A stretch of 64,000 nt of DNA, taken from the NCBI GenBank assembly GCA_027307235.1, contig DAHUXH010000007.1, positions 186,001-250,000 on the forward strand. Direction: 5' to 3'. How positions within the stretch are numbered: position 1 is the first letter of the stretch; every line of letters starts with the position of its first letter. The DNA comes from Vulcanimicrobiota bacterium (GTDB lineage Bacteria > Vulcanimicrobiota > Vulcanimicrobiia > Vulcanimicrobiales > Vulcanimicrobiaceae). Positions 1-64,000 of this stretch are shown here, in pieces. Both the position numbers and the translations under genes were made by a program. A model generated the notes under the pieces. It made no database searches. It was given only the letters and a program-made list of their open reading frames with translations, and was not told where the DNA came from.

Positions 1-990
1 ATGGGGCATGCACCGCCGACGGCGCTTGCGAGCGGGCAGGCGATGCGCATCCCGACCGGCGGTGTGCTGCCGGAGGGTGCGGATGCGGTCGTGCCGGTCG
101 AGGACGTGCGCGTCGAGGGCGGCGTGCTGATCGTCGACGGTGCGGTGGCGCTCGGCGATTGCGTCAACCCTCGAGGCGATGACGTCCGCGCCGGAGAGCT
201 ACTGCTGGAGCCGGGCAGAAGGCTCGGCGCGCCGGAGATCGGGCTGCTTGCCACGCTCGGTGTCACCGAGGTGCCAGTCTACCGCCGCCCCCGCATCGCC
301 GTGCTCTCCAGCGGCGACGAGCTCGTCCGGCCCGATCGCACGCCTGCCCTCGGGCAGATTCGCGACTCTAACCGCTACGCGGTGGCCGCGTCGTTGCGGG
401 CGATGGGCGCGCAGCCCGTGCATCTCCCGACCGTTCCCGACGATCCCGTGCTTCTCCAGGCGGAACTCCGGGCAGCCCACGCGGCGCACGACGGCGTGGT
501 GCTTACCGGCGGGTCGTCGGTCGGCGAGCGCGATCACACGCCCGCGGCCATCGCTGCGCTCGGGAGGCCCGGCGTGCTGGTGCACGGGCTGCGCGTCAAG
601 CCCGGGAAGCCGACCGTCTTGGCGGCCGTGGACGGCAAGCCGGTCATCGGTCTTCCGGGCAACCCGGCCTCCGCGCTATTGATCCTGGAAGCCGTCGTCG
701 CGCCGATCGTCGCGCACCTGGTCGGTGCGCGCGCGTACCCGGCCTCGACCACCGCGACGCTGGCCGCGCCGGTGGTGAAGCGGCCGGGCTGGACGTGGTA
801 CGTTCCGATGCTGTTGAAAGAAGAAGACGGAGAAGCGATGGCGCATCCATTGCCGATCCGGTCCTCGCACGTGAGTCTGCTCGCGCGAGCGGCCGGGTAT
901 TCCACGTTCGGCGAAGAGGAAAGCGAGGCGGCCGTGGGTACCAAGGTCGTGGTGACGCATTTTCTGGTAGGGGGAGCACACAGGACGTGA
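1..990 (+). CDS. moeA: molybdopterin molybdenumtransferase MoeA, 5'-truncated by window edge
   Basis: MoeA ligates molybdate to adenylylated molybdopterin, the last common step of molybdenum cofactor synthesis. The visible 329 residues lack the family's N-terminal part (usual length about 400). The conserved IPTGGVLPEGADAVV segment is at residues 17-31. The MoCF-binding domain follows, with VLSSGDELV (101-109), TGGSSVGERD (169-178) and GLPGNPAS (217-224), then the C-terminal beta domain to about residue 325. The reading frame is open to base 1, so the ATG there is probably internal. Its stop overlaps the GTG of the next gene. moaC and mog lie about 26 kb downstream, so the cofactor genes are split. 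Confidence 0.93.
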   Translation: MGHAPPTALASGQAMRIPTGGVLPEGADAVVPVEDVRVEGGVLIVDGAVALGDCVNPRGDDVRAGELLLEPGRRLGAPEIGLLATLGVTEVPVYRRPRIAVLSSGDELVRPDRTPALGQIRDSNRYAVAASLRAMGAQPVHLPTVPDDPVLLQAELRAAHAAHDGVVLTGGSSVGERDHTPAAIAALGRPGVLVHGLRVKPGKPTVLAAVDGKPVIGLPGNPASALLILEAVVAPIVAHLVGARAYPASTTATLAAPVVKRPGWTWYVPMLLKEEDGEAMAHPLPIRSSHVSLLARAAGYSTFGEEESEAAVGTKVVVTHFLVGGAHRT

Positions 991-2084
991 TTCGGCCGCA
1001 CCCGGCCGTCGAGGCATTGCCGCCGGCGACGCCCTTCATCGGACCGGAGCGCTTGATGCGCGAGACGGGACGTTCGGAATTGGTTCGGCTGGGCGCCAAC
1101 GAAAGCGCGTTCGGTCCGTCGCCGTTCGCAATCGCGGCGATGGAGCGCGAGCTGCCGCGCCTCTCGTGGTACGGCGACCCCGATTCGCTGGATCTGCGCG
1201 ATGCACTCGCGAGCAAACACGCGTGCGACGCCGGCTCCATTCTGGTCGTCGCCGGCATCGACGACGTCATGGGACTGATCGTGCGTGCCTACGTCGGAGC
1301 CGGCGGCCTCGCGCTGGCGGCTCGCGGCACCTATCCGACCTTCGCGTATCACGTTCACGGCTACGGCGGAACGTTGGAAACGGTCGACTATCGCGACGAC
1401 GGATTCGTCGACGTCGACGCCATGATCGCGGCGGCGCGGCGGCTGGATCCGCACCTCGTCTATCTCGCCAATCCCGACAACCCGAGCGGAACGCTGTTGC
1501 CGGCGAGCGAGGTGGAACGGTTGATCGATGCGCTTCCCGCGCGCACGTTGCTGCTGCTCGACGAAGCCTACGCGGATTTCGTCTCCGACGATCGTTTGCT
1601 CGCACGGCCGCTGGACGATCGCGTCATTCGCACGCGCACGTTTTCCAAGGCCTACGGTTTCGCGGGCGCGCGCATCGGATACGCGCTGCTGACGCGAGCG
1701 CACCATGACGTCTTGCAGAAAGTCCGCCTGCAATACGGCGTCAATCGGAACGCGCAGATCGGCGCGCTCGCGGCGCTCGCCGACACCGCCTTCGTGACCG
1801 GCGTGATCGCGCAGACGCAAGCCGGACGCGAGGAGTATGTCGCGCTCGCGACCTCGCTTGGGTTACGCACGCTCCCTTCACACACGAACTTCGTATGCAT
1901 CGATTGCGGCACGGGTGAGCGCGCGACGCGCGTCATGCACGAGCTGCTGCAGCGCGGCGTGTGGATTCGTAAGCCGGGCGCGCGGCCGCTCGATCGCTTC
2001 GTGCGCGTGAGCGTGGGCACCGCGCCGATGCGCGCCGCGTTTACTGATGCGTTCCGGGCGGTGCTGGCCGTGGTCCCGGCGTGA
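987..2084 (+). CDS. hisC: histidinol-phosphate aminotransferase (HisC-type, fold-type I PLP enzyme)
   Basis: PLP-dependent class I/II aminotransferase of the HisC subgroup, which transaminates imidazole-acetol phosphate in histidine synthesis; a related amino-acid substrate is possible. In the 365-residue product, ANES (37-40), NPDNPSG (162-168), DEAYADF (192-198) and the PLP-lysine motif TFSKAYG (Lys221) with ARIGYA are all present. The GTG start at 987 overlaps the moeA stop (GTGA) and gives the family-typical beginning IRPHPAVEAL. No other his gene is adjacent, so the histidine role rests on family resemblance. Confidence 0.88.
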   Translation: MIRPHPAVEALPPATPFIGPERLMRETGRSELVRLGANESAFGPSPFAIAAMERELPRLSWYGDPDSLDLRDALASKHACDAGSILVVAGIDDVMGLIVRAYVGAGGLALAARGTYPTFAYHVHGYGGTLETVDYRDDGFVDVDAMIAAARRLDPHLVYLANPDNPSGTLLPASEVERLIDALPARTLLLLDEAYADFVSDDRLLARPLDDRVIRTRTFSKAYGFAGARIGYALLTRAHHDVLQKVRLQYGVNRNAQIGALAALADTAFVTGVIAQTQAGREEYVALATSLGLRTLPSHTNFVCIDCGTGERATRVMHELLQRGVWIRKPGARPLDRFVRVSVGTAPMRAAFTDAFRAVLAVVPA

Positions 2085-2806
2085 GATACGCGTTCATCTC
2101 CGACGTTCACAGCAACGTCGAATCGCTCGAACGCGCGCTTGCGTTGCTGCGCCCTGACGACAAACTCGTGTGTCTTGGGGACATCGTCGGCTACGGGCCC
2201 AATCCCAATGAATGCCTGCGCCTCATCCGCGAGCGGGCGGACTTCGTCGTGCTCGGCAACCACGATCTGGCGGCCGTTGAGAACTTCGGCGTCGAGCGCT
2301 TCAACGACGTGGCGCGCGCGGCGATTCACTGGACGCAAGACGTCATCGACGAAGGACATCGCTCCTGGCTCGACACGCTTTCCTACGAACTGCGGCTTCC
2401 CGAGTTCTTGCTCGTGCATGGCGCTCCGGTCAACTATTTCGAGTACATCCTCGATAATCGCTCGGCGCAGCGTGCGTTCGACAATACCGATGCGCGGATG
2501 ATCTTCGTCGGCCACACGCACATCGCCGAGTATTACGTGCTCGAACCCGACAGCACGATCACGCACAAGCATCTGCAGTTCGGCGGCGAGGTGTTCTTGG
2601 AGGAGGGGAAGCGCTACATCCTGGACGTCGGAAGCGTCGGCCAGCCGCGCGATCTCAATCCCGAGGCGTCGATGGCGTTTTACGAGCCGGAGATCAAGCG
2701 CGTGCAATGGATTCGCTATCCGTACCCGATCGCCGACGTGCAGCGCAAGATTCACGATGCGTGCTTGCCCGACTATCTCGCGGCCCGTCTGCAGGTGGGC
2801 CGGTGA
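2081..2806 (+). CDS. calcineurin-like metallophosphoesterase (YfcE/MJ0936-like)
   Basis: Cytosolic two-metal phosphoesterase of 241 residues. The metal-ligand motifs are in order: D-V-H (8-10), GDIVGYGP (33-40), GNHD (59-62), VHGAP (112-116) and GHTH (144-147). Family members hydrolyse phosphodiesters such as cyclic nucleotides or dinucleotides, and the substrate here cannot be read from sequence. It starts with GTG overlapping the hisC stop and ends overlapping the next GTG, so it is in a tightly coupled operon. Confidence 0.88.
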   Translation: MRYAFISDVHSNVESLERALALLRPDDKLVCLGDIVGYGPNPNECLRLIRERADFVVLGNHDLAAVENFGVERFNDVARAAIHWTQDVIDEGHRSWLDTLSYELRLPEFLLVHGAPVNYFEYILDNRSAQRAFDNTDARMIFVGHTHIAEYYVLEPDSTITHKHLQFGGEVFLEEGKRYILDVGSVGQPRDLNPEASMAFYEPEIKRVQWIRYPYPIADVQRKIHDACLPDYLAARLQVGR

Positions 2807-3243
2807 GCGGGATTCCGGTCGACGACGGGAACTGCTTCGCGTGCGGCCCGGACAATGCCATCGGCCTGCATCTGCATTTTGAATCGAACGGCGGCGGCGT
2901 GCGCGCGCAGATCGCGCTTGAGCCGGCGTTCCAGGGATGGGCCGGGATCGCGCACGGCGGGATCGCGATGACCTTGCTCGACGAGGCGATGGCGCATGCC
3001 GCCGCCTACGCGGGACACCGCGGCATGACGGCCAGCGTCACGGCGCGCTTTCGCAAACCACTTCCGATCGGCGTGCCGCTGATCGTCGAAGGGCGCGTGT
3101 GCTGGCAACGCCGCAACGTCGTGGGCGTGGAAGCGCGCGTGCTCGACGAGCGTGGAACACCGTTGGTCGAAGGCGAAGGGCGCTTTGTTTCCAAGGGTTC
3201 GATCGACGCCGTGGCCGATCGCCGTAACGTCGTCTTCCGGTAA
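2803..3243 (+). CDS. hotdog-fold acyl-CoA thioesterase (PaaI/DUF4442-like)
   Basis: 146-residue single hotdog domain. Near the N-terminus CFACGPDNAIGLHL (11-24) is typical of one PaaI-like subgroup. GWAGIAHGGI (45-54) forms the active-site helix lead-in, followed by an acidic residue in the LLDEAM helix. Such proteins hydrolyse acyl- or aryl-CoA thioesters. The start is taken as the GTG that overlaps the preceding stop, because the longer upstream extension reads through the phosphoesterase gene in another frame and shows no family similarity. Confidence 0.82.
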   Translation: MSGIPVDDGNCFACGPDNAIGLHLHFESNGGGVRAQIALEPAFQGWAGIAHGGIAMTLLDEAMAHAAAYAGHRGMTASVTARFRKPLPIGVPLIVEGRVCWQRRNVVGVEARVLDERGTPLVEGEGRFVSKGSIDAVADRRNVVFR

Positions 3244-3249
3244 GCACCG

Positions 3250-3738
3250 ATGGCGAAGATGAAGCAGAAGCGCGCCCAAGCGGCCGCGCAGCGTCCCGTG
3301 AGCGCGCCCGCGATCGACAATCGGCGCGCGCGCCATGAGTATCACATTCTCGAGTCGCTGGAAGCCGGGCTCGTCCTGACCGGCACCGAGGTGAAATCGA
3401 TTCGCGCCGGCGGCGTGAGTTTGAATGAAGCCTATGCGCGTTTTCGCGACGGCGAAGCCTGGCTGCTCAGCATGCACGTTCCGCCCTACAAGCAAGGGAG
3501 TTTCTCGAACGTCGATCCCAATCGCCCGCGCAAGCTGCTGCTGCACAAAGAGCAGATCGAGCGTCTGCAGAGCCGCGTCACCGAGAAAGGCTTGACGATC
3601 GTGCCGCTGCGCTTGTACTTCACGCGCGGCATGGCGAAGGTCGAATTGGCGCTCGCGCGCGGAAAGCAGCTTTGGGATAAGCGCGAGGCCGAAACCAAGC
3701 GTGACGTTGCGCGCGAGATCGCGCGCCACGTGCGGTAG
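3250..3738 (+). CDS. smpB: SsrA-binding protein SmpB
   Basis: SmpB binds tmRNA and delivers it to stalled ribosomes for trans-translation. The 162-residue protein has the family core: NRRARHEYHILESLEAGLVL, TGTEVKSIRAGG, LHVPP-like SMHVPPYKQGSF, and the C-terminal positively charged tail from RGKQLWDKREAETKRDVAREI, which inserts in the mRNA channel. The N-terminus is slightly longer than usual and rich in Lys and Ala. It starts at ATG six bases after the thioesterase stop. The tmRNA gene is not in this window. Confidence 0.96.
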   Translation: MAKMKQKRAQAAAQRPVSAPAIDNRRARHEYHILESLEAGLVLTGTEVKSIRAGGVSLNEAYARFRDGEAWLLSMHVPPYKQGSFSNVDPNRPRKLLLHKEQIERLQSRVTEKGLTIVPLRLYFTRGMAKVELALARGKQLWDKREAETKRDVAREIARHVR

Positions 3739-4629
3739 ATGCGCGGCTCGCATCCCGAACGGGCGTTGGAAGAACACGTCGAGCGCGATGGCGGCCTGCG
3801 GCGCGGCGAACGCGTGCTGATCGCGTGCAGCGGCGGACCCGACTCGGTCGCGCTGGCCGCGTTGCTCGCGGCCGTCGCCAAGCCGCTCGAACTGTTCTTG
3901 CAACTAGCCTACGTGCATCACGGCACGCGCGCTTCGGCGTGGCAAGACGAGGCCGTCGTGTTGCGCGCCGGCGCCGCGCTCTCGATGGCGACCCATACCG
4001 CCGGTATCGAGCCGGCCGGGCGTGACGAAGCCTCGTTGCGTCAGGCGCGTTACGAGGCGTTGACTGAGCTCGCCTACCGGCATGACGCGACCGCCGTCGC
4101 GACCGCGCATCACGCGCAGGACCAAACGGAATCGGTCCTGCTGGCGCTCTTTCGCGGGAGCGGACCCGACGGGCTCGCCGGGATGCCGCAACGCCGGCCA
4201 CTGGCCGACGGGATCGATCTGGTTCGCCCGCTGCTGCGGCTGGACGGCGACGATCTCGTCTCCTACTGCCACGTGCAAGGTCTTCCGTATGCGGTCGATC
4301 CGACCAACGCCGACGTCGCGTACCGGCGCAATGCCCTGCGCGCCGCGCTGGATGCGCTGCGCCCGCTCTTCCCGGGCCTGGACGCGGCCGTCGCGCGCGC
4401 GGCCCACCTGGTCGGTCTGGACCGATCGGGGAGCGCCCGCGCCGAGCTGCGCGAGCGCGTGCGCGCGGCGCTGCGCGATGAAGGCGCCCTGCTCGACGTC
4501 GATTTTTCGCACGTGGAGCAGGCAGTCCGCGCGATCGAAAGCGGCCGCAGCGGCCGGTATTTGATGAAGCCGGGCGTTACCATGGTCATCGAACGCGGCC
4601 GATTTCGCGTTCATAGAGAAGATGGATGA
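3739..4629 (+). CDS. tilS: tRNA(Ile)-lysidine synthase TilS, short form
   Basis: TilS converts the wobble cytidine of tRNA-Ile(CAU) to lysidine using ATP and lysine. The PP-loop SGGPDS is at residues 31-36. YVHHGTRAS and ATAHHAQDQTESVLL carry the conserved histidine/aspartate residues, and FRGSGPDGLAGM follows. At 296 residues it lacks the C-terminal tRNA-binding TilS_C domain of E. coli TilS, as in many short bacterial forms. It abuts smpB directly and overlaps the start of hpt by eight bases, the common tilS-hpt-ftsH order. Confidence 0.94.
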   Translation: MRGSHPERALEEHVERDGGLRRGERVLIACSGGPDSVALAALLAAVAKPLELFLQLAYVHHGTRASAWQDEAVVLRAGAALSMATHTAGIEPAGRDEASLRQARYEALTELAYRHDATAVATAHHAQDQTESVLLALFRGSGPDGLAGMPQRRPLADGIDLVRPLLRLDGDDLVSYCHVQGLPYAVDPTNADVAYRRNALRAALDALRPLFPGLDAAVARAAHLVGLDRSGSARAELRERVRAALRDEGALLDVDFSHVEQAVRAIESGRSGRYLMKPGVTMVIERGRFRVHREDG

Positions 4630-5200
4630 CGTGAGCGACGGTTCGCGCGGGGCGATTGAGACCCAACTCTTCTCGGCCGAGGAGATCGCTGCCACGATCG
4701 AGCGTCTTGCTGCCGCGATCGCGGCCGACTACCGTGGGAAACCACTGGTGATCCTCGGTGTGTTGAAAGGGGCGCTGTTCATCACGATCGATCTTGCGCG
4801 GGCGATCGCCCGGCGTGAGGACGGTCCGAGCGAGCTCTTGATGGATTTCCTCTGCGTATCGAGTTACGGAAACCGCTCGCGCAGCAGCGGCGAGGTGCGG
4901 CTGCTCAAGGACACCAGTCTCTTGATCGCCGGGCGTCACGTCCTGCTGGTCGAGGACATCGTCGACAACGGTCTGACGCTCGATTACCTGCGCCGCCTGC
5001 TCGCGGCACGTGGTCCCGCCAGTCTGCGAGCCTGCGTCCTCTTGGACAAGCCCTATCGGCGGATGGTCGACGTCCCGGTCGAATACCGGGGGCTGCATTG
5101 TCCCGACGCGTTCGTCGTAGGTTACGGTTTAGACTACCAAGAAGGCTTTCGTAATCTGCCCTATCTGGCTACGCTTCGCCCCACGGTCATCACCGATTAA
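4622..5200 (+). CDS. hpt: hypoxanthine phosphoribosyltransferase
   Basis: Purine-salvage enzyme transferring the phosphoribosyl group from PRPP to hypoxanthine or guanine. The 192-residue protein has the LKGALF loop (near 48-53) and the PRPP motif VLLVEDIVDNGLTL (107-120), where the usual S/T after VD is Asn. The purine-binding LLDKPYRR and a C-terminal VVGYGLDYQEGFRNLPY segment are also typical. The tilS-hpt-ftsH arrangement is conserved in many bacteria and supports the call. Confidence 0.95.
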   Translation: MDDVSDGSRGAIETQLFSAEEIAATIERLAAAIAADYRGKPLVILGVLKGALFITIDLARAIARREDGPSELLMDFLCVSSYGNRSRSSGEVRLLKDTSLLIAGRHVLLVEDIVDNGLTLDYLRRLLAARGPASLRACVLLDKPYRRMVDVPVEYRGLHCPDAFVVGYGLDYQEGFRNLPYLATLRPTVITD

Positions 5201-5215
5201 GGCATACATACCCGA

Positions 5216-7134
<1,919 letters not shown>

Positions 7135-7135
<1 letters not shown>

Positions 7136-8403
7136 TGCGCCGAGCGTTCGGCCTGCTCGCAGCACTCGCGTGCTGCGCGCTTCCGTTCGCGTCTGCGGCC
7201 GATGCGCCCAACGTTCTGGTCGATACGCAACCCGGCGCACCGACGGCTGCGATCGAAGTGTGGTTTCGCGCCCCGAGCGACGGCTACGACGGTTCGAAAC
7301 CCGGGATAGCGCGGATCGCGCTTGCGGCAGCGGCGGCGTCGCCGCTCGAAAGTGGGCGATCGCTCTCGGATTTCGCGCGTTCCGTCGGCGGACGTCTCAC
7401 CATCAGCGTCTACCCGGACATCTCCTCCGTGTCGCTGCTCGTGCCCGCGTCGTCCGCGCGACGCGCGGTCGCCACCATGACGGCCGCCTATTTCATGCCC
7501 AAATTTGCCGCGGACGCGCTGCACGCGGCGATGCGCGACGCCACCGTCTTCGGTGTCGAAGCGCGTTTCGACCCCGACGGACTCCTCAAGGACGGCGTCT
7601 TCGCCGCGCTTTTTGACCGAGGGCCGGCGCACATGCCCGCAACGCCGACCGATGTGCGCGCGCTGACGACGTACACACTCGACGCGGTGCAAGCGTATGC
7701 CGAACGCGCGTTTCGCGCGAGCAATGCATTCGTCACTGCCGCGGGAGCCGTCTCGGCGGCCGACGTGGCGGCGATGAACGCATCGCATGCGACCGCGTTC
7801 ACGCCCGATCCACCGATCGACTCGCCGCTGAGCGCGTCGCCCCAGAACGTCACGATCACCGGCGAAGGGCATGGGATCGCGTACGGCTGGATCGGTCCGC
7901 CGATCGCACATGAACGCGATGCCACGGCCTTGGATTTCATCGCCGATTATCTCTTTCGAAACCAGACCGGAGCAGTCACCCGCGCGTTCGCCCGCTCGAA
8001 CGCCGGCGTCCTCATCGACGGCCAGTTTATCACGCTGCACGATCCGGGGATCTTCGTGCTGGCGATCTCCGGCGACGGATCGGATGCGGTGCACGAACGC
8101 GTGCTCGCCGCGCTGACCGCGATGGCCCAGCCGCTCGACGCGGCGACGTTCGCGGCGGCCCGCAACGCGTTCGTTTACCACCTGCTCTCCGAAAGCGATA
8201 CGCCGAATGCGCGCGCCGATAATCTGGGCTGGTATTCGGCCGAAGGCAATCCGGCCTACGCACCGGCCGGTGCAACGTCGCGCTACGTCCAGATCGCGCA
8301 GGCGCTCGATCCGCAATTCGTGGCCTCCGTCGCAAAGAAGTATTTGATGAAAGGTGTTACCGTGCGACTCGTTTCGAACGCGCAGCAGACGCAAGGCGCA
8401 TGA
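7135..8403 (+). CDS. exported M16-peptidase-like protein lacking the zinc site (first of pair)
   Basis: 422-residue secreted protein with an N-terminal signal peptide (hydrophobic to about residue 20, cleavage probably after ASAA). The fold looks like the M16 (insulinase/processing-peptidase) family: repeated alpha/beta halves, the TYTLDAVQAYAERAF-type segment and a C-terminal half. The HxxEH zinc motif expected near residues 58-65 is replaced by an Ala-rich stretch (IARIALAAAAASPLE). A hydrolytic role is therefore unlikely, and a structural or binding role within a heterodimer is possible. It is coupled to ftsH by a shared base and to its paralogue by an ATGA overlap. Confidence 0.62.
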
Positions 8404-9722
8404 TCGCTCGATGGATGGCGGCGACGGCGCTGACCGTTGCCTGCATCGCGCCGGCCTCGGCCGCGCAGCAGAGCGCAAGTCCGGCGCCGGTCACGCATGA
8501 GGGCGCCGCCTTGATCGTGCGTCAGCCCGACGCGACCTCGTCGTTGGTCGGTGTCTGCGTCGTCATTCCCGCCGGTCTGGATCGCCAAGGTGTCGCGCAA
8601 GACGGCATCGCCGCCTTGACCGCGGAGACGTTGGAGCGCAGTCATGCGCCGGGATCGCCGGCGGCGCTCGGTGATGCGATCGCTGCCGCCGGCGGTTCGA
8701 TCGACTACACGGTGGATGCGCACGACGTTCGGTTCTACGTTGAAGCAACCGCTGCTCAAGCGCCGGCGGTGCTCGCATTGTTCACCAGTACGCTCGCGCA
8801 TGCGGCGTTCGACGCGCACGCCGTGGATGAGGCGCGCGCGAATCTTCTGGAGAAGATCGACGACAACGAGCATACGCCGCTCGTCGTCGGCGTGGAGATG
8901 CTGCAGCGCGCGCGCTATCTCGATTCGACGGCGGGCTTTCCGCAATTCGGTTCACCGCTCGGCCTCTCGCGCTTGAGCGTTGCCGATGTGGACGCGTTTT
9001 TCGCAAGCGCCTACCGGCGCGACGGTGCGATCGTCAGCGCGGCCGGCGCGCTTGATACGGTGCCGCCGGGCACCGTCGAAGCGATCGCCGCTGCGTTGCC
9101 GGCCGGGGCCGCCCGAGCACCGCAGAAGATCGCCGCTGCAACCGTTCCCGCCCTCACGCACCAATACGTGGCGCATCGCGACGTCAACGCGCCGTGGCTG
9201 GTCGCCCAGTTCCAAGCACCGGCGATCGGCACCAAAGATTTCGGCGCTATGCTGGTGCTGACGGCGGAGATTCAGCGCGCGCTGGGCTTCGCCGCGCAGA
9301 TCCCCGACCTGGTCGAGAACTGGATCGGTGATCAGGCGGTCGGATCGATGTACGATTATTCCGACGCCGCCCCGACGCTCGACGTCTTCGTCGACGGCGG
9401 CATCGGCGATCCCTCAACCACTTTCGCCGCGGCGTTGAGCATGCTCGATCGGCTTGGCAGCGGCGACCTGCAAGCGCCGGTGGAATCGGTGAAGAGCGCC
9501 GCAGCCGGGCGCTTCACCCTTGATGCGATGACGCTCAAGCGCCGTACGTGGCTTGCAGCGATCTTCGCGGCGCGAACGAATTCCGCCGACTTTCTCAAAC
9601 AGACCGACGACGCGATCGACGCAGTGAGCGCAGCCGACGTCCAACGGGTCGCGCGCGCGTACCTGAAGCCTCCTGCGGTTGCGATCGTGCTGCCGCGCTC
9701 CGACGCCGCCGGGCCGAACTGA
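8400..9722 (+). CDS. exported M16-peptidase-like protein lacking the zinc site (second of pair)
   Basis: 440-residue secreted partner of the preceding gene, with a signal peptide to about residue 22. M16-like features include the GGSIDYTVDAHDVRFYVEA strand pair, the LSRLSVADVDAFFASAYRRDGAIVSAAG segment and a C-terminal YLKPPAVAIVLP. The position of the zinc motif (about 60-70) reads DGIAALTAETLERS, with no histidine pair. In many bacteria one of two adjacent M16 genes is inactive. Here both appear inactive, which is unusual. It ends with TGA overlapping a CTG that probably starts the glycosyltransferase. Confidence 0.62.
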   Translation: MIARWMAATALTVACIAPASAAQQSASPAPVTHEGAALIVRQPDATSSLVGVCVVIPAGLDRQGVAQDGIAALTAETLERSHAPGSPAALGDAIAAAGGSIDYTVDAHDVRFYVEATAAQAPAVLALFTSTLAHAAFDAHAVDEARANLLEKIDDNEHTPLVVGVEMLQRARYLDSTAGFPQFGSPLGLSRLSVADVDAFFASAYRRDGAIVSAAGALDTVPPGTVEAIAAALPAGAARAPQKIAAATVPALTHQYVAHRDVNAPWLVAQFQAPAIGTKDFGAMLVLTAEIQRALGFAAQIPDLVENWIGDQAVGSMYDYSDAAPTLDVFVDGGIGDPSTTFAAALSMLDRLGSGDLQAPVESVKSAAAGRFTLDAMTLKRRTWLAAIFAARTNSADFLKQTDDAIDAVSAADVQRVARAYLKPPAVAIVLPRSDAAGPN

Positions 9723-10819
9723 GACTCGCGCTCGTCCACGACTATCTCAATCAGCGCGGCGGAGCCGAACGCGTCTTCTGGCACATGACGCGCATCTGGC
9801 CGCAGGCGCCGATCTACACGTCGATCTACGACGAGGGGGTCGTCGGCGATCTCTTCGCACGTTCGCGCGTGCGCACATCGTTCTTGCAGAAGATTCCCGG
9901 GGCGACCCGGAACTTCCGCATGCTCGCGCCGCTGTATCCGCGCGCGTTCGAGTCCTTCGATCTGCGCGAGTTCGACGTCATCGTCAGTTCGTCGAGCGCA
10001 TGGGCAAAAGGGGTGCGCGCGCGCGCCGACGCCGTCCACGTCTGCTACCTCCACACCGTGTCCCGTTTTGTCTTTGACTACGAGCGCTACGTCGGCGGTT
10101 TCGGCATGGCGCGTCTGGCGCGGCCGATGCTCGCGCGTTTGATCGCATGGGACGTGCGCGCCGCGCAGCGGCCGACCGCTTTGGTCTGCAACTCGCGCAC
10201 CGTGCAAGAGCGGATCGCCGCGTATTACGGGCGCGAGGCTCAAGTGCTGCATCCTCCGGCCGATCTCGCGCGCTTCTCGCCCGGCGCCGGGCGAGGCGAC
10301 TATTTTTTCATCGCATCACGTTTGCTGCCGTACAAGCGCATCGATCTGGCGATCGAGGCCGCGCGCGCGGCGGGTGTCCCGTTGCGCGTCGCTGGAACCG
10401 GACCGGCCGAATCGGCGCTGCGCCGGCGCGCGCACGGCAGCACGACCACGATGCTCGGATTCGTCGACGACGCGTGCGTCGCGGCACTGATGGCGGATGC
10501 GAAAGCCGTGATCGTTCCGGGCATCGAGGATTACGGGTTGGTTCCGGTGGAAGCGGCGGCGTGCGGCACTCCGGTCATCGCGTTTCGCGGCGGCGGCGCG
10601 CTCGAAACGATCGTTGACGGCGTTACCGGCACGTTCTTCGACGATGCATCACCGCAGTCGCTGGCGGCGGTCCTGCGTTCGTTCGACCGCTCGCGATACG
10701 ACCCGCTCCGGATGCTCGAACACGCGCAGTCGTTCTCACCGCAACGATTCGCCGACGCCTTGCAACGCATCATCGCCGTTCATCAGGATGCGCGGGAGAT
10801 TCCTACGACAAGCTCCTAG
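9719..10819 (+). CDS. GT4-family glycosyltransferase, probable CTG start
   Basis: Retaining GT-B glycosyltransferase of about 366 residues. The N-terminal LALVHDYLNQRGGAERVF is the conserved start of a GT4 subgroup involved in polysaccharide or lipid glycosylation. The donor-binding part has FIASRLLPYKRIDLAIEAA and the E-x7-E type IEDYGLVPVEAAACGTPVIA. No ATG, GTG or TTG lies close upstream of the conserved start, and the next downstream one (9785) would delete it. A CTG at 9719 overlaps the preceding stop as CTGA, mirroring the GTGA and ATGA overlaps elsewhere in this operon. The acceptor is unknown. Confidence 0.85.
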   Translation: MRLALVHDYLNQRGGAERVFWHMTRIWPQAPIYTSIYDEGVVGDLFARSRVRTSFLQKIPGATRNFRMLAPLYPRAFESFDLREFDVIVSSSSAWAKGVRARADAVHVCYLHTVSRFVFDYERYVGGFGMARLARPMLARLIAWDVRAAQRPTALVCNSRTVQERIAAYYGREAQVLHPPADLARFSPGAGRGDYFFIASRLLPYKRIDLAIEAARAAGVPLRVAGTGPAESALRRRAHGSTTTMLGFVDDACVAALMADAKAVIVPGIEDYGLVPVEAAACGTPVIAFRGGGALETIVDGVTGTFFDDASPQSLAAVLRSFDRSRYDPLRMLEHAQSFSPQRFADALQRIIAVHQDAREIPTTSS

Positions 10820-11592
10820 TGCGGAGGTTTCGTGGTCAACAGTGCGATCGCGGTGCTTGCATTGAAGAGTCCGTGCGTGATGATCGAGGCCCAAGCGTTG
10901 CGGGTTCGCAGATAGACGACGCAGAGCACGATGCCGCCGAGAATGAGCGGAACCAGCGCGATCGCATCCGCGTGCAGCGCTCCGAACGCGACGCCGCTGG
11001 CGATCATCGCCCACCCGATCGGCACGTACTTGCGAAATCCGTTGAACAAGAAGACGCGAAAGGCGAGTTCTTCTGCGATCGGCGCCAGCGTGACGGCGAA
11101 GACGGCGAGCATGACGCGCGAGCGCTGATCGGAGAGTTGCTCGAACATGCGAACGACGGTTTGCTGGTGATGACTGTGCAACGCCGTTTCAATCACCGAA
11201 GCCAAGCCGTCGACGATGACCACCATCGCGACCGCGCCTAGCAGCGCGATCAGGATCGTTCGTGCATTCGGCTTCACGAAACCCAGGCCGCGCAGCGACG
11301 TGCGGGAGAGGCGCGGCAGGCGAATGAGGAGGTAGACGATCCACGAGAGATCGATGACCGCTTGTACGCCGATCGCGACCGTCGGAGAGATCGCCGGGCG
11401 TTGCCCGCGTGCGATCATCTGCCCCATCTCCGGGTGTATCGCGATGAAGACCGCGACCCCGGCCAGTCCTACCACGAATGTGAGGACGACGAGCCCGAAG
11501 ATGTCGAGTGCGAACGGAAGCGGTCGAAACGAGTCAGGTGCAAAGCGCGTCGGCCAAACGGGCGAACGCGAGGATGTCGAGTTGCTCACCAC
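10816..11592 (-). CDS. CPBP-family intramembrane metalloprotease
   Basis: Polytopic membrane protein of 258 residues with about six hydrophobic segments. The CPBP (Abi/Rce1) catalytic motifs are EELAFR (174-179), the FGALHAD motif with His207, and THGLFN around His240. Family members include CAAX-type proteases and bacteriocin self-immunity proteins, so the substrate is unknown. The GTG start at 11592 overlaps rsmA by 59 bases. A shorter start with a usual codon is not apparent before the first membrane helix. It converges with the glycosyltransferase, overlapping it by four bases. Confidence 0.83.
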   Translation of the reverse strand: MVSNSTSSRSPVWPTRFAPDSFRPLPFALDIFGLVVLTFVVGLAGVAVFIAIHPEMGQMIARGQRPAISPTVAIGVQAVIDLSWIVYLLIRLPRLSRTSLRGLGFVKPNARTILIALLGAVAMVVIVDGLASVIETALHSHHQQTVVRMFEQLSDQRSRVMLAVFAVTLAPIAEELAFRVFLFNGFRKYVPIGWAMIASGVAFGALHADAIALVPLILGGIVLCVVYLRTRNAWASIITHGLFNASTAIALLTTKPPH

Positions 11593-12376
11593 GCACCTCG
11601 GGTTCGAGGTCGATGGACGTCAACGCCTGCGCGATGCGCGCCCGATCGATGCCGAGCGCATGCGATACGCTATTGACCAGCGTCTTGCGCCGGTAGGCAA
11701 ATGCCGCGCGCACCAGGCGGCGGAAGAATGGAAGGTCGCGCGGTTGCGCGAGCGGCGCGTCGCGGCGGATGAGGCGAACGACGGTGGAATCCACCTTGGG
11801 CCGCGGGTAGAACGCCTGCGGACCAAGCGTGAACGCGCGTTCGACCTGCATGCTGCATTGCACCGCGATGGTGAGGCTGCCGTAGGCGGGCGTCGCAGGC
11901 TTGGCGAGCAACCGGTCAGCGACGTCCTTCTGGATCATCGCGACGATCGTGTCGGGGCCATGCTCCATCTCGGCCAGGCGCACCAGCAGCGGGGTCGCTA
12001 CGTTGTACGGAAGATTGCCGGCGACGCGCCACGGCCCGCCGAGCGCATAGGCTTCGAAATCGAAATCCAGCGCGTCGGCATGAACGATCTCGACGCCGCG
12101 CAAGTCGTCGCGCGATTGGAGAATATCGACCAGACGGTCGTCGATCTCCACGGCGGTCACCCGGGCACCGCGTTCGTGCAGCGCATGCGTCAACTCGCCG
12201 GTGCCCGCGCCGATTTCGAGCACGCGTTGCGTGGCCGCGCCTTCCAGCGCGAGCGACGCGATGCGCGCGCATGCCGCGCGATCCAGTAAGAAATTCTGCC
12301 CGAGCGATTTTTTCGGGCGTAATCCGTGCGCGTCGAGGAGCGCGCGCGGGCGGCGCTGCGCCGGATCTATCTCAAT
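11534..12376 (-). CDS. rsmA: 16S rRNA adenine(1518/1519) dimethyltransferase RsmA (KsgA), probable ATT start
   Basis: RsmA dimethylates two adjacent adenines in helix 45 of 16S rRNA during small-subunit assembly. SAM motif I VLEIGAGTGELT, the catalytic NLPYNVATPLL (motif IV) and FYPRPKVDSTVVRL are clear. The conserved N-terminus KKSLGQNFLLD lies upstream of the first usual start codon (GTG at 12223). The frame stays open past 12370 without ATG, GTG or TTG. The best candidate is ATT at 12374-12376, giving about 280 residues and a length normal for the family; ATA at 12368-12370 is an alternative. It overlaps the end of the YabE-like gene. Confidence 0.9.
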   Translation of the reverse strand: MEIDPAQRRPRALLDAHGLRPKKSLGQNFLLDRAACARIASLALEGAATQRVLEIGAGTGELTHALHERGARVTAVEIDDRLVDILQSRDDLRGVEIVHADALDFDFEAYALGGPWRVAGNLPYNVATPLLVRLAEMEHGPDTIVAMIQKDVADRLLAKPATPAYGSLTIAVQCSMQVERAFTLGPQAFYPRPKVDSTVVRLIRRDAPLAQPRDLPFFRRLVRAAFAYRRKTLVNSVSHALGIDRARIAQALTSIDLEPEVRGEQLDILAFARLADALCT

Positions 12377-13167
12377 CGGTACACCACGATTTCGCGACGG
12401 CCGAACTGCAGTGCGGCGCGTTCGGAGGTGAATCCCAGATCGATGCGATTCCCGCGAATTGCTCCGCCGGTGTCGCCCGCGAGCGCCACGCCGTAGCCGG
12501 GGATGAACAGTTTGGTGCCCAAGGGAATCACGCGCGGATCAACCGCGACGATGCCGTGTCCGGCGGGATATCCAAGCGCAGTGTACCCGCTGCAGCCGTA
12601 ACATGAGGCCGTGTAGGCCGTGGCGATCATACGCAGCGCGGAGCTGGCGATGTACGCGGTTTTCTTCAAGCCGCGATCGGCGAAGCGCATGAAAGCATCG
12701 TATTCACTAATGCCTTGCGCGACGACGCGCGATTGCGGCGCGCGCACGACGTGCGTTGCGAGCACGACGCGCGTGATGCGCCCGTCGTCGGTTTGCGCGT
12801 AGCGCACCGTCGACTCACGCACGCCGGAGCGACCGCGCGTCACCACACGTGTGGTTCCGGGCGCGAGCGAGACGACGAAGGTCTGCACGGTGTGCGCCGC
12901 GATGGGGGTGTGTTCGGTTCGCGTCCAGGCGATGACGCGGTTGACGACGATCGTTTCGTTGGGCCGGATGCGCTCGGAGAGCGCAGGCTGCACGACGTCG
13001 TGAGCGCCGAGTTCGATGCCCGCCTCTTCCAAGGCCGCGCCGACGTCGTCGGCCGAGGTCATCACGGTGCGGGTGGCTCCGTGGAGATCGATCGTGACGG
13101 GAACAGTCGCAATCGCGGACGGGAAGCTGATGGTGGCGACGAGTGAGGCAGTGAGTATGCCGATCAA
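12367..13167 (-). CDS. YabE-like exported cell-wall protein (DUF348, G5, 3D domains)
   Basis: 266-residue secreted protein. A signal sequence (IGILTASLVATISFPSAIA) is followed by a DUF348-like ubiquitin-fold repeat (about 22-65), a G5 domain (about 80-150) and a C-terminal 3D domain. The 3D motifs are ATAYTASCYGCSG, AVDPRVIPLGTKLFIPGYG and DTGGAIRGNRIDL with its three aspartates. 3D domains resemble lytic transglycosylases, so it probably cleaves or binds peptidoglycan. The TTG at 13167 is chosen because a Shine-Dalgarno AAGGAG lies 6-8 bases upstream; a longer ATG form from 13215 would add a charged extension before the signal. A structured leader precedes it. Confidence 0.82.
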   Translation of the reverse strand: MIGILTASLVATISFPSAIATVPVTIDLHGATRTVMTSADDVGAALEEAGIELGAHDVVQPALSERIRPNETIVVNRVIAWTRTEHTPIAAHTVQTFVVSLAPGTTRVVTRGRSGVRESTVRYAQTDDGRITRVVLATHVVRAPQSRVVAQGISEYDAFMRFADRGLKKTAYIASSALRMIATAYTASCYGCSGYTALGYPAGHGIVAVDPRVIPLGTKLFIPGYGVALAGDTGGAIRGNRIDLGFTSERAALQFGRREIVVYRLR

Positions 13168-13406
13168 CCGTGGCTCCTTTCTTGGCCTCGACAGGATCCG
13201 CGGCGCGTGCGGCACGAGGGTGCCGGGGCGCGGCGGCGCTGCCGATTGAAGTGGGTCGTCAGTTGACGGATCCGAAATTGGAAACGCCAGAGTTCCGCCG
13301 GGCCGGTCGAGCCTCAGAAGAGCCGTCGGCCGAATCCCGAGGGTGGGGCCGCTATCTTGTGGGCGGCCGGTCGCTTAGGGGCGACCTGAAGTACCCGCGC
13401 ACTATA
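13168..13406 (-). promoter_or_regulatory. extended -10 promoter and structured 5' leader of the YabE-like gene
   Basis: On the minus strand an extended -10 (TGC-TATAGT, hexamer at 13406-13401) is followed by a leader of about 225 bases. Two perfect 6-bp hairpins stand near its 5' end: GGTCGC/GCGACC (13369-13386) and GGCCGC/GCGGCC (13347-13368). A further GGCCG/CGGCC pairing spans 13301-13331. Genes for 3D/Rpf-type wall proteins are often under cyclic-di-AMP riboswitches, but I could not match the known ydaO consensus. This is a candidate structured leader only. Confidence 0.35.
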
Positions 13407-13493
13407 GCACGGCCCGCTCGACGCCCGAATATGCCGAAAGTCGTAGACAAAGAAGGGTAGTCCTTGTTCTGCCTCGTGGCGAAGCGCGGGTTG

Positions 13494-14630
13494 GTGAAAA
13501 CTTTGCGTGTCGGCTTCTTCGCCGAGGTCTATCGGCCGGTCACCAACGGCGTCGTGGTCGCGGTCGACACGCTCGCGCAGGCGCTGCGCGCCAACGGCAA
13601 CGACGTCACCATCGTCGCCCCGCAGATGTCGGGAGCAATAGAGGAAGCACACGTCATCCGCATACCGTCGATGCCGCTGCCGACGCGCACGCCGTACCGG
13701 CTGGCGATGCCGATACCCTTACCCGGCGCGCTCGCGGCGGCGGCGGACACGTTCGATCTCGTTCACGCGCATTCGCCGTTCGTGATGGGCTGGACCGCGG
13801 CGCACATCGCCAAGCGCCGGCACCTGCCGCTCGTCTACACCTATCACACGCAGTTCGAAGAATACGCGCACTACGTTCCATTCGAACCGAACGCGACGCG
13901 CATGGCGACGACGCGCATCGTTCGTCATTTTGCCGATCTGGCCGACGTGGTGATCGCACCGACGCGCGCGATGGCCGACCGATTGCACGACAGCGGCGTC
14001 AGCGCGCGCATCGAGGTCGTGCCCTCCGGCATCGACGTGCGGGCGTTCCGCGACGGGCGCCGCAGCGATGCGCTGCGCGCGCGGTTGGGCGCAGCCGCCG
14101 GCGAACCACTGACGTTGCTGGTCTCACGCTTGGCAAAGGAAAAGAACGTCGATTTGCTGCTCGACGCGTTCGCGCGGCTGCGGCATTCGCCGCTGCGTTT
14201 GGCGATCGTCGGCGATGGCCCGCAGCGCCCGGCGCTCGAGGAACACGTGCGCCGTCTCAAGCTCGATCGCGTCCGCTTCATGGGTGCGATCGCGCGTGAC
14301 GAACTGGCGGACGTCTACGCAAGCGCAGACGTCTTCGCGTTTCCCAGTATGACCGAGACCCAAGGCTTGGTGCTGGGCGAAGCCTCGGCGGCAGGCCTGC
14401 CGGTCGTGGCGGTCGATACGCCGCAGAACCGCGAGGGTTTGAGTGAGAGCGGCATCTTCGTCCCGGCTGACGCTGGCGCGTTCGCGGCGGCGCTGGAGCG
14501 TGCGGCCGGCTCTCCTCGGGCTGAGCGGGCGGCGAGCGCCGCCGCGGCCGAGCGGCTTTCACTGGAAACGCAGGTGCGCCGGACGCTCGACCTCTACCGG
14601 AGTCTGTTGGGCGAAGCCGTCGCGCCTTGA
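13494..14630 (+). CDS. GT4-family glycosyltransferase (diacylglycerol glucosyltransferase-like)
   Basis: GT-B glycosyltransferase of 378 residues. The N-terminal RVGFFAEVYRPVTNGVVVAV, the HAHSPF and YTYHTQFEEYAHY segments, and the C-terminal PSMTETQGLVLGEASAAGLPVVAV (E-x7-E donor site) match the subgroup that contains bacterial 1,2-diacylglycerol glucosyltransferases and phosphatidylinositol mannosyltransferases. A membrane glycolipid role is the best guess. Start at GTG 13494 (VKTLRVGFF); a TTG at 13464 would add ten residues without family similarity. The final TGA overlaps the -35 hexamer of the SOS promoter of the next operon. Confidence 0.85.
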   Translation: MKTLRVGFFAEVYRPVTNGVVVAVDTLAQALRANGNDVTIVAPQMSGAIEEAHVIRIPSMPLPTRTPYRLAMPIPLPGALAAAADTFDLVHAHSPFVMGWTAAHIAKRRHLPLVYTYHTQFEEYAHYVPFEPNATRMATTRIVRHFADLADVVIAPTRAMADRLHDSGVSARIEVVPSGIDVRAFRDGRRSDALRARLGAAAGEPLTLLVSRLAKEKNVDLLLDAFARLRHSPLRLAIVGDGPQRPALEEHVRRLKLDRVRFMGAIARDELADVYASADVFAFPSMTETQGLVLGEASAAGLPVVAVDTPQNREGLSESGIFVPADAGAFAAALERAAGSPRAERAASAAAAERLSLETQVRRTLDLYRSLLGEAVAP

Positions 14631-14656
14631 CATCGAACATATGTTCGTCTTATCAT
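14627..14656 (+). promoter_or_regulatory. SOS promoter with LexA box between -35 and -10
   Basis: TTGACA (14627-14632) and TATCAT (14651-14656) are separated by 18 bases. Nested in the spacer is CGAACATATGTTCG (14634-14647), a perfect palindrome matching the Gram-positive/Terrabacteria LexA consensus CGAAC-N4-GTTCG. LexA bound there would cover the polymerase site, so the two downstream genes should be damage-inducible. Confidence 0.85.
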
Positions 14657-14685
14657 AGACCGAGCACTCATCGGGCGAGGTCGAT

Positions 14686-15105
14686 ATGGCACGACAACGG
14701 CTTTCCGAAGTTCAGATCGCGGTGGGGTGGGCAGCTGACCCCGCCGGCGACGGCGTCGCGTTCGCTCGTTTCGGAACAGGCGAGGGCGGGCGTTTCATTC
14801 GTATCCCCTTCGCCGTCGCGCGCCGGCCTGCGCTGTTCGGCCGTGAGGTCGGTTACGCGGCCGTAACGGCGACCGCGTCGGCGTTGGCGGACTACGGCAT
14901 CGAACGCCTCGTGCTGCGGATCGGGGACGGCGAACTCCTCGAAGATATCGAGCGGCGCCGGCCGCTGCCCGCCGCGCTCCATCTTCCGTACATTCGCGCG
15001 CGCTGCGCGCTCCGTCGCTTCGGCCGCGTGCGCCTGGAACTGGGGAACGTCGGCGATTTGATGCTGCGCGCGCGGGCCGAGGTCGAGCATCACGCCGCCG
15101 CGTGA
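14686..15105 (+). CDS. RNase H-like fold protein, SOS-controlled, function unknown
   Basis: 139-residue soluble protein, first gene after the LexA box, with Shine-Dalgarno GGCGAGG 6 bases upstream of ATG. The pattern AAVTATASALADYGIERLVLRIGDGELLEDI followed by ARCALRRFGRVRLELGNV resembles the second half of RNase HI/reverse-transcriptase-like (RVT_3) domains. The acidic catalytic residues are mostly absent (GDG where GDS is usual, no Glu in the central helix). I infer a degenerate RNase H fold that might bind nucleic acid. Its stop overlaps the GTG of mpg, so it is co-transcribed with a DNA-repair enzyme. Confidence 0.6.
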   Translation: MARQRLSEVQIAVGWAADPAGDGVAFARFGTGEGGRFIRIPFAVARRPALFGREVGYAAVTATASALADYGIERLVLRIGDGELLEDIERRRPLPAALHLPYIRARCALRRFGRVRLELGNVGDLMLRARAEVEHHAAA

Positions 15106-15698
15106 CGCGACTGCATACTGACGATCTTGCCGTCGAAGCGCCCGCGCTCGCTCGCGCGCTGATCGGGCTGCTGCTGGTGACGCAGCGCGACGGTGTCATG
15201 ACCGTCGGACGCATTGTCGAGACCGAGGCGTATCACGAGAGCGAGCCGGCCGCACACAGCTATCGCGGACGGACGAAACGAAACGCCGTGATGTTCGGCG
15301 CGCCGTTTCACGCTTACATCTACTTCATCTATGGAACGTCCTATTGTTTCAACGTCACGGCGGAGCCGCCGGGCGTAGGCGGCGGTGTGCTGGTTCGCGC
15401 GCTCGAACCAGTCGCGGGCATCGACGTCATGGCCGCGCGTCGAGGCGCCGGCGTTCGCGATCGCGATCTGTGCCGAGGGCCCGGCCGCTTATGCCGCGCC
15501 ATGGCGATCGGCCCCGAGGACAACGGCGCCGATCTGGTTGCCGGAACGGCTATCTGGCTCGCCGGACCGCGGCCACCCGCCGCGCGCATCGGATCGAGCA
15601 GGCGCGTCGGCATCTCGGCGGCGGTCGAGATGCGCTGGCGCTTCTACGCGGCCGGCAACCCATACCTCAGCGGGCCTCGCTCGCTCTCGCCGCCGTAG
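15102..15698 (+). CDS. mpg: 3-methyladenine DNA glycosylase (AAG/MPG family)
   Basis: 198-residue monofunctional glycosylase that excises alkylated purines and hypoxanthine. Family motifs are LARALIGLLLV, the catalytic VGRIVETEAYHESEPAAHSYRG segment with the active-site Glu, RNAVMFGAPFHAYIYFIYG, and RALEP followed by GPGRLCRAMAI. The GTG start overlaps the upstream stop (GTGA). It lies in a two-gene operon behind a perfect LexA box, so alkylation repair appears under SOS control here. Confidence 0.94.
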   Translation: MTRLHTDDLAVEAPALARALIGLLLVTQRDGVMTVGRIVETEAYHESEPAAHSYRGRTKRNAVMFGAPFHAYIYFIYGTSYCFNVTAEPPGVGGGVLVRALEPVAGIDVMAARRGAGVRDRDLCRGPGRLCRAMAIGPEDNGADLVAGTAIWLAGPRPPAARIGSSRRVGISAAVEMRWRFYAAGNPYLSGPRSLSPP

Positions 15699-15706
15699 CG
15701 AGCCGC

Positions 15707-15736
15707 TTGATAGCGCGCTCGCTGCTGTGCTATAGT
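15707..15736 (+). promoter_or_regulatory. rho promoter (TTGATA-18-TATAGT, extended -10)
   Basis: TTGATA at 15707-15712 and TATAGT at 15731-15736 are 18 bases apart, with TGC directly before the -10 (extended -10). It would give a leader of about 130 bases before rho. The same TGC-TATAGT string forms the -10 of the YabE-like gene. The leader includes an ATG (15855) opening a nine-codon ORF that ends at 15884 across the presumed rho start. Confidence 0.6.
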
Positions 15737-15870
15737 GGCGGCGTTGCGCACGGTTCTTCTAAGCGCCGCAACATCTCGTACATTCCTCGCGCATATGTCT
15801 CTCGCCGACAACGGCAGCCTCGCCGTAGAGCGCGTTTTCGATGTGTGCGTTTCCATGAGAGACAAGTCCG

Positions 15871-17307
15871 CTGCAACTCGATAATCGTCCACCCGGAAAC
15901 GGCCAGCCGCAGGGCGGCGGCCGCCGACGCCGTTCGCGCCGTCGCCCGCATTTCAATCCGCAACAGCACGCGCATCTCGATCAACTGACGCAGTTCGAGC
16001 CGGCGGGACCGCCGCTCCTGACCTCCGCGCAGCTCAACGAGAAGAAGAAGACCGAACTCAACGATCTCGCGACGCAATTCGACATCGAAGCGCCGGTCAA
16101 GCTTAAGAAAGACGAACTGGTCGCGAAGATTCTCGAGATTCAAGCGGCGCGTTCCGGTCTGGAACAGGCGAGCGGCATCCTCGACATGCTGCCCGAGGGA
16201 TATGGCTTCTTGCGCCGTGCCGGGTACATCATCGGCAACGAGGACGTCTACGTCAGTCAGTCGCAGATTCGGCGCTTCGAATTGCGGCGCGGAGATTTCG
16301 TCGAAGGACAAGTTCGCCGTCCGAAGGAGAGCGAGAAGTACTTCGGCCTGATTCGGGTCGACAAGATTAACGATCTCGAACCCGAAGCGATTCGTGGGCG
16401 GCGCTTGTTCGAAAAGGGCACGCCGATCTATCCCAACGAGCGCTACAAGCTCGAAGTCCGCTCGACGCAGCTCTCGACGCGCGTCATCGATCTCTTCTGC
16501 CCGATCGGGAAAGGGCAGCGCGCGCTCATCGTCTCGCCGCCCAAAGCCGGTAAGACGACGCTGCTCAAGAACATCGCCAACTCGATTTCGATCAATCACC
16601 CCGAAGCGCACATCATCGCGCTGCTCGTCGACGAACGCCCGGAAGAAGTCACCGACATGCAGCGCACGATCGACGGCGAAGTCGTCGCCTCGACCTTCGA
16701 CGAACATCCCGAGAACCACACCGCGGTGGCCGAGCTTGCGATGGAACGCGCCAAGCGTTTGGTCGAACTCGGCAAGGACGTCGTGATTCTGCTCGACTCG
16801 ATCACGCGTCTCGCGCGTGCGTACAACCAAGTGATCCCGACCTCCGGCCGTACGCTCTCCGGCGGTCTCGACACCGCGTCGCTGCACAAACCCAAGCGCT
16901 TCTTCGGCGCCGCGCGCAAGATCGAAGAAGGCGGTTCGCTCACGATCATCGCGACCGCGCTCATCGAGACCGGATCGAAGATGGACGACGTCATCTTTGA
17001 AGAGTTCAAAGGCACGGGCAACATGGAACTCAACCTCACGCGCAAACTCGCCGAGTCGCGCGTGTTCCCCGCCGTCGACATCAAGCGTTCCGGCACGCGT
17101 CATGAAGAGCTGCTGCTCTCGACCGACGAGATGCGCAAGATTTGGATGCTGCGCCGCGCGACCGCGGTGCTCAACACCGGCGACATCACTGAGATCATCC
17201 TCGACAAGATGGCTCAGACGCGCACGAACGACGAGTTCTTGCAATCCGTCACCAAAGAAGCGCTGTCGATGTCGCGCGGATACGAAGAAACCAGCAGCAA
17301 GTACTAG
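15871..17307 (+). CDS. rho: transcription termination factor Rho, probable CTG start
   Basis: Hexameric RNA-dependent ATPase/helicase that terminates transcription. The N-terminal Rho_N helical domain (TELNDLATQFDIEAPVKLKK..., bases about 16045-16140) and the RNA-binding cold-shock-like domain beginning LPEGYGFLRRAGYI are present. Walker A PPKAGKT, the DERPEEV segment, LLDSITRLARAYN and the Q/R-loop region follow. An Arg-, Gln- and Gly-rich stretch precedes Rho_N. Between an in-frame TGA at 15856 and ATG 16186 there is no ATG, GTG or TTG, yet Rho_N lies there. CTG 15871 is the most plausible start (about 478 residues). Confidence 0.93.
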   Translation: MQLDNRPPGNGQPQGGGRRRRSRRRPHFNPQQHAHLDQLTQFEPAGPPLLTSAQLNEKKKTELNDLATQFDIEAPVKLKKDELVAKILEIQAARSGLEQASGILDMLPEGYGFLRRAGYIIGNEDVYVSQSQIRRFELRRGDFVEGQVRRPKESEKYFGLIRVDKINDLEPEAIRGRRLFEKGTPIYPNERYKLEVRSTQLSTRVIDLFCPIGKGQRALIVSPPKAGKTTLLKNIANSISINHPEAHIIALLVDERPEEVTDMQRTIDGEVVASTFDEHPENHTAVAELAMERAKRLVELGKDVVILLDSITRLARAYNQVIPTSGRTLSGGLDTASLHKPKRFFGAARKIEEGGSLTIIATALIETGSKMDDVIFEEFKGTGNMELNLTRKLAESRVFPAVDIKRSGTRHEELLLSTDEMRKIWMLRRATAVLNTGDITEIILDKMAQTRTNDEFLQSVTKEALSMSRGYEETSSKY

Positions 17308-17408
17308 GGAAACGCTCATTTCCGCCATGCCTTCGTTGCGGAGAGGCTCGTGTACCGTAGTACACTTCGCCTCTCCGCGCCTCGGCCTGGCGAAAATCAG
17401 CGCTTCCC
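17308..17408. repeat. hairpin repeat copy A (family of about 100-bp intergenic palindromes)
   Basis: This copy begins directly after the rho stop codon and ends nine bases before rluB. Outer arms GGGAAACGCT / AGCGCTTCCC and inner arms GGAGAGGC / GCCTCTCC flank the core GTGTAC-CGTA-GTACAC (TACG loop on the minus strand). Reading frames across it are artefacts of the repeat. Confidence 0.9.
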
Positions 17409-17417
17409 TCCTAAGAC

Positions 17418-18140
17418 ATGAGACTCAATAAATATTTGGCGCATGCGGGGGTGGGGGCGCGGCGGGCGGTTGAGGAGTTGATCGTCGCGGGGCGTGTGCG
17501 TGTGAACGGGAAGACCGTGCGCGAACTCGCGACCGACGTTGCGGCCGGTTCGCGGGTCGAAGTCGATAACGTGCCGGTGCGCGTCGCGACGCGCAAGACC
17601 TACTGGATCGTGAACAAGCCGGCGGGGGTGATGACGACGATGAGCGATCCGCAAGGGCGGCGCACCATCGTGGACCTGATCCCACGCGATTTCCCGCGCA
17701 TCGTTCCGGTCGGACGCCTGGACTACGACACGTCGGGCGTGCTGTTGCTGACCGACGATGGCGACCTCGCCAATACGCTCTCGCATCCCCGTTTCGGTGT
17801 CGACAAGACCTATCGCGCGGTCGTGCGCGGGCGCTTGCTGCCGAGCGACATGCGCGAGTTGCTCGAAGGCGTGCGCTTGGACGAATTTCGCGCGGCCGGC
17901 GCCAAGGTGCGCGTGGTCGCCTCGCGTGCTGACGTCACCGTGCTCGATATCACCATTCACGAAGGCAAGAACCGGCAGGTCAGACGCATGCTCGAGAGCG
18001 TCGAACATCCGGTAGTGACGCTCACGCGCACGCGCTTCGGTCCGATCGCGCTCGGCAGCCTTGCACCAGGACAAGGCCGAGCACCGACGGCGCGCGAATT
18101 GGCGGCCTTGCGCGCCGTTGGTTCGGCCGCAACCGACTAG
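17418..18140 (+). CDS. rluB: 23S rRNA pseudouridine synthase, RluB/RsuA family
   Basis: 240-residue enzyme isomerising a specific uridine in rRNA. An S4 RNA-binding domain occupies residues 1-60 (MRLNKYLAHAGVGARRAVEELI). The catalytic domain has VNKPAGVMTT, the motif GRLDYDTSGVLLLTDDG with the catalytic Asp, and HEGKNRQVRRMLESV. The exact target (large or small subunit) cannot be told from sequence, and RluB is the likeliest by overall motif pattern. It follows a hairpin repeat. Confidence 0.9.
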   Translation: MRLNKYLAHAGVGARRAVEELIVAGRVRVNGKTVRELATDVAAGSRVEVDNVPVRVATRKTYWIVNKPAGVMTTMSDPQGRRTIVDLIPRDFPRIVPVGRLDYDTSGVLLLTDDGDLANTLSHPRFGVDKTYRAVVRGRLLPSDMRELLEGVRLDEFRAAGAKVRVVASRADVTVLDITIHEGKNRQVRRMLESVEHPVVTLTRTRFGPIALGSLAPGQGRAPTARELAALRAVGSAATD

Positions 18141-18277
18141 CGAGACCCGCGGGACGCGCCGATACAGTATCCATTGAAAATCAGCCGTTGACGTTCTCGC
18201 CGTTCGCAACGTTACTGGATCGAGTGGGTGCCTGGCGGTCGCATCGCCGGCGCAGCCACCGTAGAAGAAGGAGACCG

Positions 18278-19684
18278 ATGTTCCCACGCACGCTTGCCGC
18301 CGCAGCGGCCCTGTTTGCCATCGCGCTTCCGTTGCCGTCACCCGCGCAGCAGTACCAGATCATTGGGTACGTCGCGCCGCGGATCGCCGCGCTCGCGCAA
18401 CCGTCCACGCCGCCCGCCGGCGCGGGGACGGTGGTGATACAGGTCCGCGTCGAGTCTGATGGGTCGCACCAAGTTATCAAAATCATCAAATCGACCAATC
18501 ACACCGTTGACGGTGCGGCACGCGACGCTGCGCAACGTTCGAAGTACACCCCGGCCATGAACGCGGGCAAGCCGGTCCCGGCCTTCATCGACGTCGCGTT
18601 CCGGGTGACGGCATCGGGCGTCGAGGTGATTCAAGACACCAAAGGCGTGGACGAACAGGTCACGGCGCTGCTCCGTAACGGTCGCTACGCTGCGGCGAAG
18701 GCGCAGGCGGCAGCCGCGTTGAGCCAGACGCCGAGCGACGCCAAGCTGCGCCAGTTGCTCGGTGTCTCCGAGTACTACCTCAACGACTACCAAGCCGCGG
18801 TCGAAGCGTTCTCGCACGTCTCCACGATCGCCGGTGACTACCGCACGATCGCGAGCGAAAGCTTCGCGAACGTGGCCAACAAGCTCATCTCGACCGACAC
18901 GCAACAAGCGGTCGCGTTGGCGCTCAAGGCGACCGAGTACAACGCCGACAACGCCGACGCGCTCTACACGCTCGGCGCCGCGCAACTCGCCGCCAAGAGC
19001 TACACGGACGCGGTCGCGACCCTTCAGAAGACGCGCACGCTGGTCTCCGGCGGGAAGAGCAGCGAGAAAGTGCGCGCCAACATCGACACCGAACTCATGG
19101 TGGCGCAGATCGGCGCCGGTGACATGACGGGCGCGCAAACGACGCTCGCCGAGATCAAGAAACTCGACCCGAGCAGCACGACGGCCCAACGGGCGATGGG
19201 CCGCAAGCTGCTCGAGATCGGCAACGCCGCCGGCGCGAACGGCGACGTCGCGGCCGCGCTCTCCGCGTACAATCAGGCGGCCGCGCTCAGTGTCACCGAC
19301 ATCGCGATCGTCGCCGACCTCAATGCCGGCAACACGCTGGCCAAGGGGCTCAAGCCCGATTTCGCGCAGATCAAAGCGTATGCCGACAAAGCCCTTGCGA
19401 TCAACGCGAGCGACGCGAACGCGAACTATTTGGAAGGGTACGCGATCACCGGCCAGTGGGCGGCCAAGCCGAACGACGAACTCAAGAACCAAGCGATGAG
19501 CTACTTGAACAAGGCGAAATCGCTCGCGCAAGGTGCCGGGAACGCCGACTTGGCATCCCAGATCGACACGTTTGTAAAGAACTCGTTCGGTGCGGCGAAG
19601 GCGACGCCGCAGCCGGCGGCGCATTCTTCACCGTCGGGGGGCAGCTACAGCGGTGGTAGCGGCTACGGCGGCGGAGGGGGCTAG
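18278..19684 (+). CDS. exported TonB-C-domain/TPR protein
   Basis: 468-residue exported protein with a strong Shine-Dalgarno (AAGGAG, 18268-18273) before ATG 18278, although the frame is open upstream. A signal peptide (to about residue 23, PSPAQQ) is followed by a TonB-C-like domain of about 80 residues: VVIQVRVESDGSHQVIKIIKS, then AARDAAQRSKYTPAMNAGKPV. Several TPR-type helix pairs follow (about 125-415). The tail is Gly/Ser/Tyr-rich. It stands before an exbB-exbD-exbD-tonB-tonB operon, so it may take part in energy transduction or in assembling the complex. The function is otherwise unknown. Confidence 0.7.
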   Translation: MFPRTLAAAAALFAIALPLPSPAQQYQIIGYVAPRIAALAQPSTPPAGAGTVVIQVRVESDGSHQVIKIIKSTNHTVDGAARDAAQRSKYTPAMNAGKPVPAFIDVAFRVTASGVEVIQDTKGVDEQVTALLRNGRYAAAKAQAAAALSQTPSDAKLRQLLGVSEYYLNDYQAAVEAFSHVSTIAGDYRTIASESFANVANKLISTDTQQAVALALKATEYNADNADALYTLGAAQLAAKSYTDAVATLQKTRTLVSGGKSSEKVRANIDTELMVAQIGAGDMTGAQTTLAEIKKLDPSSTTAQRAMGRKLLEIGNAAGANGDVAAALSAYNQAAALSVTDIAIVADLNAGNTLAKGLKPDFAQIKAYADKALAINASDANANYLEGYAITGQWAAKPNDELKNQAMSYLNKAKSLAQGAGNADLASQIDTFVKNSFGAAKATPQPAAHSSPSGGSYSGGSGYGGGGG

Positions 19685-19723
19685 CGGTCGACGAGGAGTT
19701 TGCTCCCGCTCGGCAAATTGAGC

Positions 19724-19764
19724 GCCCGCACGTAAGCGGGCAACAGCACCCGCACATTTTTTTT
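19724..19764 (+). terminator. intrinsic terminator with overlapping alternative hairpin (possible attenuator)
   Basis: A stem GCGGG/CCCGC (19736-19753, 8-base loop) followed by ACA and eight T (19757-19764) looks like an intrinsic terminator after the TonB/TPR gene. Its left arm is also the right arm of a perfect hairpin GCCCGC/GCGGGC (19724-19741). The two stems exclude each other, the layout of an attenuator ahead of exbB. Confidence 0.55.
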
Positions 19765-19769
19765 CACGT

Positions 19770-19791
19770 TAGGTTTCTGCACGAAAACCTA
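19770..19791. promoter_or_regulatory. 7-bp inverted repeat upstream of exbB, operator candidate
   Basis: TAGGTTT (19770-19776) and AAACCTA (19785-19791) form a perfect inverted repeat with an 8-base centre, just after the terminator and 20 bases before the exbB GTG. It could be an operator for a dimeric repressor or an RNA hairpin near the ribosome site. No known regulator consensus was recognised. Confidence 0.4.
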
Positions 19792-19810
19792 TTCGGAAGG
19801 GGTCGAATCA

Positions 19811-20488
19811 GTGGGGATTTTTCAAGGTTTCCTAAGCGTCATGAATTCGGGCGGATGGGACATGTGGGTCCTGCTCGCGCTGTCGATCGCGGTCGTCACG
19901 GTCGTCGGCGAACGCCTGTGGTTCTTCTCATCGCAACACGGTGACACCAAGGGTCTGCTGCGTCAGATCGGTGCGAAGGTCGCCGCGAACGATCTGCCCG
20001 GCGCGGTCAAGGTCTGTCAGCAGAACAAAGGCATGCTGCCGCGCGTTCTCGAGTTCGGCCTCAAGCGCGGCGACAAGAACCGCGCCGACATCACCGACGC
20101 GCTGTCGATCGCGCTCATGGAGCACCTGAGCGCACTGGAACGTAACCTGGGCATCATCGGTACGATCGCGGTTATCGCGCCGTTCGTCGGTCTGTCAGGC
20201 ACCGTTCTCGGTATCATTCGCGCGTTCTCGGACATCGCTTCCAAGGGCAACTCGTCGCCGGCCGTCGTCGCGGGCGGCGTCTCCGAAGCGCTCATCACGA
20301 CGTTCGGCGGTCTCGTCGTCGCCATCGTGGCCGTGATCTTCTTCAACTTCTTCAAGACGCGCATCAAGTCGTACAACCAAGAGATGATCGTCGCCGCCAA
20401 CCAGCTCGCCGAGCTTCTCCACTTCCACAACACCGGCGCCGCGATTCCAACCGACCTGTATCAACCTGCCGGCGCGCCGGCCAAGTAA
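19811..20488 (+). CDS. exbB: ExbB/TolQ/MotA-family proton channel subunit
   Basis: 225-residue inner-membrane protein that forms the proton-conducting pentamer energising TonB. Three membrane helices are visible: about 17-35, about 112-135 (IGTIAVIAPFVGLSGTVLGI, the conserved pore-lining motif) and about 160-180 (TTFGGLVVAIVAVIFFNFF). The cytoplasmic loop lies between the first two. The GTG start at 19811 follows an AAGG purine tract. It heads a five-gene operon with two exbD and two tonB genes. Confidence 0.92.
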   Translation: MGIFQGFLSVMNSGGWDMWVLLALSIAVVTVVGERLWFFSSQHGDTKGLLRQIGAKVAANDLPGAVKVCQQNKGMLPRVLEFGLKRGDKNRADITDALSIALMEHLSALERNLGIIGTIAVIAPFVGLSGTVLGIIRAFSDIASKGNSSPAVVAGGVSEALITTFGGLVVAIVAVIFFNFFKTRIKSYNQEMIVAANQLAELLHFHNTGAAIPTDLYQPAGAPAK

Positions 20489-20506
20489 GCGCGCGCGGAG
20501 CACATC

Positions 20507-20917
20507 GTGAGCCTGCTGTCGGCAAAGCAAGACGAAGAGGTCATGGCGGAGATCAACATCACGCCGTTCACCGACGTGCTCTTGGTTTTGCTCATCATCT
20601 TCATGATTCTCGCCGCACTGGTTGCGCCGCCGGGGTTCGAAAAGAACCTTCCGAACGCCAACAGCCATTCGGCCAGCAATCCGCAGAACCACAACGACAT
20701 CAACGTCATCGTCAACGACAAGGGTGTGATCTTCGTCGACGCGACCAAGACGGACGCGCAGGGCGTCTACGGCGTCTTCCAGCAAGTCGTCAAGAAGAAG
20801 CCGAACAAGCACGTCTCGCTCACCGCCGATGCGAAGGCGCCCTATGGGGTGATCATTAGCATTCTGGATGCGGCGCGAGCCGTCGGCCTCGAAGACGTCG
20901 GTTTCGTCACATCATAA
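20507..20917 (+). CDS. exbD: ExbD/TolR-family biopolymer transporter, first copy
   Basis: 136-residue ExbD: a short cytoplasmic N-terminus, INITPFTDVLLVLLIIFMILAAL (about 15-37) with the protonatable Asp of the membrane helix, and a periplasmic domain. The conserved Asp in TPFTDVLLVLL couples proton flow to TonB movement. It starts with GTG 18 bases after exbB. The second copy is almost identical in the membrane helix but differs in the periplasmic part, which suggests distinct partners. Confidence 0.93.
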   Translation: MSLLSAKQDEEVMAEINITPFTDVLLVLLIIFMILAALVAPPGFEKNLPNANSHSASNPQNHNDINVIVNDKGVIFVDATKTDAQGVYGVFQQVVKKKPNKHVSLTADAKAPYGVIISILDAARAVGLEDVGFVTS

Positions 20918-20941
20918 GCCAATAAGAGTGGAGTAATTCTC

Positions 20942-21361
20942 GTGGCCGTTTCGGTTGGACAAGACGATGATGTGATGTCGACCATCAATATCACGCCGTT
21001 CACGGACGTGTTGTTGGTGCTGTTGATCATCTTCATCATCCTCGCTTCGGTGACCAAAGAGCCGAAGCTTCCAGACGCGTATAATAAGCATAAGGTCCTC
21101 ATGTCGCAGATCGTCGTGCGCATCGACGATAAGAGCACCATCCAGATCGGATCGAACACGGTGACCGTGGCGGAAGCGCCGGCCGCGTTCGAGCAGCTCA
21201 AGCAGTACGATCCCGGGCAGCAGAGCGTCATCATCAAGGCGGACCCCAAGGCCAATTTCGGGACGATCCTCCAAGTGATGGATGCGGCCAAACAGGCCAA
21301 TCTCACCTACTTCGGCTTGGCCAATCACGTGCACGGCACGCCGGAAGGGCAGTCTTCATAA
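20942..21361 (+). CDS. exbD: ExbD/TolR-family biopolymer transporter, second copy
   Basis: 139-residue ExbD paralogue with the same INITPFTDVLLVLLIIF membrane helix and its essential Asp, followed by a divergent periplasmic domain (SQIVVRIDDKSTIQIG...). GTG start. Tandem exbD genes occur in systems where TonB serves several receptors or where ExbD heterodimerises. It lies between the first exbD and tonB. Confidence 0.92.
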   Translation: MAVSVGQDDDVMSTINITPFTDVLLVLLIIFIILASVTKEPKLPDAYNKHKVLMSQIVVRIDDKSTIQIGSNTVTVAEAPAAFEQLKQYDPGQQSVIIKADPKANFGTILQVMDAAKQANLTYFGLANHVHGTPEGQSS

Positions 21362-21364
21362 CCG

Positions 21365-22084
21365 ATGGCGAAGAACGACAAGAACACGTTTCTCACCACC
21401 GGCGAGAAGGTGCGCTCCTACCTCGGGCTGGCATTCGTTGTCTCGCTCCTGCTTCACGTGGTCATCGCACCGCTGCTCCCCAGCATGAATCAAAAGACGG
21501 AGTCGACCAAGGTCGAAAACGTCACGATCGAAAAAATCAAACCGGTCGTGATTCACACGCCCAAGCCGACGCCGACGCCGCCTCCGACCCCGACGCCCCC
21601 GCCGCAGAGCACGCCGCCGCCGCAACAGCAGCAGCAGCAGATCAAGGTCAACGTGGTGCATGCGCACGCAAACGCCGGACCTGGGCCGGAGGTGCAAGCC
21701 TATAAGCCGCCGGCCAACGGATCTGAAGGCGGAGTCGTGACCACTACTTCGACCGCGGCTCCGGCCGCGACCGAGGCGCCGGCAACGGCGACCCCGGCTG
21801 CGTGCGCGGTTCCCGCCAAGGACGCACAAGTCGTCAATCAGGCGCAGGCTGACTACCCCGATCAAGCAACCGAGATGAACGCCGGCAACGGCGAGGTCAT
21901 TGTCCTCGTGACGGTCGGTCCGCAGGGTCAGTTGGTCGACGCATCGGTCTCGAAGACGACCAACGCCATCTTCAACCGCAACGCGATCAACGCAGCGCGT
22001 AGTTCAACGTACTCGCCGAAGGTCGTCGATTGCAAACCGACGACGGGCCAATATAACTTTGTCGTCGACTTCCAGGCGCAATGA
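21365..22084 (+). CDS. tonB: TonB energy transducer, first copy
   Basis: 239 residues: cytoplasmic start, a membrane anchor at about 18-36 (YLGLAFVVSLLLHVVIAPLL, with the His expected in TonB anchors), and a Pro-rich periplasmic linker with PTPTPPPTPTPPP and a Gln run (about 60-95). A C-terminal TonB domain runs from about 145 to 239 (QADYPDQATEMNAGNGEVIVLVTVGPQG ... ATSTYSPK-type end). It physically links the ExbBD motor to outer-membrane receptors. Three bases separate it from exbD. Confidence 0.9.
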   Translation: MAKNDKNTFLTTGEKVRSYLGLAFVVSLLLHVVIAPLLPSMNQKTESTKVENVTIEKIKPVVIHTPKPTPTPPPTPTPPPQSTPPPQQQQQQIKVNVVHAHANAGPGPEVQAYKPPANGSEGGVVTTTSTAAPAATEAPATATPAACAVPAKDAQVVNQAQADYPDQATEMNAGNGEVIVLVTVGPQGQLVDASVSKTTNAIFNRNAINAARSSTYSPKVVDCKPTTGQYNFVVDFQAQ

Positions 22085-22760
22085 TCCGACGCGCCTCCCG
22101 GTAGAGAACCAGCGGGCGCCCTCATGGTGGGGGCGCCCGCGTCACATCCTGCTCCTCGCGCTTGCGCTGTCGCTGCTCGTTCACCTCATCGTCGCCGTCA
22201 TCGTGCGGTGGCCGAGGAACGCGCCCGTGCCGACCGAGATCGTTCGCATCGGCCCGCCGGTGATCGTCGCACACCGCACACCCGCACCGCCGCGCCCCCG
22301 CGTCACGGTGACACCGCACCCGCAAGCGCGGCCGGCGCTCCAGCCGGTCAACGTAGCGCACCTCACACCTCACACCACCGGCACCCCGACGGCTGCGGCG
22401 CTCGCAGCCGCATCACCGGCGAACGTACCGGCACCAAGAGAAAGCATCGCACCGTCGCCGGCCGCTTCCGCAGACTGCGCGCAGACCGACACGCCCGTGC
22501 GCGTCACGCACCTTCCCGACGTTCCCGAAATTCCGGCAGCCGCGCGCGCCGCCCGCGCCACCGGAATAGCGCGCGTCGCCCTCACCATCACCGCCGGAGC
22601 GGACATCGCATCCGCCGCGATCGCTCAATCCTCCGGCGACCCGCAACTCGACGCAATCGCCCTACAGATGGCCCAGCACGCCACCTACCAACCCGCCCAA
22701 TCCCACTGCACCCCCAAAACCTCCACCTACACCCTCTCCATAAAATTCATCAGCTGGTAA
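22059..22760 (+). CDS. tonB: TonB-like energy transducer, second copy
   Basis: 233-residue TonB paralogue: a basic N-terminus, a membrane anchor at about 31-50 (LLLALALSLLVHLIVAVIV, again with a His), a Pro-rich region and a C-terminal TonB domain (VPEIPAAARAARATGIARVALTITAGADIASAAIAQSSG...). The start is uncertain. TTG at 22059 overlaps the first tonB by 26 bases and is the only usual start codon before the anchor. Two TonB proteins sharing one ExbB suggest separate receptor sets. Confidence 0.8.
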   Translation: MSSTSRRNDPTRLPVENQRAPSWWGRPRHILLLALALSLLVHLIVAVIVRWPRNAPVPTEIVRIGPPVIVAHRTPAPPRPRVTVTPHPQARPALQPVNVAHLTPHTTGTPTAAALAAASPANVPAPRESIAPSPAASADCAQTDTPVRVTHLPDVPEIPAAARAARATGIARVALTITAGADIASAAIAQSSGDPQLDAIALQMAQHATYQPAQSHCTPKTSTYTLSIKFISW

Positions 22761-22767
22761 AAAAAAG

Positions 22768-22815
22768 CGCCCAAGCGCAGAGAAGCGACGTGTACAAAGT
22801 ACACGAGCCCCCCAT
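22768..22815. repeat. partial, diverged copy of the hairpin repeat (B')
   Basis: GACGTGTACAAAGTACACGAG at 22788-22808 resembles the repeat core but with a three-base AAA loop. Only part of the flanking arms can be recognised. It lies directly upstream of full copy B, making a tandem pair after the second tonB. Confidence 0.6.
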
Positions 22816-22835
22816 AGCCGGATGTAAAAGCCAAT

Positions 22836-22936
22836 GGAAGGTCTGATTTTCGTCAGGCCGAGGCGCGGAGAGGCGAAGTGTACTACGGTACACGAGCCTC
22901 TCCGCAACGAAGGCCTGGCGGAAATCAGACCTTCCC
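22836..22936. repeat. hairpin repeat copy B
   Basis: Full copy with outer arms GGAAGGTCTGATTT / AAATCAGACCTTCC, inner arms GCGGAGAGGC / GCCTCTCCGC and core GTGTAC-TACG-GTACAC on the plus strand. It lies between the convergent tonB and PilZ genes and abuts the PilZ stop codon. Confidence 0.92.
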
Positions 22937-22938
22937 GC

Positions 22939-23322
22939 CTATAGGATGCCCATGTCGCGAAGGAGGTGGAGAGTATCAATGTACCGCTGCAAGTGCGCCT
23001 TGGTATCGTCGTCGAGGTCGAGGAAGGCGACGCCGGTGCGGAAGCGCTGCAAGAGCGTGTCGAAACGCGACCAGCGCACGATGGCGCGCAAGCGCAGCAC
23101 GGGGCGCTCATCGCCGCGCAGTTCGATCTGCACGGTCATCGGCGCGTCGCGCGTCAACTCGGCGCTGGTGAGAATCGCCATGCCGCCAAGAGCGATGTCG
23201 TACGTCTCGGTGAACTCCGGCGGAAAATCATCGGAGATGCTGAACGAAACGAGCAACGAATCGCCGACGCGCTCAAAGCGGCGTTCCTCTTGGCGTGCGA
23301 CTCCCGTTTCGCTGTTGTCCAC
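22939..23322 (-). CDS. PilZ-domain protein (c-di-GMP binding)
   Basis: 127-residue single PilZ domain. The c-di-GMP-binding residues are the RRFERVG stretch (RxxxR type, about 14-20) and the second motif DIALGGMAI (about 42-50, D/NxSxxG type with Ala instead of Ser). Stand-alone PilZ proteins relay cyclic-di-GMP signals to motility or polysaccharide machinery. It starts at GTG 23322. It converges with the tonB operon and has no obvious partner gene. A tandem HD-GYP-like protein lies about 2.3 kb away. Confidence 0.8.
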   Translation of the reverse strand: MDNSETGVARQEERRFERVGDSLLVSFSISDDFPPEFTETYDIALGGMAILTSAELTRDAPMTVQIELRGDERPVLRLRAIVRWSRFDTLLQRFRTGVAFLDLDDDTKAHLQRYIDTLHLLRDMGIL

Positions 23323-23416
23323 ATGTGCGGCTTAGGCCGACCCCGCGGGCAATCCTGCGCGCCGACCGTCAACTTTCTGAAGGCTGCGCGCGCCGCGGGG
23401 GCGTAACTGCGGCGGG

Positions 23417-24277
23417 GTGACGTTGCTGCAAGCGCTGCTCCTCGCCGCACTGCAAGGAGTGAGCGAGCTTTTTCCGGTTTCGAGCCTAGGCCACACCATT
23501 CTCGTCCCCGCGCTGCTGCACTGGACGAACATCCATCGCTCGGACCCGGCTTTCCTCGCTTTCGTCGTCGTGCTGCACCTGGGAACGGCGCTGGCGCTGC
23601 TCGTCTTCTACCGCCGCGAGTGGTTCGTGCTCGCGCGTTCGTTGATCGGCACGATCGTTCGCGGCCGCATCGGCGATGAACCCAATGAACGCATCATCTG
23701 GCTGCTGGTGGTGGCGACGGTGCCGGTAGGACTCTTGGGTGTCGCTCTCAAGGATCCGGTCCGGCAGTTCTTCGCATCGGCGTCGACCGCCGCGATCTTC
23801 TTGACGATCAACGGCGTCGTCATGTTCGTCGGCGAACACCTGCGCGCGCGTCAGCACGCGACGTTGTCGCGTGAGGAAAAACCGCTGCAGAAACTGACAT
23901 GGGCGCAGAGTGTCTTCGTCGGTTTCGGGCAGGCGCTGGCGCTCTTGCCGGGCATCAGCCGTTCGGGGGCTTCGATGGTCGCCGGCCTGCTCTGCGATCT
24001 CGATCACGCCGACGCCGCGCGTTATTCGTTCTTGTTGGCGACGCCGGTGATCATGGCGGCGGCGTTGCTGGAAATTCCCGATCTTTGGGCGCCCGGCGCG
24101 CACGTTGTCGCGCTGCAGGCGGCGCTCGGCGGCGTGGTGGCCGGCATCACGGCGTATCTGTCGGTCGCGTTTCTAACTCGCTATTTTCGTACCAACGATC
24201 TTCGCCCGTTCGGTTGGTACTGCATCGTGTTCGGGGGCCTTTGTTTCCTACTCGCTCGCATGGGGATGCTATCGTGA
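23417..24277 (+). CDS. uppP: undecaprenyl-diphosphatase UppP (BacA)
   Basis: Integral membrane phosphatase of 286 residues recycling the undecaprenyl carrier for cell-wall synthesis. The conserved N-terminal QGVSELFPVSSLGH (about 13-26) and the second motif LLPGISRSGASMVAGLL with the catalytic Ser/Arg are present, with seven or eight hydrophobic segments. GTG start at 23417. Overexpression of the family gives bacitracin resistance. The next small membrane gene overlaps its stop. Confidence 0.95.
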   Translation: MTLLQALLLAALQGVSELFPVSSLGHTILVPALLHWTNIHRSDPAFLAFVVVLHLGTALALLVFYRREWFVLARSLIGTIVRGRIGDEPNERIIWLLVVATVPVGLLGVALKDPVRQFFASASTAAIFLTINGVVMFVGEHLRARQHATLSREEKPLQKLTWAQSVFVGFGQALALLPGISRSGASMVAGLLCDLDHADAARYSFLLATPVIMAAALLEIPDLWAPGAHVVALQAALGGVVAGITAYLSVAFLTRYFRTNDLRPFGWYCIVFGGLCFLLARMGMLS

Positions 24278-24477
24278 AGATTCTCGCACTCGTTCTCGCC
24301 ATCGTTTTCGTCGTGCTCGCGGTGCTCGTGCACTTGGGAGCGCTCTCCGTTCCCGGCCTTGGATTCCTCGGCCTCAACGGCCAACCGCACACCAAACACA
24401 TGATTCTCTACATCGTGCTCGCGTTGTTGTGTCTCGTCTGGTGGCGCTTTGCCTCTGCTGAGGCGGGGAAGTCCTGA
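24274..24477 (+). CDS. small two-helix membrane protein, unknown function
   Basis: 67 residues starting at a GTG that overlaps the uppP stop (GTGA). Two membrane segments are visible (about 2-20, KILALVLAIVFVVLAVLVH, and about 45-60, MILYIVLALLCLVWWRF) joined by a Gly/Leu-rich loop. I do not recognise the family. Translational coupling to uppP suggests an envelope role. Its last codons lie within hairpin repeat copy C. Confidence 0.55.
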   Translation: MKILALVLAIVFVVLAVLVHLGALSVPGLGFLGLNGQPHTKHMILYIVLALLCLVWWRFASAEAGKS

Positions 24478-24566
24478 TTTGCGCCATGCCGTCGTTGCGG
24501 AAGGGCTCGTGTACCGTAGTACACGTCGCCCCTCCGCGCCTCGGCCTGGCGGAAATCAGAACTTCC
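24466..24566. repeat. hairpin repeat copy C
   Basis: Full copy starting inside the last codons of the 67-residue membrane protein. Outer arms GGAAGTCCTGATTT / AAATCAGAACTTCC and core GTGTAC-CGTA-GTACAC (TACG loop on the minus strand). Confidence 0.92.
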
Positions 24567-24584
24567 TAAATGATGCTGCCTAGC

Positions 24585-24636
24585 AACGTCGACTAGTAAC
24601 GACGACTAGTAACGACGACTGCAACGACGGACTAGC
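24585..24636. repeat. 13-bp tandem repeat overlapping a stop codon
   Basis: Units of AACGACGACTAGT: 24585-24597 (one mismatch), 24598-24610 (exact), 24611-24622 (one base short) and 24623-24636 (diverged). The last unit includes the TAG stop (24632-24634) of the minus-strand methyltransferase-like gene. Confidence 0.75.
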
Positions 24637-25546
24637 GGCGGCCGACCAAATAATATTCGTCGGAGTGGATGGCGATGGTTTCGATGTGGGTGCGGGCGTC
24701 GCGCAGGAGCGGTTCGAATTCGGCCAGATGCTGCTCGGTGGTTTGGATGACGATCAGCGGGTAGTTCTGCGCCGCTGAAAGGACGCTCGCCATGGCGCGC
24801 GCGTAGGCGTGCTCCTCAACGCTGCGCGCGCCGAAGAGCGAGTTGCGATAGGCATGCTCGATGTTGTAGTAGGCATCGCCCTGCCACCACGCTTCCCACA
24901 TCCAAATGCGCGCGTCGGCGTTGCGGAATGAATTCCGCGCGGGCGGCGCGAGGAAAAGCGCGTCGGCCGAATGCGCGCCGATGGTTGCCAAGACGTCGGC
25001 GTTGCGCACGGAATTATGACGCAGGTTCGTCATCACCCATTGCTCGGTTTGGCGAATGTACGACCACGCTAATTCGCTCGGCGGAACGTCCTGCATGTCG
25101 TCGGGAAACTGCGCTTTGAGCAGCCAGTAGCACAGGACGTGCCACAGCCCGAGCACGGCGAGTCCGGTTTGGCCGTCACTGCGCAGCCCGCGCACGTTGT
25201 CATGCCACACCCCCAGATAAATGCACTGCTCCTCACTAAAGAACACGCCTTCCCATGCCTTAAAACGATCGATGGCGTAGATCTTTCCGGGGAGCATCTC
25301 CACGATCTCGGCAACCTCGCTGTCGCGCAAGACGGTCTGGTCGTTGGCGACGATGCCCTCGCCGACGCGCACGAACCAATCGAGAAGATCGCCGCCGTGG
25401 ACGGCCATGCCGTGGCGCTTGAGGTAGTTCAGATGCGTGGGCAATCCCATGAACGGATCGACCACGCTGCTGACGTCGTAGCGCCGCAACACTTCGATCA
25501 ATCGCGACGGTGAGATGCGGCGCGTGCGCTCGTGCAACTCGATCAT
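24632..25546 (-). CDS. methyltransferase-like protein of unknown function
   Basis: 304 residues. The N-terminal VVDPFMGLPTHLNYLKRHGMAVHGGDLL (about 28-55) resembles motif I of D12-class adenine-N6 DNA methyltransferases. A hydrophobic LFLAPPARNSF (197-207) sits where their catalytic DPPY usually is. The catalytic Asp is lacking, so the enzyme may be inactive or act on something else. It forms an ATGA-coupled pair with the upstream HD-GYP-like gene. I infer a Rossmann-type fold, and the function is unknown. Confidence 0.5.
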   Translation of the reverse strand: MIELHERTRRISPSRLIEVLRRYDVSSVVDPFMGLPTHLNYLKRHGMAVHGGDLLDWFVRVGEGIVANDQTVLRDSEVAEIVEMLPGKIYAIDRFKAWEGVFFSEEQCIYLGVWHDNVRGLRSDGQTGLAVLGLWHVLCYWLLKAQFPDDMQDVPPSELAWSYIRQTEQWVMTNLRHNSVRNADVLATIGAHSADALFLAPPARNSFRNADARIWMWEAWWQGDAYYNIEHAYRNSLFGARSVEEHAYARAMASVLSAAQNYPLIVIQTTEQHLAEFEPLLRDARTHIETIAIHSDEYYLVGRR

Positions 25547-26727
25547 GCGTGCGTCCTCGCGACGACGGCCAGCGCGCGTGTGACGGTCGGATCGAATTGG
25601 GAGCCCGAGGCGGTCTCGATGCGTTCGATCGGACGAAGGCGATCCGGACGTGGTTGGGTGCGGTGCGCTTGGTCAATCGCTTCATACGCGATGCACGCCG
25701 AGAGAATGCGCGACGAGAGCGCGATCGCATCGTGCTGCAATCCGCCGGGTTTTCCCGAACCGTCGTACCACTCGCTGCGCGAGCGCACCGTCGCTTCCGC
25801 TGCGTGCAGCGTTTCGCGGGTTGCCAGCACGCGCGCGGCGGTGTCGGCATTGCGTGCGCGTTCCGCACTTCCCAGGCGCGAGAGCGGATCGAACTTCACG
25901 TTTTCGGGCTCTTCAGCCGCCGCTTCGCCGATGCCGAAGAGCATCGATGCAATCGCAAGCGCGCGGCGATCCTCGTCGCCGGCGCCCAGCGCTTCGGCCA
26001 CACCTTCGGCCAGCGCCGACACGCGCCGCCAGCGGTCGGGCGTGCCGTTATGCTCGTCAAGCCGATCGGCCATCGTGTCGAGCAGGTCGACCGCTGACGA
26101 CGCCTCCGGCGCAAGCGCATCGAGCGGCGCGCCGCCGGCGTCGAGCGCGCCGCCGGTGAGATGGAACCAGCTCGAATACGTGCGTGCCATCTCCGGCGCG
26201 TAGGTTCGGCCGCTCTCCAGGTTGACGGTTGCCAGCGCGTCTTCGGGGTCGGTGACGCGCGCGGCGACGTCGCCGAGATGCAGGATCTGGGCCGGTACGG
26301 GGATGGTGTGCCAGCGCAACTGATCGGGATACCCGGTTCCGTCCCAATTCTCCATGTGCCATCGAACGATGTCCGCGGTTCCCGCCGGAAGGCCCGCGAT
26401 CTGCTCGCAAATACGCGCCGCGTCGGCCGGAACGTCCCAGCGCAGCATGGCCGCGATGCGTGCGGTGGGCGGCGTTCCCTTGCGCAGCGCGGCGTTGCCG
26501 ACCGCGCCGATGCCGGACAGCACACCCGCGTAATAAAGCGCGTTGATCTCCAGGTCGGGGCGGTGTGCGGTGCGCGCGATCGAGGCCGCGATCGCACCTT
26601 TGCGTTCGCCAAAATCGAGCGGCAATCCCAGAATGCTGTTCCCAATGCTGCCAAAGCACGCAAGCAGGTCTGCGAATCGGCGCGCGGCGAGCCGAGGATC
26701 GCTCCCGGCGTCCTGGAATAGCGTCAT
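25543..26727 (-). CDS. tandem degenerate HD-GYP protein
   Basis: 394 residues with two HD-GYP-like halves. The first has HMENWDGTGYPDQL (124-137) followed by IPVPAQILHLGDVAARVTD, exactly the GYP part of c-di-GMP phosphodiesterases. The second has EWYDGSGKPGGL (319-330) and a similar tail. The metal-binding HD positions are gone in both (GVLSGIGAVG at 68-77 and MLFGIGEAA at 262-270, where LLHDIGK is expected). It probably no longer cleaves c-di-GMP. ATG 26727 is chosen because upstream extension runs antisense to moaC. It is divergent from moaC. Confidence 0.68.
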   Translation of the reverse strand: MTLFQDAGSDPRLAARRFADLLACFGSIGNSILGLPLDFGERKGAIAASIARTAHRPDLEINALYYAGVLSGIGAVGNAALRKGTPPTARIAAMLRWDVPADAARICEQIAGLPAGTADIVRWHMENWDGTGYPDQLRWHTIPVPAQILHLGDVAARVTDPEDALATVNLESGRTYAPEMARTYSSWFHLTGGALDAGGAPLDALAPEASSAVDLLDTMADRLDEHNGTPDRWRRVSALAEGVAEALGAGDEDRRALAIASMLFGIGEAAAEEPENVKFDPLSRLGSAERARNADTAARVLATRETLHAAEATVRSRSEWYDGSGKPGGLQHDAIALSSRILSACIAYEAIDQAHRTQPRPDRLRPIERIETASGSQFDPTVTRALAVVARTHA

Positions 26728-26752
26728 TGAGTACGCCGTTTTATCTATCACC

Positions 26753-27226
26753 GTGCCGAAACCCTCACATATTGCCGCTGACGGCGGCGTTTCCATGGTT
26801 GACGTCTCCGCGAAGACGTCGACGGTCCGAATGGCCCGCGCGCAGGCGCGGGTTCGTATGAGCGCGGACGCGCGCAGCGCGCTGCTCGACGCGACGGCAC
26901 CCAAGGGCGACGCCTTCGTGACCGCGCAGATCGCCGGCATTCAGGCGGCCAAGCAGACGGCGACGCTGATTCCGCTCGCGCACCCGCTTCCTCTGGGGGC
27001 GGTGGACGTGCGCTTCACCTGGAGCGACGACGGCGCGCTCGTCATCGAAGCGGTCGCGACCACGTCGGCGCCGACCGGGGTCGAGATGGAAGCGATGGTG
27101 GCCGCGTCGGTGGCGGCGCTGACCATCTACGACATGGCCAAGGCACTCGACAAGGGCATCGTCATCGAGTCCGTGTGCTTGCTGGAAAAGACTGGCGGCA
27201 AGAGCGGCCCGTGGAAACGCTCATGA
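26753..27226 (+). CDS. moaC: cyclic pyranopterin monophosphate synthase MoaC
   Basis: MoaC converts the MoaA product to cyclic pyranopterin monophosphate. The 157-residue protein starts at GTG 26753, giving PSHIAADGGVSMVDVSAK, the conserved beginning. The core motifs are QIAGIQAAKQTATLIPLAHPLPL, TSAPTGVEMEAMVAASVAALTIYDM and LDKGIVIESVCLLEKTGGKSG with its catalytic Lys. Its stop overlaps the mog ATG. Together with mog and the distant moeA it completes part of the molybdenum-cofactor pathway. Confidence 0.95.
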   Translation: MPKPSHIAADGGVSMVDVSAKTSTVRMARAQARVRMSADARSALLDATAPKGDAFVTAQIAGIQAAKQTATLIPLAHPLPLGAVDVRFTWSDDGALVIEAVATTSAPTGVEMEAMVAASVAALTIYDMAKALDKGIVIESVCLLEKTGGKSGPWKRS

Positions 27227-27705
27227 CCTTTCGTGTTGCGGTGATCGTGCTGTCGGATCGCGCCGCGTCGGGCGAGCGTGCCGACGGATGTATTCCGGTT
27301 GTGCGCGAGCGGTTAGGCGATGCGTACGATGTGGTTCGAGCGCTGGTCTTGGCCGACGATCCGGCGGCGCTGCAGGCTGAGTTGATCGACCTTTCCGATC
27401 GCGGCGCGGCCGATCTCATCCTCACCTCCGGCGGCACCGGGCTTGCGCCGCGCGACCGCACGCCGCAAGCGACCGCCGCGGTGCTCGACTACGAAGTGCC
27501 CGGCATCGGTGAAGCGATTCGCGCCGCTTCCATGCGCATCGTCAAGACGGCGATGCTCTCGCGTTTGATCGCGGGCGTGCGCCACCGCACGCTGATCGTC
27601 AACCTTCCCGGGAGTCCGAAGGCCGTCGCTGAATCGCTCGACGTGCTGGTGCCGGTGCTGCCGCACGCGCTCGATCTGCTCGCGGAGGCGGTGGTCGACG
27701 GATGA
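27223..27705 (+). CDS. mog: molybdopterin adenylyltransferase (Mog/MoaB family)
   Basis: 160-residue MoCF-binding protein that adenylylates molybdopterin. Motifs are VIVLSDRAASGERAD (8-22), DLILTSGGTGLAPRDRTPQAT (about 79-99, with GGTG) and NLPGSPKAVAESLD. ATG at 27223 overlaps the moaC stop (ATGA), while the longer upstream frame has no support. It directly precedes the folate genes, linking the two pterin pathways in one operon. Confidence 0.93.
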   Translation: MTFRVAVIVLSDRAASGERADGCIPVVRERLGDAYDVVRALVLADDPAALQAELIDLSDRGAADLILTSGGTGLAPRDRTPQATAAVLDYEVPGIGEAIRAASMRIVKTAMLSRLIAGVRHRTLIVNLPGSPKAVAESLDVLVPVLPHALDLLAEAVVDG

Positions 27706-29027
27706 TGACCTTCGAACAAGCGCAGGCGTACGTCAACGCGACCATCGACGAGCGCGCCTCGCGTCGCATGCCCAATCGTCTGGACCGGATGCGCGCGCTC
27801 TTGCGCGAACTCGGGCAGCCGCACGAAGCGTATCCGACGTTCCACGTCGGCGGAACGAGCGGAAAGGGATCGACCTCGACGATGATCGCGTCGGTGTTGA
27901 GCGCGTCGGGCAAGCGTACCGGATTGCACGCGAAGCCGCACCTGCGCTCGATGACCGAGCGGGCGCGCATCGATGGGATTCCGGTTGCCGAAGATCGTTT
28001 TGCCGGACTCATCGAAGAGATGATGCCCGCGATCGAACGGGTGACCGGCGAGCACGGTCGTCCGACATATTACGAAACGCTGCTTGCGCTTGCGTTCACG
28101 CATTTCGCGACAGAGCGAGTCGACGCGGCCGTCATCGAGGTCGGCATCGGCGGAACGCTCGACGGAACCAACGTCATCGTGCCGCGCGTCGCCGCGATCA
28201 CGAGCGTCGGCTATGACCATACCGAGATTCTGGGTAACACGCTCGAAGCGATCGCTGCCGACAAGGCGGGGATCGCCAAACCCGGCGTGCCGCTGGTGTG
28301 CGCCGCGCGCGATGGCGGTGCGCGCGCCGTGATCGAACGCCACGCGCGTGACGCCGGTGCCCCCTTTGTGCATGTCGACGACGCGGCGCGCGTCCGCGAA
28401 CGTACGCCGACGGCGTACGGCGAGCGCGTGATCATCGACACCGAATGCGACCGCTATACCGCCGACATCCCGCTGCTCGGCGAATTTCAAGCGCGTAACG
28501 CCGCGACGGCGATCGCCGTGCTGGAGCGCGCCGGCGATCTGCGCCCGTCACGCGAAGCGGTCGAGCGCGGTCTGGCGCACCTGGTGCTGCCCGGCCGCAT
28601 GGAGTTCGTGCCGGGTCACCCGAGCGTCGTCTTCGACATCGCGCATAACCCCGAGAAGGCCGCCAATCTCGCTGCGGCGCTGCGCGAGCGTTTCGGCGAT
28701 CGCCGCCTGCACTACGTGGTGGCGATCGGCGAGAGCAAAGACGCGCGCGAGATACTGCGCGCATTCACGCGACTGCCCGCGTCGTTCACCTTCACCGCGT
28801 TTTCGCTTCCCGGAAAGACGGCGGTGCCGGCGCCGCGTCTGGCATCGCTCGCGGAAGAGTTCGGCGCATGGGGACGCGCGATCTCTGATCCGGTCGATGC
28901 GTTTTCATTGGCGCGCCGCACCTGCGCACCCGACGAGATCGTCGTCGTCACCGGCTCGACGTTCGTCGTCGCGCTGGTGCGCGAATGGTACTGCGAGAAC
29001 GTCGGTGTGCTCGCCGGTGCGCGCTAG
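27702..29027 (+). CDS. folC: folylpolyglutamate/dihydrofolate synthase FolC
   Basis: Mur-ligase-type enzyme adding glutamate to dihydropteroate and folates. In 441 residues: the ATP-binding HVGGTSGKGSTSTMIASVL (P-loop), the VIEVGIGGTLDGTNVI segment, GYDHTEILGNTLEAIAADKAGI and the C-terminal FDIAHNPEKAANLAAAL are all conserved. The start is ATG 27702 (or the adjacent ATG 27705), overlapping mog. It overlaps folP by 11 bases. Confidence 0.94.
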   Translation: MMTFEQAQAYVNATIDERASRRMPNRLDRMRALLRELGQPHEAYPTFHVGGTSGKGSTSTMIASVLSASGKRTGLHAKPHLRSMTERARIDGIPVAEDRFAGLIEEMMPAIERVTGEHGRPTYYETLLALAFTHFATERVDAAVIEVGIGGTLDGTNVIVPRVAAITSVGYDHTEILGNTLEAIAADKAGIAKPGVPLVCAARDGGARAVIERHARDAGAPFVHVDDAARVRERTPTAYGERVIIDTECDRYTADIPLLGEFQARNAATAIAVLERAGDLRPSREAVERGLAHLVLPGRMEFVPGHPSVVFDIAHNPEKAANLAAALRERFGDRRLHYVVAIGESKDAREILRAFTRLPASFTFTAFSLPGKTAVPAPRLASLAEEFGAWGRAISDPVDAFSLARRTCAPDEIVVVTGSTFVVALVREWYCENVGVLAGAR

Positions 29028-29838
29028 AACACTCTCGTGGGGCGAGCGCACGTTCGTCATGGGCATCGTCAACACGACGCCCGACTCATTCTCCGGTGAC
29101 GGCATCGTCGGCACCGAAGCCGCGATCGAGCATGCGCTCGCGCAGCACGAACGCGGAAGCGATATCCTCGACATCGGCGGAGAATCGACGCGGCCGGGTC
29201 ATCAGCCGGTCGACGACCGTACCGAGATGGCGCGCGTGGTGCCGGTCATATCCGGCGTCCGCGAACGTCTGCCCGATGCGCTGATCTCGGTCGACACCTA
29301 CAAGCCGGCCGTGCTGCGCGCGTGCGCCGCCGCAGGCGCGGATGTCGTCAACTCGGTGTGGCTGCTGCCCGATGCGCTGCTCGATGCGGCGCTCGCGTGC
29401 GATCTCGGCGTCGTCATCATGCACAACAAACGCGATGCCGTCTACGACGGTCCGGTGATGGACGACGTGCTCGAACAACTCGATGAAGCCGCCGCGCGCG
29501 CCGTCAAACGCGGCATCGCGCGCGAGCGTATCGTGCTCGATCCCGGCATCGGCTTCGGCAAGACGGCCGATCACAACATCGAGGTGCTCCGCGAACTGCA
29601 TCGACTGGTCGCGCTCGGATTCCCCACGCTGATCGGCGCGTCACGCAAATCCACGCTCGGCAAGGTGACTGGGCGCGAGCCGCGCGAGCGTGTCTTCGCG
29701 ACGTCCGCCGCCACTGCGCTTGCGATCGCCGCCGGCATCGATGTGGTGCGCGTGCACGACGTCGCCGAGCAACGCGACGTGGTGCGCGTGTGCGATGCGG
29801 TGGTGCGCGATTGGAGGCCGAGCGGATGGATCGCATAA
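29017..29838 (+). CDS. folP: dihydropteroate synthase FolP
   Basis: Condenses p-aminobenzoate with hydroxymethyl-dihydropterin pyrophosphate; target of sulfonamides. 273 residues. Signature motifs are MGIVNTTPDSFSGDG (near the N-terminus), DIGGESTRPGHQPVD, VVIMHNK, LDPGIGFGKT and the pterin-binding GASRKSTLG. GTG 29017 gives the beginning VRARTLSWGERTFVMG and overlaps folC. The TIM barrel looks complete. The sulfonamide-resistance status cannot be read from sequence. Confidence 0.95.
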   Translation: MRARTLSWGERTFVMGIVNTTPDSFSGDGIVGTEAAIEHALAQHERGSDILDIGGESTRPGHQPVDDRTEMARVVPVISGVRERLPDALISVDTYKPAVLRACAAAGADVVNSVWLLPDALLDAALACDLGVVIMHNKRDAVYDGPVMDDVLEQLDEAAARAVKRGIARERIVLDPGIGFGKTADHNIEVLRELHRLVALGFPTLIGASRKSTLGKVTGREPRERVFATSAATALAIAAGIDVVRVHDVAEQRDVVRVCDAVVRDWRPSGWIA

Positions 29839-30200
29839 CCGTGCGCGGCATTCGCGCCTACGGTCACCACGGTGCCGATCCCGGCGAACGCGATCACGCG
29901 CAGCCGATCGACGTGTCGATCGAACTCGATCTCGATCTCTCGGCGGCGCAGCGCAGCGATCGACTTGAAGACACGCTGGATTACGCCGCGATGCACCGCC
30001 GCATCGTGGAGATCGTCACGGCGCAGTCGTTTGCACTGCTCGAAGCGTTGGGCGGCTGCATCGCCGACGCGCTCTGCGCGAATGCGCCGGTGGCTCGCGT
30101 CCGGGTATGCGTGTCGAAACCCGCGAAGCTCGATGGCGCGACGCCGGTCGTGTGCATCGAGCGTGTGAACGCCGCCTATCGAAACGAACCGGCGCGATGA
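29826..30200 (+). CDS. folB: dihydroneopterin aldolase FolB
   Basis: 124-residue aldolase cleaving dihydroneopterin to hydroxymethyl-dihydropterin and glycolaldehyde. Conserved features are the start DRITVRGIRAYGHHGADPGER, the LDYAAMHRRI segment, SFALLEALGGCIADAL with the substrate-binding Glu, and VSKPAK with the catalytic Lys. Its ATG overlaps the folP end by 13 bases, and folK follows with an ATGA overlap. Confidence 0.93.
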   Translation: MDRITVRGIRAYGHHGADPGERDHAQPIDVSIELDLDLSAAQRSDRLEDTLDYAAMHRRIVEIVTAQSFALLEALGGCIADALCANAPVARVRVCVSKPAKLDGATPVVCIERVNAAYRNEPAR

Positions 30201-30667
30201 CGCATTGCGCCTACGTCGGCGTCGGCGCGAACCTCGGTGATGCCGCCGCCGCCGTGCGCGCTGCCCTGCGCGCGCTCACCGAGATCGGCGTCGTGCGCGC
30301 GGCCTCGCACCTCTATCGCACCACGCCGTGGGGCGTGCGCGAGCAGCCCGACTTTATCAACGCCGTCGCGCTGCTCGAAACGACGCTCGAACCGCGTGAC
30401 CTGCTGGCGGCGCTCAAACGCATCGAAGTGCGCCTGGGCCGCAGCCCCGCACGGCGCTGGGGACCGCGCGCGATCGACCTGGATCTGCTGACGTACGATG
30501 CGCGGGAGATCGAGGAAGCCGATCTCGTCGTGCCGCACCCGCGCCTGCGCGAACGCGCCTTCGTCCTCATTCCGCTCGCGGAGATCGATGCGGCGTACGC
30601 GCCGCTCGCGGCCGCGCTGCCGCAAACCGAGGCGGCAGGCGTCGCGCGTATCGGCGACGCGTCCTGA
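30197..30667 (+). CDS. folK: 6-hydroxymethyl-7,8-dihydropterin pyrophosphokinase FolK
   Basis: Transfers pyrophosphate from ATP to hydroxymethyl-dihydropterin. 156 residues with YVGVGANLGDAAAAVRAAL, SHLYRTTPWGVREQPDFINAV, the signature GRSPARRWGPRAIDLDLLTYD (metal-binding Asp pair) and VPHPRLRERAFVLIPLAEI. ATG at 30197 overlaps folB. folC-folP-folB-folK thus form an almost complete folate operon behind moaC-mog. Confidence 0.95.
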   Translation: MTHCAYVGVGANLGDAAAAVRAALRALTEIGVVRAASHLYRTTPWGVREQPDFINAVALLETTLEPRDLLAALKRIEVRLGRSPARRWGPRAIDLDLLTYDAREIEEADLVVPHPRLRERAFVLIPLAEIDAAYAPLAAALPQTEAAGVARIGDAS

Positions 30668-30713
30668 GGGTGCGGAAGTGCTTCGGCCCGGCCGGAGCGA
30701 AAGCCAAGCCCCC

Positions 30714-31130
30714 ATGCCTGTGCATCTGATCGACGGCGAGCCCATCGCCGCTCGCGTTGGGCGTCTTGCCGACGCCTTCGACGATACCGACCTGATCCGG
30801 CTCTCCATCGAGCGTGACGGCGTCACGGTCGAGCTGCGCCGTCGCGGCGGTCAGCCGGCTCCCGTCGCCGAGGCGGCAGCCGCGCCCGCTCCGCAGCCGC
30901 GCCATGTGGACACGCTGCGCTCCGACGTCGTCGGCATCTTTCGCTTGGGGCGCCCGGCGCCGTCGCTCGGCGAAACGCTCGCGGGCGACCGGGAACTCGG
31001 GTTTGTGGAGGCTCTCGGCATTCGCAACCCGGTGCGCTCGCTCGGCGGCGGGTCCATCGTCGCCATCCTTGCGCAAGACGGAGCCGCCGTCGAATACGGC
31101 CAAGAACTTTTCGAAATCGACCGCGGATAA
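30714..31130 (+). CDS. BCCP-like protein lacking the biotinylation lysine
   Basis: 138 residues with the layout of acetyl-CoA carboxylase BCCP: an N-terminal segment, an Ala/Pro linker (46-62) and a C-terminal biotinyl-like domain (about 65-138) ending in AVEYGQELFEID, as in AccB. The biotin site EAMKM reads E-A-L-G-I (99-103), so the acceptor Lys is Gly102. I see no lysine anywhere in the protein, so it cannot be biotinylated on lysine. It sits 19 bases before accC. It may be a structural or regulatory subunit, with the true BCCP elsewhere. Confidence 0.78.
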   Translation: MPVHLIDGEPIAARVGRLADAFDDTDLIRLSIERDGVTVELRRRGGQPAPVAEAAAAPAPQPRHVDTLRSDVVGIFRLGRPAPSLGETLAGDRELGFVEALGIRNPVRSLGGGSIVAILAQDGAAVEYGQELFEIDRG

Positions 31131-31149
31131 GCGGAGAGGGACGCCCACC

Positions 31150-32502
31150 ATTTTTCGCAAGGTACTGATCGCCAATCGCGGCGAGATCGCGCTTCGCATC
31201 AACCGCGCCTGCCAGGAGCTGGGCGTGCTGACCGTCGCCATCTTTTCGGAGGCCGACCGCGACTCGCTGCACGTGCGCCAAGCCGACGAAGCGTTCTGCG
31301 TCGGTCCGGGCCCCGTGCCACGCTCGTATTTGAACATCCCGAACATCATCTCGACCGCGCTCGTCACCGGCTGCGACGCGGTGCATCCCGGTTACGGCTT
31401 TCTCGCCGAGAACGCGCGCTTCGCCGAGATCTGCGCCGACCACGGCCTTGCGTTCATCGGACCGACGCCGCGTGTGATCGCGGCCATGGGCGACAAAGCG
31501 ACCGCCAAGCGCGTGATGAAGGAAGCCGGGATCGCGACCACGCCCGGCAGCGACATCCTGCCGTCCGTCGAGGACGCTCGCCGCGCGGCCGAGCAGATCG
31601 GCTACCCGGTGCTGCTCAAGGCGACGGCCGGCGGCGGCGGCAAGGGCATGCGCACCGTCGAGTCGCCCGCCGAGATGGAACGCGCGTTCGCAAGCGCCAC
31701 GGCCGAGGCGGAAGCATCGTTCAAAGACGGGCGCGTCTATCTGGAAAAACTCATCGTGCGCCCGCGTCACATCGAAGTGCAAGTGCTCGGCGACACGCAC
31801 GGCAACGTGGTGCATTTGGGCGAGCGCGATTGCTCGGTGCAAAAACCGTCGCACCAGAAGTTGGTGGAAGAGGCGCTCGCGACCAACCTGTCGTCGAAGT
31901 CACGCGCCGCGCTGCACGAGATGGCCGTGCGCGCCTGCCAAGCCGTCAACTACACCAACGCCGGTACGCTCGAATTTCTCGTCAGCGGCGATCACGTCTA
32001 CTTCATGGAGATGAACACGCGCATCCAAGTCGAGCATCCGGTCACCGAGATGGTCTACAACATCGACTTGGTCAAGGAACAGATTCGCGTCGCCGCAGGG
32101 GAGGCGCTGGGCTATGCGCAGCGCGATCTCAAACCGAGCGGACATGCGATCGAGTGCCGCATCAACGCCGAGGATCCTCGCAACAACTTCTCGCCGCAAG
32201 CCGGCACGCTCTCGAAGGTCGTCTTCCCCGGAGGGCTCGGCATTCGCGTCGACACGCACGTGCATTCGGGGGCGATGGTGCCACCCTATTACGATTCCAT
32301 GCTCGCCAAGATCATCGCGTTCGGCGAGACGCGCGAAGCCGCGATCGCGCGCATGGAACGCGCACTGCGCGAAACGGTGATCGAGGGCGTGAACACGACC
32401 ATCGACATGTGTTTGGAGATCTTGGGGACGCGCGAATTTCGTGAAGGCCGCTACGCGATCGACTTCCTGCCGAACCTGCTGCGGCCCGCGACCGTCGCAT
32501 AA
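31150..32502 (+). CDS. accC: biotin carboxylase AccC, ATT start
   Basis: ATP-grasp subunit of acetyl-CoA carboxylase, carboxylating biotin on BCCP. 450 residues, normal length. FRKVLIANRGEIALRI at the start, GGGGKGMR (161-168), HIEVQVLGD, EMNTRIQVEHPVTEM and ECRINAEDP are all present. The canonical MF[KR]K start corresponds to ATT 31150, which has GGAGAGGG (31133-31140) nine bases upstream. Usual start codons in frame exist only far upstream inside the BCCP-like gene, in the wrong context. Confidence 0.95.
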   Translation: MFRKVLIANRGEIALRINRACQELGVLTVAIFSEADRDSLHVRQADEAFCVGPGPVPRSYLNIPNIISTALVTGCDAVHPGYGFLAENARFAEICADHGLAFIGPTPRVIAAMGDKATAKRVMKEAGIATTPGSDILPSVEDARRAAEQIGYPVLLKATAGGGGKGMRTVESPAEMERAFASATAEAEASFKDGRVYLEKLIVRPRHIEVQVLGDTHGNVVHLGERDCSVQKPSHQKLVEEALATNLSSKSRAALHEMAVRACQAVNYTNAGTLEFLVSGDHVYFMEMNTRIQVEHPVTEMVYNIDLVKEQIRVAAGEALGYAQRDLKPSGHAIECRINAEDPRNNFSPQAGTLSKVVFPGGLGIRVDTHVHSGAMVPPYYDSMLAKIIAFGETREAAIARMERALRETVIEGVNTTIDMCLEILGTREFREGRYAIDFLPNLLRPATVA

Positions 32503-32515
32503 GCGCGCAACGATC

Positions 32516-32932
32516 ATGCCCACACGACGAACCGGACGCGAACACGCGCTGCAAGCGCTCTACAGCATCGAGGTCGGACATCGCGAGCCCGCCGACGCGC
32601 TCGACGAGGTGACCGGCACCGACGCGGACTCACCGCATCGCGGGTTCGTGCGCGACCTCGTGCTCGGCACCCTCGAGCGGCGCGAGGAATGCGACGCGCA
32701 GATCGTGCCGCTGCTCGAAGGCTGGACGATCGAGCGTCTGCCGACCATCGACCGTCTCCTCTTGGAGATGGGTGCCTTCGAGTTGACGCATCTCTCGACA
32801 CCGGCGGCGGTCGTCATCAACGAAGCCGTGGAACTCGCGAAGAAATTCTCCACCGAAGACTCGGGGCGATTCGTGAACGGCGTCCTCGCGCGCCTGGGAC
32901 GAGCACATGGACGGGTATCGGAGAAGGCGTAA
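32516..32932 (+). CDS. nusB: transcription antitermination factor NusB
   Basis: 138-residue all-helical protein that with NusE/S10 binds boxA in rRNA leader transcripts. The N-terminal RRTGREHALQALYSIEVG, the central LLEGWTIERLPTIDRLLLEMGAFEL and VVINEAVELAKKFSTEDSGRFVNGVLARL are family hallmarks. ATG 32516 is 13 bases after accC, and the gene overlaps the following PBP gene by 26 bases. Other Nus factors (nusA, rho) are also in this window. Confidence 0.95.
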   Translation: MPTRRTGREHALQALYSIEVGHREPADALDEVTGTDADSPHRGFVRDLVLGTLERREECDAQIVPLLEGWTIERLPTIDRLLLEMGAFELTHLSTPAAVVINEAVELAKKFSTEDSGRFVNGVLARLGRAHGRVSEKA

Positions 32933-35081
32933 GCCGGCAACCAAGACGCCGCGTAAGCGCCGCGCCGTGTGGCGAACGCTGGCGCTGGCCGTGCTCTTCA
33001 TCGCCTTTGCGTCGGCTGGATTGCTCGGCGGCATGGTGGCCGCCTACTCGCGCAACCTGCCGGACATCAGCCGCATGGCCGACTATCAGCCGCCGAGCGC
33101 GACGCGTATCTTTGCGCGCGACGGCACGCGCTTGGCTGACGTGTACGATCAAGATCGCGTCTGGGTGCCGCTCTCGAAGATCCCGCCGATCGTGCGCGAG
33201 GCGTTCGTCGCCAACGAAGATCATAATTTCTACTACCATCACGGCGTTGATTTCGGCGGCATCGCGCGCGCCGCGTTCGCCGACCTCCTGCACCAGCACT
33301 TGCAAGGCGCCTCGACGATCACGCAGCAGTTGGCACGCGGGCTCTTTCTCAACGACGAAGTCTCGATCACGCGCAAGATTCAGGAAGCGCTGCTCGCGAT
33401 GGAAATCGAGCGTTATTACACCAAGGACGAGATTCTCGAACGCTATCTCAACCTGATCTATCTCGGATCGCAAGCCTACGGCGTCGATGCCGCCGCGCAC
33501 ACCTACTTCGGCCGTTCCGTCGACAAGCTGGCGCTCGCGCAAGCCGCGATGCTGGCGGGCGTGGTGGCGGCGCCGTCGGATTACTCGCCGCTCACCAACT
33601 TGACGCTCGCGCGCGAACGCCAACGGCACGTCTTGGACCGGATGGTGAGCAGCGGCTACGTCACGCAAGCGCAAGCCGATGAGGCGTATAGCGGGCCGCT
33701 CGGTCTCATGCCCGAGCGTTCGTCGGGAATCGCGGGATACGTCGATCCATACTTCACGACGTTTGCGGTCGATCAGCTCGACAAATACTTCGGCGATCGC
33801 GCGGTCAAGGAAGGCGGTCTGCAAGTCTATACGACCGTCGATCCGCATCTTGAAGACATCGCGCAAGAAGCCGTGACCTGGGGCGTCAAAGCCGCGGTCG
33901 CCGAGGGCATCAACGCGCACGAAGGTGCGCTGGTCGCGATTCGTCCGTCGACGGGTGAGATCGTGGCGATGGTCGGCGGCAAGGGATTCACGCTCGACAA
34001 TCAGTTCAACCGTGCCTGGCAGGCGCGCCGCCAACCCGGCTCCTCATTCAAAGCATACGTTTACACGGCCGCGATCGCATCGGGACTGCAGCCGACGACG
34101 GTAATCGACGATAGTCCGGTCTCGTATCCGATGGGCGACGGAACGCGCTGGTCGCCGACCGACGACGATCTGCGATTCCTCGGACCGGTGACGCTGCGCC
34201 GCGCGCTCGCGCTCTCGCGCAACGTCGTCGCGGTCAAGCTCGCGGATCGCGTGGGCATCGATCAGGTGATCGACTACGCGCACCGCATGGGCATCCAATC
34301 GCAACTCGAAGCCAATCTCTCGCTCGCGCTCGGAACATCGGTCGTGACGGTGCTCGATCAAGCCTCGGGCTACGCGACGCTCGCCAATGACGGCATCCGC
34401 ATCGAACCCTATGCGCTCAAGCTGGTCAAAGACTCGCTGGGCAACGTCGTGCTCGACAACCGCATTCCGCAACAGACCGACGCGGTCAGCGCGGGAACCG
34501 CGTTCATCATCACCTCGATGCTCGAAGACGTGATCGCCTACGGCACGGGAACCAACGCCAACATCGGGCGGCCTGCAGCCGGAAAGACCGGCACGACCTC
34601 GGATTTTCGCGACGCATGGTTCGTGGGCTTTACGCCCGACCTCGTTGCCGCAGTCTGGATCGGGAACGACGACAACTCACGCATGAACGAATCCTACGGC
34701 GGCAACATCCCGGCGCGCATCTGGGCGCGTTTCATGAAAGCGGCGCTGGCCGGTGTGCCGCCGCATGACTTCGTCATGCCGCAAAATGAAGTGCGCCGTA
34801 TCGGCGGCTGCGGCGCGCCGGTCGATTACGTGCTCGCGCAGTTCGCGAGCCCGTCACCGTGCGATCAGTCCGGCACGTTCACGCCCATTCCCGCCGCTGA
34901 CACGTCGCTGGTGCCGTCGTCGCCATCGCCGTCGCCCGCGGCATCAGCCACGGTCGCGCCGAGCGCGACGCCGCCGCCGAACTCCGCCGGTGACGGCCAG
35001 AATTTCGTGACGCTCGATGCGTCGCCGGCTGCCGCATCACCGCCCGCCGCCTCGCCGCCCCCGCGACCGCGCGCGCGCTAA
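32907..35081 (+). CDS. penicillin-binding protein 1A (bifunctional GT51/transpeptidase)
   Basis: Class A PBP of 724 residues that polymerises and cross-links peptidoglycan. A basic cytoplasmic start is followed by a membrane helix (about 22-44). The GT51 domain has EDHNFYYHHGVDFGG (catalytic Glu104) and GASTITQQLARGLFL (134-148). The transpeptidase domain has SSFK with Ser379 and Lys382, an SRN motif near 436 and KTGTTSDFRDAWFVGF near 552. The last 90 residues are a Ser/Pro/Ala-rich disordered tail. It starts inside nusB and its stop overlaps xseA by one base. Confidence 0.95.
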   Translation: MDGYRRRRKPATKTPRKRRAVWRTLALAVLFIAFASAGLLGGMVAAYSRNLPDISRMADYQPPSATRIFARDGTRLADVYDQDRVWVPLSKIPPIVREAFVANEDHNFYYHHGVDFGGIARAAFADLLHQHLQGASTITQQLARGLFLNDEVSITRKIQEALLAMEIERYYTKDEILERYLNLIYLGSQAYGVDAAAHTYFGRSVDKLALAQAAMLAGVVAAPSDYSPLTNLTLARERQRHVLDRMVSSGYVTQAQADEAYSGPLGLMPERSSGIAGYVDPYFTTFAVDQLDKYFGDRAVKEGGLQVYTTVDPHLEDIAQEAVTWGVKAAVAEGINAHEGALVAIRPSTGEIVAMVGGKGFTLDNQFNRAWQARRQPGSSFKAYVYTAAIASGLQPTTVIDDSPVSYPMGDGTRWSPTDDDLRFLGPVTLRRALALSRNVVAVKLADRVGIDQVIDYAHRMGIQSQLEANLSLALGTSVVTVLDQASGYATLANDGIRIEPYALKLVKDSLGNVVLDNRIPQQTDAVSAGTAFIITSMLEDVIAYGTGTNANIGRPAAGKTGTTSDFRDAWFVGFTPDLVAAVWIGNDDNSRMNESYGGNIPARIWARFMKAALAGVPPHDFVMPQNEVRRIGGCGAPVDYVLAQFASPSPCDQSGTFTPIPAADTSLVPSSPSPSPAASATVAPSATPPPNSAGDGQNFVTLDASPAAASPPAASPPPRPRAR

Positions 35082-36367
35082 TGTCGCAATCCGAAAGCGC
35101 CGGATATTCCGACGAACGGCGCATCTACACGGTCGGAGAGTTCGCGCAAGGAATGAGCGCGTGGTTTGCGCGCGTGCCGCGATTGCAAAGCATCGCGATC
35201 GCGGGTGAGGTCTCCGAAAAACGCGCCTTCGGCAACGGTCACGTCGGATTCCGCCTCAAAGAAGGCCAAGCCGTACTGGAATGCGTGATGTTCGCGGACA
35301 AGCGACGCACCGCGCAACTCTTCGACAACGGCACGTCGGTGATCGCCACCGGCGATGTGCGCGTGCGTGCGGATCGCAGCGGATTTCAATTGCACGTCGA
35401 GAGCATTGAACTCACCGGCATCGGCGCGCTCGCGGCTCAAGTCGAAGCGCTTCGCGAGAAGTTCATGCGCGAAGGTCTGTTCGCCGATGCGCGCAAGCGC
35501 GCGGTGCCGCTGCTGCCGATGCGGGTCGCGCTCGTTTCGGCGCGCGGCATGGGCGCCGAGGATTTCGAGCACGTGCTGCGCACGCGCGCGCCGCACGTCG
35601 AGATCGTCTTCGTCGAGACACGCGTGCAGGGCCAATTCGCTGAAGTCGACATCGCCGGCGCCATCGACGACGCGTCGCGTGAACGTGTCGATGTGATTGC
35701 GCTCGTTCGCGGCGGCGGCAGTTACGAAGATCTTTTTCCGTTCAATTTGGAGCCGGTGGTGCGCGCCATCGTTCGCTCGAACCGGCCGGTCATCACCGCG
35801 ATCGGTCACAAGGGACACCACCACCTGGCCGACGACGTCGCCGACGGCACGTACCCGACGCCGAGTCTGGCCGCCGAGGCGATCGCCAGCCGCTGGGAAG
35901 ATGCGCGCCGCACGGTACGCGACGCGCAGCGGCGACTCGAACGCAGCGCCGAGCAGACCATCGTTCGCGCGGCGCAACGTGCCGCGTCCAAGGAGGACGC
36001 GCTGCGCTTGGCGGCGGCGCATCTCATCTCCAATCGCGTCGAACGCGTCTACGCGCGTTCACGGCGCATCGAATCGCTCAACCCGCACCAGCAACTCGCC
36101 AAGCGCGCCGAACGGTTTGCCGCCGTGCGCGCCCGGCTCGATGCGTGGCCGTCGCAAGCGCGCTTCGAACGGGTCCTCGAACGGACGGCGGCGCGGCTGG
36201 CTGCGCTCGACCCCTCGGCGCCGCTGGAGCGAGGATATGCGATCGTCACCAAGGGCGGCCACGCGGTGAGCGATGCCGCGCAGGTTGCGCCGGGCGACGT
36301 GCTGCGGGCCCGCGTCCGTCGCGGGACGCTCGATGCTCGCGTCGAAGGCGTGCATCTCGATGAGTAA
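35081..36367 (+). CDS. xseA: exodeoxyribonuclease VII large subunit XseA
   Basis: ExoVII degrades single-stranded DNA in repair and recombination. 428 residues: an OB domain (about 12-115, with IAGEVSEKRAFGNGHVGFRLK), a catalytic domain (LVSARGMGAEDF, IALVRGGGSYEDLFPFN) and a long coiled-coil C-terminus. The usual VGHETD near the active centre reads IGHKGHH (241-247), an unusual substitution. The TPSLAAE motif that follows is conserved. It overlaps xseB by 8 bases. Confidence 0.93.
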   Translation: MSQSESAGYSDERRIYTVGEFAQGMSAWFARVPRLQSIAIAGEVSEKRAFGNGHVGFRLKEGQAVLECVMFADKRRTAQLFDNGTSVIATGDVRVRADRSGFQLHVESIELTGIGALAAQVEALREKFMREGLFADARKRAVPLLPMRVALVSARGMGAEDFEHVLRTRAPHVEIVFVETRVQGQFAEVDIAGAIDDASRERVDVIALVRGGGSYEDLFPFNLEPVVRAIVRSNRPVITAIGHKGHHHLADDVADGTYPTPSLAAEAIASRWEDARRTVRDAQRRLERSAEQTIVRAAQRAASKEDALRLAAAHLISNRVERVYARSRRIESLNPHQQLAKRAERFAAVRARLDAWPSQARFERVLERTAARLAALDPSAPLERGYAIVTKGGHAVSDAAQVAPGDVLRARVRRGTLDARVEGVHLDE

Positions 36368-36575
36368 CAGCGCGCCACAGACGTTCGAAGAGAAGCTCGC
36401 TCGTATCGACGCGATCGTCAAAGAACTCGAAAGCGGCAACGTCGATCTCGACCGATCGCTCGCGCTGTTCGAGGAAGGCAAGACGCTCGTGCGCGCATGC
36501 GAAGCGCAGTTGAAGGACGCCCAGGAGAAGATCAAGCGCGCGATGACACCCGGCGCGGATCATGGGGCGCCGTGA
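36360..36575 (+). CDS. xseB: exodeoxyribonuclease VII small subunit XseB
   Basis: 71-residue helical hairpin protein. TFEEKLARIDAIVKELESGNVDLDRSLALFEEGKTLVRACEAQL matches XseB throughout. Several copies wrap the coiled coil of XseA. ATG 36360 lies within the last codons of xseA, so the two are translationally coupled. It overlaps tlyA by 14 bases. Confidence 0.94.
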   Translation: MSNSAPQTFEEKLARIDAIVKELESGNVDLDRSLALFEEGKTLVRACEAQLKDAQEKIKRAMTPGADHGAP

Positions 36576-37350
36576 ACGCGCCGACGTCGTCGTCGCCGAT
36601 CGCGAGGGGATGACGCGTTCGCAAGCGCGCAGCCTGATCATGGAAGGCCGCGTGCGCGTAGACGGCAACGTGGTGCTCAAGGCCGGGCAGACGATTGCGC
36701 CGCAGGCGCGGATCGAGATCGAGCGGCCGCGCCGTTACGTCAGCCGCGGCGGCGAGAAGCTTGAAGCGGCACTCGATGCGTTCGGATTGGACGTTGCCGG
36801 CCTCGCGATGCTCGACGTCGGAGCCTCGACCGGCGGGTTCACCGATTGCCTGTTGCAGCGCGGCGCCGCGCACGTGACCGCCGTGGACGTCGGCTACGGG
36901 CAGCTCGACTGGAAGTTGCGCAACGACCCGCGCGTCACCAACGTCGAACGCACCAACATTCGCCTCGTCCCCGGCGATGCGTTTCCCGCCGGATTCGATG
37001 CGATCGTGGTCGACGCTTCGTTCATCTCGCTGCGCACCGTGCTCGCGCGAGCGCAAGCGTTCTTGCGTTCCGGCGGTTGGATCGTGGCGCTGGTGAAGCC
37101 GCAGTTCGAAGCCGGCCGCGAACGCTTGGGTTCAGGCGGCGTGGTGCGCGATCCCGAGGTGCACCGCGCGGTGCTGCGAGAAGTGCGCGACGAGATGATC
37201 GCAAGCGGACTCATGCCGGTCGCCCTGATCGCATCGCCGTTGCTTGGACCGGCCGGAAACCGGGAGTTCCTTCTGCTGCTGCGCCGCGAGGGCCACGCGG
37301 TGGAGGACGCCGTCATCGACGCCGTCGTCGATGGGGAGCTAGCGCAATGA
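36562..37350 (+). CDS. tlyA: TlyA-family rRNA 2'-O-methyltransferase (hemolysin A family)
   Basis: 262 residues: an N-terminal S4 domain (to about 60) and an FtsJ-type methyltransferase domain (LDVGASTGGFTDCLLQRGAAHVTAVDVGYGQ). The K-D-K-E tetrad is partly visible (Lys in YVSRGGEKLEAAL, Asp in IVVDASFISL, Lys in ALVKPQFEAGRE). TlyA methylates 16S C1409 and 23S C1920, which gives capreomycin sensitivity. Its stop overlaps nadK (ATGA), and the xse-tlyA-nadK-recN order is common in Terrabacteria. Confidence 0.93.
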   Translation: MGRRERADVVVADREGMTRSQARSLIMEGRVRVDGNVVLKAGQTIAPQARIEIERPRRYVSRGGEKLEAALDAFGLDVAGLAMLDVGASTGGFTDCLLQRGAAHVTAVDVGYGQLDWKLRNDPRVTNVERTNIRLVPGDAFPAGFDAIVVDASFISLRTVLARAQAFLRSGGWIVALVKPQFEAGRERLGSGGVVRDPEVHRAVLREVRDEMIASGLMPVALIASPLLGPAGNREFLLLLRREGHAVEDAVIDAVVDGELAQ

Positions 37351-38201
37351 GGCGAAAAACCATCGCGATCTCCGCCGATGTGCGCCGTGACAACGCGAAA
37401 GCCATCGCACACCGGGTCGCGCAGTCGTTCGCGGCGAGCGGCTATCAGATCGCGCTCTTTCCGCGTCACGAAGATGTCGCGGCGATCGGCACCGGCGGAT
37501 CGATCGAAGATGCTCGGCTCGTGATCACGATCGGCGGCGACGGCACGTTGCTGCGCGCCGCACGCATCGCCGACGAATACGGTTTGCCGATCCTCGGGAT
37601 CAACACCGGCCGTCTGGGTTTTCTCACCGAACTCGATGAAGGCGATCCGCGCATTGACGCGCTCCCGTCCGTGCTCGACGGCGGCACGCAGATCGAAGAG
37701 CGTGCAGCGTTGCGTGCGTACTATCAGGACAAGACCTTTTTCGCGCTCAACGACGTGGTCGTGCGCAAGGGCGGCGTCTCGCGGTTGGTCCCGTTCAGCT
37801 TGCGTGTCAACGACGATCCCGCCGCGCAGATTCCGGCGGACGGCATCTGCATCGCCACGCCGACCGGCTCGACCGCGTACTTCCTTTCCGCCGGCGGAGC
37901 GATCATCTCGCCCGACGTCGATGCGTTCGGCATCGTGCCGCTGCTGCCGCACACGCTCTTCTCGCGCCCGCTGATCGTCGCGACCTCGACGCGCATCGAG
38001 ATCGGGTGCGACTCAGAGATGGCCCAAGCGCAACTCGAATGCGACGGCGACATCTTGAGCGACATCGTGCCGGGCACCAGCGTGATCGTGAGCAAACATC
38101 CCAACCCCGTGCGCTTCGTGCGGCTCGGGCGCTTCCGTTTCTTCGAACGGCTCGAAGAAAAGATGCGCTGGGGTGTTTCCATCAAAGAACGTTTGCGGTA
38201 A
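37347..38201 (+). CDS. nadK: NAD kinase
   Basis: Phosphorylates NAD to NADP. 284 residues with the kinase motif GGDGT (63-67), NTGRLGFLTELDEG, the ADGICIATPTGSTAYFLSAGG signature and ISPDVDAFGIVPLLPHTLFSRPL. ATG 37347 overlaps the tlyA stop. It lies between tlyA and recN as in Bacillus and actinobacterial relatives. Confidence 0.95.
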   Translation: MRRKTIAISADVRRDNAKAIAHRVAQSFAASGYQIALFPRHEDVAAIGTGGSIEDARLVITIGGDGTLLRAARIADEYGLPILGINTGRLGFLTELDEGDPRIDALPSVLDGGTQIEERAALRAYYQDKTFFALNDVVVRKGGVSRLVPFSLRVNDDPAAQIPADGICIATPTGSTAYFLSAGGAIISPDVDAFGIVPLLPHTLFSRPLIVATSTRIEIGCDSEMAQAQLECDGDILSDIVPGTSVIVSKHPNPVRFVRLGRFRFFERLEEKMRWGVSIKERLR

Positions 38202-38214
38202 GAGCATCCACGCG

Positions 38215-39903
38215 ATGTTGCGCCGGCTTACCATCGAAAACGTCGGGTTGATCGAGCGGGCCGAGGTTGAATTCTCCCCCGGTGCGACGCTGTTCACCGG
38301 CGAGACCGGATCGGGCAAGACGATGCTGCTCGGCGCGCTCGCGCTCGCGCTCGGCGAGCGTGCGAGCGCGGAGATGGTGCGCAGCCGTGCGGGCAAAGCG
38401 GTGGTGACCTTGTGGTTTGACGCCGATGACGCGCTGCGCGAACGCCTGTCGGCTGACGGTTTCGCGCTCGATGCGGGCGAGGAGGCGGCGATCGTGCGCG
38501 AGGTCGGCGCCGACGGACGTTCGAGCGCGCGTCTGTGCGGAAAACCGGCGACCGCCGTGTATGTGCGTGAGATCGCGGCGAGGCTCGCCGATACCATCGG
38601 ACAGTTCGAAGCGCAGCGTCTGCTTGCGCCCGCTTTTCATGCTGAGTTGCTCGATCGTTTCGCGGGAGCTCGCGCGATTGCCGTGCGGCAGGCCGTCGCA
38701 CAGGCACACGCCCGTCTGCACGATCTGCGCGCCAAGATGGCGGCGCTGCACGATGATGCGCAGCGATCACAACGCGAGCGGGACGATGCGCGCGAAGCGC
38801 TCGATGAGATCGACGCTGCCCGGCTGGAGCCCGGCGAGGACCGTCGTCTCGAAGAGCGGCGTCGCGTGCTCGACAATCTCGAACGCATCACCGTGGCGTT
38901 GCGTGCCGCGCACGAAGCGTTGGCTGGCGACGAGGGCAGCGCGGTCGAAGACTTCGGCAGCGCGCTGCGAGCGCTGGACGCCGTAGCGCCGTACGGCGAG
39001 GTTTATGCGCGCATGGCAGACCGCCTGCGCGCGCTGCAGAGCGATGCCAACGATCTCGCACTCGACCTGTCGCGTGAACTCGACGCCGGAGAGTTCGACA
39101 ACGGCGAACTCGAAGCGATCAACGCGCGTCTGGATGCGCTCGCGAAACTCAAGCGCCGGTATGGTCCGTCGCTCGACGACGTGCATGCTCATCAGGCGCG
39201 TGCGCGCGAGGTCGTCGATGCATTCGAGCGGCACGACGAACGCGAAGCCGAACTGCGCGCGGCGATGGACGTTGCTGACAGCGCAATGTGCGCGGCCGCC
39301 GGGGAATTGACCAACTTGCGGCGCGATGCCGCGCGCGCGTTGACGGACGCAATTGCCGTTGAGTTCGCCGATCTGGCATTGGCCGCCGGACGCTTCGACG
39401 TGCGGCTGGAGCCATACGAGCAGATCGGTCCGAACGGCGCGGAGCGCGTCGAGTTTCTCTTTTCGGCCAATCCCGGCGAAGCGTTGCGTTCGCTTGCGAA
39501 GTGCGCGTCGGGAGGTGAGTTGTCACGGCTGTTGCTGGCGCTGGTGGTCACGCTCGCCACATCGCGCGAGCGCACGGCGCTGGTCTTCGACGAGATCGAC
39601 GCCGGCATCGGCGGTGCGACCGCACGCGCCGTCGGCGCGCGCATCGCCCGCCTTGCACGCGGCGGTCAAGTCATGTGCGTCACGCATCTGGCACAGATCG
39701 CCGCGTACGCCGATGCGCACTACGTGCTCACGAAGCACGAACGCGACGGCACGACAACCATCGGCGTGCGGCTTCTCGCCGCCGTCGCCGACCGCGAAGC
39801 CGAGATCGCGCGCATGCTCTCCGGGGAGACGCATGACGCCGCGCTCACACACGCGCGCGCTCTGCTCGGCGAGGGCGCGTTACGGGATTTGGTGGATTTT
39901 TAA
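38215..39903 (+). CDS. recN: DNA repair protein RecN
   Basis: SMC-like ATPase acting early in double-strand-break repair. 562 residues: Walker A GETGSGKT (29-36), a central region of coiled coils (about 150-370, e.g. DDAQRSQRERDDAREALDEIDAA) and a C-terminal signature ASGGELSRLLLALVVTLA with Walker B ALVFDEIDAGIGG. ATG 38215 is 13 bases after nadK. recN is often LexA-controlled, but no LexA box is visible before it here. Its 3' end overlaps the convergent pyk gene by 24 bases. Confidence 0.95.
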   Translation: MLRRLTIENVGLIERAEVEFSPGATLFTGETGSGKTMLLGALALALGERASAEMVRSRAGKAVVTLWFDADDALRERLSADGFALDAGEEAAIVREVGADGRSSARLCGKPATAVYVREIAARLADTIGQFEAQRLLAPAFHAELLDRFAGARAIAVRQAVAQAHARLHDLRAKMAALHDDAQRSQRERDDAREALDEIDAARLEPGEDRRLEERRRVLDNLERITVALRAAHEALAGDEGSAVEDFGSALRALDAVAPYGEVYARMADRLRALQSDANDLALDLSRELDAGEFDNGELEAINARLDALAKLKRRYGPSLDDVHAHQARAREVVDAFERHDEREAELRAAMDVADSAMCAAAGELTNLRRDAARALTDAIAVEFADLALAAGRFDVRLEPYEQIGPNGAERVEFLFSANPGEALRSLAKCASGGELSRLLLALVVTLATSRERTALVFDEIDAGIGGATARAVGARIARLARGGQVMCVTHLAQIAAYADAHYVLTKHERDGTTTIGVRLLAAVADREAEIARMLSGETHDAALTHARALLGEGALRDLVDF

Positions 39904-41313
39904 GACGTTGGTGCCGCCGGTGCCGACCGGCATGCCGGTGGTGAACGCGATGCGCTCGCCCGTGCGTACCAGCCCTGCTTGCAGCATGCGCTGTTCGGTC
40001 ATATAGAGCAGCACGTCGATGCTGGCGTAGTGATCGATCAGCATCGACTCGGTCCCCCACAGCAAGGACAAGCGACGGGCGACCGCCGGATCGGGAGTCA
40101 ACGCGATGATGCGTGCGCGCGGACGAAATGCCGCGATATGAAGCGCGGTGTTTCCGGTGGTGGTGCCGGTGACGATGTACGGAATGCCCAACTCGTCGCT
40201 CGAGCGCGTCGCCGCCTCGGCGATCGATGTCGCAACGGTCGGTTCGATGCCGTCCAGCCGCCGGTCGCGCAACTGGGCGTGCGGGTAGTATTTTTCAATC
40301 TCGCGCGCGATCTCGGCCATCGTGCGCACGGCTTGCGCCGGATACATGCCGCGAGCGGTCTCGCCCGAGAGCATCACGGCGTCGGTGCCGTCGAGGATCG
40401 CGTTGGCGACGTCGGTGGTCTCGGCGCGCGTCGGGCGCGCGGACGAGATCATCGATTCGAGCATCTGCGTCGCGGTCACGACCGGCTTGCTCGCGCGATT
40501 GCACTTGGCGATCAGTTGCTTCTGAACCAGCGGCACCCGTTCGAGCGGAATCTCGATGCCGAGGTCGCCGCGCGCGACCATGATCCCGTCGGAGGCCGCG
40601 ATGATGTCGTCGAGTTCTTCCAGCGCCTCATGCTTCTCGATCTTGGCGAGCACCGGCGTGTTCTTGCCGCGCTCCGCGATGAAGTGCTTGATGCGGTGAA
40701 TATCGGCCGCCGATCGCACGAACGACACCGCGATGAAATCGACGTTGTGCAGCAATCCGAACTCGCAATATTCCAAGTCGCGGTCGGTCACCGCGGCCAC
40801 GTTGAGCGAGCCGTCGGGATAGTTGATGCCTTGGGTCGATCGCAGATCGCCGCCGAACTCAACGGTGGTTTCGATCTCGTGCGCGGTCTTGCCGATAATG
40901 CGTAGCGTGATCGCGCCGTCTTGAAGATAGAGCCGGTTGCCGACGGTCACGTCGTGCGGTAGATCGCGGTACGATACCGACACGCGCTCGGCCGTTCCGG
41001 CATCGTCATCGGTCGTCAGCACGAAGCGCGCGCCGCGCTCCAAGCGCACCGAGGGAACGCCGTCATGCAGTTTTCCGGTGCGCACCTTCGGGCCGGGAAG
41101 GTCTTGCAGCACCGCGACGTAGATGCCGAGTTCGCTTGCGATCGCGCGCGCGTTTTTGATGACCTCCGCGTGCTCGTCGGGTGTTCCGTGCGAGAAGTTC
41201 AAGCGAATCACGTTGGTTCCGCACAGGAACAGCGAGCGCATCATCGCCGGTTCGCGTGATGCGGGTCCGATCGTCGCGACGATCTTCGTGCGTTTTTGCA
41301 AGATTTGTTCCAT
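39880..41313 (-). CDS. pyk: pyruvate kinase
   Basis: Last glycolytic enzyme, phosphoenolpyruvate to pyruvate with ATP gain. 477 residues: KRTKIVATIGPASREPAMMRSL start, the NVIRLNFSHGTPDEH segment, ARGDLGIEIPLERVPLVQKQLI, the catalytic-site IEKHEALEELD and TDVANAILDGTDAVMLSGETARGMYP. A C-terminal allosteric domain follows. ATG 41313 (MEQILQKRTK) is the family start, while the frame continues far upstream only because of GC bias. It is divergent from the proline-rich protein gene and 3'-overlaps recN. Confidence 0.96.
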   Translation of the reverse strand: MEQILQKRTKIVATIGPASREPAMMRSLFLCGTNVIRLNFSHGTPDEHAEVIKNARAIASELGIYVAVLQDLPGPKVRTGKLHDGVPSVRLERGARFVLTTDDDAGTAERVSVSYRDLPHDVTVGNRLYLQDGAITLRIIGKTAHEIETTVEFGGDLRSTQGINYPDGSLNVAAVTDRDLEYCEFGLLHNVDFIAVSFVRSAADIHRIKHFIAERGKNTPVLAKIEKHEALEELDDIIAASDGIMVARGDLGIEIPLERVPLVQKQLIAKCNRASKPVVTATQMLESMISSARPTRAETTDVANAILDGTDAVMLSGETARGMYPAQAVRTMAEIAREIEKYYPHAQLRDRRLDGIEPTVATSIAEAATRSSDELGIPYIVTGTTTGNTALHIAAFRPRARIIALTPDPAVARRLSLLWGTESMLIDHYASIDVLLYMTEQRMLQAGLVRTGERIAFTTGMPVGTGGTNVLKIHQIP

Positions 41314-41377
41314 CGAGGCTGCGTGTGCGCGGCGCCTGTTGCAGGCTCCTGCGTTCGCCGGAGCGCATGTAAGCGCG

Positions 41378-42682
41378 ATGTTTGCGCGCGATCCACGGGA
41401 CGAGCACGGCAGACGGCGTCTCGCAATCAGCGGACTGGCGTCGATCGTGTTCCACCTGCTGATCGCCGCGTTGCTCTTCTCGCTCCCGTCGTCGACGTCG
41501 ACGCAGAGCCCGGCTGAGAGCACCATCGGCGGCACGGTCGTCACGATCACGAGCGCGCCCGCTCCGATCCCGACGGTTGCCGCGCGCGCTCCGGCGCGCA
41601 CCGCCCCGCGCATCGCTCCGCTGCACACGTCGGCGCAGCATATCCCGCCCGCGCAAAAACAGCCGCCGGCGCGCCATGAACTCGCGAAAGAGACGCCGCG
41701 CGGCACGCCCAATCCGCCGCCGCGTCCGCAGGCGACGGTGGCTCCGATTCCGGCCCCGAGCAACCCGCCGGTCTTCCAGCCGAGTCCGCGGCCGTCGCCG
41801 CCGGCCGTGCCGAGCGCCAACCCGAGCCCGCTCGCGGTCGCGCTCTCGCCGCGTCCGATTGCCACGCCGGCGCCCACGGCTCGTCCGACGCAAGCGCCGA
41901 CACCGGCACCGCAGACCCCCGCTCCGGTTCCCACCGCCACGCCGAAACCGGCCACGCCCGCGCCTCAGCCGACACTCGCGCGCACTGCCCCGCCCTCGCC
42001 CTCGCCCCGGCCGACCGCCTCCGCGCCGCCCGCCGTCGTCGCGGGTGTTCCGAGCCCGCTTCCGACCCACGCTCCCGTGGCCGCATCCTCGCCCAAGCCC
42101 GCGAGCCCAGCGCCGCTCGGGACCTCGACACCGGGGCCGAGCGCCGGAACGGGAACCGCCAAGAAGCCCGCGCCGCAGCGCCCGGTGGCCGTGCAGGCCA
42201 CGCCGGAGCCGTCGCCCGCCCCCAAGCCCAAACCATCGCCCGCAGGGTCCCCCGACATCAACGCCAAGCTGCGCGCGCTGCTGCCGAACAACCCGATCAA
42301 TCCGACGCGCGGCGGTTACACGCTCAAGCCCGGCTCGCTCGGGTCCTCGGTCGAACCGATTCCGCCGCCCGAGGTGCTCGCGCACACGCAGTTCATCTTC
42401 GAGACGAGCAAGGGCATCGGCCGCGACCGCGCCGTGAAGATGTGGGTGACGCAGGTGAAGCACGGGCCGTTAGGGCAGACCTGCGTCGGCTGGCTCGTCC
42501 GCTACCCGCAGGGGCCGACGATCGGCGGCGACCCGCACGGCATCACCATCCTCGGACGGGTGAATCTGCCGCCCGCTCAAGGCGAGGCCGGGTATCATCC
42601 GATCGTCGAGACCGATGCGTCGATGCCGTGCAGCCCGCGCGATCTGGTCCCGTTCACGCCCAGTCCGTCACCGTCGCCTTAA
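41378..42682 (+). CDS. membrane-anchored proline-rich periplasmic protein, unknown function
   Basis: 434 residues. A short basic N-terminus and one membrane helix (about 16-37, LAISGLASIVFHLLIAALLF, with a His as in TonB anchors) are followed by about 250 residues rich in Pro, Ala, Ser and Thr with no fold, able to span a periplasm. A C-terminal globular domain (about 300-425) includes INPTRGGYTLKPGS, EVLAHTQFIFETSKGIGRDRAVKMWV and two Cys. The layout is TonB-like, but the C-terminal domain is not a recognisable TonB fold. The function is unknown. ATG 41378 is chosen because earlier frame lies antisense within pyk. Confidence 0.65.
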   Translation: MFARDPRDEHGRRRLAISGLASIVFHLLIAALLFSLPSSTSTQSPAESTIGGTVVTITSAPAPIPTVAARAPARTAPRIAPLHTSAQHIPPAQKQPPARHELAKETPRGTPNPPPRPQATVAPIPAPSNPPVFQPSPRPSPPAVPSANPSPLAVALSPRPIATPAPTARPTQAPTPAPQTPAPVPTATPKPATPAPQPTLARTAPPSPSPRPTASAPPAVVAGVPSPLPTHAPVAASSPKPASPAPLGTSTPGPSAGTGTAKKPAPQRPVAVQATPEPSPAPKPKPSPAGSPDINAKLRALLPNNPINPTRGGYTLKPGSLGSSVEPIPPPEVLAHTQFIFETSKGIGRDRAVKMWVTQVKHGPLGQTCVGWLVRYPQGPTIGGDPHGITILGRVNLPPAQGEAGYHPIVETDASMPCSPRDLVPFTPSPSPSP

Positions 42683-42711
42683 TTGAACTACGACCTTTGT
42701 CGCGCTACCAT
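42683..42711 (+). promoter_or_regulatory. candidate sigma-70-type promoter (TTGAAC-17-TACCAT)
   Basis: TTGAAC (42683-42688) immediately follows the stop of the proline-rich gene. TACCAT (42706-42711) is 17 bases downstream. It would start transcription near 42718, at the head of the only gap over 300 bases in the window. Confidence 0.45.
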
Positions 42712-42717
42712 GACGGT

Positions 42718-42967
42718 GTGTCCATCAACTAGACGACACATCGTCGCGCAGATGCGACAAGGAGGGCGGTTGACTCCGGAAGATCCACCGGGCCATCGAG
42801 CCCGCGACACATCGCGCCGAAGCTAGAGCGCATGTCGCGCCCAACGGCAGCCGGACGTACACCGGCGGCGCGCGTCGCACACAACACAACCAACAATCGA
42901 TTCGATTGACGTTTCATTGCAGAGCGAGGGGCCGTGCCCACGTGGGGTTGCGGCCCGCCGCATTTTT
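42718..42967 (+). ncRNA. candidate small RNA or long structured leader between two operons
   Basis: The 360-base gap 42683-43042 holds a promoter-like pair, then four simple hairpins: GTCGC/GCGAC at about 42743, GGGC/GCCC at about 42790, GCCGG/CCGGC at about 42849 and AATCG/CGATT at about 42896. A terminator-like stem with a T run ends it at 42967. The string GACACATCG occurs twice. It could be a discrete RNA of about 250 bases. A short ORF (TTG 42770 to TAG 42826, 18 codons, AAGGAGG upstream) lies inside and might be a leader peptide. No match to a known RNA family was recognised. Confidence 0.35.
42929..42967 (+). terminator. terminator-like hairpin before rimP
   Basis: Stem GGGCCG (42929-42934) pairs with CGGCCC (42951-42956), with an inner CCCAC/GTGGG. 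GCCGCA and TTTTT (42963-42967) follow. It ends the candidate RNA upstream and lies 75 bases before rimP. Confidence 0.5.
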
Positions 42968-43042
42968 CGTTATCCTGTGCCCAGGTGAAAATCGCAGTAA
43001 GCGTGGGCTCGTCCCGCGCTTTTTTGTCGGGGGTTCAGCCGC

Positions 43043-43543
43043 GTGTCCACGTTAACCGACCTGTTCGAACGAGAGATCGACGCGCTTGCGCACGATCCGG
43101 AGTTCGCGCGCGTTGAGATCGTGCAGCACTCGGCCCAGCGCCGCCGCAGCTCGACCGCGCTCTCGGTGTCGATCGACAAAGAGGGCGGCGTCGATCTGGA
43201 GACCTGCGAGCGCATCGCGGCACGCATCAACGCCAGCCTCGAAGCGTGCGAGGAAGCCTATTCGCTGGAGGTCGAGTCAGCCGGTCTCGAACGGCCGCTG
43301 CTCAAACCCGGCGACTACGAGCGCTTCGGCGGAAAGCCGGTGCGCGTGGTGACCACGCTGACGATCGGCGGAGCGAAGACGCATCGCGGAACCTTGCGCG
43401 GCGTGCGCGGCACCAACGTCGTGCTGGAACGCCCCGAGGGCGAACTGCTGATTCCGCTTGCGGCGATCAAGACCGCCAACTTGGAATACGATCCGCGCGC
43501 CGATTTGACGCGCGATAAACGAGAGCGAAAGCATCATGGCTAA
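43043..43543 (+). CDS. rimP: ribosome maturation factor RimP
   Basis: 166-residue 30S assembly factor. N-terminal domain VEIVQHSAQRRRSSTALSVSIDKEGGVDLETCERIAARI, the SLEVESAGLERPLLKPGDYERFGG hallmark, and a C-terminal Sm-like domain (RGTLRGVRGTNVVLERPEGELLIPLAAIKTANLEY). GTG start. It heads the rimP-nusA-ylxR-infB-rbfA operon and overlaps nusA by eight bases. Confidence 0.94.
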   Translation: MSTLTDLFEREIDALAHDPEFARVEIVQHSAQRRRSSTALSVSIDKEGGVDLETCERIAARINASLEACEEAYSLEVESAGLERPLLKPGDYERFGGKPVRVVTTLTIGGAKTHRGTLRGVRGTNVVLERPEGELLIPLAAIKTANLEYDPRADLTRDKRERKHHG

Positions 43544-44762
43544 AGAACACGTTGAAGAACAGCGCGACGAATCGCTGATCGTCGTCATGAAACAGATCGC
43601 GGAACAGCGCAACATTCCATTCGAGATGCTGATCGAAGCGCTCGAAGCGGCGTTGCTCACCGCGTACAAGCGGCATTTCGGCAGCGAGGCCAATGCGATC
43701 GTGCTCGTCGATCGCCAGACCGGTGCGTACAAGGTGTTCCACCGCCGTACCGTCGTCGCGGACGTGGCCGATCCCAAGCTGGAAATCTCGGTCGCGCAAG
43801 CTGGAGAGCCGTACCAGCCCGGCGATTTCTTCGATGAAGAGACGACGCCTAAAGATTTCGGTCGCATTGCCGCGCAGACTGCCAAGCAAGTCATCGTGCA
43901 GCGCATCCGCGAAGCCGAGCGCGACACCGTCTACAACAAATATTCGCGCAAGCTCAACGACATCGTCGTCGGGTCGGTGCAGCGTTACGAGCAGCGCAAC
44001 ATGTACGTGCTGCTCGAAGGCCGTGACGAAGCGATTCTGCCGGCATCCGAGCAAGTGCCGGGCGAGATGTACCGCATCAACGACAACATCCGCGCCTACG
44101 TGCTCGACGTGCGCAAGTCGCCGAAGGGGCCGCAGGTCGTGCTCTCGCGCGCGGCCGAGGGTCTGGTGCAACGCTTGATGGAGCTGGAGATCCCCGAGAT
44201 CGCCGACGGCGTCGTCGAGATCATGGCGATCGCGCGTGATTCCGGCAGCCGCTCCAAAGTGGCCGTGCGCAGCAGTCGTGCGGAAGTCGATCCGATCGGC
44301 GCGTGCTTGGGACCGAAGTCGATTCGCATCGCCAACGTCTCGGACAATTTGCGCGGCGAGAAGATCGACATCATCCGGTACGATGCCGATATTCAAACGT
44401 TCATTATGAATGCGCTTGCGCCCGCGAAGGTGATCGGCGTCGAGCTATTCGAGGATGACGGTGTCGCGCTGGTGGTGGTCCCCGACTATCAGTTGTCGCT
44501 TGCAATCGGGCGCGACGGTCAGAACGTGCGTCTGGCCGCACGGCTGACCGGCTGGCGGCTGGACATTGCGAGCGAATCGGAAGCGCCCGAGGCGCGCGAG
44601 CGCTATCTGGCCGAGCGCGAGGAACGTGGTCAGGCGGCTCCGGAAGCGGCGGTCGCGGAGGAAGAAGCGGCGATGCCCGCCGGCGAGGGCGTTTCGATCG
44701 ACGAGGACCTCATCCGCAAGCTCGAAGAGTTCCGGCGCGAGCGCCTGGGCGAAGGAGAGTAG
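43536..44762 (+). CDS. nusA: transcription elongation/termination factor NusA
   Basis: 408 residues: an N-terminal RNA polymerase-binding domain (about 1-125, IPFEMLIEALEAALLTAYKRHFG), an S1 domain (about 135-200, IVVGSVQRYEQRNMYVLLEG) and two KH domains (about 200-345, with DPIGACLGPKSIRI and LSLAIGRDGQNVRLAARLTGW). A short acidic tail follows, and there are no C-terminal AR repeats. It modulates pausing, termination and antitermination with Rho and NusB, both encoded in this window. Confidence 0.96.
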   Translation: MAKEHVEEQRDESLIVVMKQIAEQRNIPFEMLIEALEAALLTAYKRHFGSEANAIVLVDRQTGAYKVFHRRTVVADVADPKLEISVAQAGEPYQPGDFFDEETTPKDFGRIAAQTAKQVIVQRIREAERDTVYNKYSRKLNDIVVGSVQRYEQRNMYVLLEGRDEAILPASEQVPGEMYRINDNIRAYVLDVRKSPKGPQVVLSRAAEGLVQRLMELEIPEIADGVVEIMAIARDSGSRSKVAVRSSRAEVDPIGACLGPKSIRIANVSDNLRGEKIDIIRYDADIQTFIMNALAPAKVIGVELFEDDGVALVVVPDYQLSLAIGRDGQNVRLAARLTGWRLDIASESEAPEARERYLAEREERGQAAPEAAVAEEEAAMPAGEGVSIDEDLIRKLEEFRRERLGEGE

Positions 44763-44774
44763 ACGGGCGGGCAC

Positions 44775-44993
44775 ATTCCGGTTCGTCAGTGCGCCGGCTG
44801 CCGCGAGCGTCGTCCGCAAGCGGAGTTGGTGCGCTTCGTGCGAATCGAGGGGGGCTGGCAGGCCGACCGGCGCGGCGAGCCGCGCGCTCCCGGTCGCGGT
44901 GTCTACGTGTGTTCGACGGCGTGCGCGCAGCGCACGGCGAAAAATCGGCGATATCCGGGGCTTGCAGCCGTCGCCGTCGAATACGGGTTCTAG
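44775..44993 (+). CDS. ylxR: YlxR-family RNA-binding protein (DUF448), non-canonical start
   Basis: About 72 residues: PVRQCAGCRERRPQAELVRF with the conserved C-x-x-C-R, then GRGVYVCSTACAQRTAKNRR (second CxxxC and basic helix). YlxR sits between nusA and infB in many bacteria and binds RNA or RNase P. The frame is in phase with the nusA stop. No ATG, GTG or TTG lies between that stop and the Cys motif. ATT 44775 gives the common IPVR start. ACG 44763, five bases after AAGGAG, is an alternative. Confidence 0.85.
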   Translation: MPVRQCAGCRERRPQAELVRFVRIEGGWQADRRGEPRAPGRGVYVCSTACAQRTAKNRRYPGLAAVAVEYGF

Positions 44994-45032
44994 AAAGTTA
45001 TGCAGATGCAATTTCCGAGCAATGAATAAGCC

Positions 45033-45173
45033 GAACGGCCATGCTTCGTAGAGCGGTCTACGGAGCCGTTCGACCATTCGGTCGCAACGGTGGGATGAGC
45101 TAGCGCGCGCCTGATGCGAGGGTGACGCACGACCCTCGCCCGCAAAACTCCCCGTCGCGGAGCGACGAGGGCA
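45033..45173 (+). promoter_or_regulatory. structured infB leader with hairpin over the ribosome-binding region
   Basis: In the 180-base gap between ylxR and infB, GAACGGC/GCCGTTC encloses CGTAGA/TCTACG (45033-45071). GAGGGT/ACCCTC follows, and a perfect stem CGTCGC/GCGACG (45153-45167, GGA loop) directly precedes AGGGCA and the infB ATG. The last stem could limit ribosome access. Regulation is inferred from structure only. Confidence 0.4.
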
Positions 45174-48053
45174 ATGCAAGAAAGGCAAGCGTTTTTGTCT
45201 ACCGGTAAAGTGCGGATCTTCGAGCTCGCCAAAGAGCTCGGACTCACCTCGAAAGAACTGATCGCGCTGTTCAACGAGCGCCTGGGCGGGGTCTTCGAAG
45301 CGAAGAACCAGCTGAGCGTCGTTCCTGATCAGATCGCGGATTTGGTGCGCAGCGTGCTGCTCAAGCCCGCGCCCAAACCGGCGGCGAAGAAACCCGCCGC
45401 AGCGGCACCCGCCGCCGCCGCTCCCGTTTCCGCCGCGCCTGAAGCTCCGGCGGCCCCCGCGGCACCTGCGCCGGCGCGACCCGCTGCGGTCGCCGAGGAA
45501 CCGATCCCGCGCCTCAAGCCGGTCGCCGCACCGGTCAAAGCGCCCCGTCCGGCCAAGCCCGCTGCCGCCGCACCGTCCGAGCCCGTCGCCGTGACGCCGC
45601 CGGTCGCACCTGCGCCGGAACCGCCGGCCACGCTGGCTGCGGCCGTGCCGGCCGCGGCCGTGCCAGCCGCGACCGCTCCAAAGTCGCCTGCGCCGCCCAA
45701 GGCCGCGCCGCCCAAGCCCGCGCCTCCCAAGCCGCCTGCCCCGAAGGCAGCGCCGCCGCCGCGTCCGATGCCGCCGCGTCTAGCGCCGCTGGGCGCCGAC
45801 GAGTTGATTCCGCGTCTGAAGCCGGTTCCGGCCGGACAGTCGTCGATCGCACCGCCGCGCCGTCCCGAGCCGCCGCCGCCGACCACCTCGGTCTCAGCCT
45901 CGCCCGGTCCGCGAACCGGTATGCCGGGTCGTCCGGGCGTCGCGCCCCGCCCCGGTCAGGCCATGCCCGGCCAAGGCGGCAAAGCTCCGATCCCGACCAA
46001 CGCGCCGCGCCCGCTCAACGCGCCGGGCGTTCCCGCGCGCCGTCCGGGCGGTGGGTACCCGCCGCGTCCGTTCGGTCCGCGTCCGCTGACCGGACCTCGC
46101 CCGGGCGTTCCGACGACGCCGCCGGCGCAGATGCCGTCGCCCTCGGCCGGCAGCGGCCGTCCCGGCGATCGCGTGCGCACGCACGAAGAAAAAGCCGCCG
46201 CGAAAAAGGACCGCGAGAAAGAACTGCTGCTCGAAAAAGAGCGGCATCGCAAGAAGCGCACCGACGCGGTGCCGGTTGCGCCGCAGCGCCAGCTCGAAAC
46301 CATCGAAATTCCCGACCTGCTGACGGTCCAGGAACTAGCGACGTCGATGATCGTTCCTGCCAAGGACGTCATCGCCGAACTGATTCGCATGGGAACGATG
46401 GCGACCATCAATCAGAACATCCCGAGCGACGTCGCGATCGCGGTGGCTCGCAAGTTCGGCTTCAACGCGGTCGTCAAGGAAGCCGGCGAAGAAGTCACGG
46501 TCGAGCAAGAAGAAGACAAACCCGAGATGATGACGCCGCGACCGCCGGTCGTGACCGTCCTCGGACACGTCGACCACGGGAAGACGTCGCTGCTCGACAA
46601 GATTCGCGCCGCCAACGTGGCCGCGGGCGAAGCCGGCGGCATCACGCAGAAGATCGGCGCGTACACGGTCGAGCATAAGGATCGCAAGGTCACGTTCATC
46701 GACACGCCTGGCCACGAAGCGTTCACGGCGATGCGCGCGCGCGGTGCGCGCGTCACCGACGTTGCGGTGCTGGTGGTGGCGGCCGATGACGGCGTCATGC
46801 CGCAGACGAAAGAAGCGATCAGCCATGCGCGCGCCGCCAACGTGCCGATCGTCGTCGCCATCAACAAGATGGACAAAGCCGACGCACAACCCGATCGCGT
46901 CAAGCAACAGCTCATGGAGCAAGGATTGCAGCCCGTCGATTGGGGCGGCACCATCGAGATGGTGCCGGTCTCGGCGAGAACGGGCGACGGCATCGACTCG
47001 CTGCTCGAGACCGTGCTGCTCGAAGCCGACATCAAGGATCTCAAAGCCAACAAGAACCGTCGCGCGAGCGGTGTCGTCATCGAATCGTCACTCGACCGCG
47101 GCCGCGGTGCCGTGGCAACCGTGCTCGTCCAGAACGGAACGCTGCGCGTGAGCGACATCGTGGTCGTCGGCGGCACGTTCGGTAAAGTGCGCGCGCTCAT
47201 CGACGACAAAGGCAAACAAGTCAAGAAAGCCGGACCCTCGATTCCCGTCGAGGTGATGGGCCTCTCCGACGTGCCTGCCGCCGGTGACACGCTGATGGTC
47301 GTCAGCGACGAGCGCGTCGCGCGCGAAACCGCGGACAAACGCAAATCGCGGCGTCGTGACGTGCGTATCGCCGCAGCCAGCTCGTCGAAGGTCTCGCTCG
47401 AAACCTTCATGTCGATGCCGACCGAGGGCAAGAAGACCCTCAACCTCATCATCAAAGCCGACGGCCAAGGATCGCTCGAAGCATTGCGCACGCGCATGGA
47501 GTCGCTCTCGAACGAAGAGGTCGAGATTCGCGTGATTCACGGCGGTGTGGGCGCGATCTCACCCAACGACGTCAATCTCGCATCGGCCTCCAACGCTGTG
47601 CTCATCGGCTTCAATATTCGACCCGACGAGACGGCCAAGCGCCTCGCCGAGCACGAGTCGGTCGATCTGCGCTTCTACCAAGTCATCTACGAGATCGAGG
47701 ACGATCTCAAGAAGGCGATGCGCGGGATGCTCGCGCCGGTCGAACGCGAGGTCACACTCGGCCGCGCCGAGGTGCGTCAGGTCTTCAAGGTCAGTAAAGT
47801 CGGCACGATCGTCGGCTGCTATGTCACCAGCGGAAAGATCGTGCGCAACGCCAAGGTGCGCGTGCTGCGTGATTCAGCGGTGGTCTTCGACGGCGAACTG
47901 GAATCGCTGCGCCGTTTCAAGGACGATGCCAAGGAAGTCGCCGAAGGCTTCGAATGCGGTCTGCAAGTCGCTCGCTACCAAGATCTCAAGGAAGGCGACA
48001 TCATCGAAGCCTATGTCAAGGAGATCGTCGCCCCGGAACTCGCGCATGCGTAA
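45174..48053 (+). CDS. infB: translation initiation factor IF-2
   Basis: GTPase placing fMet-tRNA on the 30S subunit. 959 residues: an N-terminal IF2N helix bundle ([25 protein letters not shown], about 10-34), a Pro/Ala-rich linker of about 300 residues, and a second IF2N segment ([26 protein letters not shown]). G1 GHVDHGKTS (464-472), [15 protein letters not shown] and the C-terminal IF2-D domain follow. ATG 45174 is used. TTG 45195 ([10 protein letters not shown]) with AAAGG upstream is an alternative start. The Pro/Ala linker makes it unusually long. Confidence 0.96.
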
Positions 48054-48077
48054 GACCGAAACGGAGCGCCTGTCACG

Positions 48078-48446
48078 ATGAAAGCACAGCGTCTCGCGCG
48101 GATCGATCATGAGATTCAGAAGATTCTGGGAGCGTTGATCTCTCAGGAACTGACCGATCCGCGTTTGGGATTCACCACGGTGACGCGCTGCGAAGTCAGC
48201 GACGACCTCAATCACTGCAAGGTGTTCGTTTCGGTGATCGGCGACCGGCACGTGGCGCGTCAAACGATGGACGCACTCGATCATGCGAGCCGTTTTCTTC
48301 GCGGAGAGCTCGGGCATCGCATCACGCTGCGACACACACCCGAATTGCAGTTCGTCGAAGACCGTTCGGCGGAGCGAGCGATCGCGCTTGCCAAAACGTT
48401 GCGTGAGGTCGTGCCGCCCCAAGCCGGCCAGGAGGAGAGCGCGTGA
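48078..48446 (+). CDS. rbfA: ribosome-binding factor A
   Basis: 122-residue KH-like protein for late 16S 5' end processing and cold adaptation. QRLARIDHEIQKILGALISQELTDPRLGFTTVTRCEVSDDLNHCKVFVSV and ELGHRITLRHTPELQFVEDRS are family patterns. It follows infB as expected and overlaps nrnA by four bases (ATGA-like GTGA overlap). Confidence 0.95.
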   Translation: MKAQRLARIDHEIQKILGALISQELTDPRLGFTTVTRCEVSDDLNHCKVFVSVIGDRHVARQTMDALDHASRFLRGELGHRITLRHTPELQFVEDRSAERAIALAKTLREVVPPQAGQEESA

Positions 48447-49423
48447 TTTCGCAACCGGTCGTACACTCGACGACGGAAGAAGTCGTTGCGGAACTGCGCA
48501 AGCGCAGCGCCTTCGTCATGGTGTCGCACGTCAAGCCCGACGGCGATACGCTCGGCGCCGGGCTCGCGCTCGGTCTCGCGCTCAAGCAACTTGGCAAGCG
48601 CGTTCATTACTTCCAGCAGGACGCGGTGCCGCGCAACCTGCGCTTTCTCCCGGATGCGGGCGAGGTCACCGGCGTCGTCCCGGCCGGGCTCCCAGCCGAC
48701 ACACTGTGGGTGTTCGGCGACATGAGCGACACGCATCGGGCCGGTCCGTTGATTCCGCCGCTCGCGCGTGAGAACGTTCTCGACATCGATCATCACTTGG
48801 GCAATTCGCATTTCGGCGGATTAAACTACGTGATCGAGACCGAATGTTCGACCGGGACGTGCGTGATGCGTTTGCTGCGCGCGCTCGGCACCACGATGAC
48901 CAAAGACATCGCGACCTGTATTCTGACGACGATCATGACCGACACCGGCGGATTCATGCACTCCAACACCACGCCCGAAGTGCTCGAACTCTCCGCTGAG
49001 TTGATGCGTCTGGGCGCCGACAAGGAAGAGATCACCGAGGCGATCTTCGCCAACAAACGCGAAGCGGCGGTGCGCTTACTGGCAGCCGTCATCGACGAGA
49101 TGCGTTTTGCGCATGACAAACGCTACCTCTACTCGTACGCGACCGATGCCATGCTGACGCGCTACGGCGCGGACGGCGAGGACACTGAGGAGATCGTCAA
49201 TCGCTTGCGTGAGATCGAAGGCGTCGAAGTTGCGGCCTTGTTCAAGGCGTTCGACGGCGAGATTCGCGTGAGCCTGCGTTCGAGCGGGCGCGTCAACGTG
49301 CAAGCCGCAGCCAAACGCCTGAGCGGCGGCGGCCATTTCCGCGCGTCCGGTTTGACGTATCACGGTTCGCTCGAAGACGCATTCGCGGCGGTCGACGCGG
49401 CGCTGCTCGCCGAGGGGCTGTAG
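48443..49423 (+). CDS. nrnA: bifunctional oligoribonuclease/pAp phosphatase (NrnA-type DHH protein)
   Basis: 326 residues of the DHH-DHHA1 family. HVKPDGDTLGAGLALGLAL (about 29-47), FGDMSDTHR and the DHH motif LDIDHHLGNSHFG (about 114-126) coordinate Mn. The DHHA1 domain ends in SGRVNVQAAAKRLSGGGHFRASGL. NrnA degrades short oligoribonucleotides and pAp. The location after rbfA and before truB matches Firmicutes and actinobacteria. Confidence 0.92.
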   Translation: MISQPVVHSTTEEVVAELRKRSAFVMVSHVKPDGDTLGAGLALGLALKQLGKRVHYFQQDAVPRNLRFLPDAGEVTGVVPAGLPADTLWVFGDMSDTHRAGPLIPPLARENVLDIDHHLGNSHFGGLNYVIETECSTGTCVMRLLRALGTTMTKDIATCILTTIMTDTGGFMHSNTTPEVLELSAELMRLGADKEEITEAIFANKREAAVRLLAAVIDEMRFAHDKRYLYSYATDAMLTRYGADGEDTEEIVNRLREIEGVEVAALFKAFDGEIRVSLRSSGRVNVQAAAKRLSGGGHFRASGLTYHGSLEDAFAAVDAALLAEGL

Positions 49424-49437
49424 CCCACGCGAACGCC

Positions 49438-50310
49438 TTGCTCGGATTCGTCAACGTCTTCAAGCCGGCTGGACCGACGTCGGCGCAGGTTGTCGCACGG
49501 CTGCGCCGCATCTACGGGCTCTATTCGCAGGACCGGCGCATCGCCGCCGGACATCTCGGAACGCTCGATCCGCAAGCGGCGGGTGTGTTGCCGGTCGCGA
49601 TCGGCAAGGCCACGCGCTTGATTCCGCTGCTCGAAGATCAGCGCAAAGCCTACGCGTGCATGCTCGTGCTCGGGCGTTCGACGTCTTCGGCCGACGCACA
49701 CGGTGAGACGGTGGCGCAAGCCCTGGTGCCGAGTGACTGGGAGAAACGCTTGCGCGACGTGTTGCCCCGCTTCATCGGCAAGATCGCGCAGATGCCGCCG
49801 ATGTTCTCGGCGGTGCATCACGAGGGAAAACGTCTGTACGAACTGGCCCGCGCCGGCATCGAGGTCGAGCGCAAACCTCGCACCGTGACGATCTACGCGA
49901 TCTCGTTGCTCGGCGTCGAAGAGCACGCCGCGCGCTTACGCGTGGCCTGCAGCGAGGGGACGTACGTGCGCACGTTGTGCGAGGACCTCGGTGCGGCGAT
50001 CGGCGTGCCAGCTCACATGGGCGCGCTGCTGCGCGAAGCCTCGGGTCCCTTCGTGTCGTACGAAGCGCGGACGCTCGAAGAGATTTCCGCCGGCCCGCGC
50101 GAGGCGCTGATCGCACCAGAGCACATCATCCCGTTCCCGACGATCGTGCTCGATCTGCGCGGGTCGGCTGATTTTCGTGCAGGGCGCGTCGTGCCGCTCC
50201 CGCACGGTGCTCCGGCGCGTCACGTCTTCGTGCGCGACGAGTCGCGCACGCTGGTCGGCGTCGGCGAAACGCACGGAGCGTTGCTCGCGCCGCGCAAGGT
50301 GTTCGTGTGA
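49438..50310 (+). CDS. truB: tRNA pseudouridine(55) synthase TruB
   Basis: Forms pseudouridine 55 in the T-loop of tRNAs. 290 residues: LGFVNVFKPAGPTSAQVV start, the catalytic AGHLGTLDPQAAGVLPVAIGKATRL with the active Asp, KAYACMLVLGRSTSSADAHGE, and EGTYVRTLCEDLGAAIGVPAHMGALLR. TTG start at 49438. It overlaps ribF by four bases (GTGA). Confidence 0.95.
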   Translation: MLGFVNVFKPAGPTSAQVVARLRRIYGLYSQDRRIAAGHLGTLDPQAAGVLPVAIGKATRLIPLLEDQRKAYACMLVLGRSTSSADAHGETVAQALVPSDWEKRLRDVLPRFIGKIAQMPPMFSAVHHEGKRLYELARAGIEVERKPRTVTIYAISLLGVEEHAARLRVACSEGTYVRTLCEDLGAAIGVPAHMGALLREASGPFVSYEARTLEEISAGPREALIAPEHIIPFPTIVLDLRGSADFRAGRVVPLPHGAPARHVFVRDESRTLVGVGETHGALLAPRKVFV

Positions 50311-51227
50311 AGATTTACCACGGATTCGAGCGCGCGTCACATCGGCCGCTCTCGCTCGCGATCGGGTTCTTCGACGGCATGCATCGCGGTCATTATGAAC
50401 TGGTTCGCAAAGCACGCACGATGCGCAAACCCGGATGGCGCGTCGGCGTGTTGACGTTTGCCGACCATCCGGCTTCGTTCTTGCGGCCGGGAGCCGAACC
50501 GCCGTTGATCACGACGCCGCACGAGCGTCTCAATCTGTTCGCACAGGCCGGCTTCGAAGAGTGTTACTTCGTCCGATTCGACGCGTCGGTGGCAAACCTC
50601 GAACCCCAGCAGTTTCTCGAAGACGTGGTGCTGCGCGCATTGCGCGCCGGAAGCGTCGTCGTGGGAAAGAATTTTCGTTTCGGCCACAAGCGCGCCGGCG
50701 ACGCAGAGCAGATGCGGCAGTTCTGCGACCAGCACGGCATCGGCTTCGCAGACGTGGAGAACGTCGTCGACGACGGCGAGCGCATCTCGAGCACGAGGAT
50801 TCGCGCGCTGATCGCCGCCGGTGATGTCGAGCAGGCCGATCGTTTGCTCGGCCACGCCTACGAAATTCGCGGGAGGGTCGAGCTCGGAGCCGGGCGCGGT
50901 CACGACCTCGGATTTCCGACCGCCAACGTGCGCGTGCCGCGCAAACTGCTGCCGAAAGACGGCGTCTACGCCGCGACCGCGCGCCATGACGGGCGCGATT
51001 ATGCGACGTTGGTCTCAATCGGAAAGAATCCGCACTTCGGCGGCACGGAGCGCACCATCGAGGCCTGGCTGCGCGACTTTCACCATACCGTGTACGGATG
51101 CGAACTCACGCTGCGCGATCTGCGTTTCGTCCGAGAGCAGCGGACCTTCGCGACGGTCCACGATCTGATGGAGCAGATGCAGGGAGATCTCAGCGCGGTC
51201 GCTTATCCTACCTTCAGTTCCACCTGA
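50307..51227 (+). CDS. ribF: bifunctional riboflavin kinase/FAD synthetase RibF
   Basis: Makes FMN and FAD from riboflavin. 306 residues: an N-terminal adenylyltransferase domain with IGFFDGMHRGHYELV (about 19-33), VGKNFRFGHKRAGD and ISSTRIRALIAAGDVEQA. A C-terminal flavokinase domain has RGHDLGFPTANVRVP, DGVYAATARHDG and SIGKNPHFGG. GTG start overlapping truB. It closes the translation operon, an arrangement seen widely. Confidence 0.96.
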   Translation: MKIYHGFERASHRPLSLAIGFFDGMHRGHYELVRKARTMRKPGWRVGVLTFADHPASFLRPGAEPPLITTPHERLNLFAQAGFEECYFVRFDASVANLEPQQFLEDVVLRALRAGSVVVGKNFRFGHKRAGDAEQMRQFCDQHGIGFADVENVVDDGERISSTRIRALIAAGDVEQADRLLGHAYEIRGRVELGAGRGHDLGFPTANVRVPRKLLPKDGVYAATARHDGRDYATLVSIGKNPHFGGTERTIEAWLRDFHHTVYGCELTLRDLRFVREQRTFATVHDLMEQMQGDLSAVAYPTFSST

Positions 51228-51240
51228 GAATAGGGCAAAG

Positions 51241-51750
51241 ATGAAGAAGCTATCACTGGTTTTGCGTCTGGTTCTGGCGACCGGCGCCGTGGTCGCTCTT
51301 GCCGCGTGCGGCAAAAGCGGGGCGACGAATGGGGTTCCGACGGTCGGTCAGTCGGCGCCATCGTGGTCGGAATCGACCGTGCTCGGCAGCACGCTCTCCT
51401 CGCAGAGTTTGAGCGGCAAACCGATGTACCTGAACTTCTTCGCGTCGTGGTGCCCCCCGTGCAACGACGAAGCGCCACTGCTGCGGGCCGAGGACAAGAA
51501 GTTCGCGGCGCGCGGTGTGGAGTTCGTGGGTGTCGACATCCTCGAGAACTCGCAGAAAGCCGACGGTTTCGCAAAGAAATACGGTCTGCAGTACCCGATC
51601 GTCGTGGACGGCGGCGCGTTACGCGACGCCTACAAGATCAACGGCATGCCGGTCAGCGTCTTCATCAAACGCGACGGAACGATCGCCAACATCATCGTCG
51701 GCCCAATGACAAAACCCGTCTTCGAATCCCAACTAAAAGCCCTGCTCTAG
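51241..51750 (+). CDS. TlpA-like thiol-disulfide lipoprotein
   Basis: 169-residue exported lipoprotein: signal peptide and lipobox ALAAC with Cys23, then a thioredoxin fold with WCPPC (70-74) and the cis-Pro region GMPVSVFIKRDG. TlpA/ResA-type proteins reduce periplasmic thiols, often in cytochrome c maturation or envelope repair. It lies 13 bases after ribF, probably a readthrough addition. Two hairpin repeats follow. Confidence 0.9.
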   Translation: MKKLSLVLRLVLATGAVVALAACGKSGATNGVPTVGQSAPSWSESTVLGSTLSSQSLSGKPMYLNFFASWCPPCNDEAPLLRAEDKKFAARGVEFVGVDILENSQKADGFAKKYGLQYPIVVDGGALRDAYKINGMPVSVFIKRDGTIANIIVGPMTKPVFESQLKALL

Positions 51751-51752
51751 CC

Positions 51753-51797
51753 AAGGAATCCACGAGGCGCTCCGCAACGAAGGCGCCCGAGGCAATC
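51753..51797. repeat. partial copy of the hairpin repeat (D', right half)
   Basis: CACGAGGCGCTCCGCAACG at 51762-51780 and the following bases match only the right half of the repeat. The left half and the core are missing. It lies next to full copy D after tlpA. Confidence 0.6.
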
Positions 51798-51799
51798 AA

Positions 51800-51899
51800 G
51801 GAAGCCCTGATTTTCGCCAGGCCGAGGCGCGGAACGCCGAAGTGTACTACGGTACACGAGGCTTTCCGCAACGAAGGCATGGCGGAAATCAGGGCTTCC
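51800..51899. repeat. hairpin repeat copy D
   Basis: Full copy with outer arms GGAAGCCCTGATTT / AAATCAGGGCTTCC and core GTGTAC-TACG-GTACAC on the plus strand. The outer arm differs from copy B at three positions, each matched by a change in the opposite arm. Confidence 0.92.
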
Positions 51900-52103
51900 T
51901 TAAGTTATGGGCGAGATGTGGTGGTGATGGAAAAGCATCTCCATAATGTGGCGCATGGCGGGACGGTGCATCGCTGCAACCGTCCGGCGCAAGCAGCGGC
52001 ACTCGTTTCTTGCGGCGTCGGCGGACGGAGCAAGGCCGAGTGCGAGCAGCGCGAGCAACAGCACCGCGAGGAGGACAACCGGCGGCATTGCAAAGCGCGG
52101 CAT
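51900..52103 (-). CDS. possible small secreted His/Met-rich protein
   Basis: 67 residues with a hydrophobic signal-like N-terminus (VVLLAVLLLALLALGLAPS) and a short mature part rich in His and Met (MHRPAMRHIMEMLFHHHHISP) with two Cys (CRC). AGGA lies 7 bases before the ATG, and the gene follows the Clp gene on the same strand by 35 bases. Metal binding is conceivable from composition. It may equally be a chance ORF, and I recognise no family. Its stop touches repeat copy D. Confidence 0.35.
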   Translation of the reverse strand: MPRFAMPPVVLLAVLLLALLALGLAPSADAARNECRCLRRTVAAMHRPAMRHIMEMLFHHHHISPIT

Positions 52104-52138
52104 GACGTCATCCTAGCGCCGCGCGTCGCGCCGGGTCC

Positions 52139-54070
52139 TCAAAGGAGTCTCAATTCGCCGCCCACGCACTCTACGCGAGCGGTCGAGCCGGCCGGAAGCT
52201 CCCCGCGTAAAAGCGCGGTTGAAATCGGCGTTCCGAGGGTGCGCGAGACCGTGCGACCGACTTCGCGGGCTCCCTCACCGGCCTGCGTGGCCAGCGTCGC
52301 CAGGAATGCCAGCGCATCATCGCTCAGTCGCAGCCGCACGTCGCGCGCGCCCAACCGAGCCGCCAGCGAATCGACGTGGATCGCGACGATGCGCTCGATC
52401 TCCGGCAGGCCCAGCCGCCGGAACGCGATCACGTCGTCGATCCGGTTCACCAGCTCCGGGCGCAGGACGAGCGGTAGGTCCTCCTCGTCGAGGTTGGTGG
52501 TGAGGATGACGAGCGCATGGCGGAAGTCGATGGTGCGGCCCTTCGCATCGGTGACATGCCCTTCGTCGAGAAGCTGCAGCAGCAGCGCCGCGACGTCGGG
52601 GTGCGCTTTCTCAAGCTCGTCGAAGAGCACGACGCAGTACGGGCGGCGCCGCACCGGCTCGGTCAGTTGACCGGGCTCGTCGTGGCCGGCGTACCCCGGC
52701 GGGGCTCCGATCAACCGCGAGATGCTGTGCGGTTCGGTGAACTCGGAGAGGTCGATGCGCACCAGCGCCGCCTCCGTGCCGAACAGTGCCGCAGCCAACG
52801 CTTTGGCAAGCTCGGTCTTCCCAACGCCGCTCGGACCATGAAAGAGGAAACTGCCGAGCGGCCGCTGCGGATCGTGCAAGCCCGCGCGCGCGCGCCGGAT
52901 GGCTTCGCTCACGGCGGCAATCGCGGCATCCTGGCCGACGACACGCTCGCGCAGGCGGTCTTCCAGCGCCAGCAATTCCCCGGCTTCGGTCTCGGCGAGC
53001 GTGCCTTGCGGAATGCCGGTCCACTTGGTGACGATCGCCGCGACGTCGTCGGCGCCGACGTGGGGGTTCGCAATGCGGCCCGCATTGACCAGCGCGACCG
53101 ACGCGGCCGCTTCGTCGAGCAGATCGATCGCCTTGTCGGGGAGGAAGCGATCGGCAATGTAGCGCGCCGCGAGCGTCGCGGCCGCTTCGACCGCGTCATC
53201 GCCGATCTCGACATGATGGTGCGTCGCGTAGCGGTTGCGCAGGCCGCGCAAGATCGCGGCCGTGTCCTCAACCGACGGCTCCGCCACCTGTACCGGCTGG
53301 AAGCGGCGTTCGAGCGCGGCGTCGGATTCGATGTACTTGCGGTACTCATCGAACGTCGTCGCGCCGATGCATTGCAGATCGCCGCGCGCGAGTTCCGGCT
53401 TGATCATCGAACTGATGTCGAGCGCGCCTTCGGCCGCACCCGCGCCGACCAGCGTGTGCAGTTCGTCGATGAACAGAATCACGTCGCGCGCGGCGCGTTT
53501 GACTTCGTCGAGAATGCGCTTGACGCGGCTTTCGAGTTCGCCGCGATACTTCGTGCCGGCGACCAGCGGCCCGAGCGAGAGCGCGAGCACGCGCTTGTCG
53601 CGCAGCGTGGCGGGAACCGCTCCGGCGACGATGCGTTGCGCGAGACCTTCGACGACGGCGGTCTTTCCGACACCCGGCTCGCCGACCAGCACGGGATTAT
53701 TCTTGCTGCGCCGCGCGAGAATGGCGACGATGCGCTCGATCTCATGTTGGCGTCCGATGACCGGATCGAGCTTGCCGTTGCGTGCGAGTTCGGTGAGATC
53801 GCGCGAGAACGCCGAAAGCGTCGGTGTGCCGCCGCGAAAACGCTTGGTCAGCGCGTCGAGCGGCGACGGCGCGTTCGCATCGGCATCGCGCGAGAGGCGA
53901 TCGACCAGCAACGCACCGCCCGCCAGCAGTCCGGCGGCGGCCAGCGCCGCGCCGAGCACCGGCAATGCGCTCGCCGTCGCGCGGCGCTGCGCGCAGCGAT
54001 CACACAGATCGCGCGCGCCGTCGAAGCGCGTCGCCGGCCGCTCGTTGCAGTCCGCGCACAATCGTGTCAT
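52139..54070 (-). CDS. membrane-anchored ClpA/ClpC-type AAA+ ATPase with zinc-ribbon head
   Basis: 643 residues. The N-terminus has four cysteines (5, 8, 23, 26) in a zinc-ribbon pattern, then a membrane helix (34-56), not the usual Clp N-domain. Two AAA modules follow: D1 with GEPGVGKT (130-137) and [13 protein letters not shown], and D2 with [11 protein letters not shown] and [11 protein letters not shown]. The long ClpB middle coiled coil is absent. It may unfold membrane-near substrates for a protease, but a ClpP loop could not be identified. ATG 54070 gives MTRLCADC and lies five bases after the SIMPL gene. Confidence 0.85.
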
Positions 54071-54074
54071 GGCG

Positions 54075-54797
54075 TCATGGTACCGCATCGAAGACGACGG
54101 TGACGTTCGCCGTCACCTCGATGTTCGATGGCTGAAGCGCGGTCGGCGGCTGCGGGACTGGAATCCCGCTGGCCATCGTCATGATCCTCGTTATCTCCGT
54201 GCGCGGCGCGATCGGCGCATAGCCCTGTTGAATCGACGCGATGCGAATGATGCGCAACCCCGCTGCCCGCGCGAGCGCCTCACCTTGCGCGCGCGCGTCG
54301 GCGACGGCGTGCGCGTAGGCGTCGCGTTGCGGCGCGGATGCGTCGCCGAGCCCGAAGCTGACATTGTACACGTTGGTGACGCCCGCTGCGACGCAGGCGT
54401 CGACCACCTTGCCGACATTGTTGAAATCATGGACAGTGATCGCCACGCTGCGGTTGACGTAATATCCAGAACGCGAGTAGGCTGGCGTGCCTTTGGGCGG
54501 CGGAGGGACGAAATTCAGGTTGAAGCCGATGAATTTCACATCCGCTGCGCCGACGCCCAGCGGAGCAAGCTGAGCCACCATGGCATTGTAAATATCGTTG
54601 TTCGCTCGGGTCGCATTTGCCGCGACCGCGTCGTTGGTGTTGATGGCAAGGTTGACGACGGCTTGCCGCGGCGTTTGGGACGAGTGGCCGGTACCATATA
54701 CGACGATCTGCGTGGGACGGGCCGGGTCGGCGGCCAACGACGGTGCGGCGAGCGCAGCCGCGATCGCGATGGCAAGCAACGGGGTGCGATGGTGCAT
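54075..54797 (-). CDS. exported SIMPL-domain (DUF541) protein
   Basis: 240 residues: signal peptide ([16 protein letters not shown]), then a SIMPL domain with [40 protein letters not shown] and the conserved ending [19 protein letters not shown] 54797 has AGGAGG directly upstream; a longer frame from 54944 runs through unrelated sequence. SIMPL proteins (YggE-like) are oxidative-stress or envelope proteins of uncertain mechanism. It forms an operon with the Clp ATPase. Confidence 0.85.
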
Positions 54798-54924
54798 GAA
54801 ACCCTCCTGTCCTGACAGGCTTTCCGAACGATCTACCCCCGGCCTGCGTCTTTCGTTTCGTTCTGCCCGCACGAGTCCCGGAGTTTGTGGCCTAGCGCCT
54901 AGCCGAAGGACGATCGGCGCGGGA

Positions 54925-55436
54925 ATGACGCGGCGCATGGCCATCGACCGATCGCGGATCTATTACCTCGCCTTCATCACGGACTATGCGAATGTCGGCA
55001 GCATCTTAGCGCATGGGATACTCTCGCATAATCGGTGCGATCTGCCGCATTTGTCCGTAGCGAATCCAGAGGTTCAAAAGCTTCGTTCGCATGTTGTACT
55101 CCCTCGGGGCGACCGTTGCACGATTATGCGAACGATCGGAACGCATCGGTCACCGGAGCCCGTTTCTTTTCGTGCGCCGAACGTGCCGGCGAGTTGCAGC
55201 ACCTCGACCCGGCCATCGTGTACAAGCGATTCTGGCTGAATGACGAAGGGCGACCGGACCATGACATCAAGGCGGCGATGCAGGCCGAAGTCCTGGTCCG
55301 GGATCGTATTGACCCCTGCTTCATCCGTGGATTATCATTTCGGTCTGAGGATGATCGCAGTCGACTTACCGCCCTCTTCAAACCGGCGCTTCCCAGCAGA
55401 ATTGAGGCCACGCTCTTTTTTGGTGACCAGCGATGA
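54925..55436 (+). pseudogene. darT: darT remnant: NADAR-like DNA ADP-ribosyltransferase toxin with frameshift and internal deletion
   Basis: The N-terminal frame (from ATG 54925 or 54937) reads IYYLAFITDYANVGSILAHGILSHNRC and SVANPEVQKLRSHVV, the conserved NAD-binding start of DarT. Near 55100-55130 the frame must shift to continue with LHDY. The next conserved block of DarT (about 60 residues, with PFYFxPRSPMLY) is missing before DRNASVTGARFF. The C-terminal part has RFWLND and QAEVLVRDRID with the catalytic Glu. It is presumed inactive. GC content is visibly lower than in flanking genes. Confidence 0.75.
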
Positions 55437-55918
55437 TACGATTTTGTCGCGGAGATGTCTTGCGATCGCAAGCCCAGACACTGATCAACACGGTCAACTG
55501 TGTCGGAGTTATGGGCAAGGGCCTTGCTTTGCGATTTAAGCAAGAGTACCCGCACATGTACCGCGATTATGTTCGCCGTTGCGAGGCCGGCGACGTGCGA
55601 TTAGGTCAGCCGTACTTGTACGATGGGGAACCTCCGAAACGAATCATCAATTTCCCGACAAAGGGGCATTGGCGTTCGTCGTCCCGCTTACGTGATATAC
55701 GGAGCGGACTGACATTTCTTCGGCAGCATCTTTCCGATTGGGGTGTGTCTTCGCTGGCTCTCCCCGCTCTCGGCTGCGGCAACGGCGGTTTAGAGTGGGC
55801 GGAGGTGAAGCCGGTGATCGTCGAGATGCTCGGCGAACTCACGATAGACATCGATGTCTACGAGCCGGAATCGCATGCGCGTGGCTCGGAAGGTCAACTA
55901 GCGCTCTTTTCTGACTAG
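55433..55918 (+). CDS. darG: DarG-type macrodomain antitoxin (macrodomain only)
   Basis: 161 residues: MIRFCRGDVLRSQAQTLINTVNCVGVMGKGLALRFKQEYP and LALPALGCGNGGLEWAEVKPVI are the macrodomain motifs of DarG, which removes ADP-ribose from thymidine in DNA. Full-length DarG has an additional C-terminal DarT-binding domain, which is absent here. ATG 55433 overlaps the darT remnant's stop. It may survive as a generic DNA repair hydrolase after loss of the toxin. Confidence 0.85.
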   Translation: MIRFCRGDVLRSQAQTLINTVNCVGVMGKGLALRFKQEYPHMYRDYVRRCEAGDVRLGQPYLYDGEPPKRIINFPTKGHWRSSSRLRDIRSGLTFLRQHLSDWGVSSLALPALGCGNGGLEWAEVKPVIVEMLGELTIDIDVYEPESHARGSEGQLALFSD

Positions 55919-55997
55919 CCGCTAGCTTCCTGTCCTCACGTGTGTGGCCTTTGTCGGGGAGGCGCGGGCCGGGGGCGTTGCCAATACAAGCGAGGTC

Positions 55998-56252
55998 ATG
56001 TCCTACGTCATTACCGAGCCGTGCATCGGCACCAAAGACAAGTCGTGCGTTGACGTCTGCCCCGTCGATTGTATCCACGGCGGCGACGACGATCCGCAGC
56101 TCTACATCGATCCCGAAGTGTGCATCGACTGCGGAGCCTGCGTGTCGGCCTGTCCCGTCGAAGCGATCTTCGCCGACTCCGATGTTCCGGAGAAGTGGGG
56201 AAACTACACGGTGATCAACGCCGAGTGGTACAAGAAGAAGGCAACGGCGTAG
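55998..56252 (+). CDS. fdxA: 7Fe/8Fe ferredoxin (FdxA type)
   Basis: 84 residues with cysteines at 9, 17, 21 and 25, and at 42, 45, 48 and 52. The first cluster region CIGTKDKSCVDVCPVDCIHGG is like the 3Fe-4S site of Azotobacter-type ferredoxins, and the second CIDCGACVSACPVEAI binds a 4Fe-4S cluster. It transfers electrons in the cytosol. ATG 55998 has GCGAGGTC upstream. A small zinc-ribbon protein gene follows. Confidence 0.92.
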   Translation: MSYVITEPCIGTKDKSCVDVCPVDCIHGGDDDPQLYIDPEVCIDCGACVSACPVEAIFADSDVPEKWGNYTVINAEWYKKKATA

Positions 56253-56255
56253 CAT

Positions 56256-56495
56256 ATGGATCCGCAGATGTCATCCGAGCAACTCGCCTGGTTTTTTGCC
56301 GCCGCGCCGTTCGCGCTCGGCATCATCATTTTCGTCGCAACGTATCTGGCCAAGCGCGGTGAGACCGCGCAGACCGTGCCGATCGGCCAATCATTCGCCT
56401 GCGCATCGTGCGGCCGGCGCGGCCTGCGCGAGCACATGACGCCGCGCCTTCACGATGGCGCAGTCAGCTGGCTCTGCCACCGCTGCTCACACTAG
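56256..56495 (+). CDS. small membrane protein with zinc-ribbon C-terminus, unknown function
   Basis: 79 residues. One membrane helix (about 10-29, LAWFFAAAPFALGIIIFVATYLA) is followed by a cytosolic zinc-ribbon: CASCGRRG (about 49-56) and CHRCSH at the end. ATG is three bases after the ferredoxin stop, so the two are probably co-expressed. I recognise no named family. The stop overlaps repeat copy E. Confidence 0.6.
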   Translation: MDPQMSSEQLAWFFAAAPFALGIIIFVATYLAKRGETAQTVPIGQSFACASCGRRGLREHMTPRLHDGAVSWLCHRCSH

Positions 56496-56596
56496 GAAGC
56501 GGTGATTTCCGCCATGCCTTCGTTGCGGAGGGGGTTCGTGTACCGTAGTACACGTCACCCCCTCCGCGCCTCGGCCTGACGAAAATCAACGCTTCC
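56495..56596. repeat. hairpin repeat copy E
   Basis: Full copy starting on the last base of the upstream TAG stop. Outer arms GGAAGCGGTGATTT / AAATCAACGCTTCC, inner GGAGGGGGT / ACCCCCTCC, core GTGTAC-CGTA-GTACAC (TACG loop on the minus strand). Confidence 0.92.
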
Positions 56597-56634
56597 TATG
56601 AACCGCAGCTTCCTTGAACAGGTACCGGGAATGC

Positions 56635-57201
56635 TTATCGCATGGTGTGGATGCGGTAGATTGAACCTAGGATGTAGGGCAGTTCGGCGGGGTTGAATGC
56701 TGTATCGGTTCCGATTGCTAGCACGTAGCGCTGCGGTGTGATGGCGGCGTTGACGCCGACGTAGATGGAGTAGGTTCCGGGATCGAGGGCGATCGTGGCG
56801 CGCGATTCGACGTAGTCCATGCGCGTGCCCGAGTCGAAGAAGGGCTGCGTCGCCTGCATCGTCATGTTTGCCACCGTCTCTCCCTTCGCGTCGATAACGG
56901 TCGCAAGAGGTCTCGCCGGGCCGGCGGCTTGACCGGCGGGGATGAGCAGCGCGAGCGGCAGCGACGTCGCTGAAGCGATCGTGAGGCGATAGATGTCGCG
57001 CTCGCCTGACGAAAGCACACCATAATACGCTTGCGCGTGCGAGGCGTCGGTCACCTCGACCGGATGGGCGAGGTCGCGCGGCGAGCAGGTGAACTGCGGA
57101 TCGCTCGCGCACGCGCGCTGCGCCGCGAAGAATCCTACACCGAACCATACGAAGAACGCACCGAGCAGAACGCCGATGCACCAAGAGACGATGCGCTTCA
57201 T
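56635..57201 (-). CDS. exported/anchored protein of unknown function
   Basis: 188 residues with an N-terminal membrane segment (about 4-25, IVSWCIGVLLGAFFVWFGVGFF) and a periplasmic beta-rich domain, ending in LPYILGSIYRIHTMR. Repeated hydrophobic-strand patterns (DIYRLTIASATSLPLALLIPAG, GTYSIYVGVNAAITPQRYVLAIG) suggest a jelly-roll or Ig-like fold, as in PPC-type domains. No family is recognised with certainty. It lies two bases downstream of the NifU-like gene on the same strand. Confidence 0.6.
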   Translation of the reverse strand: MKRIVSWCIGVLLGAFFVWFGVGFFAAQRACASDPQFTCSPRDLAHPVEVTDASHAQAYYGVLSSGERDIYRLTIASATSLPLALLIPAGQAAGPARPLATVIDAKGETVANMTMQATQPFFDSGTRMDYVESRATIALDPGTYSIYVGVNAAITPQRYVLAIGTDTAFNPAELPYILGSIYRIHTMR

Positions 57202-57203
57202 GT

Positions 57204-57440
57204 TCAGACTTGCACCACTTCTTTGACTTCAGGCACGTCGGCGGTGACCACCGCTTCGATCGCGCCTTTGAGGGTCATGTTCGATGCCGGGCAGCCGCCG
57301 CACGCCCCGAGCATCTGCACGAACGCCGTCCCGTTCTCGACCTTGATTAGCCAGACTTCGCCGCCGTCGGCCGCGATGCCCGGGCGCACTTTGTCGAGGG
57401 CCGCGTTGACGCGTTCCTCGACGGTTCGCGAATCGGTCAC
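57204..57440 (-). CDS. NifU C-terminal-like Fe-S scaffold protein
   Basis: 78 residues: TVEERVNAALDKVRPGIAADGGEVWL and GACGGCPASNMTLKGAIEAVV with the CxxC motif that binds a transferable 4Fe-4S cluster. GTG start at 57440 overlaps the aldolase stop. It resembles stand-alone Nfu proteins delivering clusters to targets, possibly including the nearby ferredoxin. A longer frame upstream is antisense to the aldolase and was discarded. Confidence 0.88.
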   Translation of the reverse strand: MTDSRTVEERVNAALDKVRPGIAADGGEVWLIKVENGTAFVQMLGACGGCPASNMTLKGAIEAVVTADVPEVKEVVQV

Positions 57441-58342
57441 TGGCCGTAGCCGCGCATGAGGTCGTGCATGCGCGTCGACATCGCGATCGCGTCGTTCCAC
57501 GAGCGCTGCCACATGTTGCGCCCGAAGATGAGGCCGACGCAACCGGCTTCCATCGCGACGCGCGCTTTGTGAATGGTATCGTCGTCACCCATCTTGCTGC
57601 CGCCCGACACGAGCACGAGCGCGCGGCCCGCCGACTTGACCACCTTTGCCAGCGCCTGTTCTTCGGGCAACTGCAGCGTATTGTAGGGTTTGGGCATCTT
57701 GTCGGCAGTCGCCGCGTCCCACTTCGGCACGTTGAGCTTGATGACGTCGGCGCCCATCTCGAGTGCGACACGGGCTGCGTAGTCGATTGCGTACAGCGAA
57801 TCGATGCCGCCTTTGGCTTTGATCGCGGCGCCGCGCGGATAGGCCCACACGATCAGCGGCATGCCGTATTTTTCGCAATCGCGACGGATCTCGTTGCATT
57901 GCGCGATGTCGACGTCTTGCGCCGGTGACCCGACGTAGAGCGTGTAACCGACGGCGTCGGCGCCCAAACGGACAGCATCTTCAACCGACGACGTGCACGA
58001 CGAGAACGACTCTTCGTCGGAAGGCACGTTGGTTTTGCCGTTGACCTTGAGCACGAGCGGCACCTTGCCTGCGTAGTGCTTGAGATAGCGCTCGGCCAAA
58101 CCGACGTGCAGCGCGATGCCGGAGAAATTTCCCTCGACTGCGAGGCGGAAAATCCAGTCGGTGTCGATCGATTCGGGGTTTTCGAAGAAGTCGATCGGAC
58201 CGTGTTCGAGGCCTTGATCGATCGGCAGAATCATCAGCGTTCCGTTGGCCGGGCCGTGTTCGTACATCAGCCGGTGCAAGCGCACACGCTTTCCGGTTGA
58301 GAGGTTCATGTCATCGAACGTGGGTCGGCGAACGGCGATCAT
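57437..58342 (-). CDS. fbaB: class I fructose-bisphosphate aldolase (FbaB/DhnA family)
   Basis: 301-residue Schiff-base aldolase. LPIDQGLEHGPIDFF (about 40-54), LVLKVNGKTNVPSDEE, VGYTLYVGSPAQDVDIAQ, IVWAYPRGAAIKAKGGID, and the Lys-containing DVIKLNVPK and LVLVSGGSKMGDDD are hallmarks of the archaeal-type DhnA aldolases. ATG 58342 has GGAG six bases upstream; a TTG at 58354 would add four residues. It may act in glycolysis/gluconeogenesis together with pyk. It is divergent from the dehydrogenase gene. Confidence 0.92.
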   Translation of the reverse strand: MIAVRRPTFDDMNLSTGKRVRLHRLMYEHGPANGTLMILPIDQGLEHGPIDFFENPESIDTDWIFRLAVEGNFSGIALHVGLAERYLKHYAGKVPLVLKVNGKTNVPSDEESFSSCTSSVEDAVRLGADAVGYTLYVGSPAQDVDIAQCNEIRRDCEKYGMPLIVWAYPRGAAIKAKGGIDSLYAIDYAARVALEMGADVIKLNVPKWDAATADKMPKPYNTLQLPEEQALAKVVKSAGRALVLVSGGSKMGDDDTIHKARVAMEAGCVGLIFGRNMWQRSWNDAIAMSTRMHDLMRGYGQ

Positions 58343-58416
58343 CTGTTTCTCCAAAAGACGGTGAAAGAAGCCGCTTCAACGAGGAGGACGGGCGAACCCT
58401 GGGCAATCGGGCGTGC

Positions 58417-59340
58417 GTGTCTTCGAAGATTGGATTCATAGGTGTGGGCGCGATGGGCGAGCCGATGGCCCGTTCGTTGCAAAAGGCCGGTTTTTCCGTG
58501 ACCGCGTGCGCGTACCGGCGCCGCGAGCGGCTCGAACGATTGCTCGCCGGCGGTGTGACCGAAGCCGAGCATCCGGCCGCCGTTGCCGCGGCCTCTGAGG
58601 TCGTGATCACGTGCGTCCCCGACGCGCCGCAGGTTGAAGAGGCGCTCTTCGGCCCGCACGGAGCAGCAAGCGGCGCGAACGCCGGGACGCTGTTCATCGA
58701 CATGTCGACCATCTCGCCGGTGGCGACACGGACCTACGCGCGCCGCCTCGCCGAACTCGGCCACCGCTTCGTCGATGCGCCGGTCAGCGGCGGCCCGGTC
58801 CGGGCAGCCTCCGGCACGCTGACCATCATGGCCGGCGGCTCCGACGCCGACGTGGCGGCGGCGCGGCCGGTGCTCGAAGCGATGGGCACCCCGCACCACT
58901 TGGGTCCGGTCGGCATGGGCGAGACCGTCAAGTTGGTCAATCAGATCATCATCTCCAACGTGATGATCGCCAACGCCGAGGCCTTGACGTTCGCGAAGCG
59001 CTCGGGCGCCGATCTTGAGGCCGTCCGGGCGGTGATCTCGTCGGCGACCGGCTCGAACTACTTGCTCGAGCACTGGCTGCCGAAGACCTGGTTCGCCGGG
59101 ACCTTCGAAGGTGGCTTCGCACTCGACCTGTTGCGCAAGGATTTGAACGCCGCTCTCGAAGCCGCTCGTACGATGGTACTGCCGATGCCCGCATCGGCGC
59201 TCGCCTACCAACTCTACACGCTCCAATCCGCCGAAGGAGACGGCTCGCGGGACTATACCGCGATTGCTAAGTTTTATGACGGAATTGCCGGAGAGCAAGT
59301 TGCCGCGGGGGACGTTCGTCAAGAACCCCGACTTCAATAA
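58417..59340 (+). CDS. 3-hydroxyisobutyrate dehydrogenase-family beta-hydroxyacid dehydrogenase
   Basis: 307 residues: Rossmann start KIGFIGVGAMGEPMARSLQKAGF, the substrate-binding DAPVSGGPVRAASGTLTIMAGG, the catalytic Lys in GMGETVKLVNQII and the C-terminal KDLNAALEAA motif. Members reduce or oxidise 3-hydroxyisobutyrate, tartronate semialdehyde or glyoxylate. GTG 58417 is used. A CTG at 58399, 11 bases after GAGGAGG, is an alternative. It is divergent from fbaB and overlaps the response regulator. Confidence 0.88.
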   Translation: MSSKIGFIGVGAMGEPMARSLQKAGFSVTACAYRRRERLERLLAGGVTEAEHPAAVAAASEVVITCVPDAPQVEEALFGPHGAASGANAGTLFIDMSTISPVATRTYARRLAELGHRFVDAPVSGGPVRAASGTLTIMAGGSDADVAAARPVLEAMGTPHHLGPVGMGETVKLVNQIIISNVMIANAEALTFAKRSGADLEAVRAVISSATGSNYLLEHWLPKTWFAGTFEGGFALDLLRKDLNAALEAARTMVLPMPASALAYQLYTLQSAEGDGSRDYTAIAKFYDGIAGEQVAAGDVRQEPRLQ

Positions 59341-60016
59341 GAAGATTCTCGTCGTCGACGACGAGTCGGCAATCCTACAAACGCTGCGTTACAACCTCGA
59401 ACGCAGCGGCTACAGCGTCGTCACCGCGAGCGACGGCCGCAGCGCCATTGCCGCCGCGCAGCGCGAGCAGCCCGATCTCGTCGTGCTCGACATCATGCTT
59501 CCGGTCCTCGACGGCATCGAGGCGTGCAAAGAGATTCGCAAGATTTCGTCGGTGCCGATCATCATGCTCACCGCGAAGGATCAGGAGATCGACAAGGTGC
59601 TCGCGCTCGAACTCGGCGCGGACGACTATGTCACCAAGCCGTTTGCTTTGCACGAATTTCTGGCGCGCGTCAAAGCTCGGTTGCGCCGTCCGATTCCGTT
59701 GCAGACCGGTCACGATCAAGCGCTTGCGCTCGGCGAGATCGTGCTCGATCCGTCGCGCCAACAGCTCACGGTGCGCGGCAAGGACGTGTCGCTTGCGCCC
59801 AAGGAGTTCGCGCTGTTGCGCGTGCTGATGGAAAATCACGGCCGCGTGGTGACGCGCCAAACGCTGCTCGACAAGGTATGGGGTTACGATTTCGAGGGCG
59901 AGCAGCAGACGGTGAGTGTCCATGTCCGCTGGCTGCGCGAAAAGATCGAAGAAGATTCCCGAAACCCGCGGCACATCATCACCGTGCGCAGCCGTGGCTA
60001 CATGTTCAAGGAGTAG
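59300..60016 (+). CDS. OmpR/PhoB-family response regulator
   Basis: About 238 residues: a receiver domain (KILVVDDESAIL, phospho-Asp in LVVLDIMLP, Lys in YVTKPFALHEF) and a C-terminal winged helix (LGEIVLDPSRQQLTVRGKDVSLAPKEFALLRVL, ITVRSRGYMF). It pairs with the adjacent sensor kinase, and a Pho-box-like site lies before pstB, so a PhoB role is inferred. TTG 59300 has GGAG six bases upstream. ATG 59276 or TTG 59264 would lengthen the start and deepen the overlap with the dehydrogenase gene. Confidence 0.92.
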   Translation: MPRGTFVKNPDFNKKILVVDDESAILQTLRYNLERSGYSVVTASDGRSAIAAAQREQPDLVVLDIMLPVLDGIEACKEIRKISSVPIIMLTAKDQEIDKVLALELGADDYVTKPFALHEFLARVKARLRRPIPLQTGHDQALALGEIVLDPSRQQLTVRGKDVSLAPKEFALLRVLMENHGRVVTRQTLLDKVWGYDFEGEQQTVSVHVRWLREKIEEDSRNPRHIITVRSRGYMFKE

Positions 60017-60019
60017 CGC

Positions 60020-61198
60020 ATTAGCGTCGATTGGCTCGTGCCGGTTGCGCTCGCGGCAGGTATCGCCGTGGGAGTCTTGGCGATGCGATTGCGCCGCAGC
60101 GCGGAGCGCGCAGCAGCGGCCGCGCCTGTGCTTCTGCCGGCGCCCGTGCAGTCGCGCTTCGGCGATGTCTTCGATCGCGTCGTCCGCGCGCTGCCGCTCG
60201 GTGTGATCATGGTCGATCGCACCGCGCACGTCACGTTTGCCAATCGCGCCGCCTCGACGATCTTCGGCTTCGACCCCTCGCGCGCGGTCGGTGCGCACTT
60301 GCTGCAGTCGGTGCCCAACGTCGAACTCGAACGCCGCGTCGACGAAGCGCTGCGCGGTGAGGCTTCCCTCGCGCCGCTGATCGTCGCCGGTCGCGATGCG
60401 AAACGCACGTATGCCGTTTCAACCTACCCGTTGCCTGAGGGCGACGGCTTTAGCGCCGCAGGCGCGCTGATCTTCGCGGACGATCAAACCGAGGCGATCG
60501 CGCTCGCGCGTGCGCGCAACGACTTCATCTCGAATGTTTCGCACGAACTGCGCACGCCGCTGGCGTCGATCAAGTTGATGCTGGAGACCGTCATCGAATC
60601 ACCCGACGACGAAGCTGGCGATCTCTTTTTGCCGCAGGCGCTGACGCAGATCGATCGGCTCGCTTCACTGGTGGGACGCTTGCTCGAACAGGCACGCGCG
60701 CAATCCGGTCAGTTGCAGTTGAATCTGCGCGACGTCGAACTGGACAGCGTGGTTCAACCGATTCTCACGTCGTTCGAGCCGCAAGCCGCAAGCAAGGGAG
60801 TCTCGCTGACCTTCCGGGCGCTGCGGCCGGTGCGCGTGGAAGTTGATCCGGATCGTTTCGCGCAAGTCGCGGTCAATCTCGTCGACAACGCGTTACGTCA
60901 CACGCCGTCGGGCGGCAAGGTCGACGTGGAAGTCGATGCCGAGGGACCGCAGGCGATCATTCGCGTTCGCGACACCGGCATCGGCATTCCGTACAAGGAT
61001 CTCCCGCACATCTTCGAACGCTTCTACGTCGTCGATCGCTCGCGCGCGCGTGACATCAGCGGAGCCGGACTTGGCCTCTCGATCGTCAAGCAAATCGTCG
61101 ATGCGCACGGCGGCTCCGTCGTCGCGGCGTCGATGCTCGGACGTGGTACGACCTTTACCGTTCGTGTTCCGATGATGCACGTGAAGCGCGAAACATAA
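60020..61198 (+). CDS. PhoR-like sensor histidine kinase, ATT start
   Basis: 392 residues: N-terminal membrane helix (about 6-22, LVPVALAAGIAVGVLAM), a PAS-like domain (about 45-155, LGVIMVDRTAHVTFANRAA), HisKA with NVSHELRTPLASI (His175) and HATPase (VNLVDNALRHT, DTGIGIP, GAGLGLSI). An ATT at 60020, six bases after a perfect AAGGAG (60008-60013), fits the family start better than GTG 60038, which lacks a Shine-Dalgarno and would cut into the membrane helix. It controls the adjacent regulator and probably pstB. Confidence 0.92.
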   Translation: MSVDWLVPVALAAGIAVGVLAMRLRRSAERAAAAAPVLLPAPVQSRFGDVFDRVVRALPLGVIMVDRTAHVTFANRAASTIFGFDPSRAVGAHLLQSVPNVELERRVDEALRGEASLAPLIVAGRDAKRTYAVSTYPLPEGDGFSAAGALIFADDQTEAIALARARNDFISNVSHELRTPLASIKLMLETVIESPDDEAGDLFLPQALTQIDRLASLVGRLLEQARAQSGQLQLNLRDVELDSVVQPILTSFEPQAASKGVSLTFRALRPVRVEVDPDRFAQVAVNLVDNALRHTPSGGKVDVEVDAEGPQAIIRVRDTGIGIPYKDLPHIFERFYVVDRSRARDISGAGLGLSIVKQIVDAHGGSVVAASMLGRGTTFTVRVPMMHVKRET

Positions 61199-61230
61199 GC
61201 ATTATTAAGAAAGATTAAGCCGTTCATAAT
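61195..61230 (+). promoter_or_regulatory. three-repeat Pho-box-like operator and -10 of pstB
   Basis: Three direct repeats ending in TAAG lie exactly 10 bases apart: ATAAG (61195-61199), TTAAG (61205-61209), TTAAG (61215-61219). Five bases further is CATAAT (61225-61230), a -10 hexamer with no -35. This is the layout of PhoB-type activation sites, and the complement (CTTAA...) resembles cyanobacterial Pho boxes. It lies between the sensor kinase and pstB. Confidence 0.55.
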
Positions 61231-61287
61231 GCTTGGTCCGGCGGGGCACGTGGCTCGACAGACCGAAAGACGCTCGCCAAGGAAACT

Positions 61288-62082
61288 GTGATGACGACGA
61301 TGTTGCAAGAGCCCCCCGACGTAGCCGTTTCGGCGAAGTTAATCATCCGCAACCTCAACATCTTCTACGGCGCATTTCATGCGATGAAGAACGCATCGCT
61401 GGACGTGCCGGCGAACAACGTGACGGCCTTCATCGGCCCGTCGGGATGCGGAAAATCGACGTTCATCCGCGCGCTCAATCGCATGCACGACTTGACTCCC
61501 GGAGCGCGCGTCGAGGGCGAAGTGCTGCTCGACGGCGAGGACATCTACGCGCCGTCGATCGATCCCGTGACGATCCGTCACCGCATCGGCATGGTCTTCC
61601 AACGCCCCAATCCGTTTCCAAAGACGATCTTCGAAAACGTGGTGTACGGCCCGCGCATTCACGGGATCGGCGGACGAGCGCAGTTGGCCGAGATTTGCGA
61701 GCGCAGCCTCAAGCGCGCCGCGCTGTGGGACGAAGTCAAGGACCGGCTCGATCGCTCCGCCCTGGAACTCTCCGGCGGCCAGCAGCAGCGGTTGTGCATC
61801 GCGCGCTGCCTTGCCGTCGATCCCGAAGTGATTCTCATGGACGAACCGGCCTCGGCGCTCGACCCGATCGCCACCAGCAAGATCGAAGACCTCATCAACG
61901 ATCTCAAGAAAGAATACAGCGTCGTCATCGTCACCCACTCGATGCAGCAAGCGGCACGGATCAGCGACCTCACCGCCTTCTTCCTTATGGGCGAACTGGT
62001 CGAGGTCGGGACGACCTCGCAGGTCTTCACCAAGCCTGAGGACAAGCGGACTGAGGACTACATCACCGGCCGGTACGGGTAG
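61288..62082 (+). CDS. pstB: phosphate ABC transporter ATP-binding protein PstB
   Basis: 264-residue ABC ATPase: Walker A GPSGCGKS (50-57), [20 protein letters not shown] (the PstB hallmark), signature [17 protein letters not shown], Walker [14 protein letters not shown] and the H-loop [15 protein letters not shown] 61288 (ATG 61291 also possible). It powers high-affinity phosphate import. The pstSCA genes are not next to it, so the transporter's other parts are elsewhere. A Pho-box-like operator precedes it. Confidence 0.96.
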
Positions 62083-62090
62083 TCCGACTT

Positions 62091-62110
62091 CCCGCTGAAA
62101 GCGGGGTCCC
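62091..62110 (+). terminator. hairpin after pstB, weak terminator
   Basis: CCCGC-TGAAA-GCGGG (62091-62105) lies ten bases after the pstB stop. It is followed by a C run, not T, so it is at best a weak or Rho-aided terminator. Confidence 0.25.
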
Positions 62111-62147
62111 CCCCGGGGTGTGGGCCGATCCGTGCGACAAAAAAGCC

Positions 62148-62176
62148 TTGTTCTCTTTGGAACCCTACGCTATAAG
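62148..62176 (+). promoter_or_regulatory. porin promoter (TTGTTC-17-TATAAG)
   Basis: TTGTTC (62148-62153) and TATAAG (62171-62176) are 17 bases apart, giving a leader of about 80 bases with AGGAGA (62252-62257) before the porin GTG. Its strength is consistent with an abundant outer-membrane protein. Confidence 0.6.
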
Positions 62177-62262
62177 ACAACGTTGGGGTTAAGGCGCTTT
62201 TAACCGGGTGTGGCTACACTAAAGGCGTCGTTTCGACCCACCATCGAAATTAGGAGATACTA

Positions 62263-63762
62263 GTGTTTAAGAACCTCGCACGCGCGGCAGCCGTTGCCGT
62301 GCTGATTCTGGCGGGGACCGGGTTTGCGCTGGCGGATACAGAGGCTACACCAGCGCCGAAGGCCACGTCGAGTCCGCTGCAGTTCAACGGTTACCTGCGC
62401 TCATATTTCTTCACGCGTCAGAATGCCAGCAACGGCTTCAAGTCGGCGAACCAAGCGTCGTTCAACTCGGCCGTCCGTTTGCATCTCGACTACGGGATGA
62501 ACAACAACCTGTTCAACGTCGGAGCATCGTATCTGTACGCGAATCCGCTCGGTGCGTGTAACAACGCGCTGCAGCAGTTCGGCCCACCGTGCACCGGGCT
62601 CGCGCCGCCGTCGATCAACCCGGACAACACGCTCCCGGGCTACGTGATGAACACCCTGTACGAACTCTACGCGCAGTACAAAGACGACAGCACGGCCCTG
62701 CGCGTCGGCGATCAGATCATCAACAGCGCGTGGGCGCCGAGCTCCGACTCGCGCCTGAAGGCCGATGCTTTCCGCGGCTTGGATTTCGTTCAGAAACTCA
62801 ATCCCGAATGGCAGTTCCAAGCTACTGACATGATCGCGTTCGAAAATCGCGTCGAGTCGAATTTCGACCGCGCGACGCTGCTGACCAGCTACCCGATCGA
62901 TGCGCCGGGCATCCCCGGAAACACCCAGAAGAAGTCGATCAATCCCAACAACTTCAACACCAACGGCTTCGTCATGGGCCGCCTGGGATATGCCGGCAAG
63001 GGCAACGGCATCTCGGCGAACGTTTCGTACTACGCCTTCAACAATCTCGCCAATATGACGTGGGTTGACGGCAAGTATCAGTGGAACTCGAAGCTCAAGC
63101 CCTTTATCGCCGTTCAAGGCGGTACGGAGACCAATTCGGGCAGCGGCTTCCTCGGCATCATCAGTTCGTCGGTGTACGGCGTTCAAGGCGGCGTCAGCCT
63201 CACCAAGAACGTCGGGCTCACCTTGGGCTACGACACCATCCCCGACAAGAGCGTGAACGTCACGCTGCCCGCGGGTGTGTCGTGCAACGCCACGAGTCAG
63301 ATCTCGGGCGTCTATCAGACCTACTTCCTGCCCTCGGGCGGAACGCCGGTTTGCCAGACGAACGCCGGCGTCACCACGATCCACTACGGCGGTATCGCAA
63401 GCCCGTACAGCGACTCGTACGCAACCGACTCGCTGTTCACGACGTCGATCTCGCAGGGTATGGTCGATCGTCGCAGCCCGGGTTCGTCGTGGAAGCTCGC
63501 GGCGAAGTTCACGTCCAACGACAATCGCGTCGTGTTCATCGCCAGCCGCGCAATGTACAACTACGGCAATGCGATCGGCAGCGCCAACACGTACGAAACC
63601 AACCTTGATGCACAGTACTTCCTGAATCACGTCGGGAAGGGCGTGTTCAAGGGCTGGTCGATTCGTGAACGCTACGCGGAACGCACGATCCAGAACACCG
63701 CCCTCTTCGGCGGAACCCCCCTCTTCAAGTACAACCGCACTCAGCTCGAATACGACTTCTAA
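62263..63762 (+). CDS. outer-membrane beta-barrel porin
   Basis: 499 residues: signal peptide (AAAVAVLILAGTGFALAD), then alternating amphipathic strands with aromatic girdles and a C-terminal Phe (RTQLEYDF), typical of BAM-inserted barrels. Gly/Asn-rich turns and aromatic residues recur. Three Cys near 95-114 and others near 340-360 may form loop disulfides. It is unlike Omp85 or TonB receptors (no plug domain). The substrate is unknown. The position after pstB suggests, but does not prove, a role in anion or phosphate uptake. Confidence 0.8.
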   Translation: MFKNLARAAAVAVLILAGTGFALADTEATPAPKATSSPLQFNGYLRSYFFTRQNASNGFKSANQASFNSAVRLHLDYGMNNNLFNVGASYLYANPLGACNNALQQFGPPCTGLAPPSINPDNTLPGYVMNTLYELYAQYKDDSTALRVGDQIINSAWAPSSDSRLKADAFRGLDFVQKLNPEWQFQATDMIAFENRVESNFDRATLLTSYPIDAPGIPGNTQKKSINPNNFNTNGFVMGRLGYAGKGNGISANVSYYAFNNLANMTWVDGKYQWNSKLKPFIAVQGGTETNSGSGFLGIISSSVYGVQGGVSLTKNVGLTLGYDTIPDKSVNVTLPAGVSCNATSQISGVYQTYFLPSGGTPVCQTNAGVTTIHYGGIASPYSDSYATDSLFTTSISQGMVDRRSPGSSWKLAAKFTSNDNRVVFIASRAMYNYGNAIGSANTYETNLDAQYFLNHVGKGVFKGWSIRERYAERTIQNTALFGGTPLFKYNRTQLEYDF

Positions 63763-63779
63763 AAAAGCGCTGTTGTTCT

Positions 63780-63882
63780 AAGAAAAGCCTCTGTAGGTCA
63801 GGCCGAGGCGCGGAGCGGCGACGTGTACTACGGTACACGAGCCGCTCCGCAACGATGGCATGGCCTGCAAGAGCGCTTTTCT
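63780..63882. repeat. hairpin repeat copy F
   Basis: Full-length copy with the most diverged outer arms: AGAAAAGC / GCGCTTTTCT and GTAGGTCAGGCC / GGCATGGCCTGC. The inner arm is CGGAGCGGC / GCCGCTCCG and the core is GTGTAC-TACG-GTACAC on the plus strand. It follows the porin stop by 18 bases. Confidence 0.88.
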
Positions 63883-63921
63883 AGGGTGTGGGGTTAGGGC
63901 GGACGAATAGTGACGCCCGAC

Positions 63922-64000
63922 ATGAACGAAACCATGCTGGCGTTGCGCAAGCTGCGCCCCGAATCCGGCTTTGTGCCGCAAGAAGTGCCGATTCCGCAGA
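63922..64000 (+). CDS. start of zinc-type alcohol/threonine dehydrogenase-like gene, cut by window edge
   Basis: Only 26 codons are visible. The segment MLALRKLRPESGFVPQEVPIPQ resembles the N-terminus of medium-chain zinc dehydrogenases such as L-threonine 3-dehydrogenase (first beta strand and turn). Possible starts are GTG 63910, ATG 63922 and ATG 63934, and the ATG at 63934 fits the family best. Too little is seen for a firm assignment. Confidence 0.45.
   Translation, partial: MNETMLALRKLRPESGFVPQEVPIPQ

Follow-up and report, generated by a model that had tools for sequence, protein, structure and literature searches.

A lysine-less BCCP-like protein encoded beside accC in Vulcanimicrobiota, a candidate non-catalytic partner of acetyl-CoA carboxylase

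The window analysed here, a stretch of 64,000 nucleotides (C12:186001-250000) from a Vulcanimicrobiota assembly of 2.41 Mb that is 96.6% complete, contains on its forward strand an ORF (30714..31130) coding for a BCCP-like protein of 138 residues, and 20 nt separate its stop from accC (31150..32502, +), whose biotin carboxylase product scores 643 bits against TIGR00514, above the cut-off. A Shine-Dalgarno-like GGAGAGG (31133..31139, +) lies ahead of accC, which apparently starts at an ATT codon (31150-31152). The upstream neighbour folK (30107..30667, +) and the downstream neighbour nusB (32441..32932, +), both taken from the ORF list, are part of a conserved block, moaC-mog-folC-folP-folB-folK-[BCCP-like]-accC-nusB-pbp-xseA, in which the names were read from the translations and the order recurs in relatives.

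The protein is an AccB paralogue that has lost the biotin-acceptor site. In both profile and structure comparisons the EAMKM motif aligns to E99-A-L-G-I103, and the lysine expected in AccB/BCCP proteins (E-x-M-K-M) is replaced by Gly102 (codon GGC, 31017..31019, +), which bears out the original prediction on this point. The same prediction had stressed that there was no lysine at all, and in fact the translation contains none among its 138 residues; however, lysine makes up 2.5% of the proteins nearby, which gives a chance of P ~0.03 for zero lysines in 138 residues, and most members of the BCCP-like family have 1-3 lysines at other positions. Total absence is thus only mildly unusual, a quirk of the window's species, and a random shortage of lysine was dropped as the finding; the meaningful trait, conserved across the phylum, is the loss of the acceptor lysine together with that of the thumb. 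The place of the former biotin hairpin is occupied by the motif EALGIRNPVRS, which is fixed in the window's family. The C-terminal tail of the BCCP-like proteins of the class (L049-L070, family f3) mostly terminates in E-P-P-R-[ILM].

Scores against the established BCCP families are low, since TIGR00531 reaches 38.8 bits (E=1.3e-9; cut-off 115.2) and Pfam Biotin_lipoyl 17.6 bits (cut-off 22.1), both in the C-terminal half of the protein. The profile of the BCCP-like family itself matches E. coli BCCP (4hr7_B, residues 25-176) with E=4e-26 and aligns with classical BCCPs from end to end, the N-terminal region of BCCPs being thus retained. An AlphaFold model built with 43 sequences shows this N-terminal part (30744..30839, +) as a helix (residues 11-24) and a hairpin (residues 29-34 and 37-42) with pLDDT ~84-86, followed by a biotinyl-type barrel (residues 65-136; 30906..31121, +) with pLDDT 93-98. 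Foldseek matches the model to BCCP domains (among them 1bdo, 4hr7, 9a87 and Arabidopsis BCCP1), with a TM score against 1bdo of 0.79 when normalised by target length, so that the barrel expected of an AccB/BCCP is present and the biotinyl domain is retained as proposed, as is the neighbourhood of accC. The Tyr/Pro thumb, in contrast, is missing: the thumb Tyr is found in 0/57 accC-linked copies versus 56/56 classical ones, and the thumb loop is mostly of 11 residues versus 16 in classical BCCPs, although some deep members retain 16. In plants, the BCCP thumb contacts the BADC protein, and the BCCP-like protein would therefore make contacts of its own, unlike a BCCP's. In summary, the protein resembles bacterial AccB/BCCP (E. 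coli 4HR7, TIGR00531) in its barrel fold, its full-length profile match and its linkage to accC, but differs from it in lacking the acceptor lysine and the classical thumb and in scoring far under the family cut-off.

The remaining acetyl-CoA carboxylase genes are found elsewhere in the genome. The copy of accC in the window is the sole stand-alone one (no other match exceeds the TIGR00514 cut-off), and two further biotin carboxylases are each fused to their own BCCP. As had been anticipated, a functional BCCP is encoded at another place: an intact EAMKL-bearing copy lies on a different contig (C20:136019-136237), unlinked to accC and flanked by genes whose translations read as histidyl-tRNA-synthetase-like and phosphoheptose-isomerase-like, and accD and accA adjoin each other on C10. 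A complete acetyl-CoA carboxylase with an unlinked working carrier is therefore encoded, instead of the lack of any other BCCP or of fatty-acid synthesis that would have spoken against the idea.

The gene is conserved throughout the phylum Vulcanimicrobiota (Ca. Eremiobacterota). A protein search detected the family in 58/60 relatives, and its profile matches 146/149 genomes of the phylum (85/85 of the high-quality ones), a figure that is an upper bound for the paralogue because the profile also matches classical BCCPs, for which reason individual loci were read to confirm its identity. Scanning named genomes returned 57 loci; nearly all bear the label Ca. Eremiobacterota or Vulcanimicrobiota, with some named just "bacterium" and two Rhodospirillales. 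These two Rhodospirillales-labelled contigs, which carry the Eremiobacterota gene (L126, JANYGA010000175.1; L133, CAJCIN010000244.1), probably belong to mislabelled assemblies. At every locus read the BCCP-like gene directly precedes accC, at a start distance of about -7 to +31 nt, and even deep families retain the order [BCCP-like]-accC-nusB-pbp.

The acceptor position was inspected in 70 accC-linked copies, using the loci of the genome search because the peptide used to scan named genomes contained L-G and was unfit as evidence for glycine. It is G in 46, R in 8, N in 8, K in 6 and S in 2, that is, non-Lys in 64/70, while the lysine is present in 21/21 classical BCCPs of the phylum and in 56/56 classical copies of the tree set. 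One genus contains two species with K and another with R, a mixture that is expected if the residue is not used for biotin. The glycine variant is hence conserved among relatives, in which the acceptor lysine is lost phylum-wide, and not the recent mutation that lysine-bearing relatives would have indicated. Just as in the BADC-type arrangement, the motif-less paralogue exists alongside an intact BCCP, both in the window's genome and in the relatives read; four sampled genomes of the phylum without a stand-alone classical BCCP (G060, G062, G141 and G144) also lack the BCCP-like protein. Close pairs of the gene give dN/dS values of ~0.1-0.3 (pairs with dS < ~0.6, farther pairs being less reliable). 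The gene is under purifying selection and is neither recently mutated nor decaying. One relative (G005) has a second operon (L075, 4004-9286) in which accC is arranged in tandem with two BCCP-type genes, one product bearing K and the other being an additional K-less BCCP-like protein (EAPQKST); thiolase, ChsH2-like and PYC_OADA-domain genes come next.

Beyond the phylum, 60 of the top-ranking matches in other phyla were read, and 59 carry the acceptor lysine; the only K-less copy among them comes from G410, which probably belongs to the Armatimonadota. In this probable Armatimonadota group the accC-linked copy is K-less in 16/27 cases and K-bearing in 11/27, and a second, classical BCCP is also present with K in 12/12 read; given the eleven lysine-bearing copies, some members of the wider family may still function as carriers. 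In four loci from other phyla (L290, L301, L302 and L304) the paralogue profile outscores the classical one, yet the lysine is present; these accC-linked, paralogue-like copies possibly represent an ancestral, still working state. In a tree calculated after removal of the acceptor columns, by a quick search over few columns, a single branch with SH-aLRT 97 splits all 57 accC-linked copies (from two phyla) from all 56 classical BCCPs. The simplest reading of this tree would be one old duplication of accB, and horizontal transfer is a possible alternative.

The start codon of accC also appears unusual. Among 57 AccC loci including the window, the start is ATG in 17, GTG in 14, ATT in 14, ATC in 8 and another codon in four single cases. 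ATT and ATC starts are confined to one supported clade, in which 22/32 species including the window (21/31 relatives) have them, with 4 changes on the tree; a rare AUU/AUC start codon of accC thus appears in conserved use across L080-L136 and the window. In 16/23 non-canonical cases the frame is open upstream and has no ATG, GTG or TTG; in the window the nearest canonical start is 27 codons upstream. The Leu codon at AccC residue 6 is TTG in many species, and in principle usable as a start, but in the window and several further species no alternative exists ahead of residue 15. Non-canonical starts reduce protein yield in the cases studied (PMC13009471), and an AUU/AUC start would fit a throttled, coupled production of AccC. 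A programmed frameshift joining the BCCP-like frame to accC was ruled out, as the frame relation is 0, 1 or 2 depending on the species.

The closest likeness to these features is found in plants. BADC (biotin/lipoyl attachment domain-containing) proteins of the plastid heteromeric ACCase have 25-30% identity to BCCPs, lack AMKL, bind both BC and BCCP and aid assembly of the enzyme (PMC11926652); they were described as inhibitors first and as a "glue" for assembly later (PMC11926652, PMC12873504), and have been called unique to the plant enzyme (PMC11926652). The bacterial protein shares with them the combination of a BCCP paralogue devoid of the biotinylation motif, a functional BCCP and a multisubunit acetyl-CoA carboxylase, and the identity between the paralogue and classical profiles (~25%) is close to that between BADC and BCCP (25-30%; PMC11926652). 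It differs in being bacterial, in being encoded directly before accC and in its clade motif EALGIRNPVR. Binding to BC and BCCP is established for BADC and is proposed for the bacterial protein. In bacteria, a non-catalytic "glue" subunit of Thermobifida-type acyl-CoA carboxylase is described as helping the biotin carboxylase complex (PMC7835884, as cited in PMC11926652). Going by that description, the shared trait is that of a non-catalytic helper of a biotin carboxylase complex. To the best of our knowledge, the Thermobifida-type subunit is not a BCCP paralogue. Our literature search, which had incomplete coverage, turned up no publication that describes a BADC-like protein from bacteria.

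From the BCCP fold, the kept N-terminal region, the lost biotin site, the working BCCP elsewhere and the locus tied to accC we infer a non-catalytic partner of AccC/AccB that would influence the activity of the enzyme. We give a probability of roughly 0.6 to this being a non-catalytic BCCP paralogue that acts, like plant BADC, as an assembly "glue" and/or as a brake. According to this proposal, an old duplication of accB would have left one copy beside accC and the working, biotinylated accB elsewhere, and the product of the former, which probably retains the N-terminal part for binding AccC/BCCP in addition to the barrel, would join the AccC-AccB subcomplex without biotin. There it may serve as a subunit for assembly and stoichiometry and/or as a brake on acetyl-CoA carboxylase, and, being translated immediately upstream of accC, it could encounter AccC while the latter is still being made. 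The inhibitory or assembly function suggested in the original prediction agrees with this proposal. As a counterpoint, operon position by itself can preserve a gene.

Several other explanations should be considered. The protein could be an inhibitory decoy which, in excess, takes up the places of BCCP on AccC and makes acetyl-CoA carboxylase less active without helping assembly, a role recalling the initial description of plant BADCs as negative regulators (PMC12873504, PMC11926652) and one that a weak AUU/AUC start of the downstream accC would favour by leaving more BCCP-like protein than AccC; we regard it as unlikely, because the near-universal retention beside accC, as the sole AccB-type gene there, better suits a constitutive subunit. 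That the ORF is a translational leader, in which ribosome passage drives translation of accC and the protein is dispensable, appears improbable: the close spacing or overlap with accC agrees with it and the AUU/AUC starts of the window's clade would gain from coupling, but the dN/dS of 0.1-0.3 in close pairs and the conserved fold and motif reveal constraint on the protein, which furthermore persists in relatives outside that clade whose accC starts with ATG or GTG. We find it similarly hard to believe in a carrier whose cargo is not biotin, or in a ligand-sensing barrel with allosteric control of AccC, even if the barrel is conserved, the window's family has a fixed EALGIRNPVRS at the former biotin hairpin and lipoyl and biotinyl barrels have been reused in many proteins, because the variation of the acceptor position (G, N, R, S or K across the phylum) argues against a conserved attachment residue and there is no known ligand motif. 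Finally, a decaying accB pseudogene at a former accBC locus, which the loss of lysine and thumb and the scores under the BCCP cut-offs might suggest, can be dismissed with near certainty, as can a recent mutation, in view of the phylum-wide conservation of an intact frame, the purifying selection and the conserved clade-specific motif and gene order.

The preferred reading, that of a BADC-like subunit, can be extended to a wider scenario which we offer tentatively, as less than an even bet: a bacterial acetyl-CoA carboxylase with two BCCPs, in which accB was duplicated in the ancestor of Vulcanimicrobiota and (probably) Armatimonadota and the accC-linked copy became a dedicated non-biotinylated subunit of architectural or regulatory function. 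This change would have been separate from that in plants, or even older, and in one clade the AUU/AUC start would set the output of AccC. Non-catalytic BCCP paralogues have so far been described as exclusive to plants, and here one is found in nearly a whole bacterial phylum. A practical consequence for annotation is that an "accB" located next to accC in these genomes does not, in most cases, encode the biotin carrier. If the proposal is true, a phylum-wide bacterial counterpart located next to accC would offer a simple system for probing the role of such subunits, and would change ideas on the assembly and control of the committed step of fatty-acid synthesis.
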